Assembly (NCBI GenBank): GCA_013299115.1
Contig: JAAFKA010000004.1
Location: 1 to 64,000, forward strand
Reading direction: 5' to 3'
Length of the DNA: 64,000 bases
Source of the DNA: Cytophagales bacterium
GTDB taxonomy: Bacteria > Bacteroidota > Bacteroidia > Cytophagales > Thermoflexibacteraceae
The translations under genes were made by a program, and so were the position numbers. This document shows positions 1 through 64,000 of the stretch, one piece after another; position 1 is the stretch's first letter, and each line of letters opens with the position of its first letter. The notes beneath the pieces were generated by a model. It was not told the DNA's origin and made no database searches. It worked only from the letters and a program-made list of their open reading frames with translations.

Positions 1-2
1 AT

Positions 3-119
3 TCTGTTGAAAATATTGCAGAAATTCAGAGAAAACTCAATAATAGACCAAGAAAAACATTAGAATTTGACAGTCCAATACAAAATTTAACCAAAAATAA
101 AATTGCATTTCAAAGTTGA
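3..119 (+). pseudogene. IS30-family transposase, C-terminal end (partial at window edge)
   Basis: An open frame enters at base 3 and stops at 117-119. It reads IAEIQRKLNNRPRKTLEF and then about 18 more residues. The Q-R-x-L-N-N-R-P-R-K-T-L string is the characteristic C-terminal end of IS30-family DDE transposases. The gene is cut by the window edge, so whether the upstream part is intact cannot be judged. The AT-rich bases around the stop up to about 135 probably hold the element's terminal inverted repeat. Confidence 0.85.
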
Positions 120-371
120 ATCTGCGATTATAGGTCGGGCAATGTGAGTGCTAATTTTCCAATGGATTTGGATTATAGGTTTAGGATTAGAAATAATGGT
201 GCTTTTCCGAATAGTGTGTATACTTTTTTTGAAACTGCTTTTGGTGGCTTGACCCCTAATAGTACAGGCAATTTTGCTGTGGCTACTCACCAGCCTAAAA
301 CTATTCATATTTGTATGACGAATAATTTTAAGTTGAATGATGTGTATTTGCTGGGGAGGGTGGGGGTTTGA
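120..371 (+). pseudogene. 5'-truncated gene fragment next to the IS30 end
   Basis: A frame runs from the transposase stop to 369-371 with a GTG at 144 as the only early start. It encodes about 75-80 residues (for example MDLDYRFRIRNNGAFPNSVY) that look like the end of a larger beta-rich protein. There is no promoter or sensible start, and the fragment directly abuts the IS30 end. It is best read as the downstream part of a gene cut by the insertion sequence. I do not recognise the family. Confidence 0.45.
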
Positions 372-393
372 TGTATGATGTAGGATTTACGAT

Positions 394-437
394 ATAGGAG
401 ATATGAAATAGTGGATTTCGTATCTCCTATTCTTTTT
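394..437 (+). terminator. Hairpin terminator
   Basis: Two arms at 394-409 and 415-430 (ATAGGAGATA at one end, TATCTCCTAT at the other) form a long near-perfect stem with a 5-nt loop. It is followed by a T-rich tract, and fits a terminator for the truncated gene ending at 371. Confidence 0.6.
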
Positions 438-470
438 TGGTGGTTAGATGGTTGAAAATCAATGACCTAA

Positions 471-689
471 CTACTTTGCTAACCACTCCGCAAATAGTTG
501 TTCGGTTTCTTTTGCCTGCATTTGGTTGTAAATTTGTAGGGCTTGGTTTAGTCTATCGTTGTCATACTTTACTCTGCGAGCAAATAGAGCTTTTGCGTCA
601 TTCCTTTCTTTTGGGTCATTGATATTGTACCTATTGGGTTGTTCCAAATTTAGGTAAATGACTGCAAATACGGCTTTATGAAATATCAT
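471..689 (-). CDS. Small hypothetical protein (72 aa)
   Basis: The 72-aa product is charged and predicted helical (for example NDAKALFARRVKYDNDRLNQ). I do not recognise the family. Support for a real gene is a good Bacteroidota -7 box on the minus strand (TACCTTTG at 706-713) about 17 bp before the ATG. That promoter is divergent from the one serving the gene at 838. Confidence 0.5.
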   Translation of the reverse strand: MIFHKAVFAVIYLNLEQPNRYNINDPKERNDAKALFARRVKYDNDRLNQALQIYNQMQAKETEQLFAEWLAK

Positions 690-705
690 ATTTTTTTGTT
701 TTTTA

Positions 706-806
706 CAAAGGTAAAATAATTTATGAAAACATATAAAATAATTGTGAAAATATTTGCAATTTATGAAAACATATACTATCTTTGTAATGTAATCAAAATG
801 ATTACA
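706..806. promoter_or_regulatory. Divergent promoter region with direct and inverted repeats
   Basis: The minus-strand -7 box is TACCTTTG (706-713). The plus-strand -7 box is TATCTTTG (777-784), with a TTG 21 bp upstream at 753-755. An 18-bp direct repeat, AATTTATGAAAACATATA, occurs at 718-735 and 758-775. A perfect inverted repeat, TGTAATCAaaaTGATTACA, lies at 788-806, right on the plus-strand start region. The layout suggests an operator for a dimeric regulator, but no regulator gene is adjacent. Confidence 0.55.
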
Positions 807-837
807 AAGTTCTTTAACAAAAACTACTTCAAAACGT

Positions 838-1026
838 ATGAGAAAAAGACGTGAATTAGAATTGTTATTAGTTTACCAAGACATGGAAATTGATAACATC
901 AAAATCATCTTAGATTTAGGTAAAGATAAGATGACAAAAGCTGAGATAGACAGCTATCTCGACAAACTTTCTAAGGCAATGCAAACGAAGGAAAATTTGC
1001 AAAAAGAATTAGAAAAGTTAGATTGA
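838..1026 (+). CDS. Small coiled-coil hypothetical protein (62 aa)
   Basis: The 62-aa protein is highly charged and predicted to be helical or coiled-coil (its C-terminal half reads KAMQTKENLQKELEKLD). It has no signal peptide or membrane segment. It is first in a two-gene unit with the gene at 1093, behind the TATCTTTG promoter at 777 and ahead of the terminator at 1366. I do not recognise it; small helical proteins like this occur near mobile elements. Confidence 0.55.
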   Translation: MRKRRELELLLVYQDMEIDNIKIILDLGKDKMTKAEIDSYLDKLSKAMQTKENLQKELEKLD

Positions 1027-1092
1027 CAAAGTTAAGTTAAACACAGTGTAGGGTTGCAAAACCCTACACGATTACACTTTAAATGCAAATTT

Positions 1093-1320
1093 ATGAAAAA
1101 TCAAAAGCAATGGCTGGGCTTACTGAATGATGCCCAAAATGCCAAAACAGAAGCCGAAAAAGTGGCTGCAAAGGTGGCTTATGACAACTACTATAATTCT
1201 TTAAGTAGTGCTGAAAAAGCAGAAACCAATGAGGAATTAAAAGTATTGTTGGATAGCAGAATAAATACTGTATTTGCTAATTTGGAGGGCATAGCCCAAC
1301 AGATACGCAAAACAGCGTAA
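1093..1320 (+). CDS. Small hypothetical helical protein (75 aa)
   Basis: I chose the ATG at 1093 (MKNQKQWLGLLNDAQ) over the in-frame start at 1054, because the bases before 1093 read as untranslated spacer. The product is Ala/Lys/Glu-rich and predicted all-helical, with no recognised domain. It shares a transcript with the gene at 838, and a strong terminator follows 46 bp downstream. Confidence 0.5.
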   Translation: MKNQKQWLGLLNDAQNAKTEAEKVAAKVAYDNYYNSLSSAEKAETNEELKVLLDSRINTVFANLEGIAQQIRKTA

Positions 1321-1365
1321 AGATACTTGCATACGTTTTGCAAGTTTTTGTTAATTAACTAATTT

Positions 1366-1397
1366 AAACCACCTTACTTTTAGTTTGGTGGTTTTTT
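1366..1397 (+). terminator. Rho-independent terminator
   Basis: Arms AAACCACC (1366-1373) and GGTGGTTT (1387-1394) are followed by a T run. It ends the 838-1320 unit. Confidence 0.75.
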
Positions 1398-1432
1398 TGT
1401 GAAAAGTGGCTTTCAACGGCTGACAAGGGCTG

Positions 1433-1654
1433 GTGTTTGAAATTCAAACGGCACTACAAACGTCAAAAAACTCATTATTTTGGACACGAGTAGGTATAGT
1501 TCGTTTAGACTTTTTTATCAAAAGTGAAAGAGCAAAAAGATTTAGGGATTGGGCAGAAGCATTTATTGCTAACGGTATTTCAGAAGCAATAACTCCTACA
1601 ACTGAATTAACTCTTACTCCACTACATGAAAAAATACGAGGAGGTAAATCTTAA
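1433..1654 (+). pseudogene. Fragment resembling a phage antirepressor/Rha-type protein
   Basis: The frame opens just after a stop at 1421 and has only a GTG (1433) as start. The segment around residues 25-45 (DFFIKSERAKRFRDWAEAFI) resembles the region of BRO-N, Rha and similar phage regulators where an F/W-rich helix precedes the end of the DNA-binding domain. There is no N-terminal recognition part, so this is probably a remnant. Its end overlaps the next small gene. Confidence 0.35.
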
Positions 1655-1772
1655 AGATAGTTTGTTTGAAATAATGTTGTTGCTTGCAGAACAAGCACCG
1701 CATAAATTGATAGCAAGCAAAGTAGCAGTTTTATACAATCACTTAGGCAAAAAAGGGGGTGTGTTATGCTAA
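1626..1772 (+). CDS. Small hypothetical protein (48 aa)
   Basis: The frame begins with ATG at 1626 (MKKYEEVNLKDSLFEIMLLL) and ends at 1770-1772. It overlaps the 3' end of the antirepressor-like fragment and overlaps the next start (ATG at 1766) by 7 bp, which suggests translational coupling. A central helix carries EIMLLLAEQAPHKLIASKVA. No family recognised. Confidence 0.4.
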   Translation: MKKYEEVNLKDSLFEIMLLLAEQAPHKLIASKVAVLYNHLGKKGGVLC

Positions 1773-1978
1773 TCAAGGTAGGCACAGAGGAGATAGGTCT
1801 ATTTGAGGATTTGCTCCACATAGAAGAACCTAATAGAATTTCGGAGAATTTGGATAAGGTGCAAAGTTTGATTGTGTGCCACTGTTTGGAGGTATATGGC
1901 ATGATACCAGAACTGCACACTACTTTACAGACTTTGAAGGAGTTTTTTAAGGAAATAGAGAAGTTGCAAAAGTGTTAA
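1766..1978 (+). CDS. Small hypothetical acidic protein (70 aa)
   Basis: The 70-aa product starts with MLIKVGTEEIGLFEDLLHIE and is predicted mostly helical. It overlaps the preceding small gene by 7 bp and is followed 20 bp later by a strong terminator, so 1626-1978 behaves as a short operon. The family is not recognised; the context is a mobile-element scrapyard. Confidence 0.45.
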   Translation: MLIKVGTEEIGLFEDLLHIEEPNRISENLDKVQSLIVCHCLEVYGMIPELHTTLQTLKEFFKEIEKLQKC

Positions 1979-1998
1979 ATATTAGTTTAATGGTTGTT

Positions 1999-2033
1999 AA
2001 ATGGCTATTTCTGAAAAGAGGTAGCCATTTTTT
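1999..2033 (+). terminator. Rho-independent terminator
   Basis: Arms AAATGGCTA (1999-2007) and TAGCCATTT (2022-2030) are followed by Ts. It terminates the 1626-1978 unit. Confidence 0.7.
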
Positions 2034-2038
2034 GTTGA

Positions 2039-2290
2039 TTATGATGGTTGGTTAATTTCCCTTTCTAAAATTATGCTTTTGATTAGCTCTTTTTTCTGCT
2101 CTAATGTCCAGACTAACTCTCTTTGTAAATTAATGCCTTTGGTTGGTAGGTACACCTCAAAATCAAAAGGTGTGCAACTGGTAGGGTTATTGATTAAATC
2201 TGTAATATAGGAAGTTATATTACTTGTTTGAGGTTTTAGATTAGCAATATTAGCTAATTCTTTCGTTTTAAATTTCTGTATTAAGCTCAT
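2039..2290 (-). pseudogene. DUF262 (GmrSD-type) protein, N-terminal fragment
   Basis: From the ATG at 2290 the product is about 83 aa. Its second half contains FEVYLPTKGINLQRELVWTL followed by EQKKELIKSIILEREI. This is the start of a DUF262 domain (ParB-like nucleotidase/nuclease half of GmrSD-like defence and restriction proteins), where the conserved N-L-Q-R-x-x-V-W-x-x-x-Q-x-x-x-L-I-x-S-I block is found. A full protein runs to several hundred residues. Here it stops right after the block, so catalytic and C-terminal parts are missing. It is a remnant of a lost defence gene. Confidence 0.65.
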
Positions 2291-2415
2291 TTTTTGCGTT
2301 TTTGATAGAACAAACAACGCTAATAGATTGGCACGGTGCAAATAGTTTGGCAACTATTTTTAAGTTAATTAATTGATTATCAAGTGTTTTTGTTTTTTTT
2401 AAAAAATTTAAAAAA

Positions 2416-3276
2416 TTGTATTTTTTTTGGATTGACAAAAATTCTTATTTTTGTGTGGACTTTGTAAAAGTGGGTGTGTGGAATTTGTGTTTATATAAGT
2501 ATAGCATTATTGATAGTAAAATAGTTATTACAGGTTCTTATAATTATACACGCAAAGCAAAGGAACAATTTGAAAATATACTCATTTCTATGAATGAATT
2601 GCAGATAGTTGAAAAATTTGAAGTAGAATTTAATGAGATGGTGGAAGTATGCCTTAAAGAAAAAGCTGCAAAGGAAGAACAAGATAAACTTAGTTTGCTA
2701 AAAAATACTGAAAACCTTAAAATCAATCAAGAATATGCTTTGGGTAATATTTTAGCACATCTTGAGAAAGAGAATATAAAACTATTGCTTAATTATGGCG
2801 AGTGTTATGTTAATGAAAATCAACAGTTGTATCAGCTTTTATTTGATACAGCTAATGAAGCTGATAATGATACACCTGTTTATAAGGAAGTTCTACAATT
2901 ATATCAAACTGCAATTAGTAAAAATATAACCGTAGATATGGAGTACCTATATTTAAATGGCAGTACAGAAGTACAACTTGTGGTAAAATCTATAAATGAA
3001 ACACACAAAATTAGCAAAGGGTGGATTGAAACACATAATTTTCAAATGCCACAAGAATTTGATACTTCATTAGCTTCTATTTCCAAAAATATCCTAAGAA
3101 TTAAATACAAAATTGTTCAGCTAGAAATAAACAAAATGATTGAAGAAAATGCTGAAAAAATTAATGAAGGAGATTCGTCTTTTTTCCAAGAATTTGAGCA
3201 ACTTCTTAAAATAAAAAACAACCTTGCTAAAAAACTAAATATAGTAATAGATAGTTGGACTGTTAAAAATCTATAG
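2416..3276 (+). pseudogene. PLD-like (HKD) domain protein, 5'-truncated
   Basis: The recognisable part is KYSIIDSKIVITGSYNYT followed by A-x-x-Q-F-E-N-I-L-I, which matches the second half of a phospholipase-D-like HKD motif (HxKxxxxD...GSxN). The His of HxK is Leu here (LYKYSIID), and the N-terminal half of the domain is absent. Candidate starts (TTG at 2416, GTG at 2455) lie in promoter-like sequence. The remaining about 240 residues are Lys/Glu-rich helical. The lost N-terminus resembles the short fragments at 8073 and 8932 (MQIAITNRGSNQIQPEII). The C-terminal part could still be expressed, but it would not be a nuclease. Confidence 0.55.
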
Positions 3277-3347
3277 TTTTTTTTTCTTTATATATTTTTT
3301 TGTTCCCCAACGCCTAAATAAGTATATTTGGAAAATAAAACTAAAAT

Positions 3348-3414
3348 TTGTTTAAAATTTGTGTAAAGATGTCATCTTTTCGAAAGATGACATCTTTACA
3401 CAAATTTTAAACAA
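3348..3414. repeat. 67-nt perfect inverted repeat
   Basis: Arms of 32 bp (3348-3379 and 3383-3414) are exact reverse complements around a 3-nt loop (TCG). The inner part reads GATGTCATCTTT / AAAGATGACATC. It stands about 30 bp before the start of the DUF433 gene, inside what should be its leader or promoter. No copy was found elsewhere in the window. It could act as a cruciform, a strong RNA hairpin or a protein-binding site. Confidence 0.9.
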
Positions 3415-3442
3415 CGGGCAAACAAAATTAAAAACAGAAACT

Positions 3443-3658
3443 ATGGAATGGCAAAACTATATAGTGTCTAATCCCAAAATTTTATATGGCAAACCACACA
3501 TCAAAGGCACAAGAATTGGTGTAGATTTGGTGCTTGAAAAACTATCTTTGGGCGAAAACATAGAGCAGTTGCTCAATTCCTATCCGCATATAAGCACTGC
3601 AAGCATTTTGGCGTGCTTGTCCTTTGCAGCAGCACATATACGCAGCGAAATTTTATGA
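3443..3658 (+). CDS. DUF433 family antitoxin, orphan
   Basis: From ATG 3443 the product is 71 aa (MEWQNYIVSNPKILYGKPHI...). It has the family core G-K-P-x-I-x-G-T-R-I-x-V and an HTH-like C-terminus (HISTASILACLSFAAAH). DUF433 proteins are usually antitoxins paired with a downstream DUF5615 PIN-like toxin. No such toxin follows: the next 40 bp run into the converging gene at 3696. The upstream in-frame start at 3359 lies inside the palindrome and was rejected. It is probably the survivor of a broken toxin-antitoxin pair. Confidence 0.8.
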   Translation: MEWQNYIVSNPKILYGKPHIKGTRIGVDLVLEKLSLGENIEQLLNSYPHISTASILACLSFAAAHIRSEIL

Positions 3659-3695
3659 TGATTTCTTTAAAATCGTTTTACAACTTTTTAAGCTA

Positions 3696-4034
3696 TTATA
3701 ATTCTCGCCAAATACCATCAAATATTTCTATAATTTTAGCTACATTTTCGGGAGTTTCGATAGGTGTGTGTTCGTCAGTATTATGTAAACTATGCGTGTG
3801 CCAGCCAATTCGATTATCTCTATCAATTCCCCAAATTCTTTGCTGATTAAATAATAGACTAAAAGAAAAACTATAACGAATAGAATTGTAGCGAAACACC
3901 AATAAGTAGTTTTTTTGCAAATAGATAGTGCCTTTTACAAGTTTTTCCTCTATTTCTTCTATTGCTAACTGTTCTACATAGTCAAGTGCTGCAATAGCTG
4001 TTTTTAATTGCCCTAAAAATTGAGAGATTTCCAT
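3696..4034 (-). CDS. TumE-like (DUF6516) toxin
   Basis: The 112-aa product has the features of the DUF6516/TumE toxin family: a strand-rich centre with YLLVFRYNSIRYSFSFSLLF, then a Trp/His segment (GWHTHSLHNTDEHTPIE), where these proteins have their conserved H-x-H-x-x-x...H cluster. Its start overlaps the end of the gene at 4013 by 22 bp, typical of a toxin translated with its antitoxin. The family assignment rests on the motif pattern and the overlap. Confidence 0.6.
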   Translation of the reverse strand: MEISQFLGQLKTAIAALDYVEQLAIEEIEEKLVKGTIYLQKNYLLVFRYNSIRYSFSFSLLFNQQRIWGIDRDNRIGWHTHSLHNTDEHTPIETPENVAKIIEIFDGIWREL

Positions 4035-4330
4035 TGTGCAAGCAAGTTTTCATAATATTGTTTCATCGAAACGGCATCTTCCCAATCATAATATTCTTGT
4101 TCTGTTTCGTATGAAAAACCATCAGGCAAAGTGGCTGAAATAGCTTCATATTCCGCAAAAGATAGTTGATATTTTTTGCAGAATTTGGTATCAATAGCTG
4201 CCCATTTTTCTGCTTGCAAACTTGTATAAGCAACTGCCAACTTCAAAATAGCTTGTGATAAAGCTGTTTCTTGGGTAATTTGCAACAAGGTTTGTGCAAA
4301 ATTATCAGGCATTTGTAGGGTTGTAGTCAT
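4013..4330 (-). CDS. Probable antitoxin partner of the TumE-like toxin
   Basis: The 105-aa acidic helical protein starts MTTTLQMPDNFAQTLLQITQ and carries a Tyr-rich stretch (SYETEQEYYDWEDAVSMKQY). It is the first gene of a two-gene unit whose second gene is TumE-like. I see no standard HTH. A minus-strand promoter (-7 box at 4370-4377) lies 40 bp upstream. Antitoxin function is inferred from position and overlap only. Confidence 0.5.
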   Translation of the reverse strand: MTTTLQMPDNFAQTLLQITQETALSQAILKLAVAYTSLQAEKWAAIDTKFCKKYQLSFAEYEAISATLPDGFSYETEQEYYDWEDAVSMKQYYENLLAQWKSLNF

Positions 4331-4369
4331 TTCTTACTATTTTTTCTGTCATTACAAATATCAATAACC

Positions 4370-4400
4370 CAAAGTTACACAAAATTATCAAATTCCCACC
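4370..4400 (-). promoter_or_regulatory. Minus-strand promoter, member of a repeated promoter block
   Basis: On the minus strand the segment ends in GTGTAACTTTG, giving a TAACTTTG -7 box (4370-4377) that fires toward the TumE-like pair. Related promoter blocks recur at 7408-7440 and 7987-8019, there in front of possible RNA genes, and a damaged one lies at 12596-12622. Each is joined to different downstream DNA. Confidence 0.6.
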
Positions 4401-4497
4401 TCTCACCCCTCATTTTTTAATAGATTTTCTTATTTTTGCCTTTCAACAGAAAGCAAATACAATTCAACTAATCAAATTTGGCGGGACTTCCGTTCAA
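4389..4497 (+). pseudogene. thrA leader and 5'-end remnant, copy A
   Basis: This stretch carries the thrA promoter (TTATTTTTGCC), the leader TTTCAACAGAAAGCAAA and first codons ending ATCAAATTTGGCGGGACTTC. The start codon is lost and the frame stops after IKFGGTSVQN. Its upstream flank (ATTTTTTAATAGATTTTC) matches copy B at 12.6 kb rather than the intact gene. It marks the left end of a cassette block. Confidence 0.8.
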
Positions 4498-4499
4498 AA

Positions 4500-5489
4500 T
4501 TAAAACGGATTTAATTCAAAAGCAGCTTGATAACTTACAACTTTTTTATCTTTTTCATTTTCAATCCATAACTTTTCTAAATGATTAAAATCTACAATTT
4601 CTGGAACAGTCATTGTTTCAAATTTTGCTACAACTTTGTTCATAATTGCTAACTCTTGTGCAGAAAATACATCAGTTGTAGGACTTGCTTTTGTAATAAA
4701 TTGTTCGATAGTCGTACCTTCTGCATTTAAGATTTTCTTTATTTCCAAGCCTGTATTTTCCTTTTCTATTTCTCTAAATATTCCCTCATAATTTACAGGC
4801 ACCATACCATACGTATAGGCTTGATAACGAAGTCCTGTAACAGAAAAATTTGTCTGTTTAGCATATAAAAAGTCTGTATAAAATAACAATTTATTTAAGG
4901 CAGTTTTATAAGGCTGCATTTTGTGTGCAAAAAAGCTAATCAATGCACTAATTTTTTCCATTTTTGACACACTATACCCATTCAAAACAGTAGGTTTTGT
5001 ACTCAATTCTAATTTCTCAAAAAGTTTTTGTTTGGTTGCCAATTCCAATTCTACTTTTTCTATTTGTAGCATTATTTTCTTTTTTTCTGATACTTTTATC
5101 GTTGATTTTTCAGTCAAACTTTTAAAATTTTGTGGGTTTTTGGCTAAGTCTATCAAATTTGCATTTGACAAACTTGGCATTTCGCCACTTTCATAATTTG
5201 CATACATATTTGCACCAAAACCCAAAATATTTGACATCGTAGCAGCCGAAATGCCATATTGTTCACGTAAAGCCTTAATTTCAGAAGGAAACGGAATGCT
5301 ATGTTTCTCCCTATATTGATTATAGAGTTGATTGCTATTGAGGGCTGCAAAAATTTCATCTTCAAATTTTTGCTTTGTATCCTCACAAAAATAGGTATGA
5401 AAATAAATATCAAAGGTCTCTTTTCTAAATGTAGCAGTATAAGTTTCTACATTTATTGTCATTTCTTTTCCTGTAAATGGACTTTTCAT
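4500..5489 (-). CDS. Panacea-domain (SocA-like, DUF4065) antitoxin with HTH
   Basis: The 329-aa product begins MKSPFTGKEMTINVETYTAT, like the N-terminus of MqsA-type/Panacea antitoxins. Residues about 65-125 form an XRE-like HTH (ALREQYGISAATMSNILGFG). A coiled-coil linker follows, and residues about 175-329 form a SocA-like Panacea domain (ISALISFFAHKMQPYKTALN...LLFYTDFLYAKQTNFSVTG). It lies 4 bp downstream of the gene at 5494 on the same strand, so it is the second gene of a toxin-first operon. Panacea antitoxins neutralise diverse unrelated toxins, and the HTH suggests autoregulation. Its 3' end abuts thrA remnant A. Confidence 0.8.
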   Translation of the reverse strand: MKSPFTGKEMTINVETYTATFRKETFDIYFHTYFCEDTKQKFEDEIFAALNSNQLYNQYREKHSIPFPSEIKALREQYGISAATMSNILGFGANMYANYESGEMPSLSNANLIDLAKNPQNFKSLTEKSTIKVSEKKKIMLQIEKVELELATKQKLFEKLELSTKPTVLNGYSVSKMEKISALISFFAHKMQPYKTALNKLLFYTDFLYAKQTNFSVTGLRYQAYTYGMVPVNYEGIFREIEKENTGLEIKKILNAEGTTIEQFITKASPTTDVFSAQELAIMNKVVAKFETMTVPEIVDFNHLEKLWIENEKDKKVVSYQAAFELNPF

Positions 5490-5493
5490 AGTT

Positions 5494-5823
5494 TTATTTA
5501 GTTTTAAATGGATATTTCATTGGAGTTTTAAAATCTGAAATATGAAAAGAAATACAAATAGTTTTCGAATTAGGATAACCCAAAGTAATTTTTATATAGA
5601 TTTCTTTCTCTTTTACAATCTTGCCGAAAATCCACATTTCTGTACCATACACACCAAATTCTTCTACTTTTGCTTCCGAAAAATCTGTTTCTTGGAGTGT
5701 CCTTAATTCTTGTTTTATTTGTTCTGTTGAAATTTCTTGTAAATTTCTTGTTTCATAATTCTTTTTTCGGTCGTGAAGAATTGTGATACCCAAAAAACCA
5801 AGTTTAATCTTAAACTCTTTCAA
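5494..5823 (-). CDS. Toxin partner of the Panacea antitoxin (MqsR-like small protein)
   Basis: The 109-aa product ends with beta-strands YIKITLGYPNSKTICISFHI and KYPF. These are seen in small toxins encoded before MqsA/Panacea-type antitoxins (an MqsR/RelE-like fold is plausible). It precedes the antitoxin gene by 4 bp. I cannot assign catalytic residues, so its target is not known. Position is the main evidence. Confidence 0.55.
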   Translation of the reverse strand: MKEFKIKLGFLGITILHDRKKNYETRNLQEISTEQIKQELRTLQETDFSEAKVEEFGVYGTEMWIFGKIVKEKEIYIKITLGYPNSKTICISFHISDFKTPMKYPFKTK

Positions 5824-6296
5824 AACTCTATTACTTCTGTCTTGGTTTTTGTTAAGGTTTTGTCTGTTTTTTTCATTCGCTATCCAAAGTTAATAAATAA
5901 TTGTGATATTACGAAAAAGTTGAATATTTTATTTTAAATTGCCTGAAAATAAACTTTAAAGTGTAATTTATTAAAATTATTTTGTACCATATTGTAATGA
6001 TTTACCAAAAAAAATGACATTATCTATATTTTTAAATTATTGCTCTTAATTTTCTGAAAAATTACAAAAAATTTTTATTTTTGCTTTTCCATAAAACAAA
6101 AAAGTTTCTGCTATTTTCATAACAGAAACTTCTTTTAAAACAACGTGCCAAAGATGCAATATTTGACTATTGCCCCTACGCACCCAACGTCCAAAACCGT
6201 TTTGTTCTATGTGCAAAGGTAGCAAAAATTAGCCTTAAAATAAAAATAAATAGAGTTACACAAAATAAAATAAATAATTATTCTTATCTTTATCAA
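5824..6296. other. Intergenic region between cassettes
   Basis: This 473-bp AT-rich region carries no convincing protein gene. The left half contains only poly-A/T tracts and a plus-strand TATTTTTG-like box. The middle (6092-6208) holds a possible minus-strand RNA gene, described separately. The right end holds a block related to the repeated minus-strand promoter (GAGTTACACAAAATAAAATA, around 6253). It contains the promoter of the gene at 6297 (TTATCTTTATC). Confidence 0.5.
6092..6208 (-). ncRNA. Candidate small RNA (minus strand)
   Basis: On the minus strand a TACCTTTG -7 box (6214-6221) is followed by about 75 nt of GC-richer sequence (GGACGTTGGGTGCGTAGGGG) with an internal hairpin GCAATA-gtcaaa-TATTGC. 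It ends in a clear terminator: AAGTTTCTG and CAGAAACTT arms (6102-6131) followed by a T-rich tract. There is no open frame of useful length. Promoter, structure and terminator in an otherwise AT-rich gap support a transcribed RNA of about 115 nt; the function is unknown. Confidence 0.5.
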
Positions 6297-6824
6297 ATGC
6301 AAGTAGAAACCATAAATATTTATGATTTACAAACTGTAACAGAACTTTCGGCAGTAAGGTGTAGTAGTTTTGCAGAAGCTGCGGCTGTTTGCTTGGCTCG
6401 TTATCACGAAAATAAAGTGAATGTAGTCGTGTTGGGAGATTTGCAAAGTGAATTTGAGTTGGTTTGGGGACAAGTCAGTGAAGAACAAAGAAATTCGTAC
6501 AATGATTTGGAGGAAGCAACAGAAGATGGGGCTTATTGTTTGGCAATTTGGGTAATTGAAAAATTAACGGAATATCACACCTTACGCAAATCTCAAAAGC
6601 AAACAGGAATTGATTTTTTCTTAAATCACAAAACAGACACACAAAATCCAAAGCCACAAGCAAGATTAGAAGTTTCGGGAATTTTGAAAGGTACAACAAG
6701 CAAAATTAAAGCAAGGTTAAATCAAAAAATAGCACAAAGTATGCAAAGTGATGATTTAGAAATTCCTGCTTTTATTGTGATTGTTGAATTTAGCAAACCA
6801 AGTATAACTGTTAAAAAAAGATGA
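6297..6824 (+). CDS. Hypothetical protein, first gene of an unrecognised pair (175 aa)
   Basis: The protein starts MQVETINIYDLQTVTELSAV. It has an alpha/beta segment (NVVVLGDLQSEFELVW), a helix with EEATEDGAYCLAIWVIEKLT and a basic C-terminal part (KGTTSKIKARLNQKIAQSMQ). There is no signal peptide and no membrane helix. It overlaps the next gene by 4 bp (ATGA), so the two are translationally coupled. I do not recognise either family. The location among toxin-antitoxin cassettes makes a two-component toxin-antitoxin or defence role possible. Confidence 0.7.
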   Translation: MQVETINIYDLQTVTELSAVRCSSFAEAAAVCLARYHENKVNVVVLGDLQSEFELVWGQVSEEQRNSYNDLEEATEDGAYCLAIWVIEKLTEYHTLRKSQKQTGIDFFLNHKTDTQNPKPQARLEVSGILKGTTSKIKARLNQKIAQSMQSDDLEIPAFIVIVEFSKPSITVKKR

Positions 6825-7237
6825 AAGAATTTAACGAACTGATACAAAAAGCTGATTTTCACTATGATACGGCTTATTTTGGTAGAAAAAAACAAAGTCT
6901 TTCTACACAAGAAATTACTGATAACTTCGGCAAAGCTATGCAATATTGGAAATTGGCAGTAGAATTTTTGCTCGTAAATCCTACACTTTTTGACGAACAA
7001 ACCAAAGCCATTTATTGCCAGCAAGCTGCTGCAACTGCTTATGAATGTGGTGAATTTAGAGAATGTGAAAGAATTATTGCCTTGTCTTTGTGTGGAAATC
7101 CGCCTGTGTCTATTGCTGTAAACTTGCGAAAATTGTGGCAAAAAGCACTAAAAGAAATTAATAAGTTACCCGAAAATATGCTAAAAATTAGGGCAGCAGA
7201 AACTAAAAAAGATAAGAAAGTTGCTTTGCAAAAATAG
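6821..7237 (+). CDS. Hypothetical TPR-like helical protein, second gene of the pair (138 aa)
   Basis: The 138-aa all-helical protein resembles one or two TPR hairpins (AMQYWKLAVEFLLVNPTLFD, then AIYCQQAAATAYECGEFREC). The C-terminus is Lys-rich. The start overlaps the stop of the gene at 6297 (ATGA). No enzymatic motif is seen. It may be an adaptor or antitoxin-like partner; that is inference. Confidence 0.7.
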   Translation: MKEFNELIQKADFHYDTAYFGRKKQSLSTQEITDNFGKAMQYWKLAVEFLLVNPTLFDEQTKAIYCQQAAATAYECGEFRECERIIALSLCGNPPVSIAVNLRKLWQKALKEINKLPENMLKIRAAETKKDKKVALQK

Positions 7238-7318
7238 CTTTTTGTAAGACTTCTTGGATTTGCAAACTTTGTATATTCGTAAAAATAAAAAATCCAACGG
7301 CTAATCATCAGCTTTTCT

Positions 7319-7403
7319 ATACAAGATTTGACGACGTTACGTGCTATTTTGCTTTGCAGCAAAAGCGTCGCACACACATCCGCAATGTTTCGTCCATATC
7401 TTG
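7319..7403 (-). ncRNA. Candidate structured RNA behind the repeated minus-strand promoter
   Basis: The promoter block with -7 box TAACTTTG (7408-7415) faces left. The first transcribed bases (ATACAAGAT...GGACGA) pair with TCGTC...ATCTTGTAT about 80 nt later, closing a rod-like structure. Inside it is a second stem around GCTTTTGCTGCAAAGCAAAA. No good terminator follows (only a T-rich tract near 7290), so the 3' end is uncertain. No open frame on this strand looks coding. Confidence 0.4.
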
Positions 7404-7407
7404 TATG

Positions 7408-7440
7408 CAAAGTTACACAAAAAAATCAAATTCTTACCCA
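7408..7440 (-). promoter_or_regulatory. Repeated minus-strand promoter block, copy 2
   Basis: Minus strand: a T-rich -33 region, then GTGTAACTTTGCAT. It shares the run ACACAAAAAAATCAAATTCT (plus strand) with the copy at 7987. It fires into the structured segment at 7319-7403. Confidence 0.6.
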
Positions 7441-7488
7441 AAAAAACCACAAAAATTATTAGTTTTACTTTTCGCAAAACCTTCAAAA

Positions 7489-7908
7489 ATGAACATAAAA
7501 GATTTAGTAAATTTTAGCGTTGCCAACAAAGACAAATACCAAAAAATAACGATAAACGAATTAGAAAAGTCGGAGGTTGAGAACATAAAAACCCATACAA
7601 ACATAGATTTGACAGGTTATAAAAGAGTGATGGATAGCCACGCCATAAATCACGTGATTAAAAATCATGGAAATGTAAAACGTGAAATTTTGCGAGGACA
7701 AATAGCGATGAATGAAGAAGATTTTGAAAAAATACCTGAAATTATAGCCAAGCCTGATACCATAGAATATGCAGGGAAAAATGATATTGGCAGAGATTTA
7801 ATAAAATTTACACAAAGCAAAGAGGAAAAAATAATTTATGTGGAGGAAGTCAGAAGTGGGAAAAAAGAAGTAGCTTTGCAAACTCTCTATAAACAAAAAG
7901 TCCGTTAA
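7489..7908 (+). CDS. PBECR-like nuclease/toxin domain protein (139 aa)
   Basis: From ATG 7489 (MNIKDLVNFSVANKDKYQKI) the product is 139 aa. It has the pattern of phage Barnase-EndoU-ColicinE5/D-RelE-like (PBECR) domains: D-S-H-A-I-N-H-V-I-K-N-H-G-N, then RGQIAMNEEDFEKIPEIIAK, then a Y-V-E-E-V-R-S-G-K-K strand and a final L-Q-T-L-Y-K. The paired His residues are candidate catalytic residues. These domains are usually toxins on phage or mobile elements. No protein antitoxin is adjacent. A minus-strand RNA candidate terminates within its last codons. The upstream in-frame extension to 7354 is low-complexity and was rejected. Confidence 0.7.
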   Translation: MNIKDLVNFSVANKDKYQKITINELEKSEVENIKTHTNIDLTGYKRVMDSHAINHVIKNHGNVKREILRGQIAMNEEDFEKIPEIIAKPDTIEYAGKNDIGRDLIKFTQSKEEKIIYVEEVRSGKKEVALQTLYKQKVR

Positions 7909-7982
7909 ACTTACATTTAACGGACTTTGTTGCTACATACGGATACCTACTTCTCCCCGTATCTACGTCCTTAACGATTAGC
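7885..7982 (-). ncRNA. Candidate small RNA converging on the PBECR-like gene
   Basis: On the minus strand the repeated promoter block (-7 box TAGCTTTG, 7987-7994) is followed by a GC-richer segment with a stem ATACGG...CCGTAT. It ends in a perfect 13-bp terminator hairpin (arms 7897-7909 and 7916-7928, GTCCGTTAAA / TTTAACGGAC) with a T run on this strand only. The transcript would be about 95 nt, and its 3' end is antisense to the last four codons and stop of the PBECR-like gene. Confidence 0.5.
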
Positions 7983-7986
7983 TTTA

Positions 7987-8019
7987 CAAAGCTACACAAA
8001 AAAATCAAATTCTTATCCA
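7987..8019 (-). promoter_or_regulatory. Repeated minus-strand promoter block, copy 3
   Basis: The sequence is nearly the same as 7408-7440 (one change in the -7 box, TAGCTTTG for TAACTTTG), but it stands in front of an unrelated RNA candidate. Confidence 0.6.
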
Positions 8020-8061
8020 AAAAAACATAAAATTTTAGCTAATTTATTATCTTTACTGCAA

Positions 8062-8165
8062 ATCATTGTCTTATGCAAATAGCCATTACCAACAGAGGAA
8101 GCAACCAAATACAGCCTGAGATTATCAAACAAATGAACAATGCCCAACGCAGTATTTGTTATTAG
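8062..8165 (+). pseudogene. PLD-like gene 5' end, truncated copy 1
   Basis: From ATG 8073 the frame gives MQIAITNRGSNQIQPEIIKQ and ten more residues before a stop at 8163. This matches the N-terminal end of PLD-like proteins (I-x-x-A-x-x-S-I-x-x-A type start). The first 64 bp (8062-8125) are repeated at 8921-8984. The rest of the gene is replaced by the PIN toxin-antitoxin pair. Confidence 0.6.
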
Positions 8166-8281
8166 CAAGTTTGATGTGCAGTTGGCTTGAGGACGCTGCC
8201 AACAGAGAAAAAACAAAAACTATTAGTTACTTGTATCTTTTAATAGCTATTATTCGTAATTTTGATAAAACAGTTATCGTT

Positions 8282-8500
8282 ATGGTTCAACTCACTACAC
8301 CATTAAGTAATCTACAATTAGAGCTACTTAAATTATATGTTCGTAATGTGTCGCAAGAAGATTTGCTGCAAATTAAGTATATGCTTGCTCGTTATTTTGC
8401 CCAAAAAGCTACAGATTTAGCCGACAAGGTGTGGGTAGAAAAAGAATTAGATGCAGAAACTATTTTGCAAACTCACCTAAGAACTCCTTATAAAAAATGA
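8282..8500 (+). CDS. Antitoxin of a PIN-toxin pair
   Basis: From ATG 8282 the 72-aa helical protein starts MVQLTTPLSNLQLELLKLYV and includes SQEDLLQIKYMLARYFAQKA. It looks like the small antitoxins that precede PIN toxins in Bacteroidota and Cyanobacteria. It overlaps the toxin start by 4 bp (ATGA). A TATCTTTT box at about 8236 could be its promoter. The longer frame back to 8156 runs through the PLD remnant junction and was rejected. Confidence 0.7.
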   Translation: MVQLTTPLSNLQLELLKLYVRNVSQEDLLQIKYMLARYFAQKATDLADKVWVEKELDAETILQTHLRTPYKK

Positions 8501-8907
8501 AATTTGTTTTAGATACAAATGTATTGGTGGTTGCTATTTCTCGCAAATCTCCACATTATTGGATTTGGCAAACTTTACAAGAAGGTTTGTATGAAATAGC
8601 TGTAACAACAGAAATTTTGGCAGAGTATGCCGAAATGCTAACCAATTATTTGGGGCAAGATGTAGCCTATAACGTAGTAGAAACATTAGCAAACTTACCC
8701 AATGTAGAGCATATTACAAGATATTATGCTTGGCAGTTGATAAAAGTAGATGTTGATGATAACAAGTTTGTGGACTGTGCAGTAGCTGCCAATTCAAATG
8801 CTATTGTAACGGAAGATAAGCATTTTAATACATTAAAAGACATTACTTTTCCTGCGGTGCAGGTGATTAGTATTGCTTCATTTAAGGAAATTATCTTGGG
8901 AAATTAA
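8497..8907 (+). CDS. PIN-domain toxin (VapC/COG1569-like)
   Basis: The 136-aa product has the PIN-domain acidic set: D6 in FVLDTNVLVVAI, Glu residues in VTTEILAEYAEML, and Asp residues in VDVDDNKFVDCAVAANSNAI followed by V-T-E-D-K-H-F. PIN toxins are Mg-dependent RNases. It is translationally coupled to the antitoxin at 8282. The cassette is bounded on both sides by copies of the PLD-like gene's 5' end. Confidence 0.85.
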   Translation: MKFVLDTNVLVVAISRKSPHYWIWQTLQEGLYEIAVTTEILAEYAEMLTNYLGQDVAYNVVETLANLPNVEHITRYYAWQLIKVDVDDNKFVDCAVAANSNAIVTEDKHFNTLKDITFPAVQVISIASFKEIILGN

Positions 8908-8920
8908 AAAACTATTATTC

Positions 8921-9000
8921 ATCATTGTCTTATGCAAATAGCCATTACCAACAGAGGAAGCAACCAAATACAGCCCGAAATTATTTATCTCCCTTGTTGA
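8921..9000 (+). pseudogene. PLD-like gene 5' end, truncated copy 2
   Basis: ATG 8932 starts MQIAITNRGSNQIQPEII, followed by four residues and a stop at 9000. The first 64 bp match 8062-8125 with two differences. The break point is followed directly by the 3' end of the converging XRE gene, so the gene body has been replaced at this junction too. Confidence 0.6.
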
Positions 9001-9370
9001 TTTGTGATAGTATCTTTTCTATTTTGCTTTCCAAGTCTGCAATTTTATCTTTTAATTCTTTATTTTCTTGTATAAGTGTTTGATTTTCATCATTATCTCC
9101 AAAATAAAAGTATTGATTACTAAAAACAACACTACCTCCATTTCCTGTACTATTATTCGTAATAGATACGGTATCAGGCAATAATTCCTGTACTGGTACT
9201 TTTAACTTTTCTGCAAAAGTAACCAATTTATTGTAATCAATTTGTGTTTCATTACGTTCATACCTTGCGTAGGTAGAGTCTGGTATTCCTAAAAGGTCTG
9301 CCATATCTAATTGTGTCATATTTCTGTCCTCTCTAATAGCTAAGAGTTTTGTTCCTATACGTAGTTTCAT
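8981..9370 (-). CDS. XRE-family transcriptional regulator
   Basis: The 129-aa protein has an HTH at residues about 8-62 (LLAIREDRNMTQLDMADLLG, STYARYERNETQI). A coiled-coil C-terminal tail follows (ELKDKIADLESKIEKILSQI), probably for oligomerisation. It is divergent from the radical-SAM gene with about 160 bp between, so it may control that cassette or itself. Its 3' end overlaps PLD remnant copy 2. Confidence 0.85.
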   Translation of the reverse strand: MKLRIGTKLLAIREDRNMTQLDMADLLGIPDSTYARYERNETQIDYNKLVTFAEKLKVPVQELLPDTVSITNNSTGNGGSVVFSNQYFYFGDNDENQTLIQENKELKDKIADLESKIEKILSQINKGDK

Positions 9371-9530
9371 TTTGCTGTCATTTTTTGTGTAAGTAAAAAC
9401 TCATTTTTTGCTCTTTTAATGCTCAAAAGTATCTTATATTTTTGGGATAACAAAAATTAAAGAAATATTTTGTTTGTGTACACCGAAAAATATAAGAGTA
9501 GCTTTCTATTTTCAAATAGCTTGTAAATTT

Positions 9531-10628
9531 ATGCGAAAATATTGGTATAATCAAATAGTGCTTCAACCCTGTACGGCTTGTAATATCAACTGCAATTATT
9601 GCTATTTAAAAGGTCGAAATAGACAAACGTTGATGTCGAAAGAAGTTGCAAACATTTTAGCAATGCAATTGGCCGAAGATGTTACAACTAAGCCGAGAAA
9701 AATAGAATTGATTTGGCACGGTAGTGAGCCTTTAACAACAGGAATACAGCACTTCACAGATTTATTATCTTCATTCGATAACCTGTTTGCAAAAGGTTAT
9801 ATACGTCATTCTATTCAGACTAATGCTATCTTGATTAATGAAGAATGGTGTAAGTTATTTAGCAAATATAAGTTTAACATTGGTGTAAGTATAGATGGGA
9901 CAGAAGAAATGAACCAAAATAGAGTAGATTGGGCAGGTAAAACTACTTTTAAAAAAACTTTAAACGGAATAAAAAAACTTAAAGAATATAATATCCCATT
10001 TGATATAATTGCTGTTGTATCTAAAAGTGGAATACATAAAGCAAAAGAGTTTTATAATTTCTTTAAAAATTTAGGTTTACGACACCTCAACATAAATATT
10101 GAAGAAAAAGAAGGAGTTAATCAAAATCCTTCGTTTATAGATTATGAGGATGCAAAAGAGTTTTGGGCAGAATTATTCATTGAATGGCAACAAAATTCTA
10201 ATTTCATTAGAGTACGAGAATTTGACAAAGTAATTCGTTGGTTAGGTACTGTAACAAATAATAACAAAAAAATAGAGCAGCATACAAAAGTTAATATCTG
10301 GCCTACTATTGCTACTAACGGAGATATTTGTGTTTTATCACCAGAACTAATAACTTTTGACACTAAATTTATTATTGGTAATATCCTAAATAGTACTTTA
10401 ATGTCATACATAGAACAGTGTAATACGATATGGTATTTAAGAGATTATGAAAATGGTCGTAAAAAGTGTAGTGAAACGTGTGATTATTACTCATTTTGTG
10501 GTGGTGGGTATGCAAGCAATAAATATCACGAAAATAATACAATGAATAGTGCAGAAACAACTTACTGTAAAAATGCAAGAAAAGCCTTAATAGACGGTGT
10601 TTTACCTATTGTATTGAAATCCAAGTAA
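9531..10628 (+). CDS. Radical SAM/SPASM peptide-modifying enzyme
   Basis: The ATG at 9531 gives a 365-aa protein. C17-N-I-N-C21-N-Y-C24 is the CxxxCxxC motif binding the radical-SAM [4Fe-4S] cluster. Mid-protein segments (QTNAILINEEW, GVSIDGTEEMNQNRVD) follow the radical-SAM barrel. A SPASM-type C-terminal cluster region around residue 310 reads KKCSETCDYYSFCGGGYASN. This layout is that of enzymes that install crosslinks or other bonds in ribosomal peptides. A gene for a Gly/Asp/Ser-rich mini-protein with repeated aromatic-X-Asp motifs follows 28 bp downstream on the same transcript. The upstream start at 9474 precedes the likely leader and was rejected. Confidence 0.85.
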   Translation: MRKYWYNQIVLQPCTACNINCNYCYLKGRNRQTLMSKEVANILAMQLAEDVTTKPRKIELIWHGSEPLTTGIQHFTDLLSSFDNLFAKGYIRHSIQTNAILINEEWCKLFSKYKFNIGVSIDGTEEMNQNRVDWAGKTTFKKTLNGIKKLKEYNIPFDIIAVVSKSGIHKAKEFYNFFKNLGLRHLNINIEEKEGVNQNPSFIDYEDAKEFWAELFIEWQQNSNFIRVREFDKVIRWLGTVTNNNKKIEQHTKVNIWPTIATNGDICVLSPELITFDTKFIIGNILNSTLMSYIEQCNTIWYLRDYENGRKKCSETCDYYSFCGGGYASNKYHENNTMNSAETTYCKNARKALIDGVLPIVLKSK

Positions 10629-10656
10629 TTTTCTTTATCTTTAAACCTATTATTTT

Positions 10657-10944
10657 ATGTTGTACGCCCCAAATAGCTTAGAGAAAAGAGTTATTGATAA
10701 CTCTAACTCTGTTCATAGTTTCCTTCAAAATCTTAATAATAAGCAAAAGGAAGTTGTGATTAGTGGAAAAAATTATTTTCAATCTTTTATGTCATTAGCT
10801 GGTAATGCAGAGTTCGGAGATAGTGCATTTTCTGATACTGGTGATTTCAGTGATTTTGGATATGATGATGGTTCTGGCAATGGTTCTGGTGATACAGATG
10901 GAGACGGGTTTAGTGATGGTGGAGGTGGTACATACGAACCATAG
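10657..10944 (+). CDS. Candidate RiPP precursor with repeated F/Y-x-D motifs
   Basis: The 95-aa product has a helical leader-like first half (SVHSFLQNLNNKQKEVVISG). Its acidic Gly-rich core carries F53-G-D, F58-S-D, F64-S-D, Y69-D-D, F85-S-D and the C-terminal Y93-E-P. Three-residue aromatic-x-Asp units are the substrates of cyclophane (triceptide)-forming radical SAM/SPASM enzymes, so the gene at 9531 is its likely modifying enzyme. There is no signal peptide, and no protease or transporter gene is adjacent. A strong terminator follows. The RiPP call is inference from motif repetition and pairing. Confidence 0.65.
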   Translation: MLYAPNSLEKRVIDNSNSVHSFLQNLNNKQKEVVISGKNYFQSFMSLAGNAEFGDSAFSDTGDFSDFGYDDGSGNGSGDTDGDGFSDGGGGTYEP

Positions 10945-10979
10945 AAGCTAATTTTACTGCATTTCATAACACTTAATGT

Positions 10980-11019
10980 CCAAAGAGTTGGCAAATAACT
11001 ACTCTTTGGGCTTTTTTAT
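10980..11019 (+). terminator. Rho-independent terminator of the radical-SAM cassette
   Basis: Arms CCAAAGAGT and ACTCTTTGG flank an 11-nt loop, followed by a T-rich tract from 11012. Confidence 0.8.
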
Positions 11020-11040
11020 TTAGTAAAACATTCTTATTTT

Positions 11041-11100
11041 TTACGATTGTCAAAGTCTTGCCGACCCTCGCCAACGTAAAAAATGCCAACGTAAAAAAAA
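11041..11100. repeat. Degenerate REP-like palindrome
   Basis: The bases TTACGATTGTCAAAGTCTTG...CCAACGTAAAAAA are a worn copy of the palindromic family that is dense around 18 kb. Another worn copy is at 11730-11790. Both sit just before copies of the shared antitoxin promoter. Confidence 0.5.
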
Positions 11101-11101
11101 G

Positions 11102-11166
11102 TTTTTGCTAACCTCTTTCTATTCTTTTTTGTATCTTTGTGTAATAAAACGTAGGAAATTATGCAA
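11102..11166 (+). promoter_or_regulatory. Shared antitoxin promoter/leader, copy P1
   Basis: It reads TTTTTGCTAACCTCTTTCTA...TATCTTTGTGTAAT...GTAGGAAATTATGCAA. The TATCTTTG -7 box and the leader up to and including the start codon are shared with P2 (11790) and P3 (12242). Here it drives the MazE-like antitoxin. Confidence 0.85.
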
Positions 11167-11370
11167 GCCATAGAATTTACGACTACCATAGAAAACCAAC
11201 AAATAAATATTCCCTCAGCTTATTGGAATGTTTTTATGCCTCACACGCAAGTCCGTATTATTGTGTTAATAGATGAAGTTGCACAGGAGCAGCAAACGTG
11301 GGCAAATACTACAACTGAACAGTTTTTGGCGGGCTACACAGAGGAAGATGCTGTATATGATAAATTATAA
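11161..11370 (+). CDS. Antitoxin of the MazF-like toxin
   Basis: The 69-aa protein begins MQAIEFTTTIENQQINIPSA, with an AbrB/MazE-like strand pattern, and has an acidic C-terminal tail (FLAGYTEEDAVYDKL) of the kind that binds a toxin. It ends 11 bp before the MazF-like gene. The start lies in the shared leader (ATGCAA). Confidence 0.7.
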   Translation: MQAIEFTTTIENQQINIPSAYWNVFMPHTQVRIIVLIDEVAQEQQTWANTTTEQFLAGYTEEDAVYDKL

Positions 11371-11381
11371 TCTGCGAAAAA

Positions 11382-11702
11382 ATGTATAGCATTGGAGATA
11401 TTTTACTGATAGCTTTTCCTTTCACGGCTGGTGGGGCAAGCAAAAAACGACCAGCATTAGTGCTATTAGACACAGGAGATGCTGATGTATTGGTAGCAAG
11501 AATTACCTCACAAACCAACCATAGTGAATATGATGTAATGATTGAGGAATGGGAAAATGCAGGTTTATTAGTATCTTCTTATATTCGTTTACACAAATTA
11601 GCAACCTTAGAAAAAGTGTTGATAGACAAGCAATTAGGCGAATTATCGGCAACTGATTTGGAAAAAGTGAGAGAGAAATTAACAGAAATTTTTGGTGGGT
11701 AA
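11382..11702 (+). CDS. MazF/PemK-family endoribonuclease toxin
   Basis: The 106-aa product carries the PemK/MazF signature: GDILLIAFPFTAGGASKKRP-A-L-V-L, the A-R-I-T-S-Q strand and the S-Y-I-R-L-H-K-L-A-T-L region with a catalytic Arg/Thr pattern. MazF-type toxins cut mRNA at short motifs. It pairs with the antitoxin at 11161. Full length and apparently intact. Confidence 0.9.
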   Translation: MYSIGDILLIAFPFTAGGASKKRPALVLLDTGDADVLVARITSQTNHSEYDVMIEEWENAGLLVSSYIRLHKLATLEKVLIDKQLGELSATDLEKVREKLTEIFGG

Positions 11703-11729
11703 TAAGTCTTAACAAACGTAGGATTTGTT

Positions 11730-11789
11730 TTTTATGCTTGTCAAGACTTAGGCAGCCCTGTCTCGACCCTTTTCAACGTAAAAAAAATA
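11730..11789. repeat. Degenerate REP-like palindrome
   Basis: TTGTCAAGACTTAGGCAGCC...TCGACCCTTTTCAACGTA is a worn copy of the long-loop REP type (compare 43681-43735). It lies between the MazF gene and promoter copy P2. Confidence 0.5.
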
Positions 11790-11855
11790 TTTTTGCTAAC
11801 TTCTTTCTATTCTTTTTCGTATCTTTGTGTAATAAAACCGTAGGAAATTATGCAA
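11790..11855 (+). promoter_or_regulatory. Shared antitoxin promoter/leader, copy P2
   Basis: This 66-bp copy differs from P3 at only a few positions (CTAACTTC for CTAACCTC; GTAATAAAAC for GTAACAAAAC) and again ends in ATGCAA. It drives a different antitoxin gene. Confidence 0.85.
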
Positions 11856-12080
11856 CTTAATTATTTGACAGACAACCAAAATAAACGTAGGTCTGTTGTT
11901 GTGCCAATAGAAGAATGGAAAGCCATAGAAGCTAAGTTATTGGCTTTTGAACAGCATTTACAGTTTTATGCAGACCTGAAAATGGCTTTTCAAGATATAA
12001 AAACAGCCATAAGTACACAAAAACGTAAAAAAACATTGTCTGAACTTATCCAAGAACTTAACGAAGATGTATCAAATTGA
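11850..12080 (+). CDS. Antitoxin of a RelE/YoeB-type pair
   Basis: The 76-aa protein MQLNYLTDNQNKRRSVVVPI...EEW is typical of Bacteroidota antitoxins placed before RelE-type toxins: a short N-terminal strand pair with V-V-V-P-I-E-E-W, then helices and an acidic tail (LIQELNEDVSN). It overlaps the start of the RelE fragment at 12067, as in intact pairs. With the toxin truncated, it is an orphan antitoxin. Confidence 0.7.
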   Translation: MQLNYLTDNQNKRRSVVVPIEEWKAIEAKLLAFEQHLQFYADLKMAFQDIKTAISTQKRKKTLSELIQELNEDVSN

Positions 12081-12138
12081 GGTTTCGGAATTATTTGAAA
12101 AGCAAGCCAAAAAGCTAATCAAAAAATACCCTTCCTGA
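12067..12138 (+). pseudogene. Truncated RelE-family toxin
   Basis: ATG 12067 gives MYQIEVSELFEKQAKKLIKK-Y-P-S and a stop at 12136. This is the first helix of a RelE/ParE-fold toxin; the catalytic strands are missing. The following 100 bp contain a stray frame (SISIETIKGYVAENYRNFWF) from another gene, so a deletion has fused two cassettes here. Confidence 0.7.
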
Positions 12139-12241
12139 TGTCAATAGCATTTCAATAGAAACTATCAAAGGTTATGTAGCTGAAAATTATAGAAACTTTT
12201 GGTTTAACCAATAAGAAAGACGATAAAAAGGAGTAAAAATG

Positions 12242-12307
12242 TTTTTGCTAACCTCTTTCTATTCTTTTTCGTATCTTTGTGTAACAAAACCGTAGGAAAT
12301 TATGCAA
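12242..12307 (+). promoter_or_regulatory. Shared antitoxin promoter/leader, copy P3
   Basis: Third copy of the 66-bp block (TATCTTTG -7 box; leader GTAGGAAATT then ATGCAA), now in front of a DUF2281-like antitoxin. Confidence 0.85.
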
Positions 12308-12571
12308 ACAGCACCTATTCAAGTTCCCTTAGATGTTGCTTTATATTTTGTGCAACAACTTCCGCCCACTTATCAAGAAGCTATTTTTGAGTGGCTTGCA
12401 CTTGCTCATAAACAAAGAGAAAATACAATAACAGAAAACATACAAGCTGTTGATAATGAGCTAACTAATTATGAACAACTGCCTTTAAAACGTGGTGCAG
12501 GAAAACATTTAATTGGTTTTATTGCAGACGATTTTAATGAACCTTTGGAGGATTTTAAAGACTATATGTAA
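12302..12571 (+). CDS. DUF2281-like antitoxin, orphan
   Basis: The 89-aa protein has a Pro-rich start (VPLDVALYFVQQLPPTYQEA) and the family C-terminus K-R-G-A-G-K-H-L-I-G-F-I-A-D-D-F-N-E-P-L-E-D-F-K-D-Y-M. DUF2281 proteins normally precede a PIN (VapC) toxin. Here the next sequence is a promoter-block relic and the thrA 5' remnant, so the toxin gene has been lost at the junction. Confidence 0.8.
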   Translation: MQTAPIQVPLDVALYFVQQLPPTYQEAIFEWLALAHKQRENTITENIQAVDNELTNYEQLPLKRGAGKHLIGFIADDFNEPLEDFKDYM

Positions 12572-12595
12572 ATTTAATTTAAGCAAATGGCTTTG

Positions 12596-12622
12596 TGTTA
12601 CACAAAAAAATCAAATTCCCCC
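12596..12622 (-). promoter_or_regulatory. Repeated minus-strand promoter block, decayed copy 4
   Basis: It shares TTACACAAAAAAATCAAATT with the copies at 7408 and 7987, but the -7 box reads TAACAC instead of TAACTTTG, so it is probably inactive. It is joined to the thrA leader of copy B, as in copy A. Confidence 0.5.
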
Positions 12623-12651
12623 TCCCACTCCTCATTTTTTAATAGATTTTC

Positions 12652-12831
12652 TTATTTTTGCCTTTCAACAGAAAGCAAAATACAATGAAAATAATAAAAT
12701 TTGGCGGGACTTCCGTTCAAACCTCCGATAGAATTAAGGGAATTATCGAGATAATGAAAGCCGACAAAACCGTTAGGGTAACAATTTGTTCGGCTTTGGG
12801 CGGCATCACCGACCAACTCATAGAAACTGCA
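12652..12831 (+). repeat. 180-bp direct repeat of thrA leader and 5' end (copy B)
   Basis: This segment matches 15409-15588 at 179 of 180 positions (one T/A change, GAATTAAGGG versus GAATAAAGGG). It covers the thrA -7 box, leader and first 49 codons. The upstream flank (ATTTTTTAATAGATTTTC) instead matches copy A. Confidence 0.95.
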
Positions 12832-12867
12832 AAAAAGCTACTTGGCTGTAACATAAATATAATATAA
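12685..12867 (+). pseudogene. Truncated thrA 5' fragment (copy B)
   Basis: ATG 12685 reads MKIIKFGGTSVQTSDRIKGI and continues identically to ThrA for 49 residues. It diverges after IETA (KKLLGCNINII, stop). It holds only the first strand-helix of the aspartokinase domain, so it has no enzyme activity. It still carries the thrA promoter, so a short peptide could be made. Confidence 0.9.
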
Positions 12868-12954
12868 TGAAATTTCTCCCAATATTTTGGCGTTTTTGAC
12901 CTATTAATATATTTTAAATATATTTTCTTTCCTATCTTTGTGAAAAATATAGCA

Positions 12955-13776
12955 ATGGAAATTATAGCAAATAATCATCATACAGATACAATAGTAAACA
13001 CTATTCATTGTATAGATTGTGTAATAGGTATGCAGCAACTACCTGATAATTTGGTGGATTTGGTAGTTACCTCACCGCCTTATGACGACTTGCGGAATTA
13101 CAATGGTTATGCTTTTGACTTTGAAAAAATAGCTAACCAACTTTTTCGGGTAGTTAAGCAAGGTGGCATAGTGGTTTGGGTGGTTAGTGATAAAATTAAA
13201 AATGGAAATAGGTCATTGACAAGTTTTAGGCAGGCTTTGTATTTTCAAGAAATAGGTTTTAATGTCCACGATGTGATGATTTATGAAAAGAAAAATACAC
13301 CTTTTATGAGGTCTAATGCCTACACAAATTGCTATGAATTTATGTTTGTCTTTGCAAAAGGAAGCCCCAAAACTTTTAATCCTCTCAAAACAGCAACTGC
13401 AAGAAGTGGTAAAGAAAAGTTAGTTGCAAACAAAAAGGCTGATGGAATTAACAAGAAAGTTTGGGGAGAACTTAATACCGAAAAAACCCTAACTAATATC
13501 TGGCAATATGCAGTGGGGTTGGGTGGCTCAACAAATGATAAAATAGCTTTTCAGCACACTGCTATTTTCCCTGAAAAGTTGGCTGCTGACCATATTCTTT
13601 CTTGGACAAATGAAAATGATATTATCTTAGACCCTATGTGTGGCTCTGGCACAACTTGCAAAATGGCGAAACTATACAAAAGAAATTACATTGGTTTTGA
13701 GATTTCAGAAGATTATGCAAAAATAGCAATAGAAAGGATTAAACTATTGGACAGTATGCCTTTGTTAGAGTTCTAA
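12955..13776 (+). CDS. DNA methyltransferase (N4-cytosine/N6-adenine, beta class)
   Basis: The 273-aa protein from ATG 12955 has motif IV at residues 40-43 (TSPPYDD) near the N-terminus and the AdoMet-binding motif I near the C-terminus (ILDPMCGSGTT, around residue 230). That order defines beta-class amino-methyltransferases. The apparent GTG start at 12940 overlaps the -7 box TATCTTTG (12933-12940), so 12955 is the start, with a very short leader. It converges with and overlaps by 4 bp the nuclease gene at 13773. It would methylate the site cut by the cassette's nuclease. Confidence 0.9.
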   Translation: MEIIANNHHTDTIVNTIHCIDCVIGMQQLPDNLVDLVVTSPPYDDLRNYNGYAFDFEKIANQLFRVVKQGGIVVWVVSDKIKNGNRSLTSFRQALYFQEIGFNVHDVMIYEKKNTPFMRSNAYTNCYEFMFVFAKGSPKTFNPLKTATARSGKEKLVANKKADGINKKVWGELNTEKTLTNIWQYAVGLGGSTNDKIAFQHTAIFPEKLAADHILSWTNENDIILDPMCGSGTTCKMAKLYKRNYIGFEISEDYAKIAIERIKLLDSMPLLEF

Positions 13777-14354
13777 GTAGCTTTTTCGTATTTTTTGAGA
13801 TAGCTGATTACTTTTTCTAACAGTTGAATATCGTCTTTAAATCTACCTAAACCTGTATTGCAACTATCACAAATCCATTCCCTGCCCATCCCTGTTTTAT
13901 GGTCGTGGTCTTTTACTATGTTGGCAGTTACGCCCACGATAGACATTTTTTCACAAATTGGGCAGTTGAATAAAAGTGTTGGTTTGATGCTGTCCATCCT
14001 TTTACTTTCTGCTCGCAAAAATGCTACACCATCTATACCAACTCTGCAAACAGTACAGCTTGGTCGTGTGGTTTTTCTCCCTTGTGCATCTGTTTGGTTA
14101 ATATCAAAATCTTCGTAATCATTTTTTAAGATATGGCAAACATTGCAAATTTTTACAGGATAAGGTTTTCCTGTTTGGGTAACATCTAAAAATTCTACGT
14201 TAGACAAACTAACAATTAGAGTTTGTTTTTTGCCTATAAAAAATACAGTAACATTTTGATTATTCACATCAGCAACCAAACCAACAGAATTTTTTTCAAT
14301 GGTTGATATTTTGGTTTTGGCAATAACAAAGTCATTTATTTTAATTAATGTCAT
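13773..14354 (-). CDS. HNH/endonuclease VII-like restriction endonuclease
   Basis: The 193-aa product has two zinc-knuckle pairs: C-x-x-C in KICNVCHIL with PSCTVCR, and FNCPICEKM with ICDSCNTGLG. Between them is the beta-beta-alpha-metal core IVKDHDHKTGMGREWICDSC, with the D-H-D-H and the N of S-C-N-T. This is the endonuclease VII type also used by Hpy99I-like restriction enzymes. Location beside a methyltransferase makes it the probable restriction subunit. Residues 1-65 may bind DNA. Confidence 0.75.
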   Translation of the reverse strand: MTLIKINDFVIAKTKISTIEKNSVGLVADVNNQNVTVFFIGKKQTLIVSLSNVEFLDVTQTGKPYPVKICNVCHILKNDYEDFDINQTDAQGRKTTRPSCTVCRVGIDGVAFLRAESKRMDSIKPTLLFNCPICEKMSIVGVTANIVKDHDHKTGMGREWICDSCNTGLGRFKDDIQLLEKVISYLKKYEKAT

Positions 14355-14385
14355 AGAAATTTATATTGAAAAGTTCTAATTTACT

Positions 14386-14904
14386 TTATCGTGTCATCAG
14401 AAAATCTTTTAAATCACAGTTTAATAGTTTACTAATTGAACTTTCAACCATTTCATTTTTTTTAGATTTTTGATTTTTTGAAAAAAAACTGAAATAAACT
14501 TTATTTTCATTATCAAACTCAATCAAAAAGGCTTCTTTTAACGAGGGGATATTTTGTAAACAATCTTGTATCTTTTGCTTTATTTTAGTTTTTTGCACGC
14601 CTTTTTTTGTTATTTCAGCTAGAAAAAGTAATTCATTTGTTCCTTTTTGAAGAATTACAAAATCTAAATTGTACTTTTTTTGTAAATCATTTATTCCTAT
14701 TTTATCAATAGAAAGTTCAGATAAAGGCATATAGTTATTCAAGTCTGCCTTATTTCTTACTTCAAAAATTAAATCAGCAATTATGCTCTGATGCAACAAA
14801 GAATTACCAATACCACCAAGTCCTTTGTTTCCTTGTGGTGTCTTTTTTTTATTCGTTGAAGTTTTTTTAGCTGCTTTTTGAATTGTTGTTTGTTTCTTTT
14901 TCAT
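14386..14904 (-). CDS. Hypothetical protein of the R-M cassette, possible PD-(D/E)xK-like fold
   Basis: The 172-aa protein has a Lys-rich N-terminal tail (about 30 residues) and a core with LDFVILQKGTNELLFLAEIT-K-K-G. Spacing of the D and the E-x-x-K resembles a PD-(D/E)xK nuclease core. A strand with FLIEFDNENKVYFSFF follows. It lies 31 bp upstream of the HNH gene on the same strand, so they are probably one operon. It may be a second nuclease, specificity or accessory subunit; this assignment is weak. Confidence 0.5.
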   Translation of the reverse strand: MKKKQTTIQKAAKKTSTNKKKTPQGNKGLGGIGNSLLHQSIIADLIFEVRNKADLNNYMPLSELSIDKIGINDLQKKYNLDFVILQKGTNELLFLAEITKKGVQKTKIKQKIQDCLQNIPSLKEAFLIEFDNENKVYFSFFSKNQKSKKNEMVESSISKLLNCDLKDFLMTR

Positions 14905-14961
14905 TTTGGTATTGTAGTTTAAAGAACTGAATAGGTTATTTGGTTAAAATTTATGTTTTAT

Positions 14962-15264
14962 TTACTGCTCATAATCAATAATTTTGTCAATCAGAAGTTG
15001 TAATACTTCATCTGTACTTTGCAATAATTCTTGATTGTTTAGAAAAAGATTTGATAAAGGAATTTTGAAATAATCAGCAAGCATATTGAGTTGTTTCAAT
15101 GTATATTTGTGTTTAAATTTAGGACTTTCAATATTGCCAACCTGCCCCACACTTCCTAAGCCTATAATTTCACAAATTTGGGCTTGACTTATATTTTTTT
15201 CTTCTCTCAAATTTTTTATTTTCTCAATAATCAAGAGTTGATAAGTTGTTTTTTCTGACTTCAT
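14962..15264 (-). CDS. XRE-family regulator, probable controller of the R-M operon
   Basis: The 100-aa protein has an HTH at residues about 12-70 (KIKNLREEKNISQAQICEII, then GLGSVGQVGNIESPKFKHKY). It is first in the minus-strand operon with 14386 and 13773. Small HTH proteins at this place often time the expression of the restriction enzyme after the methylase. Role inferred from position. Confidence 0.8.
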   Translation of the reverse strand: MKSEKTTYQLLIIEKIKNLREEKNISQAQICEIIGLGSVGQVGNIESPKFKHKYTLKQLNMLADYFKIPLSNLFLNNQELLQSTDEVLQLLIDKIIDYEQ

Positions 15265-15408
15265 TAAAATCTATTGTATTTGTTAATTTAGTTGTTTTTG
15301 ATATTATATTTACCCTCATTTTGAGAGTAATTTAAAAACACTTTACTACTTCCGTTCTTTATTTTGTTTTCCCTCTGTTGCATTTTTCCCAAAAAACAAA
15401 AAAAATCT

Positions 15409-15588
15409 TTATTTTTGCCTTTCAACAGAAAGCAAAATACAATGAAAATAATAAAATTTGGCGGGACTTCCGTTCAAACCTCCGATAGAATAAAGGGAAT
15501 TATCGAGATAATGAAAGCCGACAAAACCGTTAGGGTAACAATTTGTTCGGCTTTGGGCGGCATCACCGACCAACTCATAGAAACTGCA
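15409..15588 (+). repeat. 180-bp direct repeat of thrA leader and 5' end (copy C, native)
   Basis: Native copy of the repeat found at 12652-12831. Upstream of TTATTTTTGCC the sequence differs completely from copies A and B, so the junction lies exactly at the promoter's -7 box. The -7 box TATTTTTG is at 15410-15417 and the leader is about 20 nt. Confidence 0.9.
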
Positions 15589-17886
15589 CGCAAGGCAGCA
15601 CAAGGCGAAGAAAGCTACCAAGTGCTGTTTACGGACATAGAGCAAAAGCACCTGAACTGTGCCAGAAATTTGGTTTCGCCAAACAGGCAAGACAAAACTT
15701 TGTCGGCAGTGAAGGCTATGCTCAACGAATTGGCAGACTTGCTGCGGGGAATTTCCTTAGTCAAAGAGCTGAGTAACAGAACATTAGACTATGTGGTCAG
15801 TTTTGGCGAAAGGCTTTCTTGCTTTTTGGTAACAGAGGCTTGCAAAGAAGCAGGACTTGATGCCGTTTATTTGGATACCCGAAAAGTGGTAAAAACAGAC
15901 AGCAATTTCACGTCAGCAGCCGTAAATTTTGAACTTACCAACCAACTTATCAAGGATTTTGTAGCCAAAAATCCACAAATGATTATTGCAACAGGTTTCA
16001 TTGGCTCAAATGCTGAAAACATCACCACTACACTTGGTCGTGGCGGGTCAGATTACAGTTGCTCCATTTTTGCAGCAGCACTTGACGCAAAAGAACTCGA
16101 AATTTGGACAGATGTCGATGGCGTAATGACCGCAGACCCTCGCAAAGTGCCACAAGCATTTTCGCTGCCTACACTCACGTATGAGGAGGCAATGGAAATG
16201 TCGCATTTTGGGGCAAAAGTTATTCACCCGCCGACAATGTTGCCTGCAATGAAAAAAAATATTCCCATAATTATTCGCAATACGTTTAGACCTGCCTTTA
16301 AGGGAACAGTGATTGGCAACAACAAAAACCCCGAAGGAAAGGCAATCAAGGGCATTTCTTCCATTTCTCACATTGCTTTGTTGCGGATAGAGGGCAGCGG
16401 AATGATTGGCGTAGCAGGAATTTCTGCACGTTTGTTCAATTCATTGGCACTTGACAAAATCAGTGTGGTTTTGATAACGCAAGGTTCGTCAGAACATTCC
16501 ATTTGTTTGGCAGTGAAACCCGAAGATGCCCAAAAAGCAAAGAAAACCATAGAACAGGAGTTTAAATTAGACATTCAGGCGGGGTATTTGGAGGAGGTTA
16601 TCGTGGAAACGGAGTTGGCAGTGGTGGCAGTGGTAGGCGAAAATATGCGAAACACATCGGGCATTGCAGCCACACTGTTTAAGGCTTTGGGCAACAACGG
16701 AATAAACATTGTGGCAATAGCCCAAGGGAGTTCCGAATTAAATGTATCGGTTGTGATAAAAAGAGAAAACGAAACTAAGGCTTTGCGGGCAATTCACCAA
16801 GCTTTTTTTCTCTCTGACGTAAAAACTATCCACCTATTTATCGTTGGTGTGGGCTTAATCGGGGCTGAATTGTTGGCACAGTTGCAACAACAGGCAGCTT
16901 TTTTACTCCAAAATTTTAGTTTGGAACTCAAAGTAATTGGGCTGGCAAATAGCGTAAAATACTTGATGGACAAAAACGGGTTGGACTTAAAAAATTGGAA
17001 AGAGGCACTCAAAAACTCCGAAAAACCAATGGCTATTGCCCAATTTATCCAAGAAATGAATTTGTTGGGTTTGCCCAATATGGTTTTTATAGACAATACC
17101 GCCAATGCAGAAGTGGCTGCATCTTACCAAAAACTATTGAAAAACAGCATTTCTGTTGTTACGCCCAATAAATTAGCCTCATCGGGCAGTTACGAACAGT
17201 TTGCAAACCTCAAAGCCGAAGCCAAAAATCATGGCGTTACTTTCCTCTACGAAACCAACGTAGGGGCTGCCTTGCCTGTCATCAGCACCCTGCGAGATTT
17301 AGTAAACAGTGGCGACAAAATCCAAAAAATTGAGGCGGTGCTATCGGGAACTTTGTCTTTCATTTTCAACACCTTCAATGGCACGCAACCTTTTAGCGAA
17401 GTGGTAAAACAGGCAAAAGCAAAGGGCTACACCGAACCTGACCCTCGCGATGATTTGGGTTGCACGGACGTAGCCCGAAAAATTTTGATTTTGGCTCGTG
17501 AGTGTGGGCAAGGTTTGGAGTTGGCAGACGTGAAAATCAACGGTTTTTTGCCCGAAAGTTGCCTGAAAGCAGCCACCGTAGAGGATTTTTTCAGGGAATT
17601 GGAGAAAAACGACACGCATTTTGAAAACCTCCGCCACCAAGCAGCCAAAGAAAACAAAGTTTTGCGTTGCATTGCCAAATATGAAAACGGAAAGGCAACC
17701 ATCAGCCTCCAAGCTGTTGATGCCAACCACGCCTTTTACAACTTGTCGGGCAGCGACAATATCATTGCCTTCACCACTGCCCGTTATCCGCAACGTCCCT
17801 TAGTGGTGCGTGGCTCGGGTGCAGGGGCGGAGGTTACCGCAGCAGGGGTGTTTGCAGATGTGATAAGGGTGGGGAATTATTTGTAG
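15442..17886 (+). CDS. thrA: Bifunctional aspartokinase / homoserine dehydrogenase I
   Basis: The 814-aa protein catalyses the first and third steps of the aspartate-to-threonine/methionine route. Aspartokinase domain: KFGGTSV at residues 5-11, GFIGSNAENITTTLGRGGSD for nucleotide and aspartate binding. Two ACT repeats lie around residues 320-460 (AVVAVVGENMRNTSGIAATL). The homoserine dehydrogenase domain begins near 470 with IVGVGLIGAELLAQL and contains TPNKLASSGSYEQF and SGTLSFIFN. I placed the start at 15442; the frame extends further upstream only through the promoter. Normally thrB and thrC follow; here the downstream DNA is a repeat cluster and RAYT gene. Both ends of the gene are duplicated nearby. 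Confidence 0.97.
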   Translation: MKIIKFGGTSVQTSDRIKGIIEIMKADKTVRVTICSALGGITDQLIETARKAAQGEESYQVLFTDIEQKHLNCARNLVSPNRQDKTLSAVKAMLNELADLLRGISLVKELSNRTLDYVVSFGERLSCFLVTEACKEAGLDAVYLDTRKVVKTDSNFTSAAVNFELTNQLIKDFVAKNPQMIIATGFIGSNAENITTTLGRGGSDYSCSIFAAALDAKELEIWTDVDGVMTADPRKVPQAFSLPTLTYEEAMEMSHFGAKVIHPPTMLPAMKKNIPIIIRNTFRPAFKGTVIGNNKNPEGKAIKGISSISHIALLRIEGSGMIGVAGISARLFNSLALDKISVVLITQGSSEHSICLAVKPEDAQKAKKTIEQEFKLDIQAGYLEEVIVETELAVVAVVGENMRNTSGIAATLFKALGNNGINIVAIAQGSSELNVSVVIKRENETKALRAIHQAFFLSDVKTIHLFIVGVGLIGAELLAQLQQQAAFLLQNFSLELKVIGLANSVKYLMDKNGLDLKNWKEALKNSEKPMAIAQFIQEMNLLGLPNMVFIDNTANAEVAASYQKLLKNSISVVTPNKLASSGSYEQFANLKAEAKNHGVTFLYETNVGAALPVISTLRDLVNSGDKIQKIEAVLSGTLSFIFNTFNGTQPFSEVVKQAKAKGYTEPDPRDDLGCTDVARKILILARECGQGLELADVKINGFLPESCLKAATVEDFFRELEKNDTHFENLRHQAAKENKVLRCIAKYENGKATISLQAVDANHAFYNLSGSDNIIAFTTARYPQRPLVVRGSGAGAEVTAAGVFADVIRVGNYL

Positions 17887-18190
17887 GTTTTGTTACGTTG
17901 TTTTTGTTACGTTGTCAATTTTTCTTACGTTGTCAATGGTCGCAAGACCTTGACAATCGTAAGAAAAATTGACAACAAAACTACGCTTGTCAAGGTCTGG
18001 ACGGGGCTGCCTAAGCCATTGACAACGTAGCAGGATTGACAATCGTAAGAAAAATTACATTAATTTTGGGAAAAAGCTATGTTGTCAATTTTCTACGCTT
18101 GTCAAGGTCTATCGACCATTGACAACGTAGAAAATTGACAACGTAGAAAATTGACAACATAGAAAAATTGATAACGTAGAAAAATAGCAA
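17887..18190. repeat. REP-like palindrome cluster, left of RAYT gene
   Basis: It is built from short-loop units (TTGTCAATGGTC gcaa GACCTTGACAA) and long-loop units (CTACGCTTGTCAAGG...CCATTGACAACGTAG). It ends in tandem ATTGACAACGTAGAAA units (18120-18187) just before the RAYT gene. The block 17925-18055 is identical to 18911-19041. No protein-coding content. Confidence 0.9.
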
Positions 18191-18222
18191 TATATTAGCA
18201 ACAAACAAAAATCAACAAACCT

Positions 18223-18837
18223 ATGAAAGCAAATGTAATTCCTTTGGAAGCAGATAAATTTTACCACGTTTACAATAGAGGTATCAATGGCACTAATTTA
18301 TTTTTGACTAAAAATCATTACAAAAAGTTCTTGGAAAAATATACTTTTCATTTGCAAAATGTGGTAGAAACTTATTGCTATGCTTTATTGGCTAATCACT
18401 TTCATTTGTTGGTAAGAATAAAATCGGAGGAGGACATTCGCAAAAGCTTTCCACACCTAAAAAATACAGATACAGACCATTTGATTAGCAAGCAATTTGC
18501 ACATCTTTTCAATGGTTATGCCCAATATTTTAATCATAACACCAAAAGAACAGGTGGTTTATTTGAAACTCCTTTTCGACGTATTTGGATAGATAGCGAG
18601 GCTTATTTTAGTCGTATGGTTTATTATGTCCACTTTAATCCACAAAAACACGGTTTAATTTCAGATTTTAGAGAATATGCTTACTCCTCTTATCAAAGTC
18701 ATTTAAGCACAAAACCTACAAAATTGCAAAGAGAAAATACAATTTCTTGGTTTGGAGATAAGCAAGACTTTATCATTTTTCACGCATCAAATCCTGATTT
18801 AGCAGACATCAATCATTTGTTCATTGACTTTGAATAA
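18223..18837 (+). mobile_element. REP-associated tyrosine transposase (RAYT, Y1_Tnp/TnpA_REP)
   Basis: The 204-aa single-strand HUH transposase has the N-terminal YHVYNRG motif, the metal-binding H59-F-H61 (LANHFHLLVR) and a catalytic Tyr candidate in SRMVYYVHFNPQKHG (Y134/Y135). RAYTs act on neighbouring palindromic REP sequences. This gene sits between two clusters of such palindromes with a 131-bp identical block on each side. Related palindromes occur at 38, 42 and 43.7 kb, so it is the likely source of that family. Length and motifs are complete, so it may be active. Confidence 0.93.
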
Positions 18838-18840
18838 TCT

Positions 18841-19160
18841 TTTTTAGTTTTCTCTTACGTTATCAATTTTTTTCTTACGTTGGCAAGTTTTTTTACGTTG
18901 TCAATTTTTTTTACGTTGTCAATGGTCGCAAGACCTTGACAATCGTAAGAAAAATTGACAACAAAACTACGCTTGTCAAGGTCTGGACGGGGCTGCCTAA
19001 GCCATTGACAACGTAGCAGGATTGACAATCGTAAGAAAAATAACATTGATTTAAGGAAAAATATACGTTGTCATTTTTCTACGCTTGTCAAGGTCTTACG
19101 ACCATTGACAACGTACAAAAATGACAACGTATAAAATAACAACGTAGAAGAAACTGCAAC
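18841..19160. repeat. REP-like palindrome cluster, right of RAYT gene
   Basis: Same two unit types as the left cluster, in the same order. 18911-19041 is an exact copy of 17925-18055. It begins with half units (TTACGTTATCAATTTTT, TTACGTTGGCAAG) and ends at 19150 before the protease stop. It may also end the protease transcript. Confidence 0.9.
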
Positions 19161-19174
19161 AAAAACTATATGCT

Positions 19175-22156
19175 TTAATTCTTAATAAACTTTCGGACAG
19201 TAAAAGATTTGTTAGTGCTTATGGTTAGCAAGTACAGACCTTTGCTAAAATTATCTAAATTAAATTCTAATTTAGATTGATTAGTAGCTTTTTCCGAATG
19301 TATGACTTTCCCTTCTACGGAGTAAATAACAACATTAGTTTCATCTGTTAAAGTATTTTGAAATTCGAGAAACAATTTTTTATCCGTAGGATTGGGATAA
19401 ACTTTGATTGTATTGTTGATTATTTCTTCCTCTAAACCTGTAATAATACTTTGTACTGCATCGGCAGAACAAGTACCTATGGTAACTCTTAGCCCATAAT
19501 TGCCACTCTCCACTACTCTATGTGTTTGTCCTGTTGCACCTGCAATGACATTGCCATTCAGATACCACTGATTGCCTGCATTGCTACTTGATACAAGCGT
19601 AGGATTAGCGTCGTTGGGTATCAAAGTTGTTCTAAATGTTGGTGTGGTTGGTGTTTGATTGACTGTCCAACTCATACTTTCAGAGTTTTGACTAACACAA
19701 TTACCATTTTTTGAAGATACCGTAATGGTAAAATTTCCTGTTCTTGTATTGGTATTAGTTCTAAAAGTGTAACTATTTGTAGTAGTTTGCACTGGTGGCA
19801 ACCCACTAATAGACCAATTATATTCAGTAGCACCTGTTGAATTTGCAGTAAAAACTACCACCTCTCCTTGACAAAAACTATTTTTATTTAGCATCACTGT
19901 CGGTCTTGTTGGTGTTGGATTTGCCGTAATATTAATGCTATTTGAGGTCAATGTTGTTGAGTTTTGTGTAATTGCAACGGTATAAATTCCTGTTTGCGTT
20001 ACTTGCAAGGTAGCCAATGTAGCACCTGCAATGTTTACATTATTGCGTTGCCATTGATAGCTAAATCCTGTACCTGTATTTGCTCGTAGGGTGGCTGTTT
20101 GCCCATCGCAAAAAGTTACAGCATCTGTTGTGCTAATTTGTGCAGCAAACTTTGGCAATAACTCGGCTTGCCTCATACTTTCCAAAGCATTTATTTTGCC
20201 CCAACCCCAAGTATTGCTGCCTGTGCTGGCTATACTGCCTGTAAAACTGTCTAATCTACGCCCTTGATTTTGTAAAATTGTCCTTACCTGTTGTGTGTTA
20301 AGTGTAGGGTTTGCCTCCAATAGTAAACCTACAATACCTGCTACCAGAGGCGATGCCATAGAAGTACCTTGCAAAGCACCAAAACTGCGACTTTGATTAG
20401 TAGCACTATTGGTAATTATACTTACGACATCACTATTATTTGGTCCATAATTTGTGTCAAAAGAATTGACTGCTGCCACTATCCATTGTCCTGGTGCCGT
20501 AATATCGGGTTTTGTTCTCCCGTCTAAGGTTGGTCCCCTGCTCGAAAAATCTGAAATAGCCCCTATGGTACCGCCACGATTGATAGTTTGCCCAGTAGAA
20601 CTTCGCCAAGAATTTTTGGTAATATAAGAACCTACCGAAATGACTGCATTGCTATTTGCCCCTGTGCCACTAATTGTATAATCTGTGTTGCCCTCTTGAA
20701 AAACAACAGGGTTGTTGCTGATAGACAAACTCGGTGTTGGTGTTCTTACAAAATCACCCTCGTTATCATTCCACATATGGACATCGCTATTGGTGCTGGT
20801 TACCAAAACACCTACAAAGTTTTCTGTGGGATTGTCTATATCAAGAGTAATATTAGGTCTATTATTAAAAGTATTTGAACTTTGGATAGTTGCACTAACT
20901 TTGACACTGCCTTGTGGGGTGCTAAGAGTTTTGTTTTGGTCTTGGTCTGTTGTCGAAAAAAAGCCTGTTTGTGCACCAGATATTAGCTGCCCTTGTGCAT
21001 TGACTACAAAAACATTTAGCTGAAAACTACTATTGGCACTGCCCCAAACGTCAATCAATCCTTTCCCTCGCTGCTTATTTATAGGTTCATTTGGGGAAAA
21101 ATTTAACAGGCTTGCTCTATACACATTAGAAGTATTGCGAAAATCATACGAAAAATGTAATTTATCACTACCTTCATTTCCTGCCGAAGCAACAATAATT
21201 TTACCATTACCAATTAAGTTGCTATATGCTCTTTCTCTTTGCGTAGTTCCATCGTGTGGTCCCAATGTTCTGCCCAAGCTCATATTGACTACGCAAGGTT
21301 TGTTTACAGAATTTGCATAATCAAAAATATACTTAACTGCATTCTCTAAATCGGAATTACCTGAAACAAGTACTATTTCTGCATCATAGGCAACACCTCG
21401 ATAGGCTGATATAATACTACCCGAACCTGCGGCTATACTTGCTACATGCGTACCGTGTGAACCGTCTGCTGTTCCGTCTGCTTTTGCATCATGACGAGCA
21501 TTATTTATTGCCGAAAATCCGACCAATTCTCTGCCACCCGAAAATCCAGTAGGAGGTAAGCCATTACTATTTTTTTGTTCCCAAACTCTACTAATCCTAA
21601 AACTATTTCCCTGTGCGTTGTTAAAAGTAGGGTGAGTATAATCAAAACCACCGTCAATTACCCCAACAACTATACCCCTACCAGAATAGGCTTTGCTAAG
21701 TCCTGTACCTGCATGAACAGTAGTTACCAAAGTTTCAGTTCTTGCTGCGTCTAAATTTTTTTTTTGAGGCACATTGATTTCTACATAAATAATGCCTTCA
21801 ATAGTTCCTATTTTGGGAAGGCTATAAATAGGTAGTTGCAATGTCCAAATATCACCAATTTTAGAATTGACAGCAATATTTAAGTCTTGCAAATCCTTTT
21901 CTTTGATTTTTTGTAAATTAACAGTAATTACAGCACCCACTTCATAGCCTTTTGCAGTTTTCGCAAGAGCATATTTTTCTTGTATTTCTTGCGAAACAAC
22001 CAAGCTATTTTCAGCCTTGCCTTGTGAAAGTGTTTCTTTTAGTCTTAATTCGTCTATGCAACGCTTGCTAAAATTAGAATATTGGGCTTGTTGTGCCATA
22101 CTGTTAAAATTGATTATAAATGATATAATCAAGGAGAATAACAATTTTGCTTTCAT
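19175..22156 (-). CDS. Secreted subtilisin-like (S8) serine protease with T9SS sorting domain
   Basis: The 993-aa product has a signal peptide (LLFSLIISFIINFNSMAQQA) and a propeptide. The S8 catalytic domain has Asp near residue 168 (VIDGGFDYTHP), His near 234 (GSHGTHVASIAAG) and Ser near 600 (GTSMASPLVAGIVG), with a large insertion (about 350-500) between His and Ser. Two Ig-like repeats follow (about 680-890; FCDGQTATLR, FCQGEVVVFT). A type A C-terminal sorting domain ends the protein (VYPNPTDKKLFLEF...GLYLLTI...VRKFIKN). It is exported through Sec and T9SS and acts at the surface or outside. It lies in the insertion zone between thrA and its duplicated 3' end. Confidence 0.95.
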   Translation of the reverse strand: MKAKLLFSLIISFIINFNSMAQQAQYSNFSKRCIDELRLKETLSQGKAENSLVVSQEIQEKYALAKTAKGYEVGAVITVNLQKIKEKDLQDLNIAVNSKIGDIWTLQLPIYSLPKIGTIEGIIYVEINVPQKKNLDAARTETLVTTVHAGTGLSKAYSGRGIVVGVIDGGFDYTHPTFNNAQGNSFRISRVWEQKNSNGLPPTGFSGGRELVGFSAINNARHDAKADGTADGSHGTHVASIAAGSGSIISAYRGVAYDAEIVLVSGNSDLENAVKYIFDYANSVNKPCVVNMSLGRTLGPHDGTTQRERAYSNLIGNGKIIVASAGNEGSDKLHFSYDFRNTSNVYRASLLNFSPNEPINKQRGKGLIDVWGSANSSFQLNVFVVNAQGQLISGAQTGFFSTTDQDQNKTLSTPQGSVKVSATIQSSNTFNNRPNITLDIDNPTENFVGVLVTSTNSDVHMWNDNEGDFVRTPTPSLSISNNPVVFQEGNTDYTISGTGANSNAVISVGSYITKNSWRSSTGQTINRGGTIGAISDFSSRGPTLDGRTKPDITAPGQWIVAAVNSFDTNYGPNNSDVVSIITNSATNQSRSFGALQGTSMASPLVAGIVGLLLEANPTLNTQQVRTILQNQGRRLDSFTGSIASTGSNTWGWGKINALESMRQAELLPKFAAQISTTDAVTFCDGQTATLRANTGTGFSYQWQRNNVNIAGATLATLQVTQTGIYTVAITQNSTTLTSNSINITANPTPTRPTVMLNKNSFCQGEVVVFTANSTGATEYNWSISGLPPVQTTTNSYTFRTNTNTRTGNFTITVSSKNGNCVSQNSESMSWTVNQTPTTPTFRTTLIPNDANPTLVSSSNAGNQWYLNGNVIAGATGQTHRVVESGNYGLRVTIGTCSADAVQSIITGLEEEIINNTIKVYPNPTDKKLFLEFQNTLTDETNVVIYSVEGKVIHSEKATNQSKLEFNLDNFSKGLYLLTISTNKSFTVRKFIKN

Positions 22157-22298
22157 AAAGTTGTTTTTTATTTATTTTTGCAATAAGCCATTTTTCTATC
22201 ATTCAAACCAAATATCAAGTTTTCTTAAAAGAAACTTTTAGGAATTTTTGAAAGTATAAGTTTTATTACTTACTTTTGTGAAACAAAAAATCAAACAA

Positions 22299-22682
22299 AT
22301 GAAAAAACTAAGCGAAAAAATTGGCGAAAAAATAAGATTGGTTCGTGAAAAGCAAAACCTTACCCAGCAATCTATGGCAGACGAATTGGGTATTACCTCC
22401 AATGGCTATGGCAAAATAGAAAGAGGAGATAGTGCTATAAACCTCGATAAATTAGACAAAATAGCTGAAATTCTGAAAGTCAAATTAGGAGATTTGATAG
22501 ACTTAGAAAAATCAGGCGTGGTAATAACAGACAATAAAATTAAGAACATTGACAAAATCGCCAGCATCATCATCTGCGAAGTTTCCGAAAAAGAACGTGA
22601 ACTATACGAAGCCCAGATTACGCAACTCAAAGACGAAAACCTGTATCTGCGGGGCTTGGTGGAGAAAATGGCGGGGAAGTAG
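22299..22682 (+). CDS. XRE-family transcriptional regulator
   Basis: From ATG 22299 the protein is 127 aa. The HTH is at residues about 10-65 (EKIRLVREKQNLTQQSMADE, SNGYGKIERGDSAINLDKLD). The C-terminal segment is coiled-coil (YEAQITQLKDENLYLRGLVE). I preferred this ATG to 22278, because a TACTTTTG-type box (22271-22278) overlaps that start. It is divergent from the protease gene and may regulate it. Its stop abuts the duplicated thrA 3' end. Confidence 0.85.
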   Translation: MKKLSEKIGEKIRLVREKQNLTQQSMADELGITSNGYGKIERGDSAINLDKLDKIAEILKVKLGDLIDLEKSGVVITDNKIKNIDKIASIIICEVSEKERELYEAQITQLKDENLYLRGLVEKMAGK

Positions 22683-22728
22683 GCGGAGGTGTTTGCAGAT
22701 GTGATTAGGGTGGGGAATTATTTGTAAG
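22683..22728 (+). pseudogene. Duplicated thrA 3'-end remnant
   Basis: 22689-22727 (GTTTGCAGATGTGATTAGGG...GGGGAATTATTTGTA) matches the last codons of thrA at 17847-17885 with one mismatch. The preceding GGCGGAGG also matches thrA, with 15 bp deleted between. It encodes the C-terminal FADVIRVGNYL. It marks the right edge of an insertion at the 3' end of thrA. Confidence 0.85.
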
Positions 22729-22815
22729 GGGATATTACTTTTTTCAACCCCCGCAAGGCAGGGTCGATTGTTTCTAAAAAAAATGTTTACCTTTGCAAAA
22801 AACTTATCAATAACA

Positions 22816-23158
22816 ATGGAATTTCAACTACCCGATTTTTTAACAAAAGTTCAAGATTACCGCAGACTACGAAGAGTAGCATGGCAACCAAATTTATCGC
22901 AAATTTTGGCTCGTTGAGAATAAAACAGCCATGCCCAAAGGCTGGAATGGGATTGAAAGGCTTATCAAAGTGAGGCGTTGGGGGCTAAGAAGTGGGAAAA
23001 AATTTGAACAAACGGCTTATTATATCACCAGTAAGTTGAACAACATTGCACTGACTTTGATGAAAGTAAAAGGTTGGAAAACCAATGCAGATACTTTTGC
23101 TAAAATATCAAATAAAATTGACGAATTGATGAAATTATTTACAAAAAAAGAGAAACAA
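22816..23158 (+). pseudogene. Decayed ISAs1-like transposase
   Basis: ATG 22816 starts MEFQLPDFLTKVQDYRRLRR, like the N-terminus of ISAs1-type transposases, and soon hits a stop. A second frame (from about 22931) has PKGWNGIERLIKVRRWGLRS-G-K, then TAYYITSKLNNIALTLMKVK, resembling the C-terminal third of the same family. The catalytic middle is deleted. A long-dead element just outside the thrA 3' remnant. Confidence 0.6.
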
Positions 23159-23268
23159 TGGACCCTGCCCTTCGGGGTTGTAAAAAAAAATGCCAAACCA
23201 ACCTCGAAGGAGTTGAACAACAATAGCCCTACGTGCAACGTAGGGACACAAAGCACTTGGCACCACCT

Positions 23269-23814
23269 TTATTTAGACTTTAGCGTAGGCACAATTTTAT
23301 CTTTGTAATCTTGCACTGCTTGCAAAATGATTTTGTAGGCAACTTCTCTGTCTAAAAATTCCTCTACCATTACGGTCTTGTTCTCCAACTTTTTATAGTC
23401 TTCAAAAAAGCTACGCATTTCGTTGATAAAGTGCAAAGGCAACTGCCCAATGTTGTTGATATGGTTGATACTCACATCATCGGCAGCTACGGCAATAATT
23501 TTGTCGTCTGCCTCACCAGAGTCGAGCATACGCATTACGCCAATCACTTTTGCCTTGACTATACACAAAGGTTGAATTTCTATCATAGACAAAACCAAAA
23601 TATCCAAAGGGTCATTGTCATCACCGTAGGTCTGCGGAATAAAACCGTAGTTGGCGGGATAATAGACCGAAGAATAGAGTACCCTGTCTAATTTGAGTAA
23701 GCCGCTGTCTTTGTCCAATTCGTACTTAGCTCTTGAGCCTTTGGGAATTTCTACAATAGCCGAAACTATTTGTGGAACTTGTATGCCTGTTGGAAGGTCG
23801 TGCCATGGATTCAT
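23269..23814 (-). CDS. ppa: Inorganic pyrophosphatase (family I)
   Basis: The 181-aa cytoplasmic enzyme hydrolyses pyrophosphate to phosphate and drives biosynthetic reactions. Family I marks are present: [43 protein letters not shown], and [12 protein letters not shown] with the metal-binding Asp residues. Length is normal. Only an 8-copy heptamer repeat separates its start from the terminator of the TonB receptor gene. Its promoter therefore lies in or next to the repeat. Confidence 0.97.
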
Positions 23815-23821
23815 ATTTGTA

Positions 23822-23880
23822 ATTTTGAATTTTGAATTTTGAATTTTGAATTTTGAATTTTGAATTTTGAATTTTGAATT
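23822..23880. repeat. Heptanucleotide tandem repeat (ATTTTGA x8) upstream of ppa
   Basis: Eight perfect ATTTTGA units (23822-23877) plus ATT. They occupy positions -8 to -66 relative to the ppa start on the minus strand, i.e. its leader or promoter. Copy-number change would alter promoter-to-start spacing without affecting a reading frame. Confidence 0.9.
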
Positions 23881-23887
23881 ACAATTT

Positions 23888-23917
23888 TTTAAATTCCCTT
23901 TGGGGGCAGGGAACTTT
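23888..23917 (-). terminator. Probable terminator of the TonB receptor gene
   Basis: On the minus strand, right after the stop, GTTCCCT...AGGGAAT arms enclose a C-rich loop and are followed by TTTAAAAAATT. Confidence 0.5.
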
Positions 23918-25963
23918 TTAATTTTTTATTCTATAAACCAACTTCACATACACCTCTCTGCCCTGCCAAGGCATATCGATAAGAGAACTTACGTCGGCTT
24001 TCCACGAAGTTATCCGATAATTGCCATCGAGCAAATTGAAACAACCCAAACCAAGAGCGAAGTTTTTAAAAATCACATCATTGACTTGCGTGTAGAGATT
24101 GATATGTATTTCTCTTGGCATAATTAGCGGCTCTCTCACATCTCCTCCTGTTTTGTTTATCCTAAACTTGTTGTTGATATACATAGCCGAAAGGTGGGCA
24201 TTCCATTTGGGCAAGATTTTGACAAAGACCTGTAAATTTGCCTTTTGCGAAGACACACCTGGGAATACGCCACTCACACGAGGCAATTTTAAGAAAGAGG
24301 CTGTTTCCACCACATTGTAAAAAGAGTAGCCCAAATTGACGTAGCCCCATTTGGGTTGCCAACGCAACTCTGCTTCTACGCCTCTGGTGGCGGTGTTACC
24401 CAAATTTTCGTAAGAGGCAGTGCCATTGCCACTGTTATCTAAACCATCTTTGCGTGTGATAAAATTCTGAATTTGGCTGTAATAGACGTTGGTCGAAAGT
24501 TGCAAATTGCTGCGTGGTCGCCAACCTATTTCAAATTCTATCAAAGAAAATCTTTCAGGTTCTATGTTGCCAATTCCTTTTTCGGCAAATTCGATGTTGA
24601 ACAAAGTTGGGTTTTTGAAAGCCTGCGAATACAAGGCTTTGAAGTGAAATTTCTCAAAGGCTTTGGTAATGGCAAGGCGAGGGACAACCACAGGCGTAAT
24701 GTTGCCGTACCTTTCATACCTTGCACCTGCGGTGATATTGGCATATTTGGAAGTAAAATTGACTTCTGCAAAACCAGCCAATCCCAAATAATTTGCCGAA
24801 ATATCTCCTGTTTTAAACCTCCTGCTTGTGGTATAAATCACATAGTCATACAGCACTTCTCCTCCTGCTGTTAGAGATAAGTTGTCTTTCAACTGATAGG
24901 CTAAGTAGTTTTTGAAACCATACCTGTCGTCTATGGTATTGAATAAACCCAAAACATTTAATTTGGTGGTATCTACTAAATTTTGACGAGGAATATTAGT
25001 AAAGTTATTAGGGGTCTGTTGCTGCCAACTAAATTTGCTATGAAAAGTTAATTTGCTACCTAAATCTGTATCATAAGAGGCTTGAAAAAAATTATCATTG
25101 GCACTCAACACTGCATCGCCAATATGTACTAATCTGTTTCGCACAGTGGAATTGATATAACGCATTGTCAATTTTTTGTAACGCAAACCAAAATTCCAAT
25201 AGCTATTGGTGGTTTGTATTTTGTCCTTCGTATTAACCCTGCCTGTGTACAGACCATTCTCCTCATCTATTCTATTGTTGAATTTGCCTGCAATTTGCAA
25301 TACGTTCAAATCTATTTCTACGCCATTTGCCAATTTGGTAGCACCCCACCCTTCAAAATAGTTTCGCATCAACCCACCATCAGCCAATCCCACAGTAGCC
25401 GTTGCACCGCCTTCAAAATTGTTTTTGGCTTTCTTAGAAATAATGTTGATTACTGCCAACCCCGCCATGCCACCGTATTGAGCCGAACCTGCACCCCTTA
25501 TGATTTCTATTCTGTCGATATTGTGCAGCGGATACCGCATCACAGGATAGATACCGCCAAAGGCAATGCTATTCATCATCACGCCGTCAATGGTAAATAA
25601 CATTTTGGCTTCGCTGCTATTGCTGCCACGAATGGTTAGCAAAGGAGCAACGTCATAAGCCACGTCAAACCCTGGCACTGTTCGCAATACATCTAATAAA
25701 TCTTTTGCCCCACTATTCAGAATTTCCTCTTGTGTTATCAAAGTTACAATACCCGGAGATTCTCGCAACGTGGTGGTCTGAAAACCTGCAACAGATACCG
25801 TAGCCTCGTTTTGTGTCCGTCTTTTGAGTTGGCTCAATTCCTCTATATTTGGTTGATATAAAGGCGTGGAGGTAGTATCTTTGGAAGTTTCTTGGGCAAG
25901 AATAGGCGAAACAAGCAAAAATAGCCCTGCACACAAGCAAAAAAGTAAACGCAAATAGTTCAT
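23918..25963 (-). CDS. TonB-dependent outer-membrane receptor
   Basis: From ATG 25963 the 681-aa protein has a signal peptide ([22 protein letters not shown]). The plug domain covers about residues 45-175 ([62 protein letters not shown]). The rest is a 22-strand-type barrel ending in an aromatic strand ([10 protein letters not shown]). Such receptors import siderophores, vitamin B12, metals or glycans with TonB-ExbBD energy. It lacks a SusD partner and a carboxypeptidase-like N-terminal domain, so a siderophore/metal-type role is more likely than glycan uptake. Substrate not determinable. Confidence 0.93.
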
Positions 25964-26058
25964 GATGCTAATTTTCTCAAAATTTATGACTACCAACAAT
26001 AGCTATTTTCATAATAGTTGTGTAAGTTTACAAATAAAATTCTATTATCAAAATCATT

Positions 26059-26589
26059 ATGACCATTTTAGCCAACAAATTTGTTAAACATTTTGCCTTG
26101 TTATTGGTCTTCGTAAGCATTACATTGAGTTGCGATACAGCCTTAGACCCACCAGAAGTGAAAACGACCCAAGCCATTCGGTTAGACAATCTCTTTGGCA
26201 CGTGGAAACTAATTGGAGCAGCAGCCTCTATCAATGGTGGTGTGTTAAAAATAGATGATTTGTTCGACCCCACCAAAAATCCACAAGCAGCCCAAGTGGT
26301 TTGTATCAAAAATAGCCTACTCGAAATTAGACGTGGCGGCACATTCAGCGAAACTGCAATATGCTACGGCACAAACGGAAACACAGCCACCGAAATAGGA
26401 ACTTATACGTCCACCTCCACAGCAACTGAAACCGTTGTTACGTTTAGCTATGACAAAGGGGCAGCAGCCATTCCTTCCAAAGTTTGCAACATTGACGACC
26501 TTATCAACGGCACCACACTCAAAATGACTTTCAATACAACTCAACAAGGCTTTAATTTAGCTATTACTTATACGTATGAAAGGCAATAG
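26059..26589 (+). CDS. Lipocalin-like lipoprotein
   Basis: The 176-aa protein has a lipoprotein signal (FALLLVFVSITLSC, lipobox Cys about residue 25). The mature part begins with a lipocalin-type motif (LFGTWKLIGAAASINGG) followed by strands rich in Thr/Ser (TEIGTYTSTSTATETVVTFS). This matches small lipocalin-like outer-membrane lipoproteins common in Bacteroidota; ligand unknown. It is divergent from the TonB receptor gene with about 95 bp between. Confidence 0.8.
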   Translation: MTILANKFVKHFALLLVFVSITLSCDTALDPPEVKTTQAIRLDNLFGTWKLIGAAASINGGVLKIDDLFDPTKNPQAAQVVCIKNSLLEIRRGGTFSETAICYGTNGNTATEIGTYTSTSTATETVVTFSYDKGAAAIPSKVCNIDDLINGTTLKMTFNTTQQGFNLAITYTYERQ

Positions 26590-26615
26590 ATTTCTTGCGG
26601 ATAGACTAACTATAA

Positions 26616-26650
26616 AAAACGTCATAGCACTTGAAGTGGTATGACGTTTT
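26616..26650. terminator. Bidirectional terminator
   Basis: AAAACGTCATAGCAC and GTGGTATGACGTTTT arms form a stem between two converging genes, with T/A runs on both sides. Confidence 0.8.
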
Positions 26651-26674
26651 ACTTTTTTGATAAGCAAAAGTTGC

Positions 26675-27118
26675 CTATAAATCAACAAATTTGCCAACTA
26701 ACCAAAGGATTAGACCTAAAACTAAAAGACCGCCGCCGCCGCCAAGACCAGCGCCGCCACCTAAAGCTACATTTAATACACTCAAAACAATTAATACCAA
26801 ACCGACAATCATTAAGATAATACCAATAGTCATCAAGGTACTATTTATATCTCCATTTGTTTTTTCGGCTTTTTTGATTTTATTGAGCATAGATTTAAGT
26901 GCAAGCCGTTTGGTAAACGCCAATTTAGAAGTTTTATCTAATTGTTGCTCTACTGCCACGCGTAGTTGCGAAAGCTGCATGGCATTGGAGGCTTGCGAAA
27001 TGCTTGCGTTGTTGCCTGCGGTTAAGGTATTGGTGTTGTAGGCACCGCTTATCCCTGCTGCCTGTGTTTGCAGTACTACTGCCAACACAAAAAGAATACT
27101 TAAAATGATTTTCTTCAT
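26675..27118 (-). CDS. Hypothetical secreted/membrane protein with Gly-rich C-terminus
   Basis: The 147-aa product has a signal peptide (KKIILSILFVLAVVLQTQAA). Its charged middle (KLAFTKRLALKSMLNKIKKA) is followed by two hydrophobic helices (LMTIGIILMIVGLVLIVLSV and LLVLGLILWLVGKFVDL) separated by a Gly-rich loop. This arrangement is common in short Bacteroidota membrane proteins of unknown role. The Ala/Ser/Asn-rich segment after the signal is probably periplasmic. Confidence 0.7.
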   Translation of the reverse strand: MKKIILSILFVLAVVLQTQAAGISGAYNTNTLTAGNNASISQASNAMQLSQLRVAVEQQLDKTSKLAFTKRLALKSMLNKIKKAEKTNGDINSTLMTIGIILMIVGLVLIVLSVLNVALGGGAGLGGGGGLLVLGLILWLVGKFVDL

Positions 27119-27181
27119 TTTGAATTTGTAGGTTTAATTGAAAATTTTGTTACAAGATGTAAAATATTTGATTTACTCCAA

Positions 27182-27299
27182 TAGAGGTTATTACGATTTG
27201 TACCGTACCTTTTGGTGGGGGTTGCCTCCAACTGCGAGGTCAATGATTTGAAAATCAAGAAGTTAATTTTCCATACAAAAATTATCGTAATAACCTCTA
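27182..27299. mobile_element. MITE, copy 1 (118 bp)
   Basis: Terminal inverted repeats TAGAGGTTATTACGAT / ATCGTAATAACCTCTA (16 bp perfect) bound a 118-bp non-coding element. A near-identical copy is at 35901-36018. The outermost TA on both sides could be a target-site duplication, as made by IS630/Tc1-type transposases. No matching transposase is in the window. Confidence 0.9.
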
Positions 27300-27330
27300 A
27301 TACAAGTTAAGTATTTGATAAATCAAATAC

Positions 27331-27549
27331 CTATAGTTGAGGCTTATTTTTTTTAGCATCATACAATTTCTTTGCCCCATAACTTACCCCCGCTGCTACT
27401 AACCAGCCAATTCCTCCGTCTATAGGCACACCGCCTCCGCCACTATCAGGAGTAACAGGTGGGGGTGTAGGGTCTGCAAATACTAAGTTGGGAATAATAG
27501 CCAGCCCAAAGACCAACAACCCTATACCTATCATTTTCTTTGTTTTCAT
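27331..27549 (-). CDS. PID-CTERM sorting-signal mini-protein
   Basis: The 72-aa protein has a signal peptide (MIGIGLLVFGLAIIPNLVFA), a Pro/Gly-rich stretch, and a C-terminal PIDGGIGWLVAAGVSYGAKK with basic end. This is the PID-CTERM tripartite sorting signal (motif, hydrophobic helix, basic tail) found in Bacteroidota. There is almost no mature domain, which is usual for this class. It probably ends in the cell envelope after processing by a dedicated sorting protease not seen here. Confidence 0.8.
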   Translation of the reverse strand: MKTKKMIGIGLLVFGLAIIPNLVFADPTPPPVTPDSGGGGVPIDGGIGWLVAAGVSYGAKKLYDAKKNKPQL

Positions 27550-27665
27550 ATATTTTTAGCGTTTTATTGATAAGTTACTCAAAATTCGTACAAATTTTGG
27601 TAGCTTTAAAACGAAGGTAGTCTTTTTTTCCTTATTTTCATAAGTTTACGTATTTTTGCCTTGCT

Positions 27666-29015
27666 ATGCTCAAAAAACAGTCTATTCCTACGTTGCTTGC
27701 TGCCTTGCAAGAAGCTGCTCGCAAGCAAGATACGCAGCAAATTATAAAAATTTGCAAACCTTTATTGGCTGCCGACCTTACGCTGTTGCTCGACAAACTC
27801 TCAGCTACAGATTGTAAACTGATTTTGCAAGTGATTCCAGCTACCAAAGCTGCCGATATTTTGGCAAATCTCGATACAGATAGACGTTTGCCTTTTCTCA
27901 AAACTTTTTTGCCCGAAGAATTAGCTCCTTTGTTGAATGATATGGAGTCAGACAATGTAGCTGATATTCTCAACGAACAGCATGATGCCCTGTTTCTCGA
28001 CCAAGTTACGGCTTTGCTTTCTGAAAGTAAAGCAAAAGATGTAAAGACTTTGCTCCACTACGACCAAGATTGTGCAGGTGGATTAATGTCTGCCGAATTG
28101 ATTAAGGTCAATGTAAATTGGACTGTAGCCCAATGTATGGACGAAATCAAAAAGCAAGGCGAAAGAGTAAAGAAAGTTTTTTCGGTTTATGTAGTCGATG
28201 ACAAAGATACTTTTTTGGGTCGAGTTTCTCTTAAAACTATTGTAATTTCGGACAAGGAAACCCAAATATCTGAAATTTATTTGACAGATGTGATTAGCAT
28301 AGAAACCTACCAATCGCAAGAAACGGTGATTGAGGTAATGAAAAAGTACGACCTCGAAACCATTCCTGTTGTCAATGTGCAAGGGCAGTTGGTCGGCAGA
28401 ATTATGATTGATGACATGATAGACGTGATGCAAGAGCAAGCCGAAGTAGAACGAAGGGCAATGTCGGGCTTGACCGAAGACGTGGACGAGTCGGACTCTA
28501 TTTGGAAGTTGGTAAGGGCAAGGCTACCTTGGCTGCTGATAGGTATGTTTGGTGGCTTGGCGGGGGCTACCTTGCTTGGTGGTTTCTCCAAAGAATTGCT
28601 ATTAATCCCTGCTATGGCGTTTTTTATTCCATTAATCACAGCCACAGGGGGCAATGTAGGTATTCAGTCTTCTACTTTAATCGTACAAAGTTTGGCTGAA
28701 AGCAGCACCTATAAAATTACGTGGTACGAAAGGTTAGCTAAGGCTTTGTTGGTGGCGGTACTCAACGGGGCAGCCATCGGTTTGATAGTTTTTCTCTATA
28801 ACACCTTATTTATTGGCAATACTTCACTTGCCTTTGTCGTTTCGACAGCCCTGTTTTGCGTAGTCATCTTGGCATCTATCACAGGCACAGTTACTCCAAT
28901 TATTCTAAACCGAATAGGCATTAATCCTGCTTTGGCTTCGGGTCCTTTTATCACAACGGCAAACGACTTGTTGGGCTTGGCGGTTTACTTTTGGGTGGCA
29001 AGGTGGTTGATTTGA
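27666..29015 (+). CDS. mgtE: Magnesium transporter MgtE
   Basis: The 449-aa protein shows the full MgtE order. An N-terminal helical sensor domain covers residues about 1-130. Two CBS domains cover about 135-255 (LIKVNVNWTVAQCMDEIKKQ, ETIPVVNVQGQLVGRIMIDD). A plug helix follows, then five membrane helices (from about 285) with the pore motif FFIPLITATGGNVGIQSSTL. It imports Mg2+ and closes when the cytosolic domains bind Mg2+. It stands alone, with a TATTTTTG box at 27651 just before the ATG. Confidence 0.96.
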   Translation: MLKKQSIPTLLAALQEAARKQDTQQIIKICKPLLAADLTLLLDKLSATDCKLILQVIPATKAADILANLDTDRRLPFLKTFLPEELAPLLNDMESDNVADILNEQHDALFLDQVTALLSESKAKDVKTLLHYDQDCAGGLMSAELIKVNVNWTVAQCMDEIKKQGERVKKVFSVYVVDDKDTFLGRVSLKTIVISDKETQISEIYLTDVISIETYQSQETVIEVMKKYDLETIPVVNVQGQLVGRIMIDDMIDVMQEQAEVERRAMSGLTEDVDESDSIWKLVRARLPWLLIGMFGGLAGATLLGGFSKELLLIPAMAFFIPLITATGGNVGIQSSTLIVQSLAESSTYKITWYERLAKALLVAVLNGAAIGLIVFLYNTLFIGNTSLAFVVSTALFCVVILASITGTVTPIILNRIGINPALASGPFITTANDLLGLAVYFWVARWLI

Positions 29016-29335
29016 GCTTTTATGAATAGGTTTACAGCCTACTAATAGAAAAGTGGAAAGCCCTAAAAAGATGAAACCCCTGAAAATCAGGGGTTACATT
29101 CCAATTAATAATATAAACTAAACTAACAAACAAACTTCTGAATGTATAAACAAGAAGTAGTAGATTTTGTTTTACTTTTTGAATTTTTTTTTCAAAAAAG
29201 TTAAACATTTTTTTATTAAGTAACAAAATAAAATAAAGGCATAAATTGCAACCTTGTAAGTAATTGAACTTAATTGCTTAATTATACTCCATAAAGACAC
29301 AAACTCCATAAAGAAAAATCTATAACAAATACGCA
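29016..29335. other. Intergenic region with hairpin
   Basis: There is no protein gene here. 29075-29095 is a perfect hairpin (AACCCCTGA aaa TCAGGGGTT) that may end the mgtE transcript, although no T run follows. The rest is AT-rich with poly-T tracts. The short minus-strand frame here has biased low-complexity content and was rejected. Confidence 0.6.
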
Positions 29336-32323
29336 ATGAATACACAAAACCTATTCAATCTCCTGCAAACAGACTTAGCAACGGGCTTATCTGCTGCCCA
29401 AGCTGCCCAAAGACTCCGCCAAAACGGACAAAACAAAATCACTTTGCCCCAAAGCACATGGCAAATATGGTTGGCTCGCCAACGAAAAGATAAATACCTT
29501 TGGTTGTTGCTATTTTCGATGCTTGTGAGTATTGCCACTTATTTTCAGGGTAGTGAAGACAAAGATTTGTGGCTCAATGTGCTGTTTGTCTTGCCCATTT
29601 CGCTGGGAATTGATGCTTACTACACTTTTCAGGCTGTGCGGTGGATAAAAAAACAGGCTGAACAAGCCGAAACAAGCTATGAGGTGTTGCGAGGTGGGCA
29701 AATTATCAAACTCTTTGGTTATGAATTAGTAAAAGGTGATGTGCTGTATGTGGCACAAGGGCAAACTTTGCCCGCAGACCTTTATTTGGTAGAGGCACAC
29801 AATTTGGCAGTAAACGAGGCAGTCTGGACAGGTAGCCCCAAAAGTATAGAGATAAAAATAAACTCTCTTGTCAATCTATCCAATTTGCAACCCACCGACT
29901 TGCAAGTATTCAGAAAAGGCTGCAAAGTGGTGAGGGGCAGAGCAAAAGGTGTGGTGCAAGCAACAGGCAATGACACCGAAACAGGACAAGTTTTGCAGGC
30001 TTTGCTCCAATTACCTAAGCAAACAGGTATTTTGCAGACTACAATCAATCAGCTGGCTGTTTACTTATTTGCTATTGCCAGCTTTTTTACAGTGTTTTTT
30101 TATGCTTTGTATTGGATAGAAGTAAAGCAAGGTATAGAAGTAGGCTTAGAATTGAGCAAAGAAGGGGAAATTTTGCAACTATTCAACCTCCTTGTTTTAA
30201 AAGGTCTGTATCTGCAAATCAAGGTTTCACAAGCCATTGCCATTCATAGGCTCAGACGCAAGCAACTCATTGTGCAAGCCTTTGACAGAGCCGAAACTTT
30301 GGGCTACGTAAATAGGTTGCTCTTAGACAAAACAGGAACTTTGACCGAAGGGCAGATGAAAATAGACGGTTATCTGTTTGCTAATCAAGAGTTTACAGTT
30401 TTAGATAATTCGGTTGTGAGCAACCTCATACACAACGACAAGCAAAACAATTCGGTTGTGAGCAACCTCATACACGGACAAAACTTTACTTTAAAAGATT
30501 TTTTATTGGCAGGTTACTATGCTGCGGATATAAAATTGGAGAAAAACAACAAGGAAATAGCTTTTACAGAGGATTGGGTTTCGTCTATGGCTACGGCTTG
30601 GCAGCAAACCAATATTGCCCAGAAAAATCCAACTGCTGCTACCTCTTTGCCCACCATCATTGGCGACCCTTTCGACAGTGCATTTGGGAGGTTGTTGGTA
30701 GATAACGAAATAGACAATGGGCAGTTGCCTTACGAACAAGTGGCGTTGTTTCCTTTTGACAATGCACACAAAACCAGCCTTGCCGTTTTGCAACCCCGCC
30801 ACCAACAGCCCGATGGATTGGCAGAGGGGTTGGTGGTCATCAAAGGGTCATCTTCGCAACTGCTCAATGCTCTTTGCAGCCACTACCAAGACCAAGACCA
30901 AATTTTGCCCCTCGACAAGCAAAAACGCAGTGAAATAGACCAAAAAATACAGGTGCAACGCAACCTCACAGGAGCATCAATAGTTTCTATTGCCTATAAA
31001 CGAATTAAATTGCGTAAGGTCTATACAAGAGAAAACCTTGAAAACCAACAAGATTTTATTTATGCGGGCTTTGTGCGTATCTATGAACCCTTGCAAGAAG
31101 GCATCAATACTGTTTTGCAAACTGTCCAAAATTACCAAATAAAAATCTGCGTACTCACAGGAGATAGTGCCGAAGCAGCACAAGCTATCTTACAAAATCA
31201 GGATTTGAAACAGCATTTGGCAGCAATTAAATTGGCAGCAAACACAACCAATTTGGTATGCACAGCCAAAGATTTTGCGAGTAAAAAGGAACAGGAAAAA
31301 ATTGGTTTTCTAAGTCAAGAGTTTAGTATGATTGCAGGTTGTACAGCAGAAGATAAACAGCAAGTAGTTGATTTTTTGCAGACTCAGCAAGAAACCATAG
31401 CTATGATAGGCGATGGCAACAATGACGCAAGGGCTATGCAGCAAGCCCTAATTGGTGTAGCCACTACTCAACAGTACAACGAAGTGCTATGGAAAACAGC
31501 AGCCCTACTGACCTTAAACAAAAAAATTGCAGGCATCAGCCAAGCTATTGCACAAGGAAGATTGATTTTTTATAACTTCCAAAAGCTATTGGCAGCAAAT
31601 TTTCCTTTGAGTATGGTCGCCATTTTGCTTTTTCTGATAGGTAATTTGCAATTTTCTTTTTTCTACCAGCCTTGCGACTGCCTCGAAGCCCCCACCCTTA
31701 CTTTGCTCGACAAATTCAAAGTGTTTTTAAGTTGTTCGGTAGAAATTGGTATCAACAAACACTACTTTGCTGTTTTGTTTTTTGTAAAAACCTTGCCCAT
31801 CATCATGCTGGCGTATGACGACACGCAAAACTCGGTTGCTTCGCCCAATTTTCGCTATGCTTCCTTGCTCACACCCAAGCTGTTTTGGGATTCGTTGCTC
31901 ACCAGTTTGGTATTTACTTCTCTCTTGGTGTTTGTATTTTTTTGGGCGTGGTCAGCAGAAAGCACGCCTGCCGATTGGTTGATGACTAATCCTCACCTTT
32001 TGAAATCTTTTATAGTCTATCACAAAAAAACTGTGGGTATTAGTAGCACTTTTTTTGTTTATCTCACCATTTGTTTTTTGCAAGTTATCAACATCTTGTC
32101 GGTTCGCAGCCCGCATAGTTTGTTTGCAGCCTCTACCCTACTGAATAAAAAACTCTGGTATTCTTTTTTGCCTATGTTTTTGTGGGCAATTTATTTATGG
32201 TTTGCTTTTTATAATCCTCTCTTGACTTATTACCAAATCTCCATAACTTTTCATACGTGGTTTGCCCCTGTGGTAGCTGCTGCCTTGTTTTTGTTGTTTG
32301 TGGAGGGGAGGAAAAAGTGGTAA
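29336..32323 (+). CDS. Divergent P-type ATPase
   Basis: The 995-aa protein has the phosphorylation motif D331-K-T-G-T-L-T and the hinge motif G-D-G-N-N-D (692-697), which define P-type ATPases. It also has an N-terminal cation-ATPase-like segment (FNLLQTDLATGLSAAQAAQR) and a C-terminal bundle of about six helices. Unusual points: the actuator TGE loop reads T165-G-S-P, losing the Glu needed for dephosphorylation. The membrane P-E-G-L motif before DKTGT is replaced by VLKGLYLQIKVSQAIAIHRL. Residues NSVVSNLIH occur twice (27-nt repeats at 30407 and 30449). It is probably a degenerate or specialised transporter of unknown substrate. Confidence 0.85.
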   Translation: MNTQNLFNLLQTDLATGLSAAQAAQRLRQNGQNKITLPQSTWQIWLARQRKDKYLWLLLFSMLVSIATYFQGSEDKDLWLNVLFVLPISLGIDAYYTFQAVRWIKKQAEQAETSYEVLRGGQIIKLFGYELVKGDVLYVAQGQTLPADLYLVEAHNLAVNEAVWTGSPKSIEIKINSLVNLSNLQPTDLQVFRKGCKVVRGRAKGVVQATGNDTETGQVLQALLQLPKQTGILQTTINQLAVYLFAIASFFTVFFYALYWIEVKQGIEVGLELSKEGEILQLFNLLVLKGLYLQIKVSQAIAIHRLRRKQLIVQAFDRAETLGYVNRLLLDKTGTLTEGQMKIDGYLFANQEFTVLDNSVVSNLIHNDKQNNSVVSNLIHGQNFTLKDFLLAGYYAADIKLEKNNKEIAFTEDWVSSMATAWQQTNIAQKNPTAATSLPTIIGDPFDSAFGRLLVDNEIDNGQLPYEQVALFPFDNAHKTSLAVLQPRHQQPDGLAEGLVVIKGSSSQLLNALCSHYQDQDQILPLDKQKRSEIDQKIQVQRNLTGASIVSIAYKRIKLRKVYTRENLENQQDFIYAGFVRIYEPLQEGINTVLQTVQNYQIKICVLTGDSAEAAQAILQNQDLKQHLAAIKLAANTTNLVCTAKDFASKKEQEKIGFLSQEFSMIAGCTAEDKQQVVDFLQTQQETIAMIGDGNNDARAMQQALIGVATTQQYNEVLWKTAALLTLNKKIAGISQAIAQGRLIFYNFQKLLAANFPLSMVAILLFLIGNLQFSFFYQPCDCLEAPTLTLLDKFKVFLSCSVEIGINKHYFAVLFFVKTLPIIMLAYDDTQNSVASPNFRYASLLTPKLFWDSLLTSLVFTSLLVFVFFWAWSAESTPADWLMTNPHLLKSFIVYHKKTVGISSTFFVYLTICFLQVINILSVRSPHSLFAASTLLNKKLWYSFLPMFLWAIYLWFAFYNPLLTYYQISITFHTWFAPVVAAALFLLFVEGRKKW
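30407..30475 (+). repeat. In-frame duplicated palindromic unit inside the P-type ATPase
   Basis: 27-nt units at 30407-30433 and 30449-30475 are identical (AATTCGGTTGTGAGCAACCT...). Each contains a small palindrome GGTTGtgagCAACC and encodes NSVVSNLIH. They lie just after the phosphorylation site, in the nucleotide-binding domain, where a surface loop would tolerate insertion. Confidence 0.85.
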
Positions 32324-32420
32324 ATGTTTAGGAGAACTGCCTTTAGCCAATTAAAATGTTTGCTTACAAGTTTATTTACTCAAATAACTAATTGCACTTA
32401 ATTATCTGATACCTCAAATT

Positions 32421-33197
32421 ATGTTTTCTGCACCACTTTCCACCCAAATCATAGGCAAAAATCTTGTTTATTTGCCCACTTGTGCCTCTACCAATGCCGA
32501 AGCACAGGCTTATCTGCAACAATCCTATCCCTTAGAGGGGACTGTTGTTGTTACCTCCGAGCAAACCGCAGGGCGTGGACAACGTGGCACTACTTGGGAA
32601 ACTGCCCCCCACCAAAATCTCACGTTTTCTATCATTCTTGCTCCAAAATTTTTGCAGGCTACTGAGCAGTTTCAGCTCAATGTGGCGGTTACAGTTGGCA
32701 TAGTGCAAGCCTTGCAACGCCATATTGCCCTACAAATTAAATGGTCAAATGATTTGTATGCAGAAGGTAAAAAAATGGGCGGAATTTTAATAGAAAATAT
32801 TTTGCAACATAATTACCTGAGATACAGTATCATAGGTATTGGTATCAATGTCAATCAAATTGATTTTGGGCAATTTGCACTCACCGCACCGCCTACCAAA
32901 CAGCCCACTTCTTTGCACGCACTTACCCAACAGACTTATAATTTGCAACACCTATTGAATGATATTTTGTTGGGCATAGAGCAAACTTATTTTCAGTTGC
33001 GAACTAACCAATTTAATTTATTAAAAATGCAATACCTCCAACACCTTTTTTGGTATCAAGAACTACATACTTTCGAGGTGGCAGGCAAATTAGTTGAGGG
33101 CTACATCACAGGCATAGACTCGCAAGGCAGATTGGCAGTTGCCATAGAAAATACGTTGCAATATTTCGATGTGAAGGAGATTGTGTTTGTACAATAG
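32421..33197 (+). CDS. birA: Biotin--[acetyl-CoA-carboxylase] ligase
   Basis: The 258-aa enzyme attaches biotin to the carrier protein of acetyl-CoA carboxylase. The conserved biotin/AMP-binding segment is T-A-G-R-G-Q-R-G-T-T-W-E (about residues 50-60), with LQIKWSNDLYAEGKKMGGIL about residues 100-120 containing the K-W-P/S-N-D motif. A C-terminal SH3-like segment follows (VEGYITGIDSQGRLAVAIEN). There is no N-terminal HTH, so it is the monofunctional class and not a repressor. Confidence 0.96.
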   Translation: MFSAPLSTQIIGKNLVYLPTCASTNAEAQAYLQQSYPLEGTVVVTSEQTAGRGQRGTTWETAPHQNLTFSIILAPKFLQATEQFQLNVAVTVGIVQALQRHIALQIKWSNDLYAEGKKMGGILIENILQHNYLRYSIIGIGINVNQIDFGQFALTAPPTKQPTSLHALTQQTYNLQHLLNDILLGIEQTYFQLRTNQFNLLKMQYLQHLFWYQELHTFEVAGKLVEGYITGIDSQGRLAVAIENTLQYFDVKEIVFVQ

Positions 33198-33280
33198 ACC
33201 TTATTTTGGTAATGACAGATGAAGTAGTTAGACTTAAATAATCGACAGTGTTTTAATGTCTATGTATCTGATTATCATAA

Positions 33281-33309
33281 TTATCCGCCACCTCAAAGGT
33301 GTCGGATAA
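33281..33309. repeat. Hairpin repeat TTATCmGACACCT, intergenic copy
   Basis: 13-bp arms with a CAA loop. The same unit (with compensating base changes) occurs inside the SpoIIE sensor gene at 41665-41693. A half-copy (TTATCTGATACCTCAA) is at 32403 before birA. Confidence 0.8.
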
Positions 33310-33435
33310 TTGGGTTTAACTACTTAATAATGTAGAAACTCTATGAGCAGTAATATTTCTTTGAAAAATGTTACTGTACAAAATCAAAAATATTTGTAAT
33401 TTTTTATAATTTTGCAATTACTTCGTATGAAATAG

Positions 33436-33526
33436 GGTAGTGCCGCAGATATAATGCTCAGAACTAACATTTCTTTGAGAAATATTAGTTCTAAGGTGTT
33501 TGTAGCATTACTTGTGTGGCACTACC
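33436..33526. mobile_element. Nested palindromic element, copy 1 (91 bp)
   Basis: The outer arms GGTAGTGCC / GGCACTACC enclose AATGCT/AGCATT arms and an inner hairpin GAACTAACATTTCT...AGAAATATTAGTTC. A second element of the same design is at 62626-62706. It has no coding capacity. It looks like a small non-autonomous element or a structured RNA element. Confidence 0.75.
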
Positions 33527-33602
33527 TGAAATAGCAAGTAGTGTGTGCAAGATAAAAAACACACAACTTATCTAATTTTTGTTTATTTACAAACCAAAAT
33601 CC

Positions 33603-35891
33603 ATGAACAAACATTTTGCTTGGTACTTTTTGCTGCTGCTACTCAATCTGTTGGCAAGTTGTAAGACCACCGAAAACAAAACCCCAAAAATAGACGAAAC
33701 ACCACTTGTGCAAGTAGGCAAACAAGTGGTTTCGGTAGATGAATTTCGTTATATTCACGACAAAAACAACGCCCAAGACTCTGCTGCCTACGCAGAAACC
33801 AACCTTCGGAATTATTTGGAACTATTTGTCAATTATAAACTCAAAGTTTTGGAGGCGGGGAGTTTGGGCATGGACACTACTGCCGAGTTTAAAGCGGAGT
33901 TGGCACACTACAAACAACAACTTTCAAAACCTTATTTGACAGACACCGAAGTTAGCAACCAATTAGTGAAGGAGGCTTACCAACGGTTGGGCGAAGAAAT
34001 TAGGGCTTCGCATATCTTGTTGCGAGTTTCGGTTATGGCTGCCCCTGCCGATACGTTGGCTGCTTACAACAAATTAACCGATATTCGCAAAAAAGTCTTA
34101 CAAGGCGAGGATTTTGCTACCCTTGCCAAACAACATTCGGAAGACCCCAGTGCAGCCCAAAACAGTGGAGATATTGGCTATTTTACGGCTTTGCAAATGG
34201 TCTATCAATTTGAAGACATGGCATACAAAACTCCCTTGCAAGGAGTTTCGCCTGTTTTTCGTACCAAATTTGGGTATCACATCTTGAAAGTTACCAAACG
34301 CCGCCAATCCAGTGGACCTATCAAAGTTGCTCACATTATGGTCAGGGCAACCGAAGGCATCAGTGCAGAAGACTCTTTAGCTGCAAGCAAAAAAATTCAG
34401 GAAATTTATAGCCGTTTGCAAAGCAAAGAGGATTGGAGTGTACTTTGCGAAAAATATTCAGACGACTTAGAATCTCGCAACAAAGGCGGCGAACTCAAAT
34501 GGTTTTCACCGGGCAATATGTATCCTACCTTTGACGAAGCTGCTTTTGCTTTGCAAAACAAAGACGAAATAACTACACCAGTTAAAACAATTTACGGCTG
34601 GCATATCATTAAGTTGTTGGAGAAAAAACCCTTAGAAGGTTTTGAAACCTTAGAGCCTGTGCTGAAAAGAAAAATTGCCAAAGACTCTCGTTTGGAAATA
34701 AACAAAGCACATTTGGTAACAAAAATAAAGAAAGAAAACAAGTTTGTGCAAAGTGGCAAAGCCGAAAAATTGGTAATGAGCAAAGCAGATACGGCTATGC
34801 TCAAAAAAGGTTGGAAATTTAACCGCAATGACAAGGATTTGCCTACGATTTTGTTTTCGCTAAACAAGCAAAAATATTCGTTGCAAAACTTTTTTACAAC
34901 CTTAGAAAAACAAGAACCACCTACTGAAAAAGTAGTTGCACCTTACTATGTCAAGCAAAAATATCAGGAATTTGTCAATCAAACTTTATATGACTACCAA
35001 AACGACCATTTGGAGGAAAAAGTCCCCGAATATCGTTACCTGATGAACGAATACAGAGATGGGACTCTGATGTTCAAAATAATGGAAAAAAATATCTGGA
35101 CAAGAGCCTTGACAGATACTGCTGGTTTACGCACTTATTTTGAGGCTAACCGCAGCAAGTATCGTTGGAAAGACAGGGCTGTTGCCACCATTTACACTTG
35201 TGAGTCAGAAGAAATGTTGAGAAAATTGCAAACAGAAATCCAAAAAGACTACCATCTGAACAAAGCAGCCAATTATAAACCTGTTTTGTTTGAGCCTAAT
35301 AAATCTTACTTAGATTCTGTTCAGCAAGACTACCTCGATGACTTGGTATTTGCCCTCCGCAACGACACACTGAGTTTGGTCGAATTGCAAGGTTATGCCC
35401 TCAAAAACGAAAAAAATGAGGTGGCTGTCAAAAGAATAGAAATTATCAAAGAATTTTTGGTTGCCAATGGTATCAATTCTCGTCAAATAGCTTCCAAAAA
35501 TTTGGGCAAAACGACCAATAACAAAAAAGGCGGTGTGGATTTGGTATTGTACTCAAAATCGAGCAAGGTATTGCTTGCCAATTTAGCTGCTGAAAATCCG
35601 TTGGGCATACAACTTTCAGAAGGCACTTTTCAGCGTGGCGAAAATGCAGCTATAGACCAAAGTAGCTGGCAAACAGGTACTTACACTGTAAAAGATAGCA
35701 AAGATGCCAACAGGTTTCACTTTGTTACAATACACAAAGTGATGTCCGCAGCCAACAAAAAACTGAACGAAACCAAAGGGGCTGTGGTATCGGACTTCCA
35801 AAATTTCTTGGAAACTGAATGGATGCAACAACTCAGAACAAAATACGAGGTGAAAGTGCAGGAGGAGGCTTTGAAAAGATTGGTAAAATAA
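33603..35891 (+). CDS. PpiC/SurA-type peptidyl-prolyl isomerase lipoprotein
   Basis: From ATG 33603 the protein is 762 aa. It has a lipoprotein signal (FLLLLLNLLASC). A SurA-like N-terminal helical region and two parvulin domains follow. The first is about residues 130-230 (EIRASHILLRVSVMAAPADT, HSEDPSAAQNSGDIGYFTAL, VSPVFRTKFGYHILKV) and the second about 235-340 (IKVAHIMVRATEG, YSDDLESRNKGGELKWF, ITTPVKTIYGWHIIKLL). The large C-terminal half is not enzymatic. It is likely a periplasmic chaperone for outer-membrane protein folding. I rejected the start at 33579, because 33603 begins the signal peptide. Confidence 0.92.
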   Translation: MNKHFAWYFLLLLLNLLASCKTTENKTPKIDETPLVQVGKQVVSVDEFRYIHDKNNAQDSAAYAETNLRNYLELFVNYKLKVLEAGSLGMDTTAEFKAELAHYKQQLSKPYLTDTEVSNQLVKEAYQRLGEEIRASHILLRVSVMAAPADTLAAYNKLTDIRKKVLQGEDFATLAKQHSEDPSAAQNSGDIGYFTALQMVYQFEDMAYKTPLQGVSPVFRTKFGYHILKVTKRRQSSGPIKVAHIMVRATEGISAEDSLAASKKIQEIYSRLQSKEDWSVLCEKYSDDLESRNKGGELKWFSPGNMYPTFDEAAFALQNKDEITTPVKTIYGWHIIKLLEKKPLEGFETLEPVLKRKIAKDSRLEINKAHLVTKIKKENKFVQSGKAEKLVMSKADTAMLKKGWKFNRNDKDLPTILFSLNKQKYSLQNFFTTLEKQEPPTEKVVAPYYVKQKYQEFVNQTLYDYQNDHLEEKVPEYRYLMNEYRDGTLMFKIMEKNIWTRALTDTAGLRTYFEANRSKYRWKDRAVATIYTCESEEMLRKLQTEIQKDYHLNKAANYKPVLFEPNKSYLDSVQQDYLDDLVFALRNDTLSLVELQGYALKNEKNEVAVKRIEIIKEFLVANGINSRQIASKNLGKTTNNKKGGVDLVLYSKSSKVLLANLAAENPLGIQLSEGTFQRGENAAIDQSSWQTGTYTVKDSKDANRFHFVTIHKVMSAANKKLNETKGAVVSDFQNFLETEWMQQLRTKYEVKVQEEALKRLVK

Positions 35892-35900
35892 AAAGATAAA

Positions 35901-36018
35901 TAGAGGTTATTACGATTTGTACCGTACTCTTTGGCGGGGGTTGCCTCCAACTGCATGGTCAATTAGTTGAAAATCAAGAAGTTAATTTTCTATACAAAAA
36001 TTATCGTAATAACCTCTA
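35901..36018. mobile_element. MITE, copy 2 (118 bp)
   Basis: Same 16-bp terminal inverted repeats and length as 27182-27299, with only a handful of substitutions inside. It sits just after the PpiC-type gene. A separate hairpin (CCTATAAGG...CCTTATAGG, 36024-36050) follows. Confidence 0.9.
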
Positions 36019-36109
36019 TTAGACCTATAAGGCTTTAAAAACCTTATAGGTACATTCGGCTAAAACTAATAAATTTGCCTCGATACTACTAATTTTATTG
36101 AGATAAAAA

Positions 36110-36865
36110 ATGCTCAACAAACTACTTTCTTTTTTTTCAGGCAGGCAAATCACTGTCAATGCCCAATTTGCCAAGCAACGCATGGCGGCGGGTGAACTGC
36201 TGGAAGGTAAGTTGCTGATAACCAATCTCTCCGCTCACGAAACTTTATTGCAAAACTTGAAAATAGCCTTTATTTCTTCTTTTCAAAGACCTCTGAAATT
36301 TCAGATAGAAAAAGAAAATTATTTGCTTTTCCACGCCTTGCTACGTGATAAATTGACTGTTTTGGGCAGTGAAACCTGCGAAATGCCGTTTAGTTTTCCA
36401 ATTCCTTTTTATATGCCTGTAGTGCCTGCAACGGCTTTGGTTAAAACTTCGGTCAGCTATGCCACCTTACAGACTGCCCACGACCAAGACGAACTATTGA
36501 TTTTGCCTTCTGTTCGGGTGCAGGCTTTGTTTGATGCTTTTTGGGAATTAGGGTTTAAACACACCGCATTGAGTGGCTATGTGGAACGTCATTTGCAACA
36601 ACCCCTACAAATTTTTTCGTTGAAACCTATCAAAGAACCTTATTTGGGCAAGTGCAAAGATGTAGAGTTTTTTGTGGAAGAAACAGCCGAAGGATTGACT
36701 ATTTTTATGACTATCAACAAGATGCGAAAAGAATTTTTGGGGACTACTCTCGACAATCCCACCCAAAAATACAACAAAGCTAAGTTTTTCATTGCTCCTT
36801 TTGAAATGATTGATAACAATTTGTTGGCTTACTATATAGACAAGTTATTGAAAATGAATAAGTAA
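36110..36865 (+). CDS. Spo0M-like arrestin-fold protein
   Basis: The 251-aa protein has the layout of Spo0M (SpoOM family): two arrestin-like beta-sandwich halves. The N-terminal half contains QRMAAGELLEGKLLITNLSA and the central part MPFSFPIPFYMPVVPAT. The second half has SGYVERHLQQPLQIFSLKPI and KCKDVEFFVEETAEGLTIFM. In non-sporulating bacteria these cytoplasmic proteins have unclear roles, possibly as adaptors. It has no signal peptide. It stands alone between the MITE and a TPR gene. Confidence 0.65.
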   Translation: MLNKLLSFFSGRQITVNAQFAKQRMAAGELLEGKLLITNLSAHETLLQNLKIAFISSFQRPLKFQIEKENYLLFHALLRDKLTVLGSETCEMPFSFPIPFYMPVVPATALVKTSVSYATLQTAHDQDELLILPSVRVQALFDAFWELGFKHTALSGYVERHLQQPLQIFSLKPIKEPYLGKCKDVEFFVEETAEGLTIFMTINKMRKEFLGTTLDNPTQKYNKAKFFIAPFEMIDNNLLAYYIDKLLKMNK

Positions 36866-36946
36866 TTAGTTCTTTTCACTACCTTTGCACTTTCTTATTC
36901 ATTCCTAAATAGCTACCTCTCAAAGTATAGTTGGCTACTTCAAAAT

Positions 36947-38074
36947 ATGGTGAAACCTATCTGCTTGTTTATCAGCACGTTATTATTATTCTTGTTAAAT
37001 AATTTTTGTGTGTTGGCTCAAAGTCCTCCCTTGTCGCAGCACCCCATTGCTTTGCAGTTGCTCAAACAAGGCACGCAAAAAATGTATAACTATGAATTTG
37101 CGACTGCCCAATACCACTTCGAACAGGCAGAAAAATTGCTACCCGAACACCCCGCAGTGCCTATGTTGCGTGCTGTTTTGCTGTATTGGCAAAATTTGCC
37201 CTTGCACGAAACCAATCCGCAATTACCAAAAGTGGCAGCTTTGCTCAAAAAATCTATTTTGCAAGCCCAAGCCATGCAAAAGAAAGACAAAAAAGATGTG
37301 GAAGGTGTCTTTTTTGAGTTGGTTTCTCGCAGTATTATGATGCAGCACTACGCCAAAGTGGGGCAATCGATGAAAGCCTTAGCCGAAGCCAAAGATATGT
37401 ACGGGTTGTTGAAACAAGGTTTTGATTTGTTGGATACTTACAATGAATTTTATTTTTCTACGGGTTTGTATAACTACTACCGCGAGGCTTATCCTGATGA
37501 AAAACCTTTTTATAAGCCTTTTATGTGGCTTTTTCACAGTGGCGACAAGCTGCTGGGGCTAAAACAGTTGGAATATGCCTCACGTCATTGCACCATTACC
37601 CAAACCCAAGCCTACTTTTTTTTGACCCATATTTACCTCTCTTACGAAAAAAATGTGCATAAATCCATTGGTTATGCCAAAGATTTGACTGTTTTGTTCC
37701 CCAAAAATCGTTATTTTCTGAACAGGTACATAGAAACTTTGCTGTTGGCAAAACAATATGAAACGGCTTTGCCCCTTGTGCAGCAACTGTTGAAAGAAAC
37801 CTCACACGAAAATTATACGGTCTTGATAACTAATATTCAGATGGGAATTTTGGAGGAAAAAAGAAACAAAAATTTGGTGGCTGCCAAAACCTATTACCAA
37901 AATGCTTTGCTTTTTGCCAAACCTTTTGGCAATACAGGCAAACACCAACAAGCCTACTGTTATTTGGGATTGAGCCGCATAGCTGCCCAAGAAAACAAGC
38001 CCAAAGAAGCAAAAGAGTTGCGAAAAAAAGCAGAAGAGTTGGCAGAATATCAATATATTTTTAGGTTTGAATAA
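36947..38074 (+). CDS. Secreted TPR-repeat protein
   Basis: The 375-aa protein has a signal peptide (LFISTLLLFLLNNFCVLAQS). Helical TPR-like repeats run through its length: YNYEFATAQYHFEQAEKLLP, then KPFYKPFMWLFHSGDKLLGL, and near the end AKTYYQNALLFAKPFGNTGK. It is probably periplasmic or outer-membrane associated and scaffolds other proteins. No enzymatic motif. A REP cluster follows its stop. Confidence 0.8.
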   Translation: MVKPICLFISTLLLFLLNNFCVLAQSPPLSQHPIALQLLKQGTQKMYNYEFATAQYHFEQAEKLLPEHPAVPMLRAVLLYWQNLPLHETNPQLPKVAALLKKSILQAQAMQKKDKKDVEGVFFELVSRSIMMQHYAKVGQSMKALAEAKDMYGLLKQGFDLLDTYNEFYFSTGLYNYYREAYPDEKPFYKPFMWLFHSGDKLLGLKQLEYASRHCTITQTQAYFFLTHIYLSYEKNVHKSIGYAKDLTVLFPKNRYFLNRYIETLLLAKQYETALPLVQQLLKETSHENYTVLITNIQMGILEEKRNKNLVAAKTYYQNALLFAKPFGNTGKHQQAYCYLGLSRIAAQENKPKEAKELRKKAEELAEYQYIFRFE

Positions 38075-38090
38075 TTTTTTTGTATATTGG

Positions 38091-38252
38091 CTTTCATACG
38101 TTGGCAATGGTGCTTTTGTACGTTGGCAATGGCGTTTTGTACGTTGGCAATGGTGCTTTTCGCACCTTGACAATCGTACAGTTTCTGTTTACATACGATT
38201 GTCAAGGTCTGAACGGAACTGCCTAAGTCATTGCCAATGTACAACATGGTTA
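38091..38252. repeat. REP-like palindrome cluster
   Basis: Three tandem half units (ACGTTGGCAATGGTGCTTTT) are followed by CGCACCTTGACAATCGTAC. A long-loop unit (ACGATTGTCAAGGTC...GTCATTGCCAATGTAC) closes the cluster. It belongs to the same family as the RAYT-flanking repeats, with GGCAA in place of GTCAA. Confidence 0.85.
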
Positions 38253-38274
38253 TATTTTCTATTTTTTTACCACT

Positions 38275-41200
38275 ATGCAACGGATTGGTTACATTTTTTG
38301 TTTTTTTTGCTTGCTTTTTTGTGGCAATCAGTTGCTCTATGCCCAAACCAAGCAAGGTCTGCCTTTTATTACCAATTATAGCCCCGAAGAATATGGTGCA
38401 GACCCCCAAAATTGGTATCTCACACAAGACCAACAGGGCATTGTGTATGTAGCCAACACCACAGGCATCATACGTTTTGATGGCGTGGAGTGGACAAAAA
38501 TAGAGTTGCCCAACGTCATTGCAAGGTCGGTGGCTACGCTGCCCGATGGCACAGTTTGTGTCGGCTCGCAGAGTGATTTTGGCTATTTGGAGGTCGATGC
38601 AGCAGGGCATCAGCACTATGTTTCGTTGGTAGAAAAACTGCCCGAAGCAGACCGCAAATTTGCCGATGTGTGGTCTTTATACACCAACAAACAAGGGGCT
38701 TTTTTCTTTACCAACAGCAAAATCTTTTTGTGGGACAATCAAGGCAAATTTACAGTTTATAAAGCACCAAAAAAATTTAATTTTTGCTTTCAGGTAGAGC
38801 AAACCCTTTATTTTCAGGAAGATAGCTTAGGGTTATACCAATTAGCAAATGGAAAAATGGATTTGTTTCCGCAAGGCGAATGGCTGCGTGGCAAAGAAAT
38901 GCGAGGCATTGTAAGCTATGACGAAAATCATTTGTTGCTATTTACCAACAAAGATGGTGCTTTTTTGATAAACAAAAAAACAGGCAACTATCGAGCCTTT
39001 GCAACCACTATCGATGACTTTTTGACGAGTACCATTATTTTTGACGTACAAAAAATAGACGAAAACTATTTTGCAGTAGGCACATTTAGAGGAGGTTGGG
39101 TCATTTTAGACAAGCAAGGCAGGGCAAAACAAGTGATAGACGAGGGCTATGGTTTGCGAAACAACAGCGTAAGGCGAAGTTTTATAGACTCACACAAGGG
39201 CGTATGGTTGGCACTAAACAACGGCATAGCCCGCATAGAACTCAATTCTCCCCTGTCCATTTTCGACAAAAAATTGGGGCTGCATGGCATAGTCAATCAA
39301 GTAGTGCAGTTTCAAGACAAGTTCTTTGTAGGCACTTCTTTGGGAGTTTTTGAGCAGGCAATACGCCAAGAGCAAGTGGGCTACCCATACACAGGTTTCA
39401 ATCAACTTGCCAATTTTAAAGACCAAGCGTGGGGTTTGTTGCCCCTTGCCAATGAATTGCTAATAGGCTCTAATACAGGGAGTTATGTCTATTCGCAGGG
39501 CAAAATACAACAACTTAGTTCGCAAGCAGCCTTTGTGCATTTGCTATTGCCTAAGCAAAATAAACCTACAATTTTGGTGGGCTTACGCAGTGGCATAGAA
39601 ATTTTGCAGTTCGATGGCAGAAAATGGTTGTCTTTGGGCAATTTGCCCTCGATAACAGGCGAAGTTCGCAGTTTAATTGCAGACCCAAAGGGAAACATTT
39701 GGGCTGGCACCAAAGTACATGGCGTATATAAAATTAATTTTGAAAATGATTTGCAAAAGCCTGTTATTCAGCAATTTACTACCAAAAATGGCTTGCCCGA
39801 TGACAAACAAACTCGTGTATTTTTTGTCCAACAAAAAGTATTGGTAGGTTGCCCAAAGGGTTTTTATGAATTGGACACTGCCACCCAACAATTCAAAAAA
39901 AATGCAGCCCTAAGTCTTGTAACCCAATATTACAACCAAAACAGGGAGGCTTGGCAGTTGCAAGAGGACAGCAAGGGCAATTTTTGGGTCTGGACAGAAA
40001 GATTTAAAGGGGTTTTGGAAAAAAACCAACAAGGGCAGTTTCGGCTATACACCGCCTTGCTTTCTCGTATTCCCCCTGAAACTGTTAATCAAATTTTTTG
40101 CTCGTATCCACACACCTACATAGCCACCGCCAATGCGTTGTATGTGTATGACCACCAATTTTTTCAAAATTCTCTGGCTGATTTTTCAGTCCTGTTGCGG
40201 CGGGTATCTTTTATCACGCAAGACAGCACTTTGTCGGGTTCTCACTACAAAGGCAAGTTGCAAAAATTGCCATTTAGCCACAACAGCCTTAGTTTTGATT
40301 TTGCAGCCACGCACTTCGACAGTCCCGAACAAAACCTCTACCAATATCAACTCGAAGGTTATGAAAAACATTGGTCAGCTTGGGGACACCACAACCAAAA
40401 AGATTACACCAACCTCTGGAATGGAAAATATACGCTTAAAGTAAGGGCAAAAAATATTTATGGCAACATCAGCAACGAAAAAACATATAGTTTCGAAATC
40501 ATGCCGCCTTGGTACAGAACCAATGTTGTCTACGCCTTGTATCTTCTTTTGTTGGGAGGACTGTTTTATTTGGCAATCAAGTTTTACACCTTGCGTTTGC
40601 GAAAACAAAACGAAAAATTAGAAAATTTGGTACAACTTCGCACAGCCGAAATTCAACAGCAAAAAGAGGAGATAGAGGCACAAAGGGACAATTTAGAACA
40701 TCTCAACTCCCAAATTCGCCAACAAAAAGCTGCCGTAGAACAAGCCTACGACAACATACAACTGTTGAGTGAGATGGGAACTTCTTTGACTTCGTTGCTC
40801 AATGTAGAAACCATCATCACCACTTGCTACGAAAACCTGAACAAAGTGATGGACGCACAAGTTTTTGCAGCAGGAGTTTACAATGCAGACAAAAACCGTC
40901 TGGATTTTTATGGTATCAATGCCCGCAATGAGCCTATACAATATGGTTTTGACTACTTGACAGACGAAACTTTGTTGAGTGTGTGGGCTTTCAACAACCA
41001 AGAAGAGGTGTTTATCAATGATTTTGCAAGTGAATACCAAAATTATTTGCGTGCAGTGAAGCAACCTTATGAAAAACCTCGCCAATCTTTGCTTTACTTG
41101 CCTTTGCGGACAAAAAACAAGCAATTAGGCGTAATTTCGGTGCAAAGTTTTGACCGAAATGCTTACAACGACCTGCACCGAAGTATTTTTGCAGGTTTGG

Positions 41201-42084
41201 CTACTTACATTTCCATTGCCTTAGAAAATGCCCATATTTACAGTAATTTAGAAACTAAAAACCAACAAATTACCAACAGCATCCGCTATGCCCAAACCAT
41301 TCAAAGTGCCATATTGCCTACGGAAACAGAGCTAAAAAATGCTTTTGGGGACAACTATTTTGTGTTTTTTCAGCCCAAAGATGTGGTATCGGGTGATTTT
41401 TATTGGCTTTCTGAACAAACAAACCAAACTTTTTTTGTCTTAGCCGACTGCACAGGGCATGGCGTGCCTGGGGCTTTTATGAGTTTGATAGGGGCTACGC
41501 TGCTCAACGAAATTATTAACCAAAAACAAATTCTTTCGCCTGCTGCGGTGCTTTCTTTGCTACACGAGGAAATTCGGAGAGTCTTGCGACAAAAAGAAAC
41601 CAACAACAGAGATGGCATGGACATTATTTTGTGTAAACTGCAAAAGCAAAATAACAAACCTGATTTATCAGACACCTCAAAGGTGTCTGATAAGTATTTC
41701 CAGACCTGTACCAAAAATTCATTAGTTTATTCAGGAGCAAAACGACCACTTTTTAGGGTCAGCACAAACTATGAATTAGAGCAACTGAAATCTACCTACA
41801 AAGGACTCGGTGGCGGCAACAAAGAACACATTGATTTTGAGGAGTTTACAGTGCAGTTGCAAGTTGGCGAAACTTTGTACCTCTGTTCAGACGGCTACGC
41901 AGACCAAAGCAACGGAGAAAACGAAAAAATAGGCACACCACGCCTCCGCCAACTGTTAGGAAAAATAGCCAAAGAAACCGACATGACCCAACAAAAAGCT
42001 GCCATTGCCGACTTATTTTTTGCCCACAAAGGAACAGAAATTCAACGTGATGATGTGACGGTGGTGGGGATAAGGGTGGGTTAG
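38275..42084 (+). CDS. Propeller / Y_Y_Y / GAF / SpoIIE-type sensor phosphatase
   Basis: The 1269-aa protein has a signal peptide (YIFCFFCLLFCGNQLLYAQ) and a periplasmic two-component-type beta-propeller with repeated G-x-I-R/W blades (QGIVYVANTTGIIRFDG). A Y_Y_Y domain follows at about 680-745 (YQLEGYEKHWSAWGHHNQKD), then one membrane helix (VYALYLLLLGGLFYLAIKFY, about 757-777) and a coiled coil. Then come a GAF domain (about 840-985) and a C-terminal PP2C/SpoIIE domain with DVVSGDFYWLSEQ and LADCTGHGVPGAFMSLIG. It should sense an outside ligand and dephosphorylate a regulator; SiaC (59492) is the expected type of substrate. A 29-nt palindromic repeat unit lies in frame at 41665-41693. Confidence 0.93.
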   Translation: MQRIGYIFCFFCLLFCGNQLLYAQTKQGLPFITNYSPEEYGADPQNWYLTQDQQGIVYVANTTGIIRFDGVEWTKIELPNVIARSVATLPDGTVCVGSQSDFGYLEVDAAGHQHYVSLVEKLPEADRKFADVWSLYTNKQGAFFFTNSKIFLWDNQGKFTVYKAPKKFNFCFQVEQTLYFQEDSLGLYQLANGKMDLFPQGEWLRGKEMRGIVSYDENHLLLFTNKDGAFLINKKTGNYRAFATTIDDFLTSTIIFDVQKIDENYFAVGTFRGGWVILDKQGRAKQVIDEGYGLRNNSVRRSFIDSHKGVWLALNNGIARIELNSPLSIFDKKLGLHGIVNQVVQFQDKFFVGTSLGVFEQAIRQEQVGYPYTGFNQLANFKDQAWGLLPLANELLIGSNTGSYVYSQGKIQQLSSQAAFVHLLLPKQNKPTILVGLRSGIEILQFDGRKWLSLGNLPSITGEVRSLIADPKGNIWAGTKVHGVYKINFENDLQKPVIQQFTTKNGLPDDKQTRVFFVQQKVLVGCPKGFYELDTATQQFKKNAALSLVTQYYNQNREAWQLQEDSKGNFWVWTERFKGVLEKNQQGQFRLYTALLSRIPPETVNQIFCSYPHTYIATANALYVYDHQFFQNSLADFSVLLRRVSFITQDSTLSGSHYKGKLQKLPFSHNSLSFDFAATHFDSPEQNLYQYQLEGYEKHWSAWGHHNQKDYTNLWNGKYTLKVRAKNIYGNISNEKTYSFEIMPPWYRTNVVYALYLLLLGGLFYLAIKFYTLRLRKQNEKLENLVQLRTAEIQQQKEEIEAQRDNLEHLNSQIRQQKAAVEQAYDNIQLLSEMGTSLTSLLNVETIITTCYENLNKVMDAQVFAAGVYNADKNRLDFYGINARNEPIQYGFDYLTDETLLSVWAFNNQEEVFINDFASEYQNYLRAVKQPYEKPRQSLLYLPLRTKNKQLGVISVQSFDRNAYNDLHRSIFAGLATYISIALENAHIYSNLETKNQQITNSIRYAQTIQSAILPTETELKNAFGDNYFVFFQPKDVVSGDFYWLSEQTNQTFFVLADCTGHGVPGAFMSLIGATLLNEIINQKQILSPAAVLSLLHEEIRRVLRQKETNNRDGMDIILCKLQKQNNKPDLSDTSKVSDKYFQTCTKNSLVYSGAKRPLFRVSTNYELEQLKSTYKGLGGGNKEHIDFEEFTVQLQVGETLYLCSDGYADQSNGENEKIGTPRLRQLLGKIAKETDMTQQKAAIADLFFAHKGTEIQRDDVTVVGIRVG
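41665..41693 (+). repeat. In-frame palindromic repeat inside the SpoIIE sensor gene
   Basis: TTATCAGACACCT caa AGGTGTCTGATAA is a perfect 13-bp-arm hairpin. It encodes part of PDLSDTSKVSDKYF in a loop of the phosphatase domain. It is the same repeat as 33281-33309, with different but paired bases. Confidence 0.85.
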
Positions 42085-42092
42085 AAAATGGT

Positions 42093-42155
42093 GTTTTGTA
42101 CGTTGGCAATGGTCAAGACGGGGCTGCCTAAGCCTTGACAATCGTACAAAATTTG
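42093..42155. repeat. REP-like palindrome
   Basis: TTGTACGTTGGCAATGGTC...GCCTTGACAATCGTACAAAA is a long-loop unit of the RAYT-associated family, located directly after the sensor phosphatase gene. Confidence 0.8.
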
Positions 42156-42307
42156 ACAACTGAAAAAACTACCCAAATTTGTTAAGCTGCTGCTGGGAAA
42201 ATAAGGACAAGCAAAGTATAGTTGCTATTTTACTCACAATTTTTTAGAATACTTACTATTTGATTTTTGCTTTAAATATTTGTATCTTTGGGCAAAAGAC
42301 GATAACT

Positions 42308-42547
42308 ATGCAAGAAAATCTATTATTACGAAATATAGCTTTTGAACTCCAATATGTGCCTTCTGAATATCTGAAAGCACTGTTTGAGATAATTCATGCT
42401 TTTAGGCTTAATTTGCCACAAGTTGTGCCTGCAAGTCAGCCACAAAATGTGGTAGATTGGGATTTGTTGCTCAATGAAATCATGCAAAATAGGCAACAAA
42501 ATAATCAAAAAATGTTTGAGAAGGTAGATTATTTGCACAAACAATGA
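42308..42547 (+). CDS. Small hypothetical protein, antitoxin-like (79 aa)
   Basis: From ATG 42308 the 79-aa helical protein reads MQENLLLRNIAFELQYVPSE and carries V-P-S-E-Y-L-K-A-L-F-E-I-I-H and LLNEIMQNRQQNNQKMFEKV. Size and helicity resemble the small antitoxins seen elsewhere here. A TATCTTTG box (42283-42290) gives a short leader. No toxin gene follows, so it would be an orphan. Confidence 0.55.
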   Translation: MQENLLLRNIAFELQYVPSEYLKALFEIIHAFRLNLPQVVPASQPQNVVDWDLLLNEIMQNRQQNNQKMFEKVDYLHKQ

Positions 42548-42676
42548 AAAAGATTACGAAAATATCATCGGTTTGTCATTAGAAAATTGGACAAGAGAGT
42601 AAAAATTTATTTTCTCTTATCCAAATTTCTTAACTCTCTGCTGGGAAATGGGACACGCAAGGTATAGCTATTTGTA

Positions 42677-43261
42677 TCAACTTGGTTTATACTTCTTTAA
42701 TTTTGAGGGTACAAACCGCATACTGTCTTTTTGCACATTTTCAAAATCCTCTATATTAAAGGGCAAAGGCTTTGATAATAGTGCATTATACAAGGTTTCA
42801 TTTAAGTTTATAGCGCTATCAGTTTCAAAAATTCCTACCAAAACTAAGTTTCTTTGGGCATCATAGTTTGTATCTGTACCTCTATAAATTCCCAAATTAA
42901 GTGTATGAATAACTTGTACTCTATCATTGTCGAAAAAACAACCAGCTAATTTAGTAGCTCTATTTTCTGCCAAAGCTACATAAGCACTATCTCCACCACC
43001 TTTTGCACAAGCATTGCCAATACAAATAAGACCTTTGCGAGATTTAAGTAAGTGCATAAAAGTCATGCATTTGCTAATAGTTTCACATACATTTGTCTGT
43101 ATATTGTCACATTCTATTCTATCTGTTTTTCCTTTTGCCCAATAACAAGTTTTTTCTAAAACAGTTACCCCAAAGGTAGCCTTCTTACCTTTGGTATCTT
43201 TTCCTGTTATAGTTTTTATATTTTTTATCAATGTATCAAGTTCTTGCTTTACAATACCCAA
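42677..43261 (-). CDS. Unrecognised hypothetical protein (194 aa or longer)
   Basis: The listed start is a TTG. The frame stays open upstream to about 43345 (adding SVDTSFEIPHSQCKDIENIS) but without an ATG, so the true start is unclear or the 5' end is lost. The protein has a strand-rich core (KATFGVTVLEKTCYWAKGKT, VALAENRATKLAGCFFDNDR), several Cys residues and a helical Lys-rich tail. No known domain. It lies back to back with the gene at 43366, in an accessory pocket beside ptuAB. Confidence 0.6.
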   Translation of the reverse strand: MGIVKQELDTLIKNIKTITGKDTKGKKATFGVTVLEKTCYWAKGKTDRIECDNIQTNVCETISKCMTFMHLLKSRKGLICIGNACAKGGGDSAYVALAENRATKLAGCFFDNDRVQVIHTLNLGIYRGTDTNYDAQRNLVLVGIFETDSAINLNETLYNALLSKPLPFNIEDFENVQKDSMRFVPSKLKKYKPS

Positions 43262-43365
43262 ATTAAATGATATATTTTCTATGTCCTTACATTGACTATG
43301 AGGAATTTCAAAAGAAGTATCTACACTGTAAATAAAACGAATTATTTATACTAAACACAACGGTT

Positions 43366-43617
43366 ATGGAAATGCTAAGTAATAAAATTTTGGAAACAAA
43401 AACAAGTGTAGCGCAACAAAATGTTCCACTTGACGAGGCAGCAGACAACAAAGCTGCATTCGAAATCTCTATCAGCAAAGAAGGCTTTAGTTCCAAACTT
43501 TCTTTTGAAGGAATAGCCACTCAAGCAATAAACGAAATATTATCTGAAATGTTTAGGTGGTCTGTCGTCATTGTTATTATCAGAGAAGTTTCAGAAATTT
43601 TGTGTAAGTTGTTGTAA
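43366..43617 (+). CDS. Small hypothetical protein with C-terminal hydrophobic helix (83 aa)
   Basis: The 83-aa product has an acidic/polar N-terminal half and then FEISISKEGFSSKLSFEGIA, followed by an amphipathic to hydrophobic helix (FRWSVVIVIIREVSEILCKL). It is divergent from the gene at 42677 and followed by a strong hairpin. Family not recognised; small membrane-active effectors can look like this, but there is no further evidence. Confidence 0.45.
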   Translation: MEMLSNKILETKTSVAQQNVPLDEAADNKAAFEISISKEGFSSKLSFEGIATQAINEILSEMFRWSVVIVIIREVSEILCKLL

Positions 43618-43639
43618 ACAAGGCAATTAAATGAATGCC

Positions 43640-43677
43640 CCAGCAGTAACATTTCTTTAAGAAGTGTTACTGCTGGT
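43640..43677 (+). terminator. Hairpin terminator of the AACATTTCT family
   Basis: CCAGCAGTAACATTTCTT and AAGAAGTGTTACTGCTGG arms form an 18-bp stem with almost no loop. It is a member of the hairpin family also at 33465, 52843, 57741 and 62650. Confidence 0.6.
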
Positions 43678-43680
43678 GTT

Positions 43681-43840
43681 TTGTACGATTGTCAAGGCTT
43701 AGGCAGCCCCGTCTTGACCATTGCCAACGTACAAAACTACGCTTGTCAAGGTGCGAAAACACGGGGCTACCTAAGCCATTGCCAACGTAGTTTTGTACGT
43801 TGGCAATACTCGAAGACCTTGACAATCGTACAAAAAACAC
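43681..43840. repeat. REP-like palindrome cluster
   Basis: Three units, in two orientations (TGTACGATTGTCAAGGC, CTACGCTTGTCAAGGTG, GTACGTTGGCAATACTCG...CTTGACAATCGTAC), fill the space before the ptuB-like stop. RAYT-associated family. Confidence 0.85.
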
Positions 43841-43843
43841 TTC

Positions 43844-44512
43844 CTATTTTCTCAGGTTCACTTTTTCACTAAGTTCTTTGCAAAACGCAAAGGCGGTGGG
43901 GAATTGATAAACTGATTGTGGATTTTCCTCTGAATGAGCAACTAATACATTTTCCAAATAATCTCTACGCAAATTGACAATATACCCATAATTCAAACCC
44001 AACGTGTTAATCATTGAGGTTACTCTTTGTGCATTTCCTTTATCTAAATCAAATGCAGGGTAAAATTTATGTTCTTTTCGGTCATACGAAAGCAAAGTAA
44101 ATGGATTATAAGTTGCTGTATCTGGTTTCAAAATACCATCAACAGGCTTTGTGCCTTTTACACCTCTACCGTTGATGACTGAAAATACGACAAATAAATT
44201 ATCCCAAAGCCAACATCGGGTAGGTTTTAAGTCCTTGTTAAAATGTTCTAAATGTATAGGTGCTTCTATGTTGTATTTTGTTTTATCAAATTTTCCGTTG
44301 CTAAACCCATTTTTTAAGGTTGCTAACTGTTCGGATGAAACAAGTTTGTGTTCAGTATAGGCACACAAACCTTGTTGAACTACCAAAAGTTCTGCGATTA
44401 TATCGTGGTAATATTCGCCATTGGAACTTGTGTAATTGCCATGCGGTTCATTTTTTGCCAACCATTCTTGGTATTTTGTGGCAAATTGGATTTCTTTAAT
44501 TACCTTTTTCAT
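43844..44512 (-). CDS. ptuB: Septu-type HNH nuclease
   Basis: The 222-aa protein has LVVQQGLCAYTEHKL, then APIHLEHFNKDL and CWLWDNLFVVFSVINGRGVK. The H of L-E-H-F and the N of W-D-N-L match the HNH core of PtuB-like nucleases. The classic C-x-x-C zinc site is reduced to a single Cys. Its start codon overlaps the stop of the ATPase gene (TAATG), so they are coupled. In Septu, PtuA and PtuB form a complex that cuts nucleic acid during phage infection. The family call rests on the motif layout and the partner. Confidence 0.75.
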   Translation of the reverse strand: MKKVIKEIQFATKYQEWLAKNEPHGNYTSSNGEYYHDIIAELLVVQQGLCAYTEHKLVSSEQLATLKNGFSNGKFDKTKYNIEAPIHLEHFNKDLKPTRCWLWDNLFVVFSVINGRGVKGTKPVDGILKPDTATYNPFTLLSYDRKEHKFYPAFDLDKGNAQRVTSMINTLGLNYGYIVNLRRDYLENVLVAHSEENPQSVYQFPTAFAFCKELSEKVNLRK

Positions 44513-45894
44513 TACACAGTCCAGCCTAATTTATTTGCCAATTTACGATATTCTTGTAATGTATTTTCAAATTCAGGGCTTTGCATACCGCCAGCACTTT
44601 CTTTAAGTTTCTCTATTTTTGCCTTATAATAGAGTGCCATAGGCAAAAGTTCTTCTCTTTCTGGTGTCCCTTCGCTGTCAAGGTCAAAAACACGAGTGAG
44701 AATGTCGTCCCAACGCAGATACTGCGGAAAAATCGTATAATTGTCCACATGATTTTGCCCTTCATAATAGAGTTCTCTGTAAACTGTTCCGTCTTCCTTA
44801 AATTTTAACTCTACCACTTCCCAAGGCTCAAACTGCGAGGCTATCAGCGGCGAGTGAGTAGCAAAGAAAAACTGGGCTTCTTCGGCAAGTTTGGTGTAGG
44901 TTTGGATTAAAGTGCGTTGAATGTCGGGGAATAAAGAGTTTTCTGGTTCATCTACCAAAATAATAGTTTCTTTTGTATCAAGCCCCAACAAAGGCATTAT
45001 TGACAAAACAAGTTGTTTTGTACCTGTACTCCATTTTTCAAAAGGAATAGGAATTGTTCCTGTTTGTAATCTTATGAATCTTAGGTCTGAAATCTTATCA
45101 AAAATGCTTGTTAATTCAATATTAAACTTTTGTAATATTGGATTAAGAGCATTTGTTAATTTTTGAAAAGGATACTTCTGGCTTTTCTCTAAGTTTTCAT
45201 ATTCTTTTTTATATCTATTCTCTGCCTCAATATTGTTATCTATAGAAGCCCTACCTATTAAATTAGTAAGCCTATTTCTTTCGATAATATAATCTTTTGA
45301 GTCAAACAAAATAGCAAACCAAATATCATTCAAATTATTTTGTAAGAAATCAAAATATTTTTTTTCAGATATTTTCCTTCTTATTTCAGCATTTTCTTTC
45401 TTTATATTCTCATCTTCAGTGTACAAATTTTCTATTGCACTTTTTGTTGTTGCTACATCAAGTAGCATAGAAGCATTTTGCATATACAGCATACCAGCTT
45501 GTAAATAAATGTAATAGTTATTCAATATTACTTTATCTCCATCTATTCCATTCTCTACATAGCCAGAATCATTATATTCGCTAAAATTATGTTCCTTTAA
45601 TGCCTTTTTATAAGCAATTTTTTCATTATTGTATAGGAAAGAGATTGTATAATGATCTTTTTTGACATCCTCATTATAAAATTTACGATTAAAATTGTTT
45701 TTATTTGAAACAAATACTGCTAAGACTTCCTTAATAACTTCCAAAATAGTAGTCTTCCCCGTCCCACTTTGCCCAATAAAACACACTTTTTTTAGTGGCT
45801 TGCCTGCGTCATCATGTCCTTCGGGATAGGTCAAATCCAGCGTAAAATCTTTGAACTGTTGGTAGTCTTTAATTTCTATTTTGGTAATTTTCAT
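44512..45894 (-). CDS. ptuA: Septu-type ATPase
   Basis: The 460-aa SMC/ABC-like ATPase has Walker A GQSGTGKTT (residues 41-49), a coiled-coil middle, the signature FEKWSTGTKQLVLSIMPLLG, Walker B TIILVDEPENSLFPDI, and the H-loop FFFATHSPLIASQF. It is the first gene of the two-gene ptuAB operon. The same ATPase/HNH pair also serves retron I-A systems, but there is no reverse transcriptase nearby, so stand-alone Septu is the better call. Flanking REP clusters suggest an acquired block. Confidence 0.82.
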   Translation of the reverse strand: MKITKIEIKDYQQFKDFTLDLTYPEGHDDAGKPLKKVCFIGQSGTGKTTILEVIKEVLAVFVSNKNNFNRKFYNEDVKKDHYTISFLYNNEKIAYKKALKEHNFSEYNDSGYVENGIDGDKVILNNYYIYLQAGMLYMQNASMLLDVATTKSAIENLYTEDENIKKENAEIRRKISEKKYFDFLQNNLNDIWFAILFDSKDYIIERNRLTNLIGRASIDNNIEAENRYKKEYENLEKSQKYPFQKLTNALNPILQKFNIELTSIFDKISDLRFIRLQTGTIPIPFEKWSTGTKQLVLSIMPLLGLDTKETIILVDEPENSLFPDIQRTLIQTYTKLAEEAQFFFATHSPLIASQFEPWEVVELKFKEDGTVYRELYYEGQNHVDNYTIFPQYLRWDDILTRVFDLDSEGTPEREELLPMALYYKAKIEKLKESAGGMQSPEFENTLQEYRKLANKLGWTV

Positions 45895-45985
45895 GGCTTG
45901 TGCTGTGTGTGCTTATGTGCAAAATTAAATAATTTGGGCAATTAGTAGAAAGAATTGGTGTTTTTTATGAAGTTTCTTGCAAAAA

Positions 45986-47044
45986 CTACATTTTGAGATT
46001 TGCCAACTGAATTTGCAAACTTTTTGCTTTGTCCAAGTCGTCTAAGCCATTAAGGTTGGTGCTTAGTGTTTCTAATTGCTTGATAGTTTCCATTTGCAAA
46101 AGCAATTCATTTCTGTCGAGGTCGTTGAGGGCTGTGAGGTCATTTTCCATTGCCAATTTTTCTACTTTGCCCACCGCCTTGCGGAGTTCCAACTTGCGTA
46201 GGTTACTTTCTTGCATCTGTTTTAGTTTATTGGCAATCTCCTGAAAAGATTTAATGCGTGTGTCTACCAATTCTATGCCTTTTTCTGCACCTGCCAATAA
46301 GAGTTTAGCATTTTGTAATCCTTCGCCATTCAGTTGAGGCAAATAATCTTGGTCTATGAAATACAACACATTGTTTGGATTTTTGTCGTATTGGTACAAA
46401 ATCTTTGCTTGCGGATTTTCCTTCAAATACAAATTGCCACGTTGCACATACACAGCCTTGTAAGCCTCCAATAAGCCTTGCTCAAAATTTGTTTTCAGTT
46501 TCAGGTCTTGTTGCAAATACGTTTCGTTTTCCTTTACCAAAGCTTTGATACGGTCTGTTTCTTGCAACAAATTGCCTTGTCCATAGACCTGCAAGGTACG
46601 CAAAAAGTCAATAAAATCTGCTAAGGCAAAATCTTGTGCAGCCACTTCCAATTTTTTACTTGCCCCATCGCTAAGGTGCAAAACGGCTTTTTCGTTTACT
46701 TCTGCCCAATCTTCTATGTTGTATAGCCCCAATCGTTGCATTTTGCCATCTTTCACCAAACTCAATTCGGCTTTTTGGATTTCGGCAAACAAAATGGTTT
46801 TTTCGCCTGCTTGGTTGCGTGTTACCAACGTATTTTCGGAGAGCAACACCTCGTTTTTGCTGCGGTTAAAGTAGTAAGCAGCCCCTATCAAACCACTCAA
46901 TATGCCCATGCCTTTGACTACCCAACCCAAAATACCTGAAAACAAAGTTAAGCCTATAACTAAACAGATGCCGCCAAGCCCCCAAAAAATTTGGGCTTGT
47001 TTGGCGGGGCTGCGTTGGTCTTGCAAATGATGAATGATGTCCAT
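45986..47044 (-). CDS. Membrane protein with long coiled-coil domain, function unknown
   Basis: The 352-aa product has two adjacent N-terminal membrane helices (residues about 18-60; IFWGLGGICLVIGLTLFSGI). A small beta domain follows (NTLVTRNQAGEKTILFAEIQ, resembling PH-like membrane domains), and then helices to the end (IKSFQEIANKLKQMQESNLR). It appears intact and cytosol-facing. No enzymatic motif. Confidence 0.7.
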   Translation of the reverse strand: MDIIHHLQDQRSPAKQAQIFWGLGGICLVIGLTLFSGILGWVVKGMGILSGLIGAAYYFNRSKNEVLLSENTLVTRNQAGEKTILFAEIQKAELSLVKDGKMQRLGLYNIEDWAEVNEKAVLHLSDGASKKLEVAAQDFALADFIDFLRTLQVYGQGNLLQETDRIKALVKENETYLQQDLKLKTNFEQGLLEAYKAVYVQRGNLYLKENPQAKILYQYDKNPNNVLYFIDQDYLPQLNGEGLQNAKLLLAGAEKGIELVDTRIKSFQEIANKLKQMQESNLRKLELRKAVGKVEKLAMENDLTALNDLDRNELLLQMETIKQLETLSTNLNGLDDLDKAKSLQIQLANLKM

Positions 47045-47266
47045 AAGTTTTTATTGCTATTTCTTGGCGAGATAATTTTTTAACAAATGATTTTTTTCTC
47101 TAAATGTATCGTAAATATAACTATTATCTGGCAAGCTTAAGCTATTTTGGTTATAAATTCTTATTTTTCAAAAATAAAATCTGCTTTGGTCGTTGTTTCT
47201 AAATAAAATTGTATATTAGCAACCGAATTCTGCTTATTATCTATCTATTTTTGTCTAATTGCTACT

Positions 47267-47878
47267 ATGAAAATTATTGCCGTTGGTCGCAACTATGCCG
47301 AGCATATTCATGAACTTCAAAACGAAAGACCAACTACCCCCGTTGTCTTTTGCAAACCTGATACCGCCTTGCTCAAAGACAATGCGCCGTTTTACTTGCC
47401 CGATTTTTCGCAAGACGTGCATCATGAGTTAGAAATTGTATTGAAAATTTGCAAAGAAGGCAAAAACATCGATGCCAAGTTTGCCAACAAATACTATGAC
47501 GAAATAGGTTTGGGCATAGATTTTACGGCAAGGGACTTGCAAAACGAACTGAAAGCCAAAGGCTTGCCTTGGGAAATAGCAAAGGCTTTCAATGGCTCTG
47601 CTCCTGTGTCAAATTTTGTCCCGATTACGGAGTTCCCAGACCTACGCAATTTGAGTTTTGACCTCTTGGTCAATGGAAATTTGCGTCAGCATGGCAATAC
47701 GTCGATGATGTTGTTTGATTTTGACACCATTATTGCCTATGTTTCCAAATTTTTTACGCTTAAAAAGGGAGATTTAATTTTTACAGGCACACCCAAAGGC
47801 GTAAAAGCCGTACACATAGGCGACAGATTGGAAGGATTTATAGATGGCAGAAAATTTTTTGATTTTGAGGTCAAATAA
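47267..47878 (+). CDS. Fumarylacetoacetate hydrolase (FAH) family protein
   Basis: The 203-aa protein has the single FAH domain: GRNYAEHIHEL at the start, P-V-V-F-C-K-P-D-T-A-L, HHELEIVLKICKEGKNI with the metal-binding E-x-E type region, and IFTGTPKGVKAVHIGDRLEG near the end. Short FAH proteins act as acylpyruvate hydrolases or oxaloacetate tautomerases/decarboxylases. Exact substrate not determinable. It ends 13 bp before aroK, so they are likely cotranscribed. Confidence 0.92.
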   Translation: MKIIAVGRNYAEHIHELQNERPTTPVVFCKPDTALLKDNAPFYLPDFSQDVHHELEIVLKICKEGKNIDAKFANKYYDEIGLGIDFTARDLQNELKAKGLPWEIAKAFNGSAPVSNFVPITEFPDLRNLSFDLLVNGNLRQHGNTSMMLFDFDTIIAYVSKFFTLKKGDLIFTGTPKGVKAVHIGDRLEGFIDGRKFFDFEVK

Positions 47879-47891
47879 AACCTGAAAATCT

Positions 47892-48431
47892 ATGCTACAC
47901 TCTCGAATTTATTTGGTCGGAATGCCTGCTTCGGGCAAATCTACGCTGGGCAAGCACCTTGCCGAACTGCTGGGCTACCACTGCATAGATTTAGACAAAT
48001 GGATAGAAACCAAATACCAAACCACCATTCCACAAATCTTCGAAAAGCAAGGCGAAACTGCTTTTAGGCAAATAGAGCAAACTACTTTGCACACTTCTTT
48101 TGGTTGGGAGCAAACCATTATAGCCACTGGTGGCGGCACTCCTTGTTTTTTTGATAATATGGAGCAAATCAAACAACATGGTTTTGTCATTTTTTTGTCG
48201 GTCAGTTTACCCGAATTGGTGCTGCGTATTCGCAGACAAACCCACATTCACCGCCCCCTGTTCCAAGAGCAAACAGACCAAGTGCTCCTCCTCCAACTAC
48301 AAGAAAAACTCGACCAACGCATAACTTATTACAAACAAGCTAACCTTATGGTCAGTGCCGAAAACCAAAATGCAAGGCAGTTGGCATTGAGTTTAAAAGA
48401 TTTTTTTCAGCGTTGGCAAGATAAGTTGTAA
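47892..48431 (+). CDS. aroK: Shikimate kinase
   Basis: The 179-aa enzyme of the aromatic amino-acid pathway phosphorylates shikimate. Walker A is GMPASGKST (residues about 9-17). YHCIDLDKWIE carries the shikimate-binding Asp, FRQIEQTTL the Arg/Glu, and IIATGGGTPCF the G-G-G motif. The lid region is RRQTHIHRPLF. Normal length; follows the FAH gene closely. Confidence 0.95.
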   Translation: MLHSRIYLVGMPASGKSTLGKHLAELLGYHCIDLDKWIETKYQTTIPQIFEKQGETAFRQIEQTTLHTSFGWEQTIIATGGGTPCFFDNMEQIKQHGFVIFLSVSLPELVLRIRRQTHIHRPLFQEQTDQVLLLQLQEKLDQRITYYKQANLMVSAENQNARQLALSLKDFFQRWQDKL

Positions 48432-48483
48432 ATATTTAATAAATTTGAAAAAACTTACCATTAAAAACTTACAACCCTAAAAA

Positions 48484-50628
48484 ATGTTGTTGCGTTGTCT
48501 TTTTCTGTTCTTGTTTTGCTTTGCAAATTCATTAGCTTTTGCTCAGACCAAAGGCAAAAACGAATTGTTTAGGGAAGCCGAGTCTTTTTTTACCAAAAAA
48601 AAGTACGCAGCAGCCGTAGATTTATACGAACAGGTTATAGCCATTGATGCCAGCCACACCAAAGCCATTTACAAAGCAGCCATTTGTTACCTCGAAATGG
48701 AGCAGTTAGAAAATGCTCTCGAATATTTTGAAACTTTTAAGCAAAATCCCGATAGCACCCTCAAAGATTTTGGTTTTTGGTATGCAAAAGCAGCCTACTA
48801 CAACCAACAGTTTGATACGGCACAGGTTTATCTGAAAAAAACCTCGTTTACTTTTGGCAAAGAGGCAATGCAGTTGTTGCAAAATATAAACAATGCCGTA
48901 AACATTCAAAAAGCCCGCAAAGATTACGTAGTAGAAAATTTGCCTGAACCTATCAACAGCAACAAAGCCGAATTTTCGCCTTTGGTAAGCAAAGACAAAA
49001 AAGTCCTGTTTTACACCCGAAATAATCACGAAGCCAAACTGCACGAAGACGGTAGCCAAGCCGTTAAAGAATACCAAGTATTGGAAAGTAGCCTGAAAAA
49101 TGACAACCAATGGACAATACCTGCACCGCTGCCCACGATTGAAAGCAACAAAATAGTAGCTACACAACTCACCGCAGACGACCACCAACTTTACTTGCAA
49201 CAGGAAGGAGATTTGTTTTTTTCAGACAAGGTAAATGGCGAATGGACAAGACCTGCCCCTTTGGAGGGCTATGTCAATCAGCCCAACTTGCAAGAACAAA
49301 GCTGTTTTGTTTATGATTTTGGCAAAAAAATGATTTTGGTTTCTAATCTCAATACCAAAAATGGAGATTCCGACTTGTTTGAAGTAAGCCTGCGACGCGA
49401 TGGCACATGGGGAATTCCACAGCCTTTGACTTTGCTCAATACTATAGAAGATGAAATGACACCTTTTGTGGCAGAAGATGGCAAAACTCTGTATTTTAGT
49501 TCAAAAGGACTGCAAGGTATTGGAGGTTTTGATGTCTATCAAGCCAAATTTGACGAGCAAACGCAGACGTGGGGCAAGCCCGAAAATATGGGTATGCCCA
49601 TTAATTCAGTTAGTGATGACACCTATTTTTCTCTCTATGACGACATGGGCTATTTGGTTTCGCAACGCACAGGCGGAAAAGGCAAAGAGGATATTTATAA
49701 GGTGTATTTGTTTTCAAAGGTAAAATTAGGAGGCAAGGTTTACAACCGAGCAAGCAAAGAGGCAATTCCCAACGCCAAAATCAGATTCATAGCCGACAAT
49801 TTGCTATTAGAAACAACCACCAACGACAAAGGAGATTACGAAGTAGCCGTACCTTTCAAAAATCCTTTGCAAATTAAGGTCTTTTTGCAAGACAAAGTAG
49901 TGTATGAAGAACATTTGGAACTGCATATTCAACACAAAAAAATTCACAACGTCAGCCGAAATTATTATGTGGATTTAGACGAAAAAAAAAAGATAGTCCA
50001 GAATAGACAATCCATTCATTTGTTTGGAATTATCACAGATGCCACCACTGCACAGGCTTTGCCCTTACCTTTGCAGTTGGCAGATACCCTGCATACCGAA
50101 CTCAAAGCTACTTCTTCTGACCAAAATGGCTATTACAGCTTGTATTTTGCACCCGAACAGGGCAAATATAGAATTAATCTACACAAAAAAGGTTATCTTT
50201 ATTATTCGCAGTTGCTCAAAGCCGACCAACTCAACAAGCCTACACTTGAACTCAATATTGCCCTGAAAAAAATAGAAATTGGGGCTACTTTTGCCCTGCA
50301 TCACGTCTTTTTTGAAACAGGATTGGCTATTTTGCAAGCAAATTCTTACCCTGAACTGAATAAATTGTTCTTTTTCCTCAAAGAAAATGCCGAAGTGAAA
50401 GTAGAAATTTCGGGACATACAGACAACAAAGGCAATGCCCAAAAGAATTTGTTGCTTTCTGAAAACAGGGCAAAATCTGTTTTGCTTTACCTCCAAAACA
50501 AAGGAATAGACCCCAGCCGAATGATTTTTAAGGGCTACGGCGACAAAAAACCTATTGCCAGCAACGACGACGAAATAGACGGCAGAGAACTAAACAGGCG
50601 GATAGAAATAAAAATATTGCCGAACTGA
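48484..50628 (+). CDS. PorE-like TPR/PD40/CRD/OmpA protein (T9SS component type)
   Basis: The 714-aa protein has a signal peptide (FLFLFCFANSLAFAQ) and TPR repeats at about 20-130 (AAVDLYEQVIAIDASHTKAI). A PD40 (WD40-like) beta-propeller follows at about 160-410 (FSPLVSKDKKVLFYTRNN, GKTLYFSSKGLQGIGGFDVY), then carboxypeptidase-regulatory-like repeats at about 415-590 (GKVYNRASKEAIPNAKIRFI). A C-terminal OmpA domain covers about 600-714 (VEISGHTDNKGNAQKNLLLS-E-N-R-A). This domain order is that of PorE, which anchors the type IX secretion system to peptidoglycan. Many paralogues share it, so PorE itself is not certain. Confidence 0.85.
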   Translation: MLLRCLFLFLFCFANSLAFAQTKGKNELFREAESFFTKKKYAAAVDLYEQVIAIDASHTKAIYKAAICYLEMEQLENALEYFETFKQNPDSTLKDFGFWYAKAAYYNQQFDTAQVYLKKTSFTFGKEAMQLLQNINNAVNIQKARKDYVVENLPEPINSNKAEFSPLVSKDKKVLFYTRNNHEAKLHEDGSQAVKEYQVLESSLKNDNQWTIPAPLPTIESNKIVATQLTADDHQLYLQQEGDLFFSDKVNGEWTRPAPLEGYVNQPNLQEQSCFVYDFGKKMILVSNLNTKNGDSDLFEVSLRRDGTWGIPQPLTLLNTIEDEMTPFVAEDGKTLYFSSKGLQGIGGFDVYQAKFDEQTQTWGKPENMGMPINSVSDDTYFSLYDDMGYLVSQRTGGKGKEDIYKVYLFSKVKLGGKVYNRASKEAIPNAKIRFIADNLLLETTTNDKGDYEVAVPFKNPLQIKVFLQDKVVYEEHLELHIQHKKIHNVSRNYYVDLDEKKKIVQNRQSIHLFGIITDATTAQALPLPLQLADTLHTELKATSSDQNGYYSLYFAPEQGKYRINLHKKGYLYYSQLLKADQLNKPTLELNIALKKIEIGATFALHHVFFETGLAILQANSYPELNKLFFFLKENAEVKVEISGHTDNKGNAQKNLLLSENRAKSVLLYLQNKGIDPSRMIFKGYGDKKPIASNDDEIDGRELNRRIEIKILPN

Positions 50629-50857
50629 ATCTGAGGCTTAAAAAAATTAAATAGTAAGAATTTACTAACTTTCGATTTTTTGCACCAACTTACAAAGTAT
50701 ATTTTGGCTTCATTGCCAACCATTGGCGGGTTGAGAAACTCTTTGGCAAGGCTTTATTATGATTTGGAGTTAAAAAAACAAAAACTTTTGCACCAATCCA
50801 CAATAATTTTATTAGCTTTGTGGCTTAAAAAAATAGCAAAATCAATCCACTGTTATC

Positions 50858-52276
50858 ATGTTCCTTAGTTATACAGCCACTCGCCAAGCCTTATTGTCAG
50901 GCAAAACCACTTGTAAAGACTTAGTAGCCCATTATTTGCAAAAAATAGAGGCTCGAAATGCAGAATTAAATGCCTTTGTAGAGGTTTATGCCCAAGAAGC
51001 CATGCAGCAGGCGGAGGTCATAGACCAAAAAATAAAAGCTGGTACTGCGGGCAAACTGGCGGGCATGGTCGTGGGTTTAAAAGACGTATTGGCACACCAA
51101 AATCATGGCTTGCAGGGAGCTTCCAAAATTTTAGATAAATTCAAGTCGCAATTTAACGGAACAGCCGTACAACGGTTGCTCGATGCCGATGCCATTGTGA
51201 TTGGTCGCCAAAACTGCGATGAGTTTGCTATGGGTTCAACCACCGAAAACTCGGCTATGGGCATCACCCGCAATGCTTTTGATACTTCGCGTGTGCCTGG
51301 GGGCAGTTCGGGTGGCTCAGCAGTGGCGGTGCAAGCCGAAATGTGCCTCACTTCCTTAGGGTCAGATACTGGGGGGTCTGTTCGCCAACCTGCTGCTTTT
51401 TGCGGTTTGGTGGGTTTAAAACCAACCTACTCACGCATTTCTCGTTATGGTTTGATTGCTTATGCGTCTTCTTTCGACTGCATTGGCGTTTTTGCTCACA
51501 ATGTAGAAGACACTGCCTTAGTTTTAGAAGTCATTGCAGGGCAAGACGACTTCGATAGTACAGTTTCACGCACACCTGTACCTGCTTACACGCAAAATTT
51601 GGCTTTGGAAGGCAAACCAAAAATCTGCTACATCAAAGAAACTGTTGAAAATGAGGGACTTAGCGAAGATGTGAAACAAGCTACAATGAAAAAAATAGCC
51701 CAACTCAAAGCACAAGGTTTCACTGTGGAGTCGGTAGATTTTCCTCTGCTCAAATATATTTTGCCTACTTACTACATTTTGACCACTGCCGAAGCCAGCA
51801 CCAACCTCTCTCGATATGATGGCGTGAAATATGGCTACCGCAGCCCCAATGTAACAGACCTGAACAGCCTTTACAAAAAAACAAGGTCAGAAGGTTTTGG
51901 CATAGAGGTCAAACGCCGTATTGTGCTGGGTACTTTTGTGTTGAGTGCCAGCTATTATGATGCCTATTTTACCAAAGCCCAACGGGTGAGAAGATTGATA
52001 AAAGAGAAAACGCAAGACTTGTTTAAGACTTACGACCTGATTTTGATGCCCGTAGCCCCTACAGTTGCTCCAAAAATTGGTGAATTGGCAGCTAATCCAC
52101 TGCAAATGTACTTAGCTGATATTTTTTCGGTGCAGGCAAACGTGGCAGGAATTCCCGCCATAGCCGTACCCAACGGCACAGACTCGCAAGGCTTGCCCAT
52201 AGGCATACAAGTAATGGCAGACTTTTTTCAAGAGGAAAAAATGCTGGCTTTTGCCAAGTATTTAATGGAAAAGTAG
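50858..52276 (+). CDS. gatA: Asp-tRNA(Asn)/Glu-tRNA(Gln) amidotransferase subunit A
   Basis: The 472-aa amidase-signature enzyme releases ammonia from glutamine for tRNA-dependent amide formation. The catalytic Ser-cisSer-Lys triad is visible: K in VVGLKDVLA (about residue 72), and the Ser residues in PGGSSGGSAVAV and LGSDTGGSVRQPAAFCGLVG. Start at 50858 follows a TTAGCTTTG box at about 50814. A strong terminator and tRNA-Arg follow; gatB and gatC are not adjacent. Confidence 0.97.
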   Translation: MFLSYTATRQALLSGKTTCKDLVAHYLQKIEARNAELNAFVEVYAQEAMQQAEVIDQKIKAGTAGKLAGMVVGLKDVLAHQNHGLQGASKILDKFKSQFNGTAVQRLLDADAIVIGRQNCDEFAMGSTTENSAMGITRNAFDTSRVPGGSSGGSAVAVQAEMCLTSLGSDTGGSVRQPAAFCGLVGLKPTYSRISRYGLIAYASSFDCIGVFAHNVEDTALVLEVIAGQDDFDSTVSRTPVPAYTQNLALEGKPKICYIKETVENEGLSEDVKQATMKKIAQLKAQGFTVESVDFPLLKYILPTYYILTTAEASTNLSRYDGVKYGYRSPNVTDLNSLYKKTRSEGFGIEVKRRIVLGTFVLSASYYDAYFTKAQRVRRLIKEKTQDLFKTYDLILMPVAPTVAPKIGELAANPLQMYLADIFSVQANVAGIPAIAVPNGTDSQGLPIGIQVMADFFQEEKMLAFAKYLMEK

Positions 52277-52285
52277 CAAATCAAG

Positions 52286-52315
52286 AAAGCTGACAACTTT
52301 TCAGTTGTCAGCTTT
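52286..52315. terminator. Strong hairpin terminator after gatA
   Basis: AAAGCTGACAACT and AGTTGTCAGCTTT arms are perfect (13 bp) with a 4-nt loop. It separates gatA from the converging tRNA gene. Confidence 0.8.
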
Positions 52316-52321
52316 GTGCAG

Positions 52322-52393
52322 TAGCGGTGCTAGGAATCGAACCTAGATATGAAGCTCCGGAAACTTCCATTCTATCCATTGAACTACACCGCC
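52322..52393 (-). tRNA. tRNA-Arg (anticodon CCG)
   Basis: The minus strand reads GGCGGTG acceptor, the D arm, an anticodon stem GAAGT/GCTTC with loop TTCCGGA (anticodon CCG), and the T arm CTAGGTTCGATTCCTAG. CACCGCT and a discriminator A follow; CCA is not encoded. The acceptor pairing includes one G-U at position 1-72. It reads CGG codons. Confidence 0.93.
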
Positions 52394-52402
52394 AACTCTT
52401 TT

Positions 52403-52461
52403 ACCATTCTCACACGCTAAAGCGTATGTTACTATTCTCACACGCTAAAGCGTATGTTACA
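52403..52461. repeat. Tandem palindromic repeats (CACACGCTAAAGCGTATG)
   Basis: Two tandem copies of ATTCTCACACGCTAAAGCGT-ATGTTACT lie between the tRNA and the cytochrome oxidase gene. The CATACGCTaaAGCGTATG-type palindrome recurs at 57526-57545 and 57613-57637, with worn forms at 59390 and 63110. Confidence 0.85.
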
Positions 52462-52463
52462 TT

Positions 52464-52787
52464 TTAAAATCTACCAATATACATAGCACCGCCTTCTTTG
52501 ATAAGTGCTACTACCAACCAGACAATAAAAGCCGTTGGTAATAACAACGCCATAATCAAAGATTTTACTTCGTGGCGAAGGTGCATAAAGTCTGCTACAA
52601 TGTAAAAGGCTTTTGCAATGGTTAGTATCAAGAAAATGATGTTTCTACCTGTGCCTGCGGGCATGGTAAATGCAAGTAAAAATTCTACACCTGTGATACC
52701 TGCCAAAATAGCAGTAACAGTTAAGATTTTTCTTACATTTTTGGCTTTTGCTTCTTCAGGCGACAAGTTTTCTGCGTGTGCTGCCAT
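52464..52787 (-). CDS. Cytochrome c oxidase subunit IV (prokaryotic type)
   Basis: The 107-aa protein has three membrane helices (ILTVTAILAGITGVEFLLAF, IIFLILTIAKAFYIVADFMH, IMALLLPTAFIVWLVVALIK). It has the conserved M-H-L-R-x-E motif after helix 2, typical of COX4_pro/CtaF proteins of caa3-type oxidases. It lies 110 bp downstream of the subunit III gene on the same strand, with a hairpin between. Confidence 0.9.
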   Translation of the reverse strand: MAAHAENLSPEEAKAKNVRKILTVTAILAGITGVEFLLAFTMPAGTGRNIIFLILTIAKAFYIVADFMHLRHEVKSLIMALLLPTAFIVWLVVALIKEGGAMYIGRF

Positions 52788-52842
52788 AATATAATATTTT
52801 TAGAGTTAGAAAGACGATTAGAAATTTAATACTGCAAACCTT

Positions 52843-52881
52843 GTTAGAACTAACATTTCTCAAAGCAATGTTAGTTCTAAC
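52843..52881 (-). repeat. AACTAACATT hairpin between oxidase genes
   Basis: GTTAGAACTAACATT and AATGTTAGTTCTAAC arms (15 bp, perfect) form a stem inside the oxidase operon. It may attenuate or stabilise the transcript between subunits III and IV. Confidence 0.7.
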
Positions 52882-52897
52882 AATTATCTACCAAAAA

Positions 52898-53674
52898 TTA
52901 AATAAGGTAGAAGAAAGTAAATACAAATACCCAAACCAAATCTACAAAGTGCCAATACAAACCAATTTTTTCCACCATTTCGTAGTGTCCTGTTCTTTCA
53001 TATACGCCCATCGTTGTATTGTAGAAAATCAACATATTCAAAATAACCCCGCTTGTAACGTGAGTACCGTGAAAACCTGTGATAAAGAAAAATAAGTCGG
53101 CAAACAAAGGAGGACCATATTGATTTTGCACAAGGTTAGCACCCAAAAATAAGTTGCCATCAGGCATCAAAGTACCAATAGCACCTTTGCCATGAATAAA
53201 GTGCGACCATTCCCAAGCCTGACAACCTAAGAAAGCCATGCCACCTAAGATAGTCCACAACATCCATTTTTGTACGTCTGCTTTGTCCATTCTATGTCCT
53301 GCTTCTACGGCAAGCACCATTGTAACACTGCTCACAATCAAAATAAAGGTCATAATACCTACGAAAACCAAAGGCAGATGCACTTCAAAAAACGGAATAG
53401 CATCAAACACTTGCTCAGGCACAGGCCAATAATCTATTGAGAAAGAGAAAGGCGTAGTTTCAGGCTTTCCTGTTGCTGCCAAATATTCGCCAAAAGAAGA
53501 GTGCGAATATCGAATCATGCCATAGGTAATGAGCAAACCTGCAAAACTAAATGTATCTGACAGGAGGAAAAACCACATCATGAGTTTTCCATAGCTTGCT
53601 TTAAGGGGTTCTGTACCGCCGTCCCAAATGGTACGGTGTTGTCCGAGTACAGGGGCATTAGTAGTTGTTGCCAT
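52898..53674 (-). CDS. ctaE: Cytochrome c oxidase subunit III
   Basis: The 258-aa membrane protein has the COX3 hallmarks: KASYGKLMMWFFLLSDTFSF, FFEVHLPLVFVGIMTFILIV, GCQAWEWSHFIHGKG, FFFITGFHGTHVTSGVILNM (the conserved T-G-F-H-G-x-H-V) and YWHFVDLVWVFVFTFFYLI. Seven helices are expected. It is part of the aerobic terminal oxidase with the subunit IV gene. Subunits I and II are not in the window. Confidence 0.96.
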   Translation of the reverse strand: MATTTNAPVLGQHRTIWDGGTEPLKASYGKLMMWFFLLSDTFSFAGLLITYGMIRYSHSSFGEYLAATGKPETTPFSFSIDYWPVPEQVFDAIPFFEVHLPLVFVGIMTFILIVSSVTMVLAVEAGHRMDKADVQKWMLWTILGGMAFLGCQAWEWSHFIHGKGAIGTLMPDGNLFLGANLVQNQYGPPLFADLFFFITGFHGTHVTSGVILNMLIFYNTTMGVYERTGHYEMVEKIGLYWHFVDLVWVFVFTFFYLI

Positions 53675-53972
53675 ACTGCTTGGTTTTATTATGCTGAATA
53701 TTTTAGGTTTTTGTTAGAACAAATAATTGTAAAGCCTTGACAATCAACTATTTGGCAATTAATTAGTACCTATTTGGTAAATAGTTTGACAAATAATTGG
53801 TTGCTATTAGCACGCAAGCTAATAATTTTTTTGTAAATATATTTAAAAAAAATTTAGAATAGCAAAGCACAAATAGAAAAAAACCTTATTTTTTTATAAC
53901 TTGCTAAATATTTGCTTAAAGGCAAATATAATTTTATTTATTATCATTCGTCTCAAGGCAAAATAGACTGTT
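53675..53972. other. Intergenic region between ctaE and the AI-2E family gene
   Basis: No gene. It holds AT-rich promoter-like sequence for both directions and a small hairpin (TTAGCACGCAAGCTAA, about 53796-53811). Confidence 0.6.
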
Positions 53973-55091
53973 ATGCAAACAAAATTTCCTTTACATTTTC
54001 ATTTGGTAGCCTTATTATTTGGTGGCATTTTATTTTTCTACCTCTTAATTGTAGGAAACTTTATCTTAGTACCTCTTACATTTTCGGCTTTGCTCACTTT
54101 ATTTTTACTACCTTTTTGCAAAAGATTAGAAAGTTGGAAGTTTCCCCGTTGGTTGGCTATTTTGGTAAGTTTGCTACTATTAATTATAGTTTTTGCAGCT
54201 ATTTTGACTTTGATTTACACCAATTTGCGGTCTTTTACCCACGATTTGCCCCAAATGAAAAGCCGTAGCAAAGAGTTGGTGCTGCTGTTGCAACAGACCA
54301 TAGAAACCAAATTTGCTATTTCATCAGAAAAACAACTGTCTTGGCTCCGCCAAAATGTAGATGGTTTTATCAATGCAGGTGGCGACTTGCTCAACAACTT
54401 GCTCAATTCTATGACTACTTTTTTTTCGCAACTTTTTATTATTCCTGTTTATTGTTTCTTTATGTTATTGTATAGGCATATTTTCAAAAACTTTTTGCAC
54501 AAAATCATAGACGATTCTTACAAACAAAATGCAATGAAAATAGAGCAACAGGTTCAAAATGTCATACAAAAATATATCGTAGGCTTGTTTACTGTCATAG
54601 CCCTCATTGCCTTGCTCAATGTGGTGGGTTTGTTGGCTATTGGTTTGCCTCATGCTATTTTCTTTGGTATTTTGGCTGCTTTTCTCACCGTTATTCCTTA
54701 TATTGGCATTGCGTTGGGGGCAGCTTTGCCTGTGATTTATGCTTTGGCAATGACCGACAGCCTATATATGCCGTTGGCGGTTTTGCTGTGGTTTGTGCTG
54801 GTGCAGGTTTTAGAAGGCAATTTGATTACGCCCAATGTCGTAGGCTCGCAGGTGAGTATCAATCCCTTAGTGGCAATGATAGCCTTGTTGATAGGTGGCA
54901 GTGTTTGGGGCATGGCAGGTATGATTTTGTTTGTTCCACTAACAGCTATGCTCAAAGTGGTTTTAGATAATATACCTGAACTTGAACCTTATGGCTATCT
55001 GTTAGGTGAAGGCAATCCGCCGCAAGCACCGACTCCTCACTCTTCGCCTCGATGGTGGGAGAAGTGGGTCAAGAAAATAAGGAAGGTTTAG
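53973..55091 (+). CDS. AI-2E family transporter (PerM/YdiK type)
   Basis: The 372-aa protein has about eight membrane helices in the family layout. An N-terminal pair of helices precedes a central amphipathic region (FTHDLPQMKSRSKELVLLLQ). The C-terminal set carries the conserved IAFFGILAAFLTVIPYIGIA-like stretch (AIFFGILAAFLTVIPYIGIA) and VVGSQVSINPLVAMIALLIG. Members export small solutes or act as ion antiporters; the autoinducer role is not general. Stand-alone gene. Confidence 0.92.
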   Translation: MQTKFPLHFHLVALLFGGILFFYLLIVGNFILVPLTFSALLTLFLLPFCKRLESWKFPRWLAILVSLLLLIIVFAAILTLIYTNLRSFTHDLPQMKSRSKELVLLLQQTIETKFAISSEKQLSWLRQNVDGFINAGGDLLNNLLNSMTTFFSQLFIIPVYCFFMLLYRHIFKNFLHKIIDDSYKQNAMKIEQQVQNVIQKYIVGLFTVIALIALLNVVGLLAIGLPHAIFFGILAAFLTVIPYIGIALGAALPVIYALAMTDSLYMPLAVLLWFVLVQVLEGNLITPNVVGSQVSINPLVAMIALLIGGSVWGMAGMILFVPLTAMLKVVLDNIPELEPYGYLLGEGNPPQAPTPHSSPRWWEKWVKKIRKV

Positions 55092-55105
55092 CTTGGAGTT
55101 TCACT

Positions 55106-55948
55106 TTATTTTTTTCGCAATTTACGGAGTTGGTAAGCAATAGACAACTGGTGGGCAGGCAAAAGTGTAGTGTGAGTAGTCAAAGCATAGTCGAAATGAA
55201 AGGCTGCCAATTCTAAACCTATTCCATAAGAGTACACCAAAGGATTGGCTGATAAGCCACTTCGAACAGCTAATTTTTTGAGGGGTTTGTACTCTGCCCC
55301 ACAACGGACATTAGCTGGAAAATCTATATCTTTTATGACTTCCACATTGAGTATCAACTTTTCGATAGGTAAAAAACTCAATCCTGCTTTCATAATAGTA
55401 GGCAACTTTTCGTTTTGATAGTTAGAAAGTTGAGCTTGGTTGAGATTATAAACATGAGCAGCCACAAAAAGGTGTTTGGTAAACTGCATTCTGCCTCCAA
55501 ATTCTATGGCTATTACACCTTTGGTAGTCAAGCCTTGCATAGTCATCTGCACATAGTTCATTTTTAAGCCCAAACTTACGTTGTTCAGTTTTTGAGAAAT
55601 GCCCAATCCTGCATTCACTTCGTTAAAAAGTTGGTCGCCAAAGTGAGAAAAGGTAACACCAACTACTGTTTTTTCTTGTATCACAGGTAATATTGCCCCT
55701 GCTGCCACCGTATTAAGTCCACTAACTGTAAAACGGTTGTCGGCTGCTGCCATGATAGTCGTTTCGTTTGCCCATGCCAAAGCTCCTATGTTGTTGAAAA
55801 CAGCCCAAGAGTCTGGCAAATTAACGGCTGCATTGCCCATACCCACTGCTCTTGCCCCCATGCCTATCCGTTGAGCAAAGCTGTTTTGCAAAGCCAAACA
55901 AAGCAAGACCAACAAGCTAAGGAGAGAAAAATAGGAGTTTTGGGTCAT
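55106..55948 (-). CDS. PorV/PorQ-like outer-membrane barrel protein
   Basis: The 280-aa protein has a signal peptide (SLLSLLVLLCLALQNSFAQ). A FadL-like N-terminal motif follows (GMGARAVGMGNAAVNLPDSW), then A-V-F-N-N-I-G-A-L-A-W with the conserved N-P/I-A pattern. Amphipathic strands run to the C-terminus (LPAHQLSIAYQLRKLRKK). It is similar in plan to PorV and PorQ, barrels that help T9SS cargo reach the surface. It ends in a basic tail rather than an aromatic residue. Confidence 0.75.
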   Translation of the reverse strand: MTQNSYFSLLSLLVLLCLALQNSFAQRIGMGARAVGMGNAAVNLPDSWAVFNNIGALAWANETTIMAAADNRFTVSGLNTVAAGAILPVIQEKTVVGVTFSHFGDQLFNEVNAGLGISQKLNNVSLGLKMNYVQMTMQGLTTKGVIAIEFGGRMQFTKHLFVAAHVYNLNQAQLSNYQNEKLPTIMKAGLSFLPIEKLILNVEVIKDIDFPANVRCGAEYKPLKKLAVRSGLSANPLVYSYGIGLELAAFHFDYALTTHTTLLPAHQLSIAYQLRKLRKK

Positions 55949-56027
55949 TTTTCAAGGGTATAATTTTGAGATGTTTAGTCAGAATAAGTAATAAACAGCA
56001 AGTATTATCTTTACAAAAGTATTATCT

Positions 56028-57215
56028 TTACAACTGTTGATTTTTGTATCGAATATACGTTTCCAAATCTTTGTCCCCTCTGCCCGATAAATTGACAACG
56101 ACTACATCAGATTTTTTAAATTCTAATTGGTCGAGGGCTGCAAAAGCATGGGCTGTTTCTATGGCGGGAATGATGCCCTCTGTTTTGCTTAGACTAAATC
56201 CTGCTTGCATAGCTTCGTCATCTGTAACATTCACAAATACAGCACGTTGCGTATCGTAGAGATGTGCGTGAATAGGTCCAATTCCAGGATAATCAAGCCC
56301 TGCCGAAATAGAATAAGGCTCTATCACTTGCCCATCTTCTGTTTGCATCAAAATTGTTTTGCTGCCATGCAAAATGCCCATACGACCCAGAGCCGTAGTA
56401 GCTGCCGACAAACCAGATTGCACGCCTTTTCCTCCTGCCTCTACGGCTACCAACTGCACAGTCGGCTCGTCTAAAAAGTGATAAAAAGCCCCCGCAGCAT
56501 TGCTACCGCCACCTACACAAGCCACCACATAGTCGGGCAATTCTCTGTTGATTTGTGCTTTAAGTTGCTTGCGAATTTCGGCACTGATAACAGCCTGAAA
56601 CCTCGCCACCATGTCAGGGTAAGGGTGAGGACCTACCACAGAGCCTATGATGTAATGCGTATCTGTTGGGTTGTTTATCCAATGACGCATTGCCTCGTTG
56701 GTTGCATCTTTGAGGGTTTGGCTGCCGCTGGTGGCAGGCACTACGGTTGCCCCCAAGATTTTCATTCTCTCTACATTGGGTTTTTGCCTTTCCATGTCGT
56801 GCTTGCCCATATAGACCATGCACTCCATGCCCATCAAGGCACAAACGGTGGCGGTGGCTACGCCATGTTGCCCTGCTCCTGTTTCGGCTATAATTTTTTT
56901 CTTACCCAGCCGTTGAGCAACCAAAATTTGCCCTATGGTATTGTTTATTTTGTGGGCTCCAGTGTGGCAAAGGTCTTCTCTTTTGAGAAAAATGTGGCAA
57001 TGATATGTTGCCGACAATCTTTTGGCATAATACAAAGGCGTGGGTCTGCCTACATAATTAGTAAGCAAGTCTTGAAACTCTGCTTGAAAAGTTGGCTCAT
57101 TGATAAGAGTCAAGTAGCTTTGCTGCAACTCCTTGATGTTAGGGTAGAGCATTTCGGGAATATAAGCCCCGCCAAATTGCCCATAGTAGCCTTGTTCGTT
57201 TACTGTATAGTTCAT
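56028..57215 (-). CDS. trpB: Tryptophan synthase beta chain
   Basis: The 395-aa PLP enzyme condenses indole with serine. The PLP-binding Lys is in KREDLCHTGAHKINNTIGQI. ETGAGQHGVATATVCALMGM carries the catalytic Glu, CVGGGSNAAGAFYHFL binds the phosphate, and SVGLDYPGIGP-like SISAGLDYPGIGPIHAHL is present. Full length. The rest of the trp operon is not adjacent, so trpB stands alone or with another locus. Confidence 0.97.
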   Translation of the reverse strand: MNYTVNEQGYYGQFGGAYIPEMLYPNIKELQQSYLTLINEPTFQAEFQDLLTNYVGRPTPLYYAKRLSATYHCHIFLKREDLCHTGAHKINNTIGQILVAQRLGKKKIIAETGAGQHGVATATVCALMGMECMVYMGKHDMERQKPNVERMKILGATVVPATSGSQTLKDATNEAMRHWINNPTDTHYIIGSVVGPHPYPDMVARFQAVISAEIRKQLKAQINRELPDYVVACVGGGSNAAGAFYHFLDEPTVQLVAVEAGGKGVQSGLSAATTALGRMGILHGSKTILMQTEDGQVIEPYSISAGLDYPGIGPIHAHLYDTQRAVFVNVTDDEAMQAGFSLSKTEGIIPAIETAHAFAALDQLEFKKSDVVVVNLSGRGDKDLETYIRYKNQQL

Positions 57216-57239
57216 ATTGTTGTTAGGTCTTATGCAAAT

Positions 57240-57461
57240 TTATAAATCTCTTACCACACTTTGCTTGTTCCAACGCAAATACCTCCGCACATTCATCCAG
57301 AAGGCAAGCACCAAATATACAAAAATTGGAGAACCAAAGGTCAAGAAGGACAGGTAAATAAAATAAAGCCTTACGCTGCTGATAGAAATGCCCATTCTTT
57401 CGCCTATTTGGGTGCAAACGCCAAAAACACTATGTTCTAAAAAATATCTTACTTTGCTCAT
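57240..57461 (-). CDS. PspC-domain membrane protein
   Basis: The 73-aa protein has the PspC core: VFGVCTQIGERMGISISSVR, L-Y-F-I-Y-L-S-F-L-T-F-G-S, then the helix IFVYLVLAFWMNV and a basic tail. PspC-like proteins sit in the inner membrane and take part in envelope stress responses. It is a minimal one-domain version. It precedes trpB on the same strand with a 24-bp gap, possibly cotranscribed. Confidence 0.85.
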   Translation of the reverse strand: MSKVRYFLEHSVFGVCTQIGERMGISISSVRLYFIYLSFLTFGSPIFVYLVLAFWMNVRRYLRWNKQSVVRDL

Positions 57462-57828
57462 AAAAGTTTTGCTTTGTTTTGTCTTTTGTTTGTTCTACTT
57501 TCTTAACCTAAGTTGCGTAGAATGTAGCATACGCTTTAGCGTGTGATTTTTCATTGGATTTGCAAAGCAAATTCAGTGAAAAATGCCTATCACCCAGCGT
57601 ATTATACAAAAACCATACGCTAAAGCGTATGTTACATTCATACTACGCAACTTACGTTACGTATTAACTTTTTTGACTACAAATAGTTTGCGTTTGCCAA
57701 AATTATAAAGCATTGGTTGTGTCCCAAAGATAACGCAAAAAAACTAACATTTCTATAAGAAATGTTAGTTTAAATTATGTTTTAGCATCATTGGTGTACT
57801 ATTGCCAATGCTTTTAAAACAAGACTAA
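57462..57828. other. Intergenic region with palindromic repeats
   Basis: No gene is seen. It contains two copies of the ACGCTTTAGCGTGTG / CATACGCTAAAGCGTATG palindrome (57526-57545, 57613-57637), AATTCAGTGAAAAATGCC, and the perfect hairpin 57741-57771. The promoter of pspC lies at its left end. Confidence 0.7.
57741..57771 (-). terminator. Perfect hairpin terminator of the DUF1573 gene
   Basis: AAACTAACATTTCT and AGAAATGTTAGTTT arms (14 bp) with a 3-nt loop. On the minus strand a T run follows, so it ends the transcript of the gene at 57829. It belongs to the AACATTTCT hairpin family. Confidence 0.75.
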
Positions 57829-58260
57829 TTATTTTTGTTTAGTTTCTGGCGTAGGCGTTGAAGTAGCTGCTGTTACCTCTCCTTTGATAGTCAAAACCTC
57901 TGTAACACCATTGCTCAACGTAACTGTAATAGTTTTGGTAAAAGGACCTGAAGCTGCTGCATTGTAAGTAGCTTTTACAAAACCAGTTTTGTTAGGTGCT
58001 ATTGGGTCTTTAGACCATTCTGGCACTGTGCAACCGCAAGAGCCTGTGGTGTTTGTAATAATCAACGGTGCATTGCTTTTGTTCGTAATTTTGAACTCAC
58101 AACTTGCAGGTGTACCTTGTGGTATTTTTTTGAAGTCATAAGTTTGTGTACTCCATTGATGCGTGGTGGCTACTGTTGGTGCAGTTGAACTTGCAGCATT
58201 TTGGGCATAGACTGCTACGCTACACAAAAACATGAGAGTCATTAAAACGTACTTTTTCAT
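57829..58260 (-). CDS. DUF1573 secreted protein
   Basis: The 143-aa protein has a signal peptide (YVLMTLMFLCSVAVYAQNA). The DUF1573 Ig-like core follows (YDFKKIPQGTPASCEFKITN, then PLIITNTTGSCGCTVPEW with the signature S-C-G-C-T-x-P). It ends with a Thr/Pro-rich tail. It is a periplasmic beta-sandwich; the Cys pair is conserved in the family. Function unknown. Confidence 0.9.
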   Translation of the reverse strand: MKKYVLMTLMFLCSVAVYAQNAASSTAPTVATTHQWSTQTYDFKKIPQGTPASCEFKITNKSNAPLIITNTTGSCGCTVPEWSKDPIAPNKTGFVKATYNAAASGPFTKTITVTLSNGVTEVLTIKGEVTAATSTPTPETKQK

Positions 58261-58459
58261 AATTGTAAGAATTTTTGAGTTAGAAGATAATACAAGTTTT
58301 GATTTGATTTTGATATTACAAAGGTAAGCAAGAAATCTTTTGCTTGGTGTTAATAAAACTTCAAAACTTGTTATCGAGTTGTTAAATCTATTTTACAGTT
58401 ATTTAGGTATATTTTCAATGCTCTTTTTGTGTTTCAATAATTGTGTGAAAGGTAATTTT

Positions 58460-58906
58460 TTATTCAAAAATCCTCAAAATCCGTCCATTCAGCGAAGTTT
58501 GGTAAGTTTTAATACCTTTTGAGCCGAAGGAGTTAGTACCTCTGCCTTGCAGGTCGAAAGTAGCACCATGCACACTACATTGGAAATTGTTGCTTGTAGG
58601 TCTGTATGTTACATTTGGGTTTCCCTCATGGCTGCATACAATAGTAACGGCAGCAAAAGTGCCAGATGTAGTTCTTGCCACTACCACCTGATTGGCAGCA
58701 TTTACCACAAAACCTCCATTGGCATTAAGCGGGGCATTTACAGTATCATCTAAATTTAACGAAAAATCAACCTTGCCCGTTGGTGTGGGATTGGGAGTTG
58801 GGCTGCTCACGTTAGACGAGCAAGCTGTTAAACCTCCCATGCAGTAGGTAGCAAAAATGGCTGCTCCACTGAAACCTAAACCTTTTAAAAATTCTTTGCG
58901 ATTCAT
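58460..58906 (-). CDS. Rieske [2Fe-2S] lipoprotein
   Basis: The 148-aa protein begins with a Tat-like/lipoprotein signal (FLKGLGFSGAAIFATYCMGG, lipobox LTAC). The Rieske site has C-S-H (VTIVCSHEGN) and C-S-V-H (FQCSVHGATFDLQGRG), giving the two Cys and two His ligands. It is small, without cytochrome-bc1 partners nearby, so it is a stand-alone envelope electron carrier. Confidence 0.9.
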   Translation of the reverse strand: MNRKEFLKGLGFSGAAIFATYCMGGLTACSSNVSSPTPNPTPTGKVDFSLNLDDTVNAPLNANGGFVVNAANQVVVARTTSGTFAAVTIVCSHEGNPNVTYRPTSNNFQCSVHGATFDLQGRGTNSFGSKGIKTYQTSLNGRILRIFE

Positions 58907-59005
58907 ATTAGTTTTGAATTTTTAGTTTTGAATTTTGTCCCATTAGGGGCTTTATATCGGTAGCAAATTAAGTCAAAGTAAGTGAAAATCAAAGCAGTTT
59001 TTATT

Positions 59006-59353
59006 TTAAATTTCCTCTCCAAATCGCAGCAAATTGCCACTATTATCTAAAATAGCAAACTCTTTCATTCCCCATGCTTTTTGGCTCAAATGCCCTTGCG
59101 GGTGAATGATGCCCAAAGTTTGGTAGGTTTCATAGAAAAATTCTATGCCTTCCACGCGTATATAGCAGCCTGAATTAGCAGCCAAATAGTCATCTTTTGC
59201 CAACCAAAAATGAATTTCGACCTCCTGAAAATCCACTATTAAATAATCTTTGTAAGAAGTGATGGAAAAACCCAAGTGTTCATAAAATTTGGTGGTTGCC
59301 TCCATATCATTACAAGGCAGAATAGGCACAGCAGCAGATAATAAGGCTGTCAT
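59006..59353 (-). CDS. VOC superfamily (bleomycin-resistance-like) protein
   Basis: From ATG 59353 the 115-aa protein is a single glyoxalase/VOC module. Its start is AVPILPCNDMEATTKFYEHL-G-F, followed by DFQEVEIHFWLAKDDYLAAN, CYIRVEGIEFFYETY and KAWGMKEFAILDNSGNLLRF. This resembles BLMA-type bleomycin-binding proteins, but many small VOC proteins have other ligands. The 12-residue upstream extension was rejected. Confidence 0.88.
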   Translation of the reverse strand: MTALLSAAVPILPCNDMEATTKFYEHLGFSITSYKDYLIVDFQEVEIHFWLAKDDYLAANSGCYIRVEGIEFFYETYQTLGIIHPQGHLSQKAWGMKEFAILDNSGNLLRFGEEI

Positions 59354-59441
59354 AGGCAGTTGTAAGCTGTTTTTAGGATAAGACTCCAAAGGCTAAGGCG
59401 TATATTACATTCATACTATACAAAATACATTAAATAACAAA

Positions 59442-59474
59442 AAGCCTTACAGGTTTCGAAAACTTGTAAGGCTT
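59442..59474 (-). terminator. Hairpin terminator of the siaC gene
   Basis: AAGCCTTACAGGTTT and AAAACTTGTAAGGCTT arms lie just after the siaC stop on the minus strand; a T-rich tract follows. Confidence 0.65.
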
Positions 59475-59491
59475 AAGGAGGGCAAACTAAA

Positions 59492-59866
59492 TTACCCTTC
59501 TATTACATTCATCACAATCGGAATGTCTATGATTTCTTTGAAGTCTTCGCCTGACTCTTGCATATCCTCATCATCTTCTTCGTAGAACCAATTAATCACG
59601 ATGTCCTGATTTTTTATCTGTTCTAAACGTCTGAAAATTTCGACTAAACATTTAGACGAACTCGTGTTAAAATATTCGAGTTTTATATCAAATACGGTCT
59701 TATTAGCAGAGTGCTTAACATAATCATCGAGCCACTCAAACAAAGGTTTATAAAACTCTATTGAGTTTTCAGGTATAGACCTTCCTGCCATAAGGAATTT
59801 GCCTCCCTGTGCATTGAAGCTTAGTTTAGGCGTTTTAGCAGTTTCTTCTAAATAAAAGTTTTCCAT
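59492..59866 (-). CDS. siaC: SiaC-family regulatory phosphoprotein (DUF1987)
   Basis: The 124-aa protein has the DUF1987 core SFNAQGGKFLMAGRSIPENS and FDIKLEYFNTSSSKCLVEIF. In the SiaABCD type of partner switch, SiaC is phosphorylated by the SiaB kinase and dephosphorylated by a PP2C/SpoIIE phosphatase. Its site is the Thr/Ser in the N-T-S-S-S-K segment. It lies 11 bp downstream of siaB. Confidence 0.9.
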   Translation of the reverse strand: MENFYLEETAKTPKLSFNAQGGKFLMAGRSIPENSIEFYKPLFEWLDDYVKHSANKTVFDIKLEYFNTSSSKCLVEIFRRLEQIKNQDIVINWFYEEDDEDMQESGEDFKEIIDIPIVMNVIEG

Positions 59867-59877
59867 ATTTTTATACG

Positions 59878-60447
59878 CTATACAGCGGCTACTTTAACAG
59901 TTAAGCTGAAAAAAGAGTATTTGTCATTAATTTGTGTGAATACGTATTCAAGTTTGTTGCTTGATTTACGTGCAATGTCAATAATGCCTAAACCAGCACC
60001 ACCTTTCGAGGAGATTTGACCATGGTCTAATGTTTCGCGATACTTGTTCTTGAGTTCTTCGCTTGACATGGCATTGACATCATCAATTCGTTTTTTGAGT
60101 GTAGGCACATCTGTATTGGGTATATAGTTACCAGTGATGATATTATAGTTTTCGTCAACTCTTGCTAAGACAAAAATTATAGCATCATCATCTTTGATAT
60201 CTTCGGCAGCTATATAGTCAAAATGATTCTGAATATTTTGCAATATTTCTACCAAAATGCTAAATAACCGTTTGCGTATAGCTGATTTCTGCTCTACTTC
60301 TGTGAGCTTGGTTTGGGCTATAGCAATAATGCTATTTAACAAATCTCCCGATGCAGCACCTTTGTAAGACATAATGATGCCATTTGACTGCATTTGATTA
60401 TAGTATTGATGTACGTCCAATGTTTTGAAAGATTTTGCTGATACCAA
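59878..60447 (-). CDS. siaB: SiaB-family protein kinase
   Basis: The 189-aa GHKL-like kinase has an N-box helix LFSILVEILQNIQNHFDYIA and a C-terminal G-rich motif ISSKGGAGLGIIDIARKSSN. Both occur in SiaB/SpoIIAB-like kinases (DUF6272). The start used is TTG at 60447; the residues TLDVHQYYNQMQ are conserved in the family, so an ATG at 60393 would be too short. It pairs with siaC. The SpoIIE sensor at 38275 could be a matching phosphatase; Bacteroidota have several. Confidence 0.88.
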   Translation of the reverse strand: MVSAKSFKTLDVHQYYNQMQSNGIIMSYKGAASGDLLNSIIAIAQTKLTEVEQKSAIRKRLFSILVEILQNIQNHFDYIAAEDIKDDDAIIFVLARVDENYNIITGNYIPNTDVPTLKKRIDDVNAMSSEELKNKYRETLDHGQISSKGGAGLGIIDIARKSSNKLEYVFTQINDKYSFFSLTVKVAAV

Positions 60448-60735
60448 AAAACTAAGTAAAAATATAAACCCGTTTTATCCTTGTGAATCTATTTGTGTGC
60501 AATTATACATTTTTTTTATTAAAAAACAAAAGCACAGCAAATTTTTAACTCTTTACTAATTTTTTTTTGTGGTTGTATATTTTTAGTTCAATAACTGCAT
60601 AAAGATACTTGCAGAGTTTTAAACAACTTCTATTCTATCAAATACTTAGCCAAAAAAGACTTACCTGCATTTTGATAAGCAATGTTAAGATTTATTTTTT
60701 AATTTTTGCAACAAAAGTTTATTTTTTTTTTCTAC
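60448..60735. other. Intergenic region between siaB and the CvfB-like gene
   Basis: AT-rich; no gene or clear repeat. It contains T-rich tracts on both strands and the likely siaB promoter on the minus strand near 60480-60540. Confidence 0.5.
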
Positions 60736-61563
60736 TTATTTTTTCAGCGAAATTCCGTTAGGTGCTAAACTAATAAAACCACCTTTATAAAGGTTGCCTA
60801 TCAATTTCTTAAAAGTTTTTTTGCTCATCTGAAATGCCTGTTGAATTTCCTCTGAACTGCTGCCATCATGGTAGGGCAAAAAGCCACCTGCTGCCTCTAA
60901 TTGTTGCAAGATAATTGCAGAATCCTCTATGATACCCTTAAAACCTTCTTTTCTAAGGCTTAAATCTATTTTATTGTCTTCTCTTAACTTTTTTACAAAG
61001 CCTTTTGTTTTATCTCCTATTGCCAATTTCTTAAATACTTCGTTTTTATACAAAATACCTGCATATCGGTTGTTGATAAGGCACATAAAGCCCAGCGTGG
61101 TCATTTCATAAACCAATAAATCTACTTCCTCGCCTTCTTGGAGATTGATATGTTGCTTTTCTATGAATGTACCTATTTTGCCTATGCCTATGATTCGATT
61201 GGTGCGTTGGTCTAAACTAAGGCGGACTATGTGTTTTTCGCCTACTTGCATACGCCTGTGCTGCTCACTAAGTGGAACAAAAAGCTGTTTTTCTAAGCCC
61301 CACGACAAAAAAGCCCCAAAATCTGTGGTGTGTTCTACGTCTAAGCAGGCAAAATCTCCTACCTGTGCCAATGGCGTGAGGGTAGTGGCAATTAGTCGGT
61401 CTTCGGAGTCGGTGTAGATAAAAACCTTAACAGAATCGCCAATTTTTGTACCTTCATGCACATATTTTTTGGGCAGCAAGATTTCGCCTAAATCTGAGGC
61501 AAGGTATAAGCCAAAAGGCACTTCTTTGACTACGGTTAAGGTGTTGAATTTGCCTATGTCCAT
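60736..61563 (-). CDS. CvfB-like S1 RNA-binding protein
   Basis: The 275-aa protein has the CvfB/YitL order of S1-type modules: KEVPFGLYLASDLGEILLPK-K-Y, GDSVKVFIYTDSEDRLIATT, VEHTTDFGAFLSWGLEKQLF, LLVYEMTTLGFMCLINNRYA-G-I-L. A C-terminal winged-helix follows (AFQMSKKTFKKLIGNLYKGG). It binds RNA and influences virulence or translation in Firmicutes homologues. The role here is unknown. Stand-alone. Confidence 0.92.
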   Translation of the reverse strand: MDIGKFNTLTVVKEVPFGLYLASDLGEILLPKKYVHEGTKIGDSVKVFIYTDSEDRLIATTLTPLAQVGDFACLDVEHTTDFGAFLSWGLEKQLFVPLSEQHRRMQVGEKHIVRLSLDQRTNRIIGIGKIGTFIEKQHINLQEGEEVDLLVYEMTTLGFMCLINNRYAGILYKNEVFKKLAIGDKTKGFVKKLREDNKIDLSLRKEGFKGIIEDSAIILQQLEAAGGFLPYHDGSSSEEIQQAFQMSKKTFKKLIGNLYKGGFISLAPNGISLKK

Positions 61564-61724
61564 TTTTGATGTACTGAATATAGTTATAAGTTTTGGTAAT
61601 TACCACAAAAAATATAAACTAACCAATTATGCTAGTAAATTTTTTTATTTTGTTGTGAAAAGGGACTTTGTAGTTGCCCGCAAGTAAGACAAAGAGCTAC
61701 CAAGTGTTTTTATTGCCTCTACAC

Positions 61725-62486
61725 TCAAAGATAGTATAATTGTTTATAATCTCGCCAAACTATTTTCATTCTGAAATGAATTTGTTGCAAAAACAAGCCA
61801 CCTAATAATAAGTTAGTAGCCCAAACAACTATAACTTGTTGGCTTGTAACTTGTTGCAAAGCCAAACAGGGCAGAGCCACCAAAGCCACTACCAACAAAG
61901 TTGTTACGAACTGACCCAGATAAATAATAGCCCACTGTTTCATTGCCCACCAACTTGTAGCCACATTTGCCAACCAAAAAAGAACAAAAGCCAAAATAAA
62001 ATTTGTACTTTGTCCTTGGTAACTTCCTATAAACCCTGATAAGCCTAACAAGGCATAAAAACAAAGCATGACATAAATAAAACGGTAAAAATAATTAAAA
62101 TCAGGCACGCAAGAGTCTGCAGTTTGTTTGATAGCAGGGGCAATAACTTTTCTATTGTATGAAATCAAAAAATAGGTTTGCTGCAAACCCTTGAAAAACA
62201 AAATATTACGAAATAAAGGCTTTAAAAAAGGCAATCGATGCCCCACAATATAGAGCATACTCTCCAAACCATAATGCACCTCATGGGTTTGTGTATTAAC
62301 CAGAGCTATTTCGTTTTTTGCTCTTGCTCTGTCCACTACTTCACAAGCAGGAAAAGCATCAAGTTGGTCGTATTTCCAACGTCCTTCTTTGTCCAACCAA
62401 CCATATTTTGTAAAAGCACCTGTGTAAACGGCACACATAGGACACTCGTGGTCGTAAATGATGACGTGGTTTGATAGAGTTTTCAT
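61725..62486 (-). CDS. DUF393 (DCC-type) thioredoxin-like membrane protein
   Basis: From ATG 62486 the protein is 253 aa. The DCC family motif D-H-E-C-P-M-C lies near residue 15 (IIYDHECPMCAVYTGAFTKY), followed by the thioredoxin-like part. About four membrane helices make up the C-terminal half (YVMLCFYALLGLSGFIG, FVTTLLVVALVALPCLALQ). It is predicted to be a membrane-bound thiol oxidoreductase of unknown partner. The upstream extension to 62552 was rejected. Confidence 0.82.
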   Translation of the reverse strand: MKTLSNHVIIYDHECPMCAVYTGAFTKYGWLDKEGRWKYDQLDAFPACEVVDRARAKNEIALVNTQTHEVHYGLESMLYIVGHRLPFLKPLFRNILFFKGLQQTYFLISYNRKVIAPAIKQTADSCVPDFNYFYRFIYVMLCFYALLGLSGFIGSYQGQSTNFILAFVLFWLANVATSWWAMKQWAIIYLGQFVTTLLVVALVALPCLALQQVTSQQVIVVWATNLLLGGLFLQQIHFRMKIVWRDYKQLYYL

Positions 62487-62625
62487 AACTTTCAGAAAAA
62501 AATGAAACTTTTTCTTTATAACGCAAGAGAAGTAAAAAAGTTGAGTTTCCAAACAAAATTTGGTAGTTTTTTATCAAAAAATGAATTAAAGTTGTCCATT
62601 ATTGGTTAAAAATAAAAATTACCTT

Positions 62626-62706
62626 GGTAGTGCCAGACAAGTACTGTCTTAAAACTAATATTTCTCAAAGGAATGTTGGTTTTGAGCATGACATCTGTGG
62701 CACTAC
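62626..62706. mobile_element. Nested palindromic element, copy 2 (81 bp)
   Basis: GGTAGTGCCAGA / TCTGTGGCACTAC outer arms flank an inner hairpin AAAACTAATATTTCT...GGAATGTTGGTTTT. It is the same design as 33436-33526 but diverged inside, suggesting selection or mobility of the ends rather than the middle. Confidence 0.7.
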
Positions 62707-62732
62707 TATTACTTCTAATCATTTCTAAACGT

Positions 62733-63080
62733 ATGTTAAAATATCTTTTAACCTTTTTGTTGGGCTTTTGTCTGCAAATAGGATTTGCTCAAAGTAAAGA
62801 AACAGGCAAAGAAACCGCAGAGGTTAAAATCAAAACTTCTGCCCAGTGTGATATGTGCAAAAAACGGATTGAAAAAGCCTTAAAAGTAGAAAAAGGCATC
62901 AAAAAAGCTGTACTTGACGTGGACAGCAAGGTGCTAACTGTGGTTTATCAAACCAAAAAGACTGATGTAACTGCTATTAAAAATGCCGTAACAAAAGTTG
63001 GTTATGATGCCGATGAGGTAAAAGCAGACGAAAAAGCCTATAAAAAATTGCCTGATTGCTGCCAAGTTGGCGGACATTAA
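62733..63080 (+). CDS. Secreted HMA (heavy-metal-associated) domain protein
   Basis: From ATG 62733 the protein is 115 aa. A signal peptide (MLKYLLTFLLGFCLQIGFA) is followed by one HMA domain with a C-D-M-C metal site (KTSAQCDMCKKRIEKALKVE) and the usual strand pattern (KKAVLDVDSKVLTVVYQTKK). The C-terminal CCQ may add ligands. It is likely a periplasmic copper- or zinc-binding carrier. I rejected the upstream start, because this ATG begins the signal peptide. Confidence 0.9.
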   Translation: MLKYLLTFLLGFCLQIGFAQSKETGKETAEVKIKTSAQCDMCKKRIEKALKVEKGIKKAVLDVDSKVLTVVYQTKKTDVTAIKNAVTKVGYDADEVKADEKAYKKLPDCCQVGGH

Positions 63081-63178
63081 CAAGCCGTATATTTGCCTTG
63101 TATGACTGTAACATACGCAACTTACGTTAACTAACAATAAAACTAACAATAAAACACTAACAATTAACAACTACTATT

Positions 63179-63811
63179 ATGGTACTAAACCTTTGTATTA
63201 TTGCCTTTGCCATTACTTTGGTCTATTTGGCGGTTGCAGAAAGAGTGGCAACACACATTCGTTTTTTGGTTATAGAAGGATTGTTACTTTTTGTCATTGC
63301 TCTTATCGAACTCAAACATATAGATTTTGCTAATTTAGCTTTTATCTTGGCAGAAACTTTGTTATTCAAGGCATTGGTAATTCCTTATTATTTGCAGCAA
63401 ATCATAGAAAGAAATAAAATTTCGAAAACAGTCAATACCACTATTCCAATTTTTTATATTCTAATTATGGTGTCGGTAGCCATTATTTTATTTTTCATTT
63501 TTGCTTATAGTTTGCCTTCGCAACAACTCAAAATTAAATATTTTACAGTTTCTATCTCTGCTATTTTCACAGGTTTTGTCTTGATAATGACTCACCGAGA
63601 GGTAATTAGCCATTTGATTGGTTATTTAATCATAGAGAACGGCATTTTTTTGCTTTCTGTAGCCATTGGCAGCGAAATGCCTATGATTGTCAATACAGGT
63701 ATTTTGCTTGATATCCTGATTAGTGTGGTTGTTTTGGGGGCTTTTGTCAATCGAATTGGTAGGAAATTTACAGAAATGGAAGTTACTAAATTGTCAGAAC
63801 TGAAAGACTAA
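63179..63811 (+). CDS. HyfE-like (NuoK-related) membrane protein
   Basis: The 210-aa protein has about six membrane helices (IAFAITLVYLAVAERVATHI..., IPIFYILIMVSVAIILFFIF...) and the pattern of the hydrogenase-4/formate hydrogenlyase component E family: HIRFLVIEGLLLFVIALIEL, LAETLLFKALVIPYYL, HREVISHLIGYLIIENGIFL. In Bacteroidota such genes belong to NuoK-like membrane complexes. Its partners may lie to the right of the window. It overlaps the converging gene at 63808 by a few bases. Confidence 0.8.
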   Translation: MVLNLCIIAFAITLVYLAVAERVATHIRFLVIEGLLLFVIALIELKHIDFANLAFILAETLLFKALVIPYYLQQIIERNKISKTVNTTIPIFYILIMVSVAIILFFIFAYSLPSQQLKIKYFTVSISAIFTGFVLIMTHREVISHLIGYLIIENGIFLLSVAIGSEMPMIVNTGILLDILISVVVLGAFVNRIGRKFTEMEVTKLSELKD

Positions 63812-64000
63812 AAAGCCTCTGAAATCAGCACATACAAGTTGGTCGAGTTCAGCCGAAAAGTATTTTGGCGGTTGTCTTCGTTAAAGCCTAAACCATAGTC
63901 GAGGCGGAGATTTAATCTTTCGCCTTTGATAAGTGCAAAACGCAAGCCTGCCCCTACTGCATATTTGAGGTTATCGAAAGAAAATTTGTCGAGTTTATCA
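63808..64000 (-). CDS. Outer-membrane barrel protein (Omp85/TamA-BamA type), C-terminal end
   Basis: Partial: the frame runs from the window edge to stop at 63808-63810 and gives LKYAVGAGLRFALIKGERLN, LRLDYGLGFNEDN and a final Y-V-L-I-S-E-A-F. A G-x-G-L-R-F strand, the R-L-D-Y-G segment and a C-terminal Phe are typical of the last strands of BamA/TamA-like or surface-antigen barrels. The family is suggested, not proven. Confidence 0.6.
   Translation of the reverse strand, partial: DKLDKFSFDNLKYAVGAGLRFALIKGERLNLRLDYGLGFNEDNRQNTFRLNSTNLYVLISEAF

Follow-up and report, generated by a model that had tools for sequence, protein, structure and literature searches.

An AmcB-like radical-SAM enzyme and an aromatic-x-Asp-rich peptide form a probable triceptide-type cassette in an accessory region of a Cytophagales bacterium

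Among the described triceptide maturases, YxdB creates the bond C3(Tyr)-Cbeta(Asp), which makes aromatic-x-Asp a proven crosslink motif; with OscB the residues joined are Trp or Phe and Asn/Asp, and with MscB Phe and Ser (reviewed in PMC11002830). The partner peptides of annotated relatives contain comparable three-residue units: WDN, WND and WGN next to GrrM of Nostoc, WSN/FSN repeats in Phaeobacter, WVN, FAR and WDK in XyeA of Xenorhabdus, and YKD, WKK and YID in the peptide of G086, a genome of the order Cytophagales.

The window, i.e., the whole 64,000-nt stretch of DNA analysed here, is derived from another Cytophagales bacterium (contig JAAFKA010000004.1). As the first-pass annotation had reported, it contains two adjacent genes on the + strand, one for a radical-SAM enzyme and one for a 95-aa peptide, separated by 28 nt between stop and start codon. 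The features of the locus, with the basis of each assignment, are as follows:

8981-9370, - strand: XRE-family (HTH_3) regulator gene, oriented divergently to the enzyme gene, product of 129 aa (Pfam HTH_3, 2.8e-12)
9473-9504, + strand: degenerate DUF805b-like element, TTTGTGTACACCGAAAAATATAAGAGTAGCTT (core pattern, position, spacing)
9531-10628, + strand: gene of an AmcB-like radical-SAM/reduced-SPASM peptide maturase, 365 aa from ATG (NCBIfam, Pfam, alignment, tree)
10657-10944, + strand: orphan precursor peptide gene, 95 aa (ORF translation)
10657-10812, + strand: proposed leader, residues 1-52, near neutral (translation, charge count)
10813-10944, + strand: proposed core, residues 53-95 (motif enrichment over shuffles, p 0.003; synonymous codons vary)
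10813-10821, 10828-10836 and 10846-10854, + strand: FGD, FSD and FSD of the core
10861-10869, 10909-10917 and 10933-10941, + strand: YDD, FSD and YEP of the core
10978-11018, + strand: intrinsic terminator with a stem of 11 bp and a T run (RNA fold, z -2.6)

The unit has its own terminator, as had been noted, and it is a strong one: the hairpin occupies positions 10978-11011 and the T run follows directly; a simple terminator scan did not pick up this hairpin. Its position among toxin-antitoxin cassettes was also seen correctly, with a PIN toxin gene at 8497-8907 on one side and a MazF/PemK toxin gene at 11382-11702 on the other, and no protease or transporter gene is recognised beside the two genes. 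A TTG codon at 9474 was rejected as the start of the enzyme gene, as it lies within the conserved intergenic element and the ATG at 9531 fits the relatives.

The best match of the enzyme among the NCBIfam families is AmcB (NF041718), with 399.9 bits (9.2e-120) over residues 7-358 of 365. This is 25 bits short of the curated cut-off of 425, and for that reason the enzyme is labelled AmcB-like and not filed as AmcB. The second family, GrrM/OscB (TIGR04261), gives 270.2 bits, 40 below its cut-off of 310, and the third, the anaerobic sulfatase maturases (TIGR03942), 178.7 bits against a cut-off of 349. The ranking is the opposite of that in the relatives L003, L007 and L029, which score higher with GrrM than with AmcB and pass the GrrM cut-off. 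The Pfam Radical_SAM match (4.5e-17) accompanies the CxxxCxxC motif that had been pointed out, here C17/C21/C24, which together with C313/C317/C323/C346 is invariant in an alignment with GrrM, sulfatase maturases, and XyeB. The SPASM cysteines of the first-pass annotation are thus present only in part: the distal four are kept, and the first auxiliary-cluster cysteines of the sulfatase maturases are absent, a reduction of the SPASM part that also speaks against membership in that family. In the alignment GrrM likewise lacks the first auxiliary-cluster cysteines and keeps the distal four, and it shares EExEG and SPEL-type motifs with the window enzyme. In a tree of 14 sequences, including GrrM proteins, sulfatase maturases, and XyeB, the window enzyme is sister to the GrrM group (support 99/99) on a long branch (1.53), with the sulfatase maturases and XyeB outside this clade. 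The solved structures closest in sequence are those of ChlB and anaerobic sulfatase maturases, and the defence library yields only a weak generic match to viperin, which belongs to another radical-SAM family. Three of the features by which triceptide maturases (3-CyFE) are recognised are found here: CxxxCxxC with C-terminal auxiliary-cluster cysteines, grouping with cyclophane enzymes, and an adjacent aromatic-x-X precursor. Judged by its sequence, the enzyme is an AmcB-like maturase of the triceptide type that falls short of both curated cut-offs.

Translation agrees with the earlier description of a Gly-rich 95-aa peptide with FGD, three FSD, YDD, and a terminal YEP. Residues 53-95 contain, in order, FGD, FSD, FSD, FGY, YDD, FSD, and YEP; they include 13 Gly and 10 Asp among 43 residues and neither Lys nor Arg. 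The boundary between leader and core would fall between residues 52 and 53. Seven aromatic residues lie within these last 43 positions, five of them followed by Asp two positions on. Composition-preserving shuffles give 1.6 expected [FYW]xD motifs against the five observed (p 0.003), and p 0.0002 for three FSD. The FSD units are encoded by TTT-TCT-GAT, TTC-AGT-GAT, and TTT-AGT-GAT, and because their Ser and Phe codons differ, a recent repeat or duplication of DNA does not account for them. No relatives of the precursor were found in plasmids, phages, its own genome, NCBIfam, or Pfam. HaaA with TPR repeats, met when an AmcA precursor family was sought under neighbouring NCBIfam numbers, was set aside as irrelevant here.

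Taken together, the two genes can with good confidence be considered a minimal triceptide-type RiPP operon, in which an aromatic-x-Asp precursor is crosslinked by the AmcB-like enzyme. The [4Fe-4S] cluster bound by CxxxCxxC would cleave SAM reductively, and the enzyme would then remove a beta-hydrogen from the Asp of those aromatic-x-Asp units that make up the precursor's C-terminal motif series. Joining of the Asp beta-carbon to the Phe or Tyr ring would give up to five three-residue cyclophanes, each with a loss of 2 Da; we infer the pairing of enzyme and substrate, the type of crosslink, and the number of rings. Transcription is expected to start in the XRE/enzyme intergenic region and to end at the terminator 3' of the precursor gene, under the putative control of the divergent XRE protein and the DUF805b-like leader, and the peptide leader would be cut off by a protease encoded elsewhere. 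Since annotated relatives have partner peptides built on the same aromatic-x-X logic, a multi-cyclophane peptide is the most likely product. The designation of the locus as a possible new RiPP cassette was overstated: a triceptide-type cassette is the best reading, and both the enzyme class and the type of motif have already been described.

Cyclophane formation, as predicted from the genes, is the best supported of the readings because AmcB is the top curated family, far above the sulfatase maturases (179 bits), because the enzyme falls in the GrrM clade to the exclusion of sulfatase maturases and XyeB, and because it has the EExEG/SPEL-type motifs and reduced cysteine set of GrrM. The enrichment of precursor motifs with differing codons and the joining of Tyr to Asp by YxdB (PMC11002830) argue in the same direction, and on these grounds the suggestion that the aromatic-x-Asp units are cyclophane targets is the best one. 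Against a triceptide stand the scores below the AmcB and GrrM cut-offs, the lack of a second AmcB-type locus, and so of homologous precursors in which motif conservation could be followed, among about 1,160 Bacteroidota genome scans, a precursor that belongs to no known family, and its stretch DTDGDGFSD, which is similar to calcium-binding repeats. SPASM enzymes close in sequence can perform different chemistry, and with its sequence outside every curated equivalog the enzyme could modify the peptide in another way, e.g., by epimerisation, an ether link, or oxidation of Asp/Ser; this is unlikely, as both of the two best families are cyclophane-forming and the three-residue aromatic pattern is present in the precursor.

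A cassette in decay since its horizontal transfer, with its product no longer made, appears very improbable. The degenerate regulatory element and the rarity of the locus in the order, including its absence from a same-genus genome, would fit such a decay, whereas both ORFs are intact, the enzyme retains its key motifs, the codons of the FSD units vary, and the operon has a terminator. Hardly to be expected at all is an enzyme that serves as a maturase of sulfatases or other proteins next to an unrelated peptide, for instance an unmodified calcium-binding Asp/Gly-rich one. The third-best family and some of the closest solved structures are those of anaerobic sulfatase maturases, and DTDGDGFSD resembles EF-hand or thrombospondin-3 loops; however, the enzyme lacks the first auxiliary-cluster cysteines and lies outside the sulfatase-maturase clade, no sulfatase was seen among the window ORFs, and the peptide has neither a Pfam calcium-binding match, even at E 10, nor a signal-peptide-like start. 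Crosslinking of the aromatic-x-Asp units by the AmcB-like enzyme remains the preferred reading.

A search of other Bacteroidota, proposed for the gene pair together with the original description, revealed no second AmcB-type locus among about 1,160 genome scans, made up of partly overlapping samples of the order, phylum, and class; matches this strong occur only in the window's own genome, and no genome of these samples passes the AmcB cut-off of 425. Triceptide-type cassettes are present in three of about 380 genomes of the order (the window's, G010, and G086), with GrrM above its cut-off in 2 of 380, and the locus is absent from a genome of the same genus. Viral contigs contained no relative when scanned with the window enzyme and nothing matching the DNA pattern of its cluster motif; a scan with a small alignment found only one GrrM-type locus, in two contigs. 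At this type of locus in the IMG/VR contig L029 (984-6119) a 1232-aa protein that has a P-loop NTPase motif (GGSGSGKSSLVRAG) and resembles conflict-system ATPases is encoded ahead of the GrrM-type enzyme, and no precursor is recognised there. A frame with a His/Asp repeat (HDRGHDRGHDHDKGHDKDHDRK), cut by the contig end, lies upstream of a GrrM-like enzyme in L031 (2562-2737, G1041) and is a possible precursor of an unusual kind.

This distribution fits a rare and probably mobile cassette, and many toxin-antitoxin and restriction-modification genes surround it. Just 3' of the XRE gene, the PIN toxin-antitoxin cassette lies between the two copies of a 64-nt direct repeat (97%; 8062-8125 and 8921-8984), an arrangement like that of an insertion with target duplication. 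Similarly, the 5' region of thrA is present as a direct repeat of 180 nt (99%; 12652-12831 and 15409-15588) that encloses a restriction-modification island, as in an insertion with a long target duplication. The island comprises an N6/N4 methylase gene (12940-13776), a His-Me finger type II restriction enzyme gene (13773-14354), an ORF (14386-14904), and an HTH gene (14962-15264). Additionally, a 73-nt sequence occurs three times (78-96%), at 11095, 11783, and 12235, each copy directly 5' of a small gene, and these three genes are probably of the antitoxin type. A PBECR3 nuclease-type toxin domain (5.5e-21) is encoded at 7492-7908 in the same accessory stretch.

The divergent XRE gene is present as reported, but it is not specific to the cassette. 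Its paralogous group has 34 matches in 7 of the 13 genomes of the family, mostly adjoining unrelated genes. A gene found so often elsewhere does not argue for a dedicated regulator, and that role was rejected in the form first given. When upstream regions were aligned, a conserved block emerged that Rfam assigns to DUF805b RNA (RF02914) at L007, L010, L018, and L024; L023 scores just under the gathering score. Combining the positions of the XRE genes with those of the RNA, each set obtained by its own genome search, gave nine XRE-DUF805b pairs in the window's family, all divergent and 94-100 nt apart, against 0.004 expected by chance within 200 nt, and the RNA precedes the ATG of the next gene by a median of 26 nt (IQR 23-28). 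Outside the family none of 28 DUF805b loci has this XRE; the XRE link is therefore lineage-specific and the RNA widespread.

In the window the corresponding element, 9473-9504, lies 103 nt from the XRE ATG and ends about 28 nt before the enzyme ATG, close to the usual distances of about 97 and 26 nt. Its core, CCGAAAA-N5-AGAGTAG, is unique in the window (0.01 expected). Rfam reports no match to RF02914 there, the gathering score being 35.6. Both stems of the DUF805b H-type pseudoknot covary; the element keeps approximately 3 of 4 P1 and 2 of 3 P2 (pseudoknot) pairs, about one pair in each stem being preserved through changes on both sides, counts that come from our own regex alignment with about five misaligned rows. 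The most fitting name for it is degenerate DUF805b-like element. Among the three triceptide-type cassettes of the order, in a post hoc comparison of three cases, the window has the XRE gene with this element, G010 has an XRE gene only (45% identical), and in G086 a complete DUF805b precedes the peptide gene by 23 nt.

At 58 DUF805b loci (L048-L077 and L080-L107) the RNA lies 20-33 nt before the start codons of mostly exported small proteins. By a simple rule 39 of the 53 readable downstream genes look exported, 32 with signal-peptide-like starts and seven with double-glycine leaders of the bacteriocin type (L081, L083, L085, L096, L097, L098, and L107), and the same rule selects 37 of 86 ORFs of the background (p 0.0005, Fisher test), a rough comparison because that background is from the same loci. 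It may tentatively be proposed, though with some doubt, that the XRE protein together with the DUF805b pseudoknot RNA constitutes a transferable control module reused before exported or bacteriocin-type peptides in the order, with the triceptide cassette as one cargo. If so, DUF805b would be the leader element of a peptide-competition regulon and not an isolated orphan RNA motif. The link between structured RNA, XRE, and exported peptides was not described in the literature searched, which did not include the paper defining DUF805b. The kind of system is already known, and this arrangement of regulator and RNA is the less expected part; through the regulatory context, a connection of exported peptides with an orphan structured RNA and an XRE-type regulator becomes open to testing.

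As regards the known systems, the element in the window resembles DUF805b RNA (RF02914) in its CCGAAAA...AGAGTAG core, position, and spacing, but is below any reported Rfam score. The enzyme matches AmcB, annotated as cyclophane-forming, over its full length and better than any other family, yet remains under the cut-off of that family. With GrrM/OscB it shares the clade, the reduced cysteine set, and an adjacent Gly-rich precursor, whereas its score is below the GrrM threshold and its precursor carries F/Y-x-D, not mainly W-x-N/D. The likeness to YxdB, the Tyr-x-Asp triceptide maturase (PMC11002830), lies in the aromatic-x-Asp target motif, as known from its description. The locus extends the triceptides by a substrate rich in F-x-D and by an AmcB-like enzyme that scores under the family threshold, from an order in which such enzymes are very rare.
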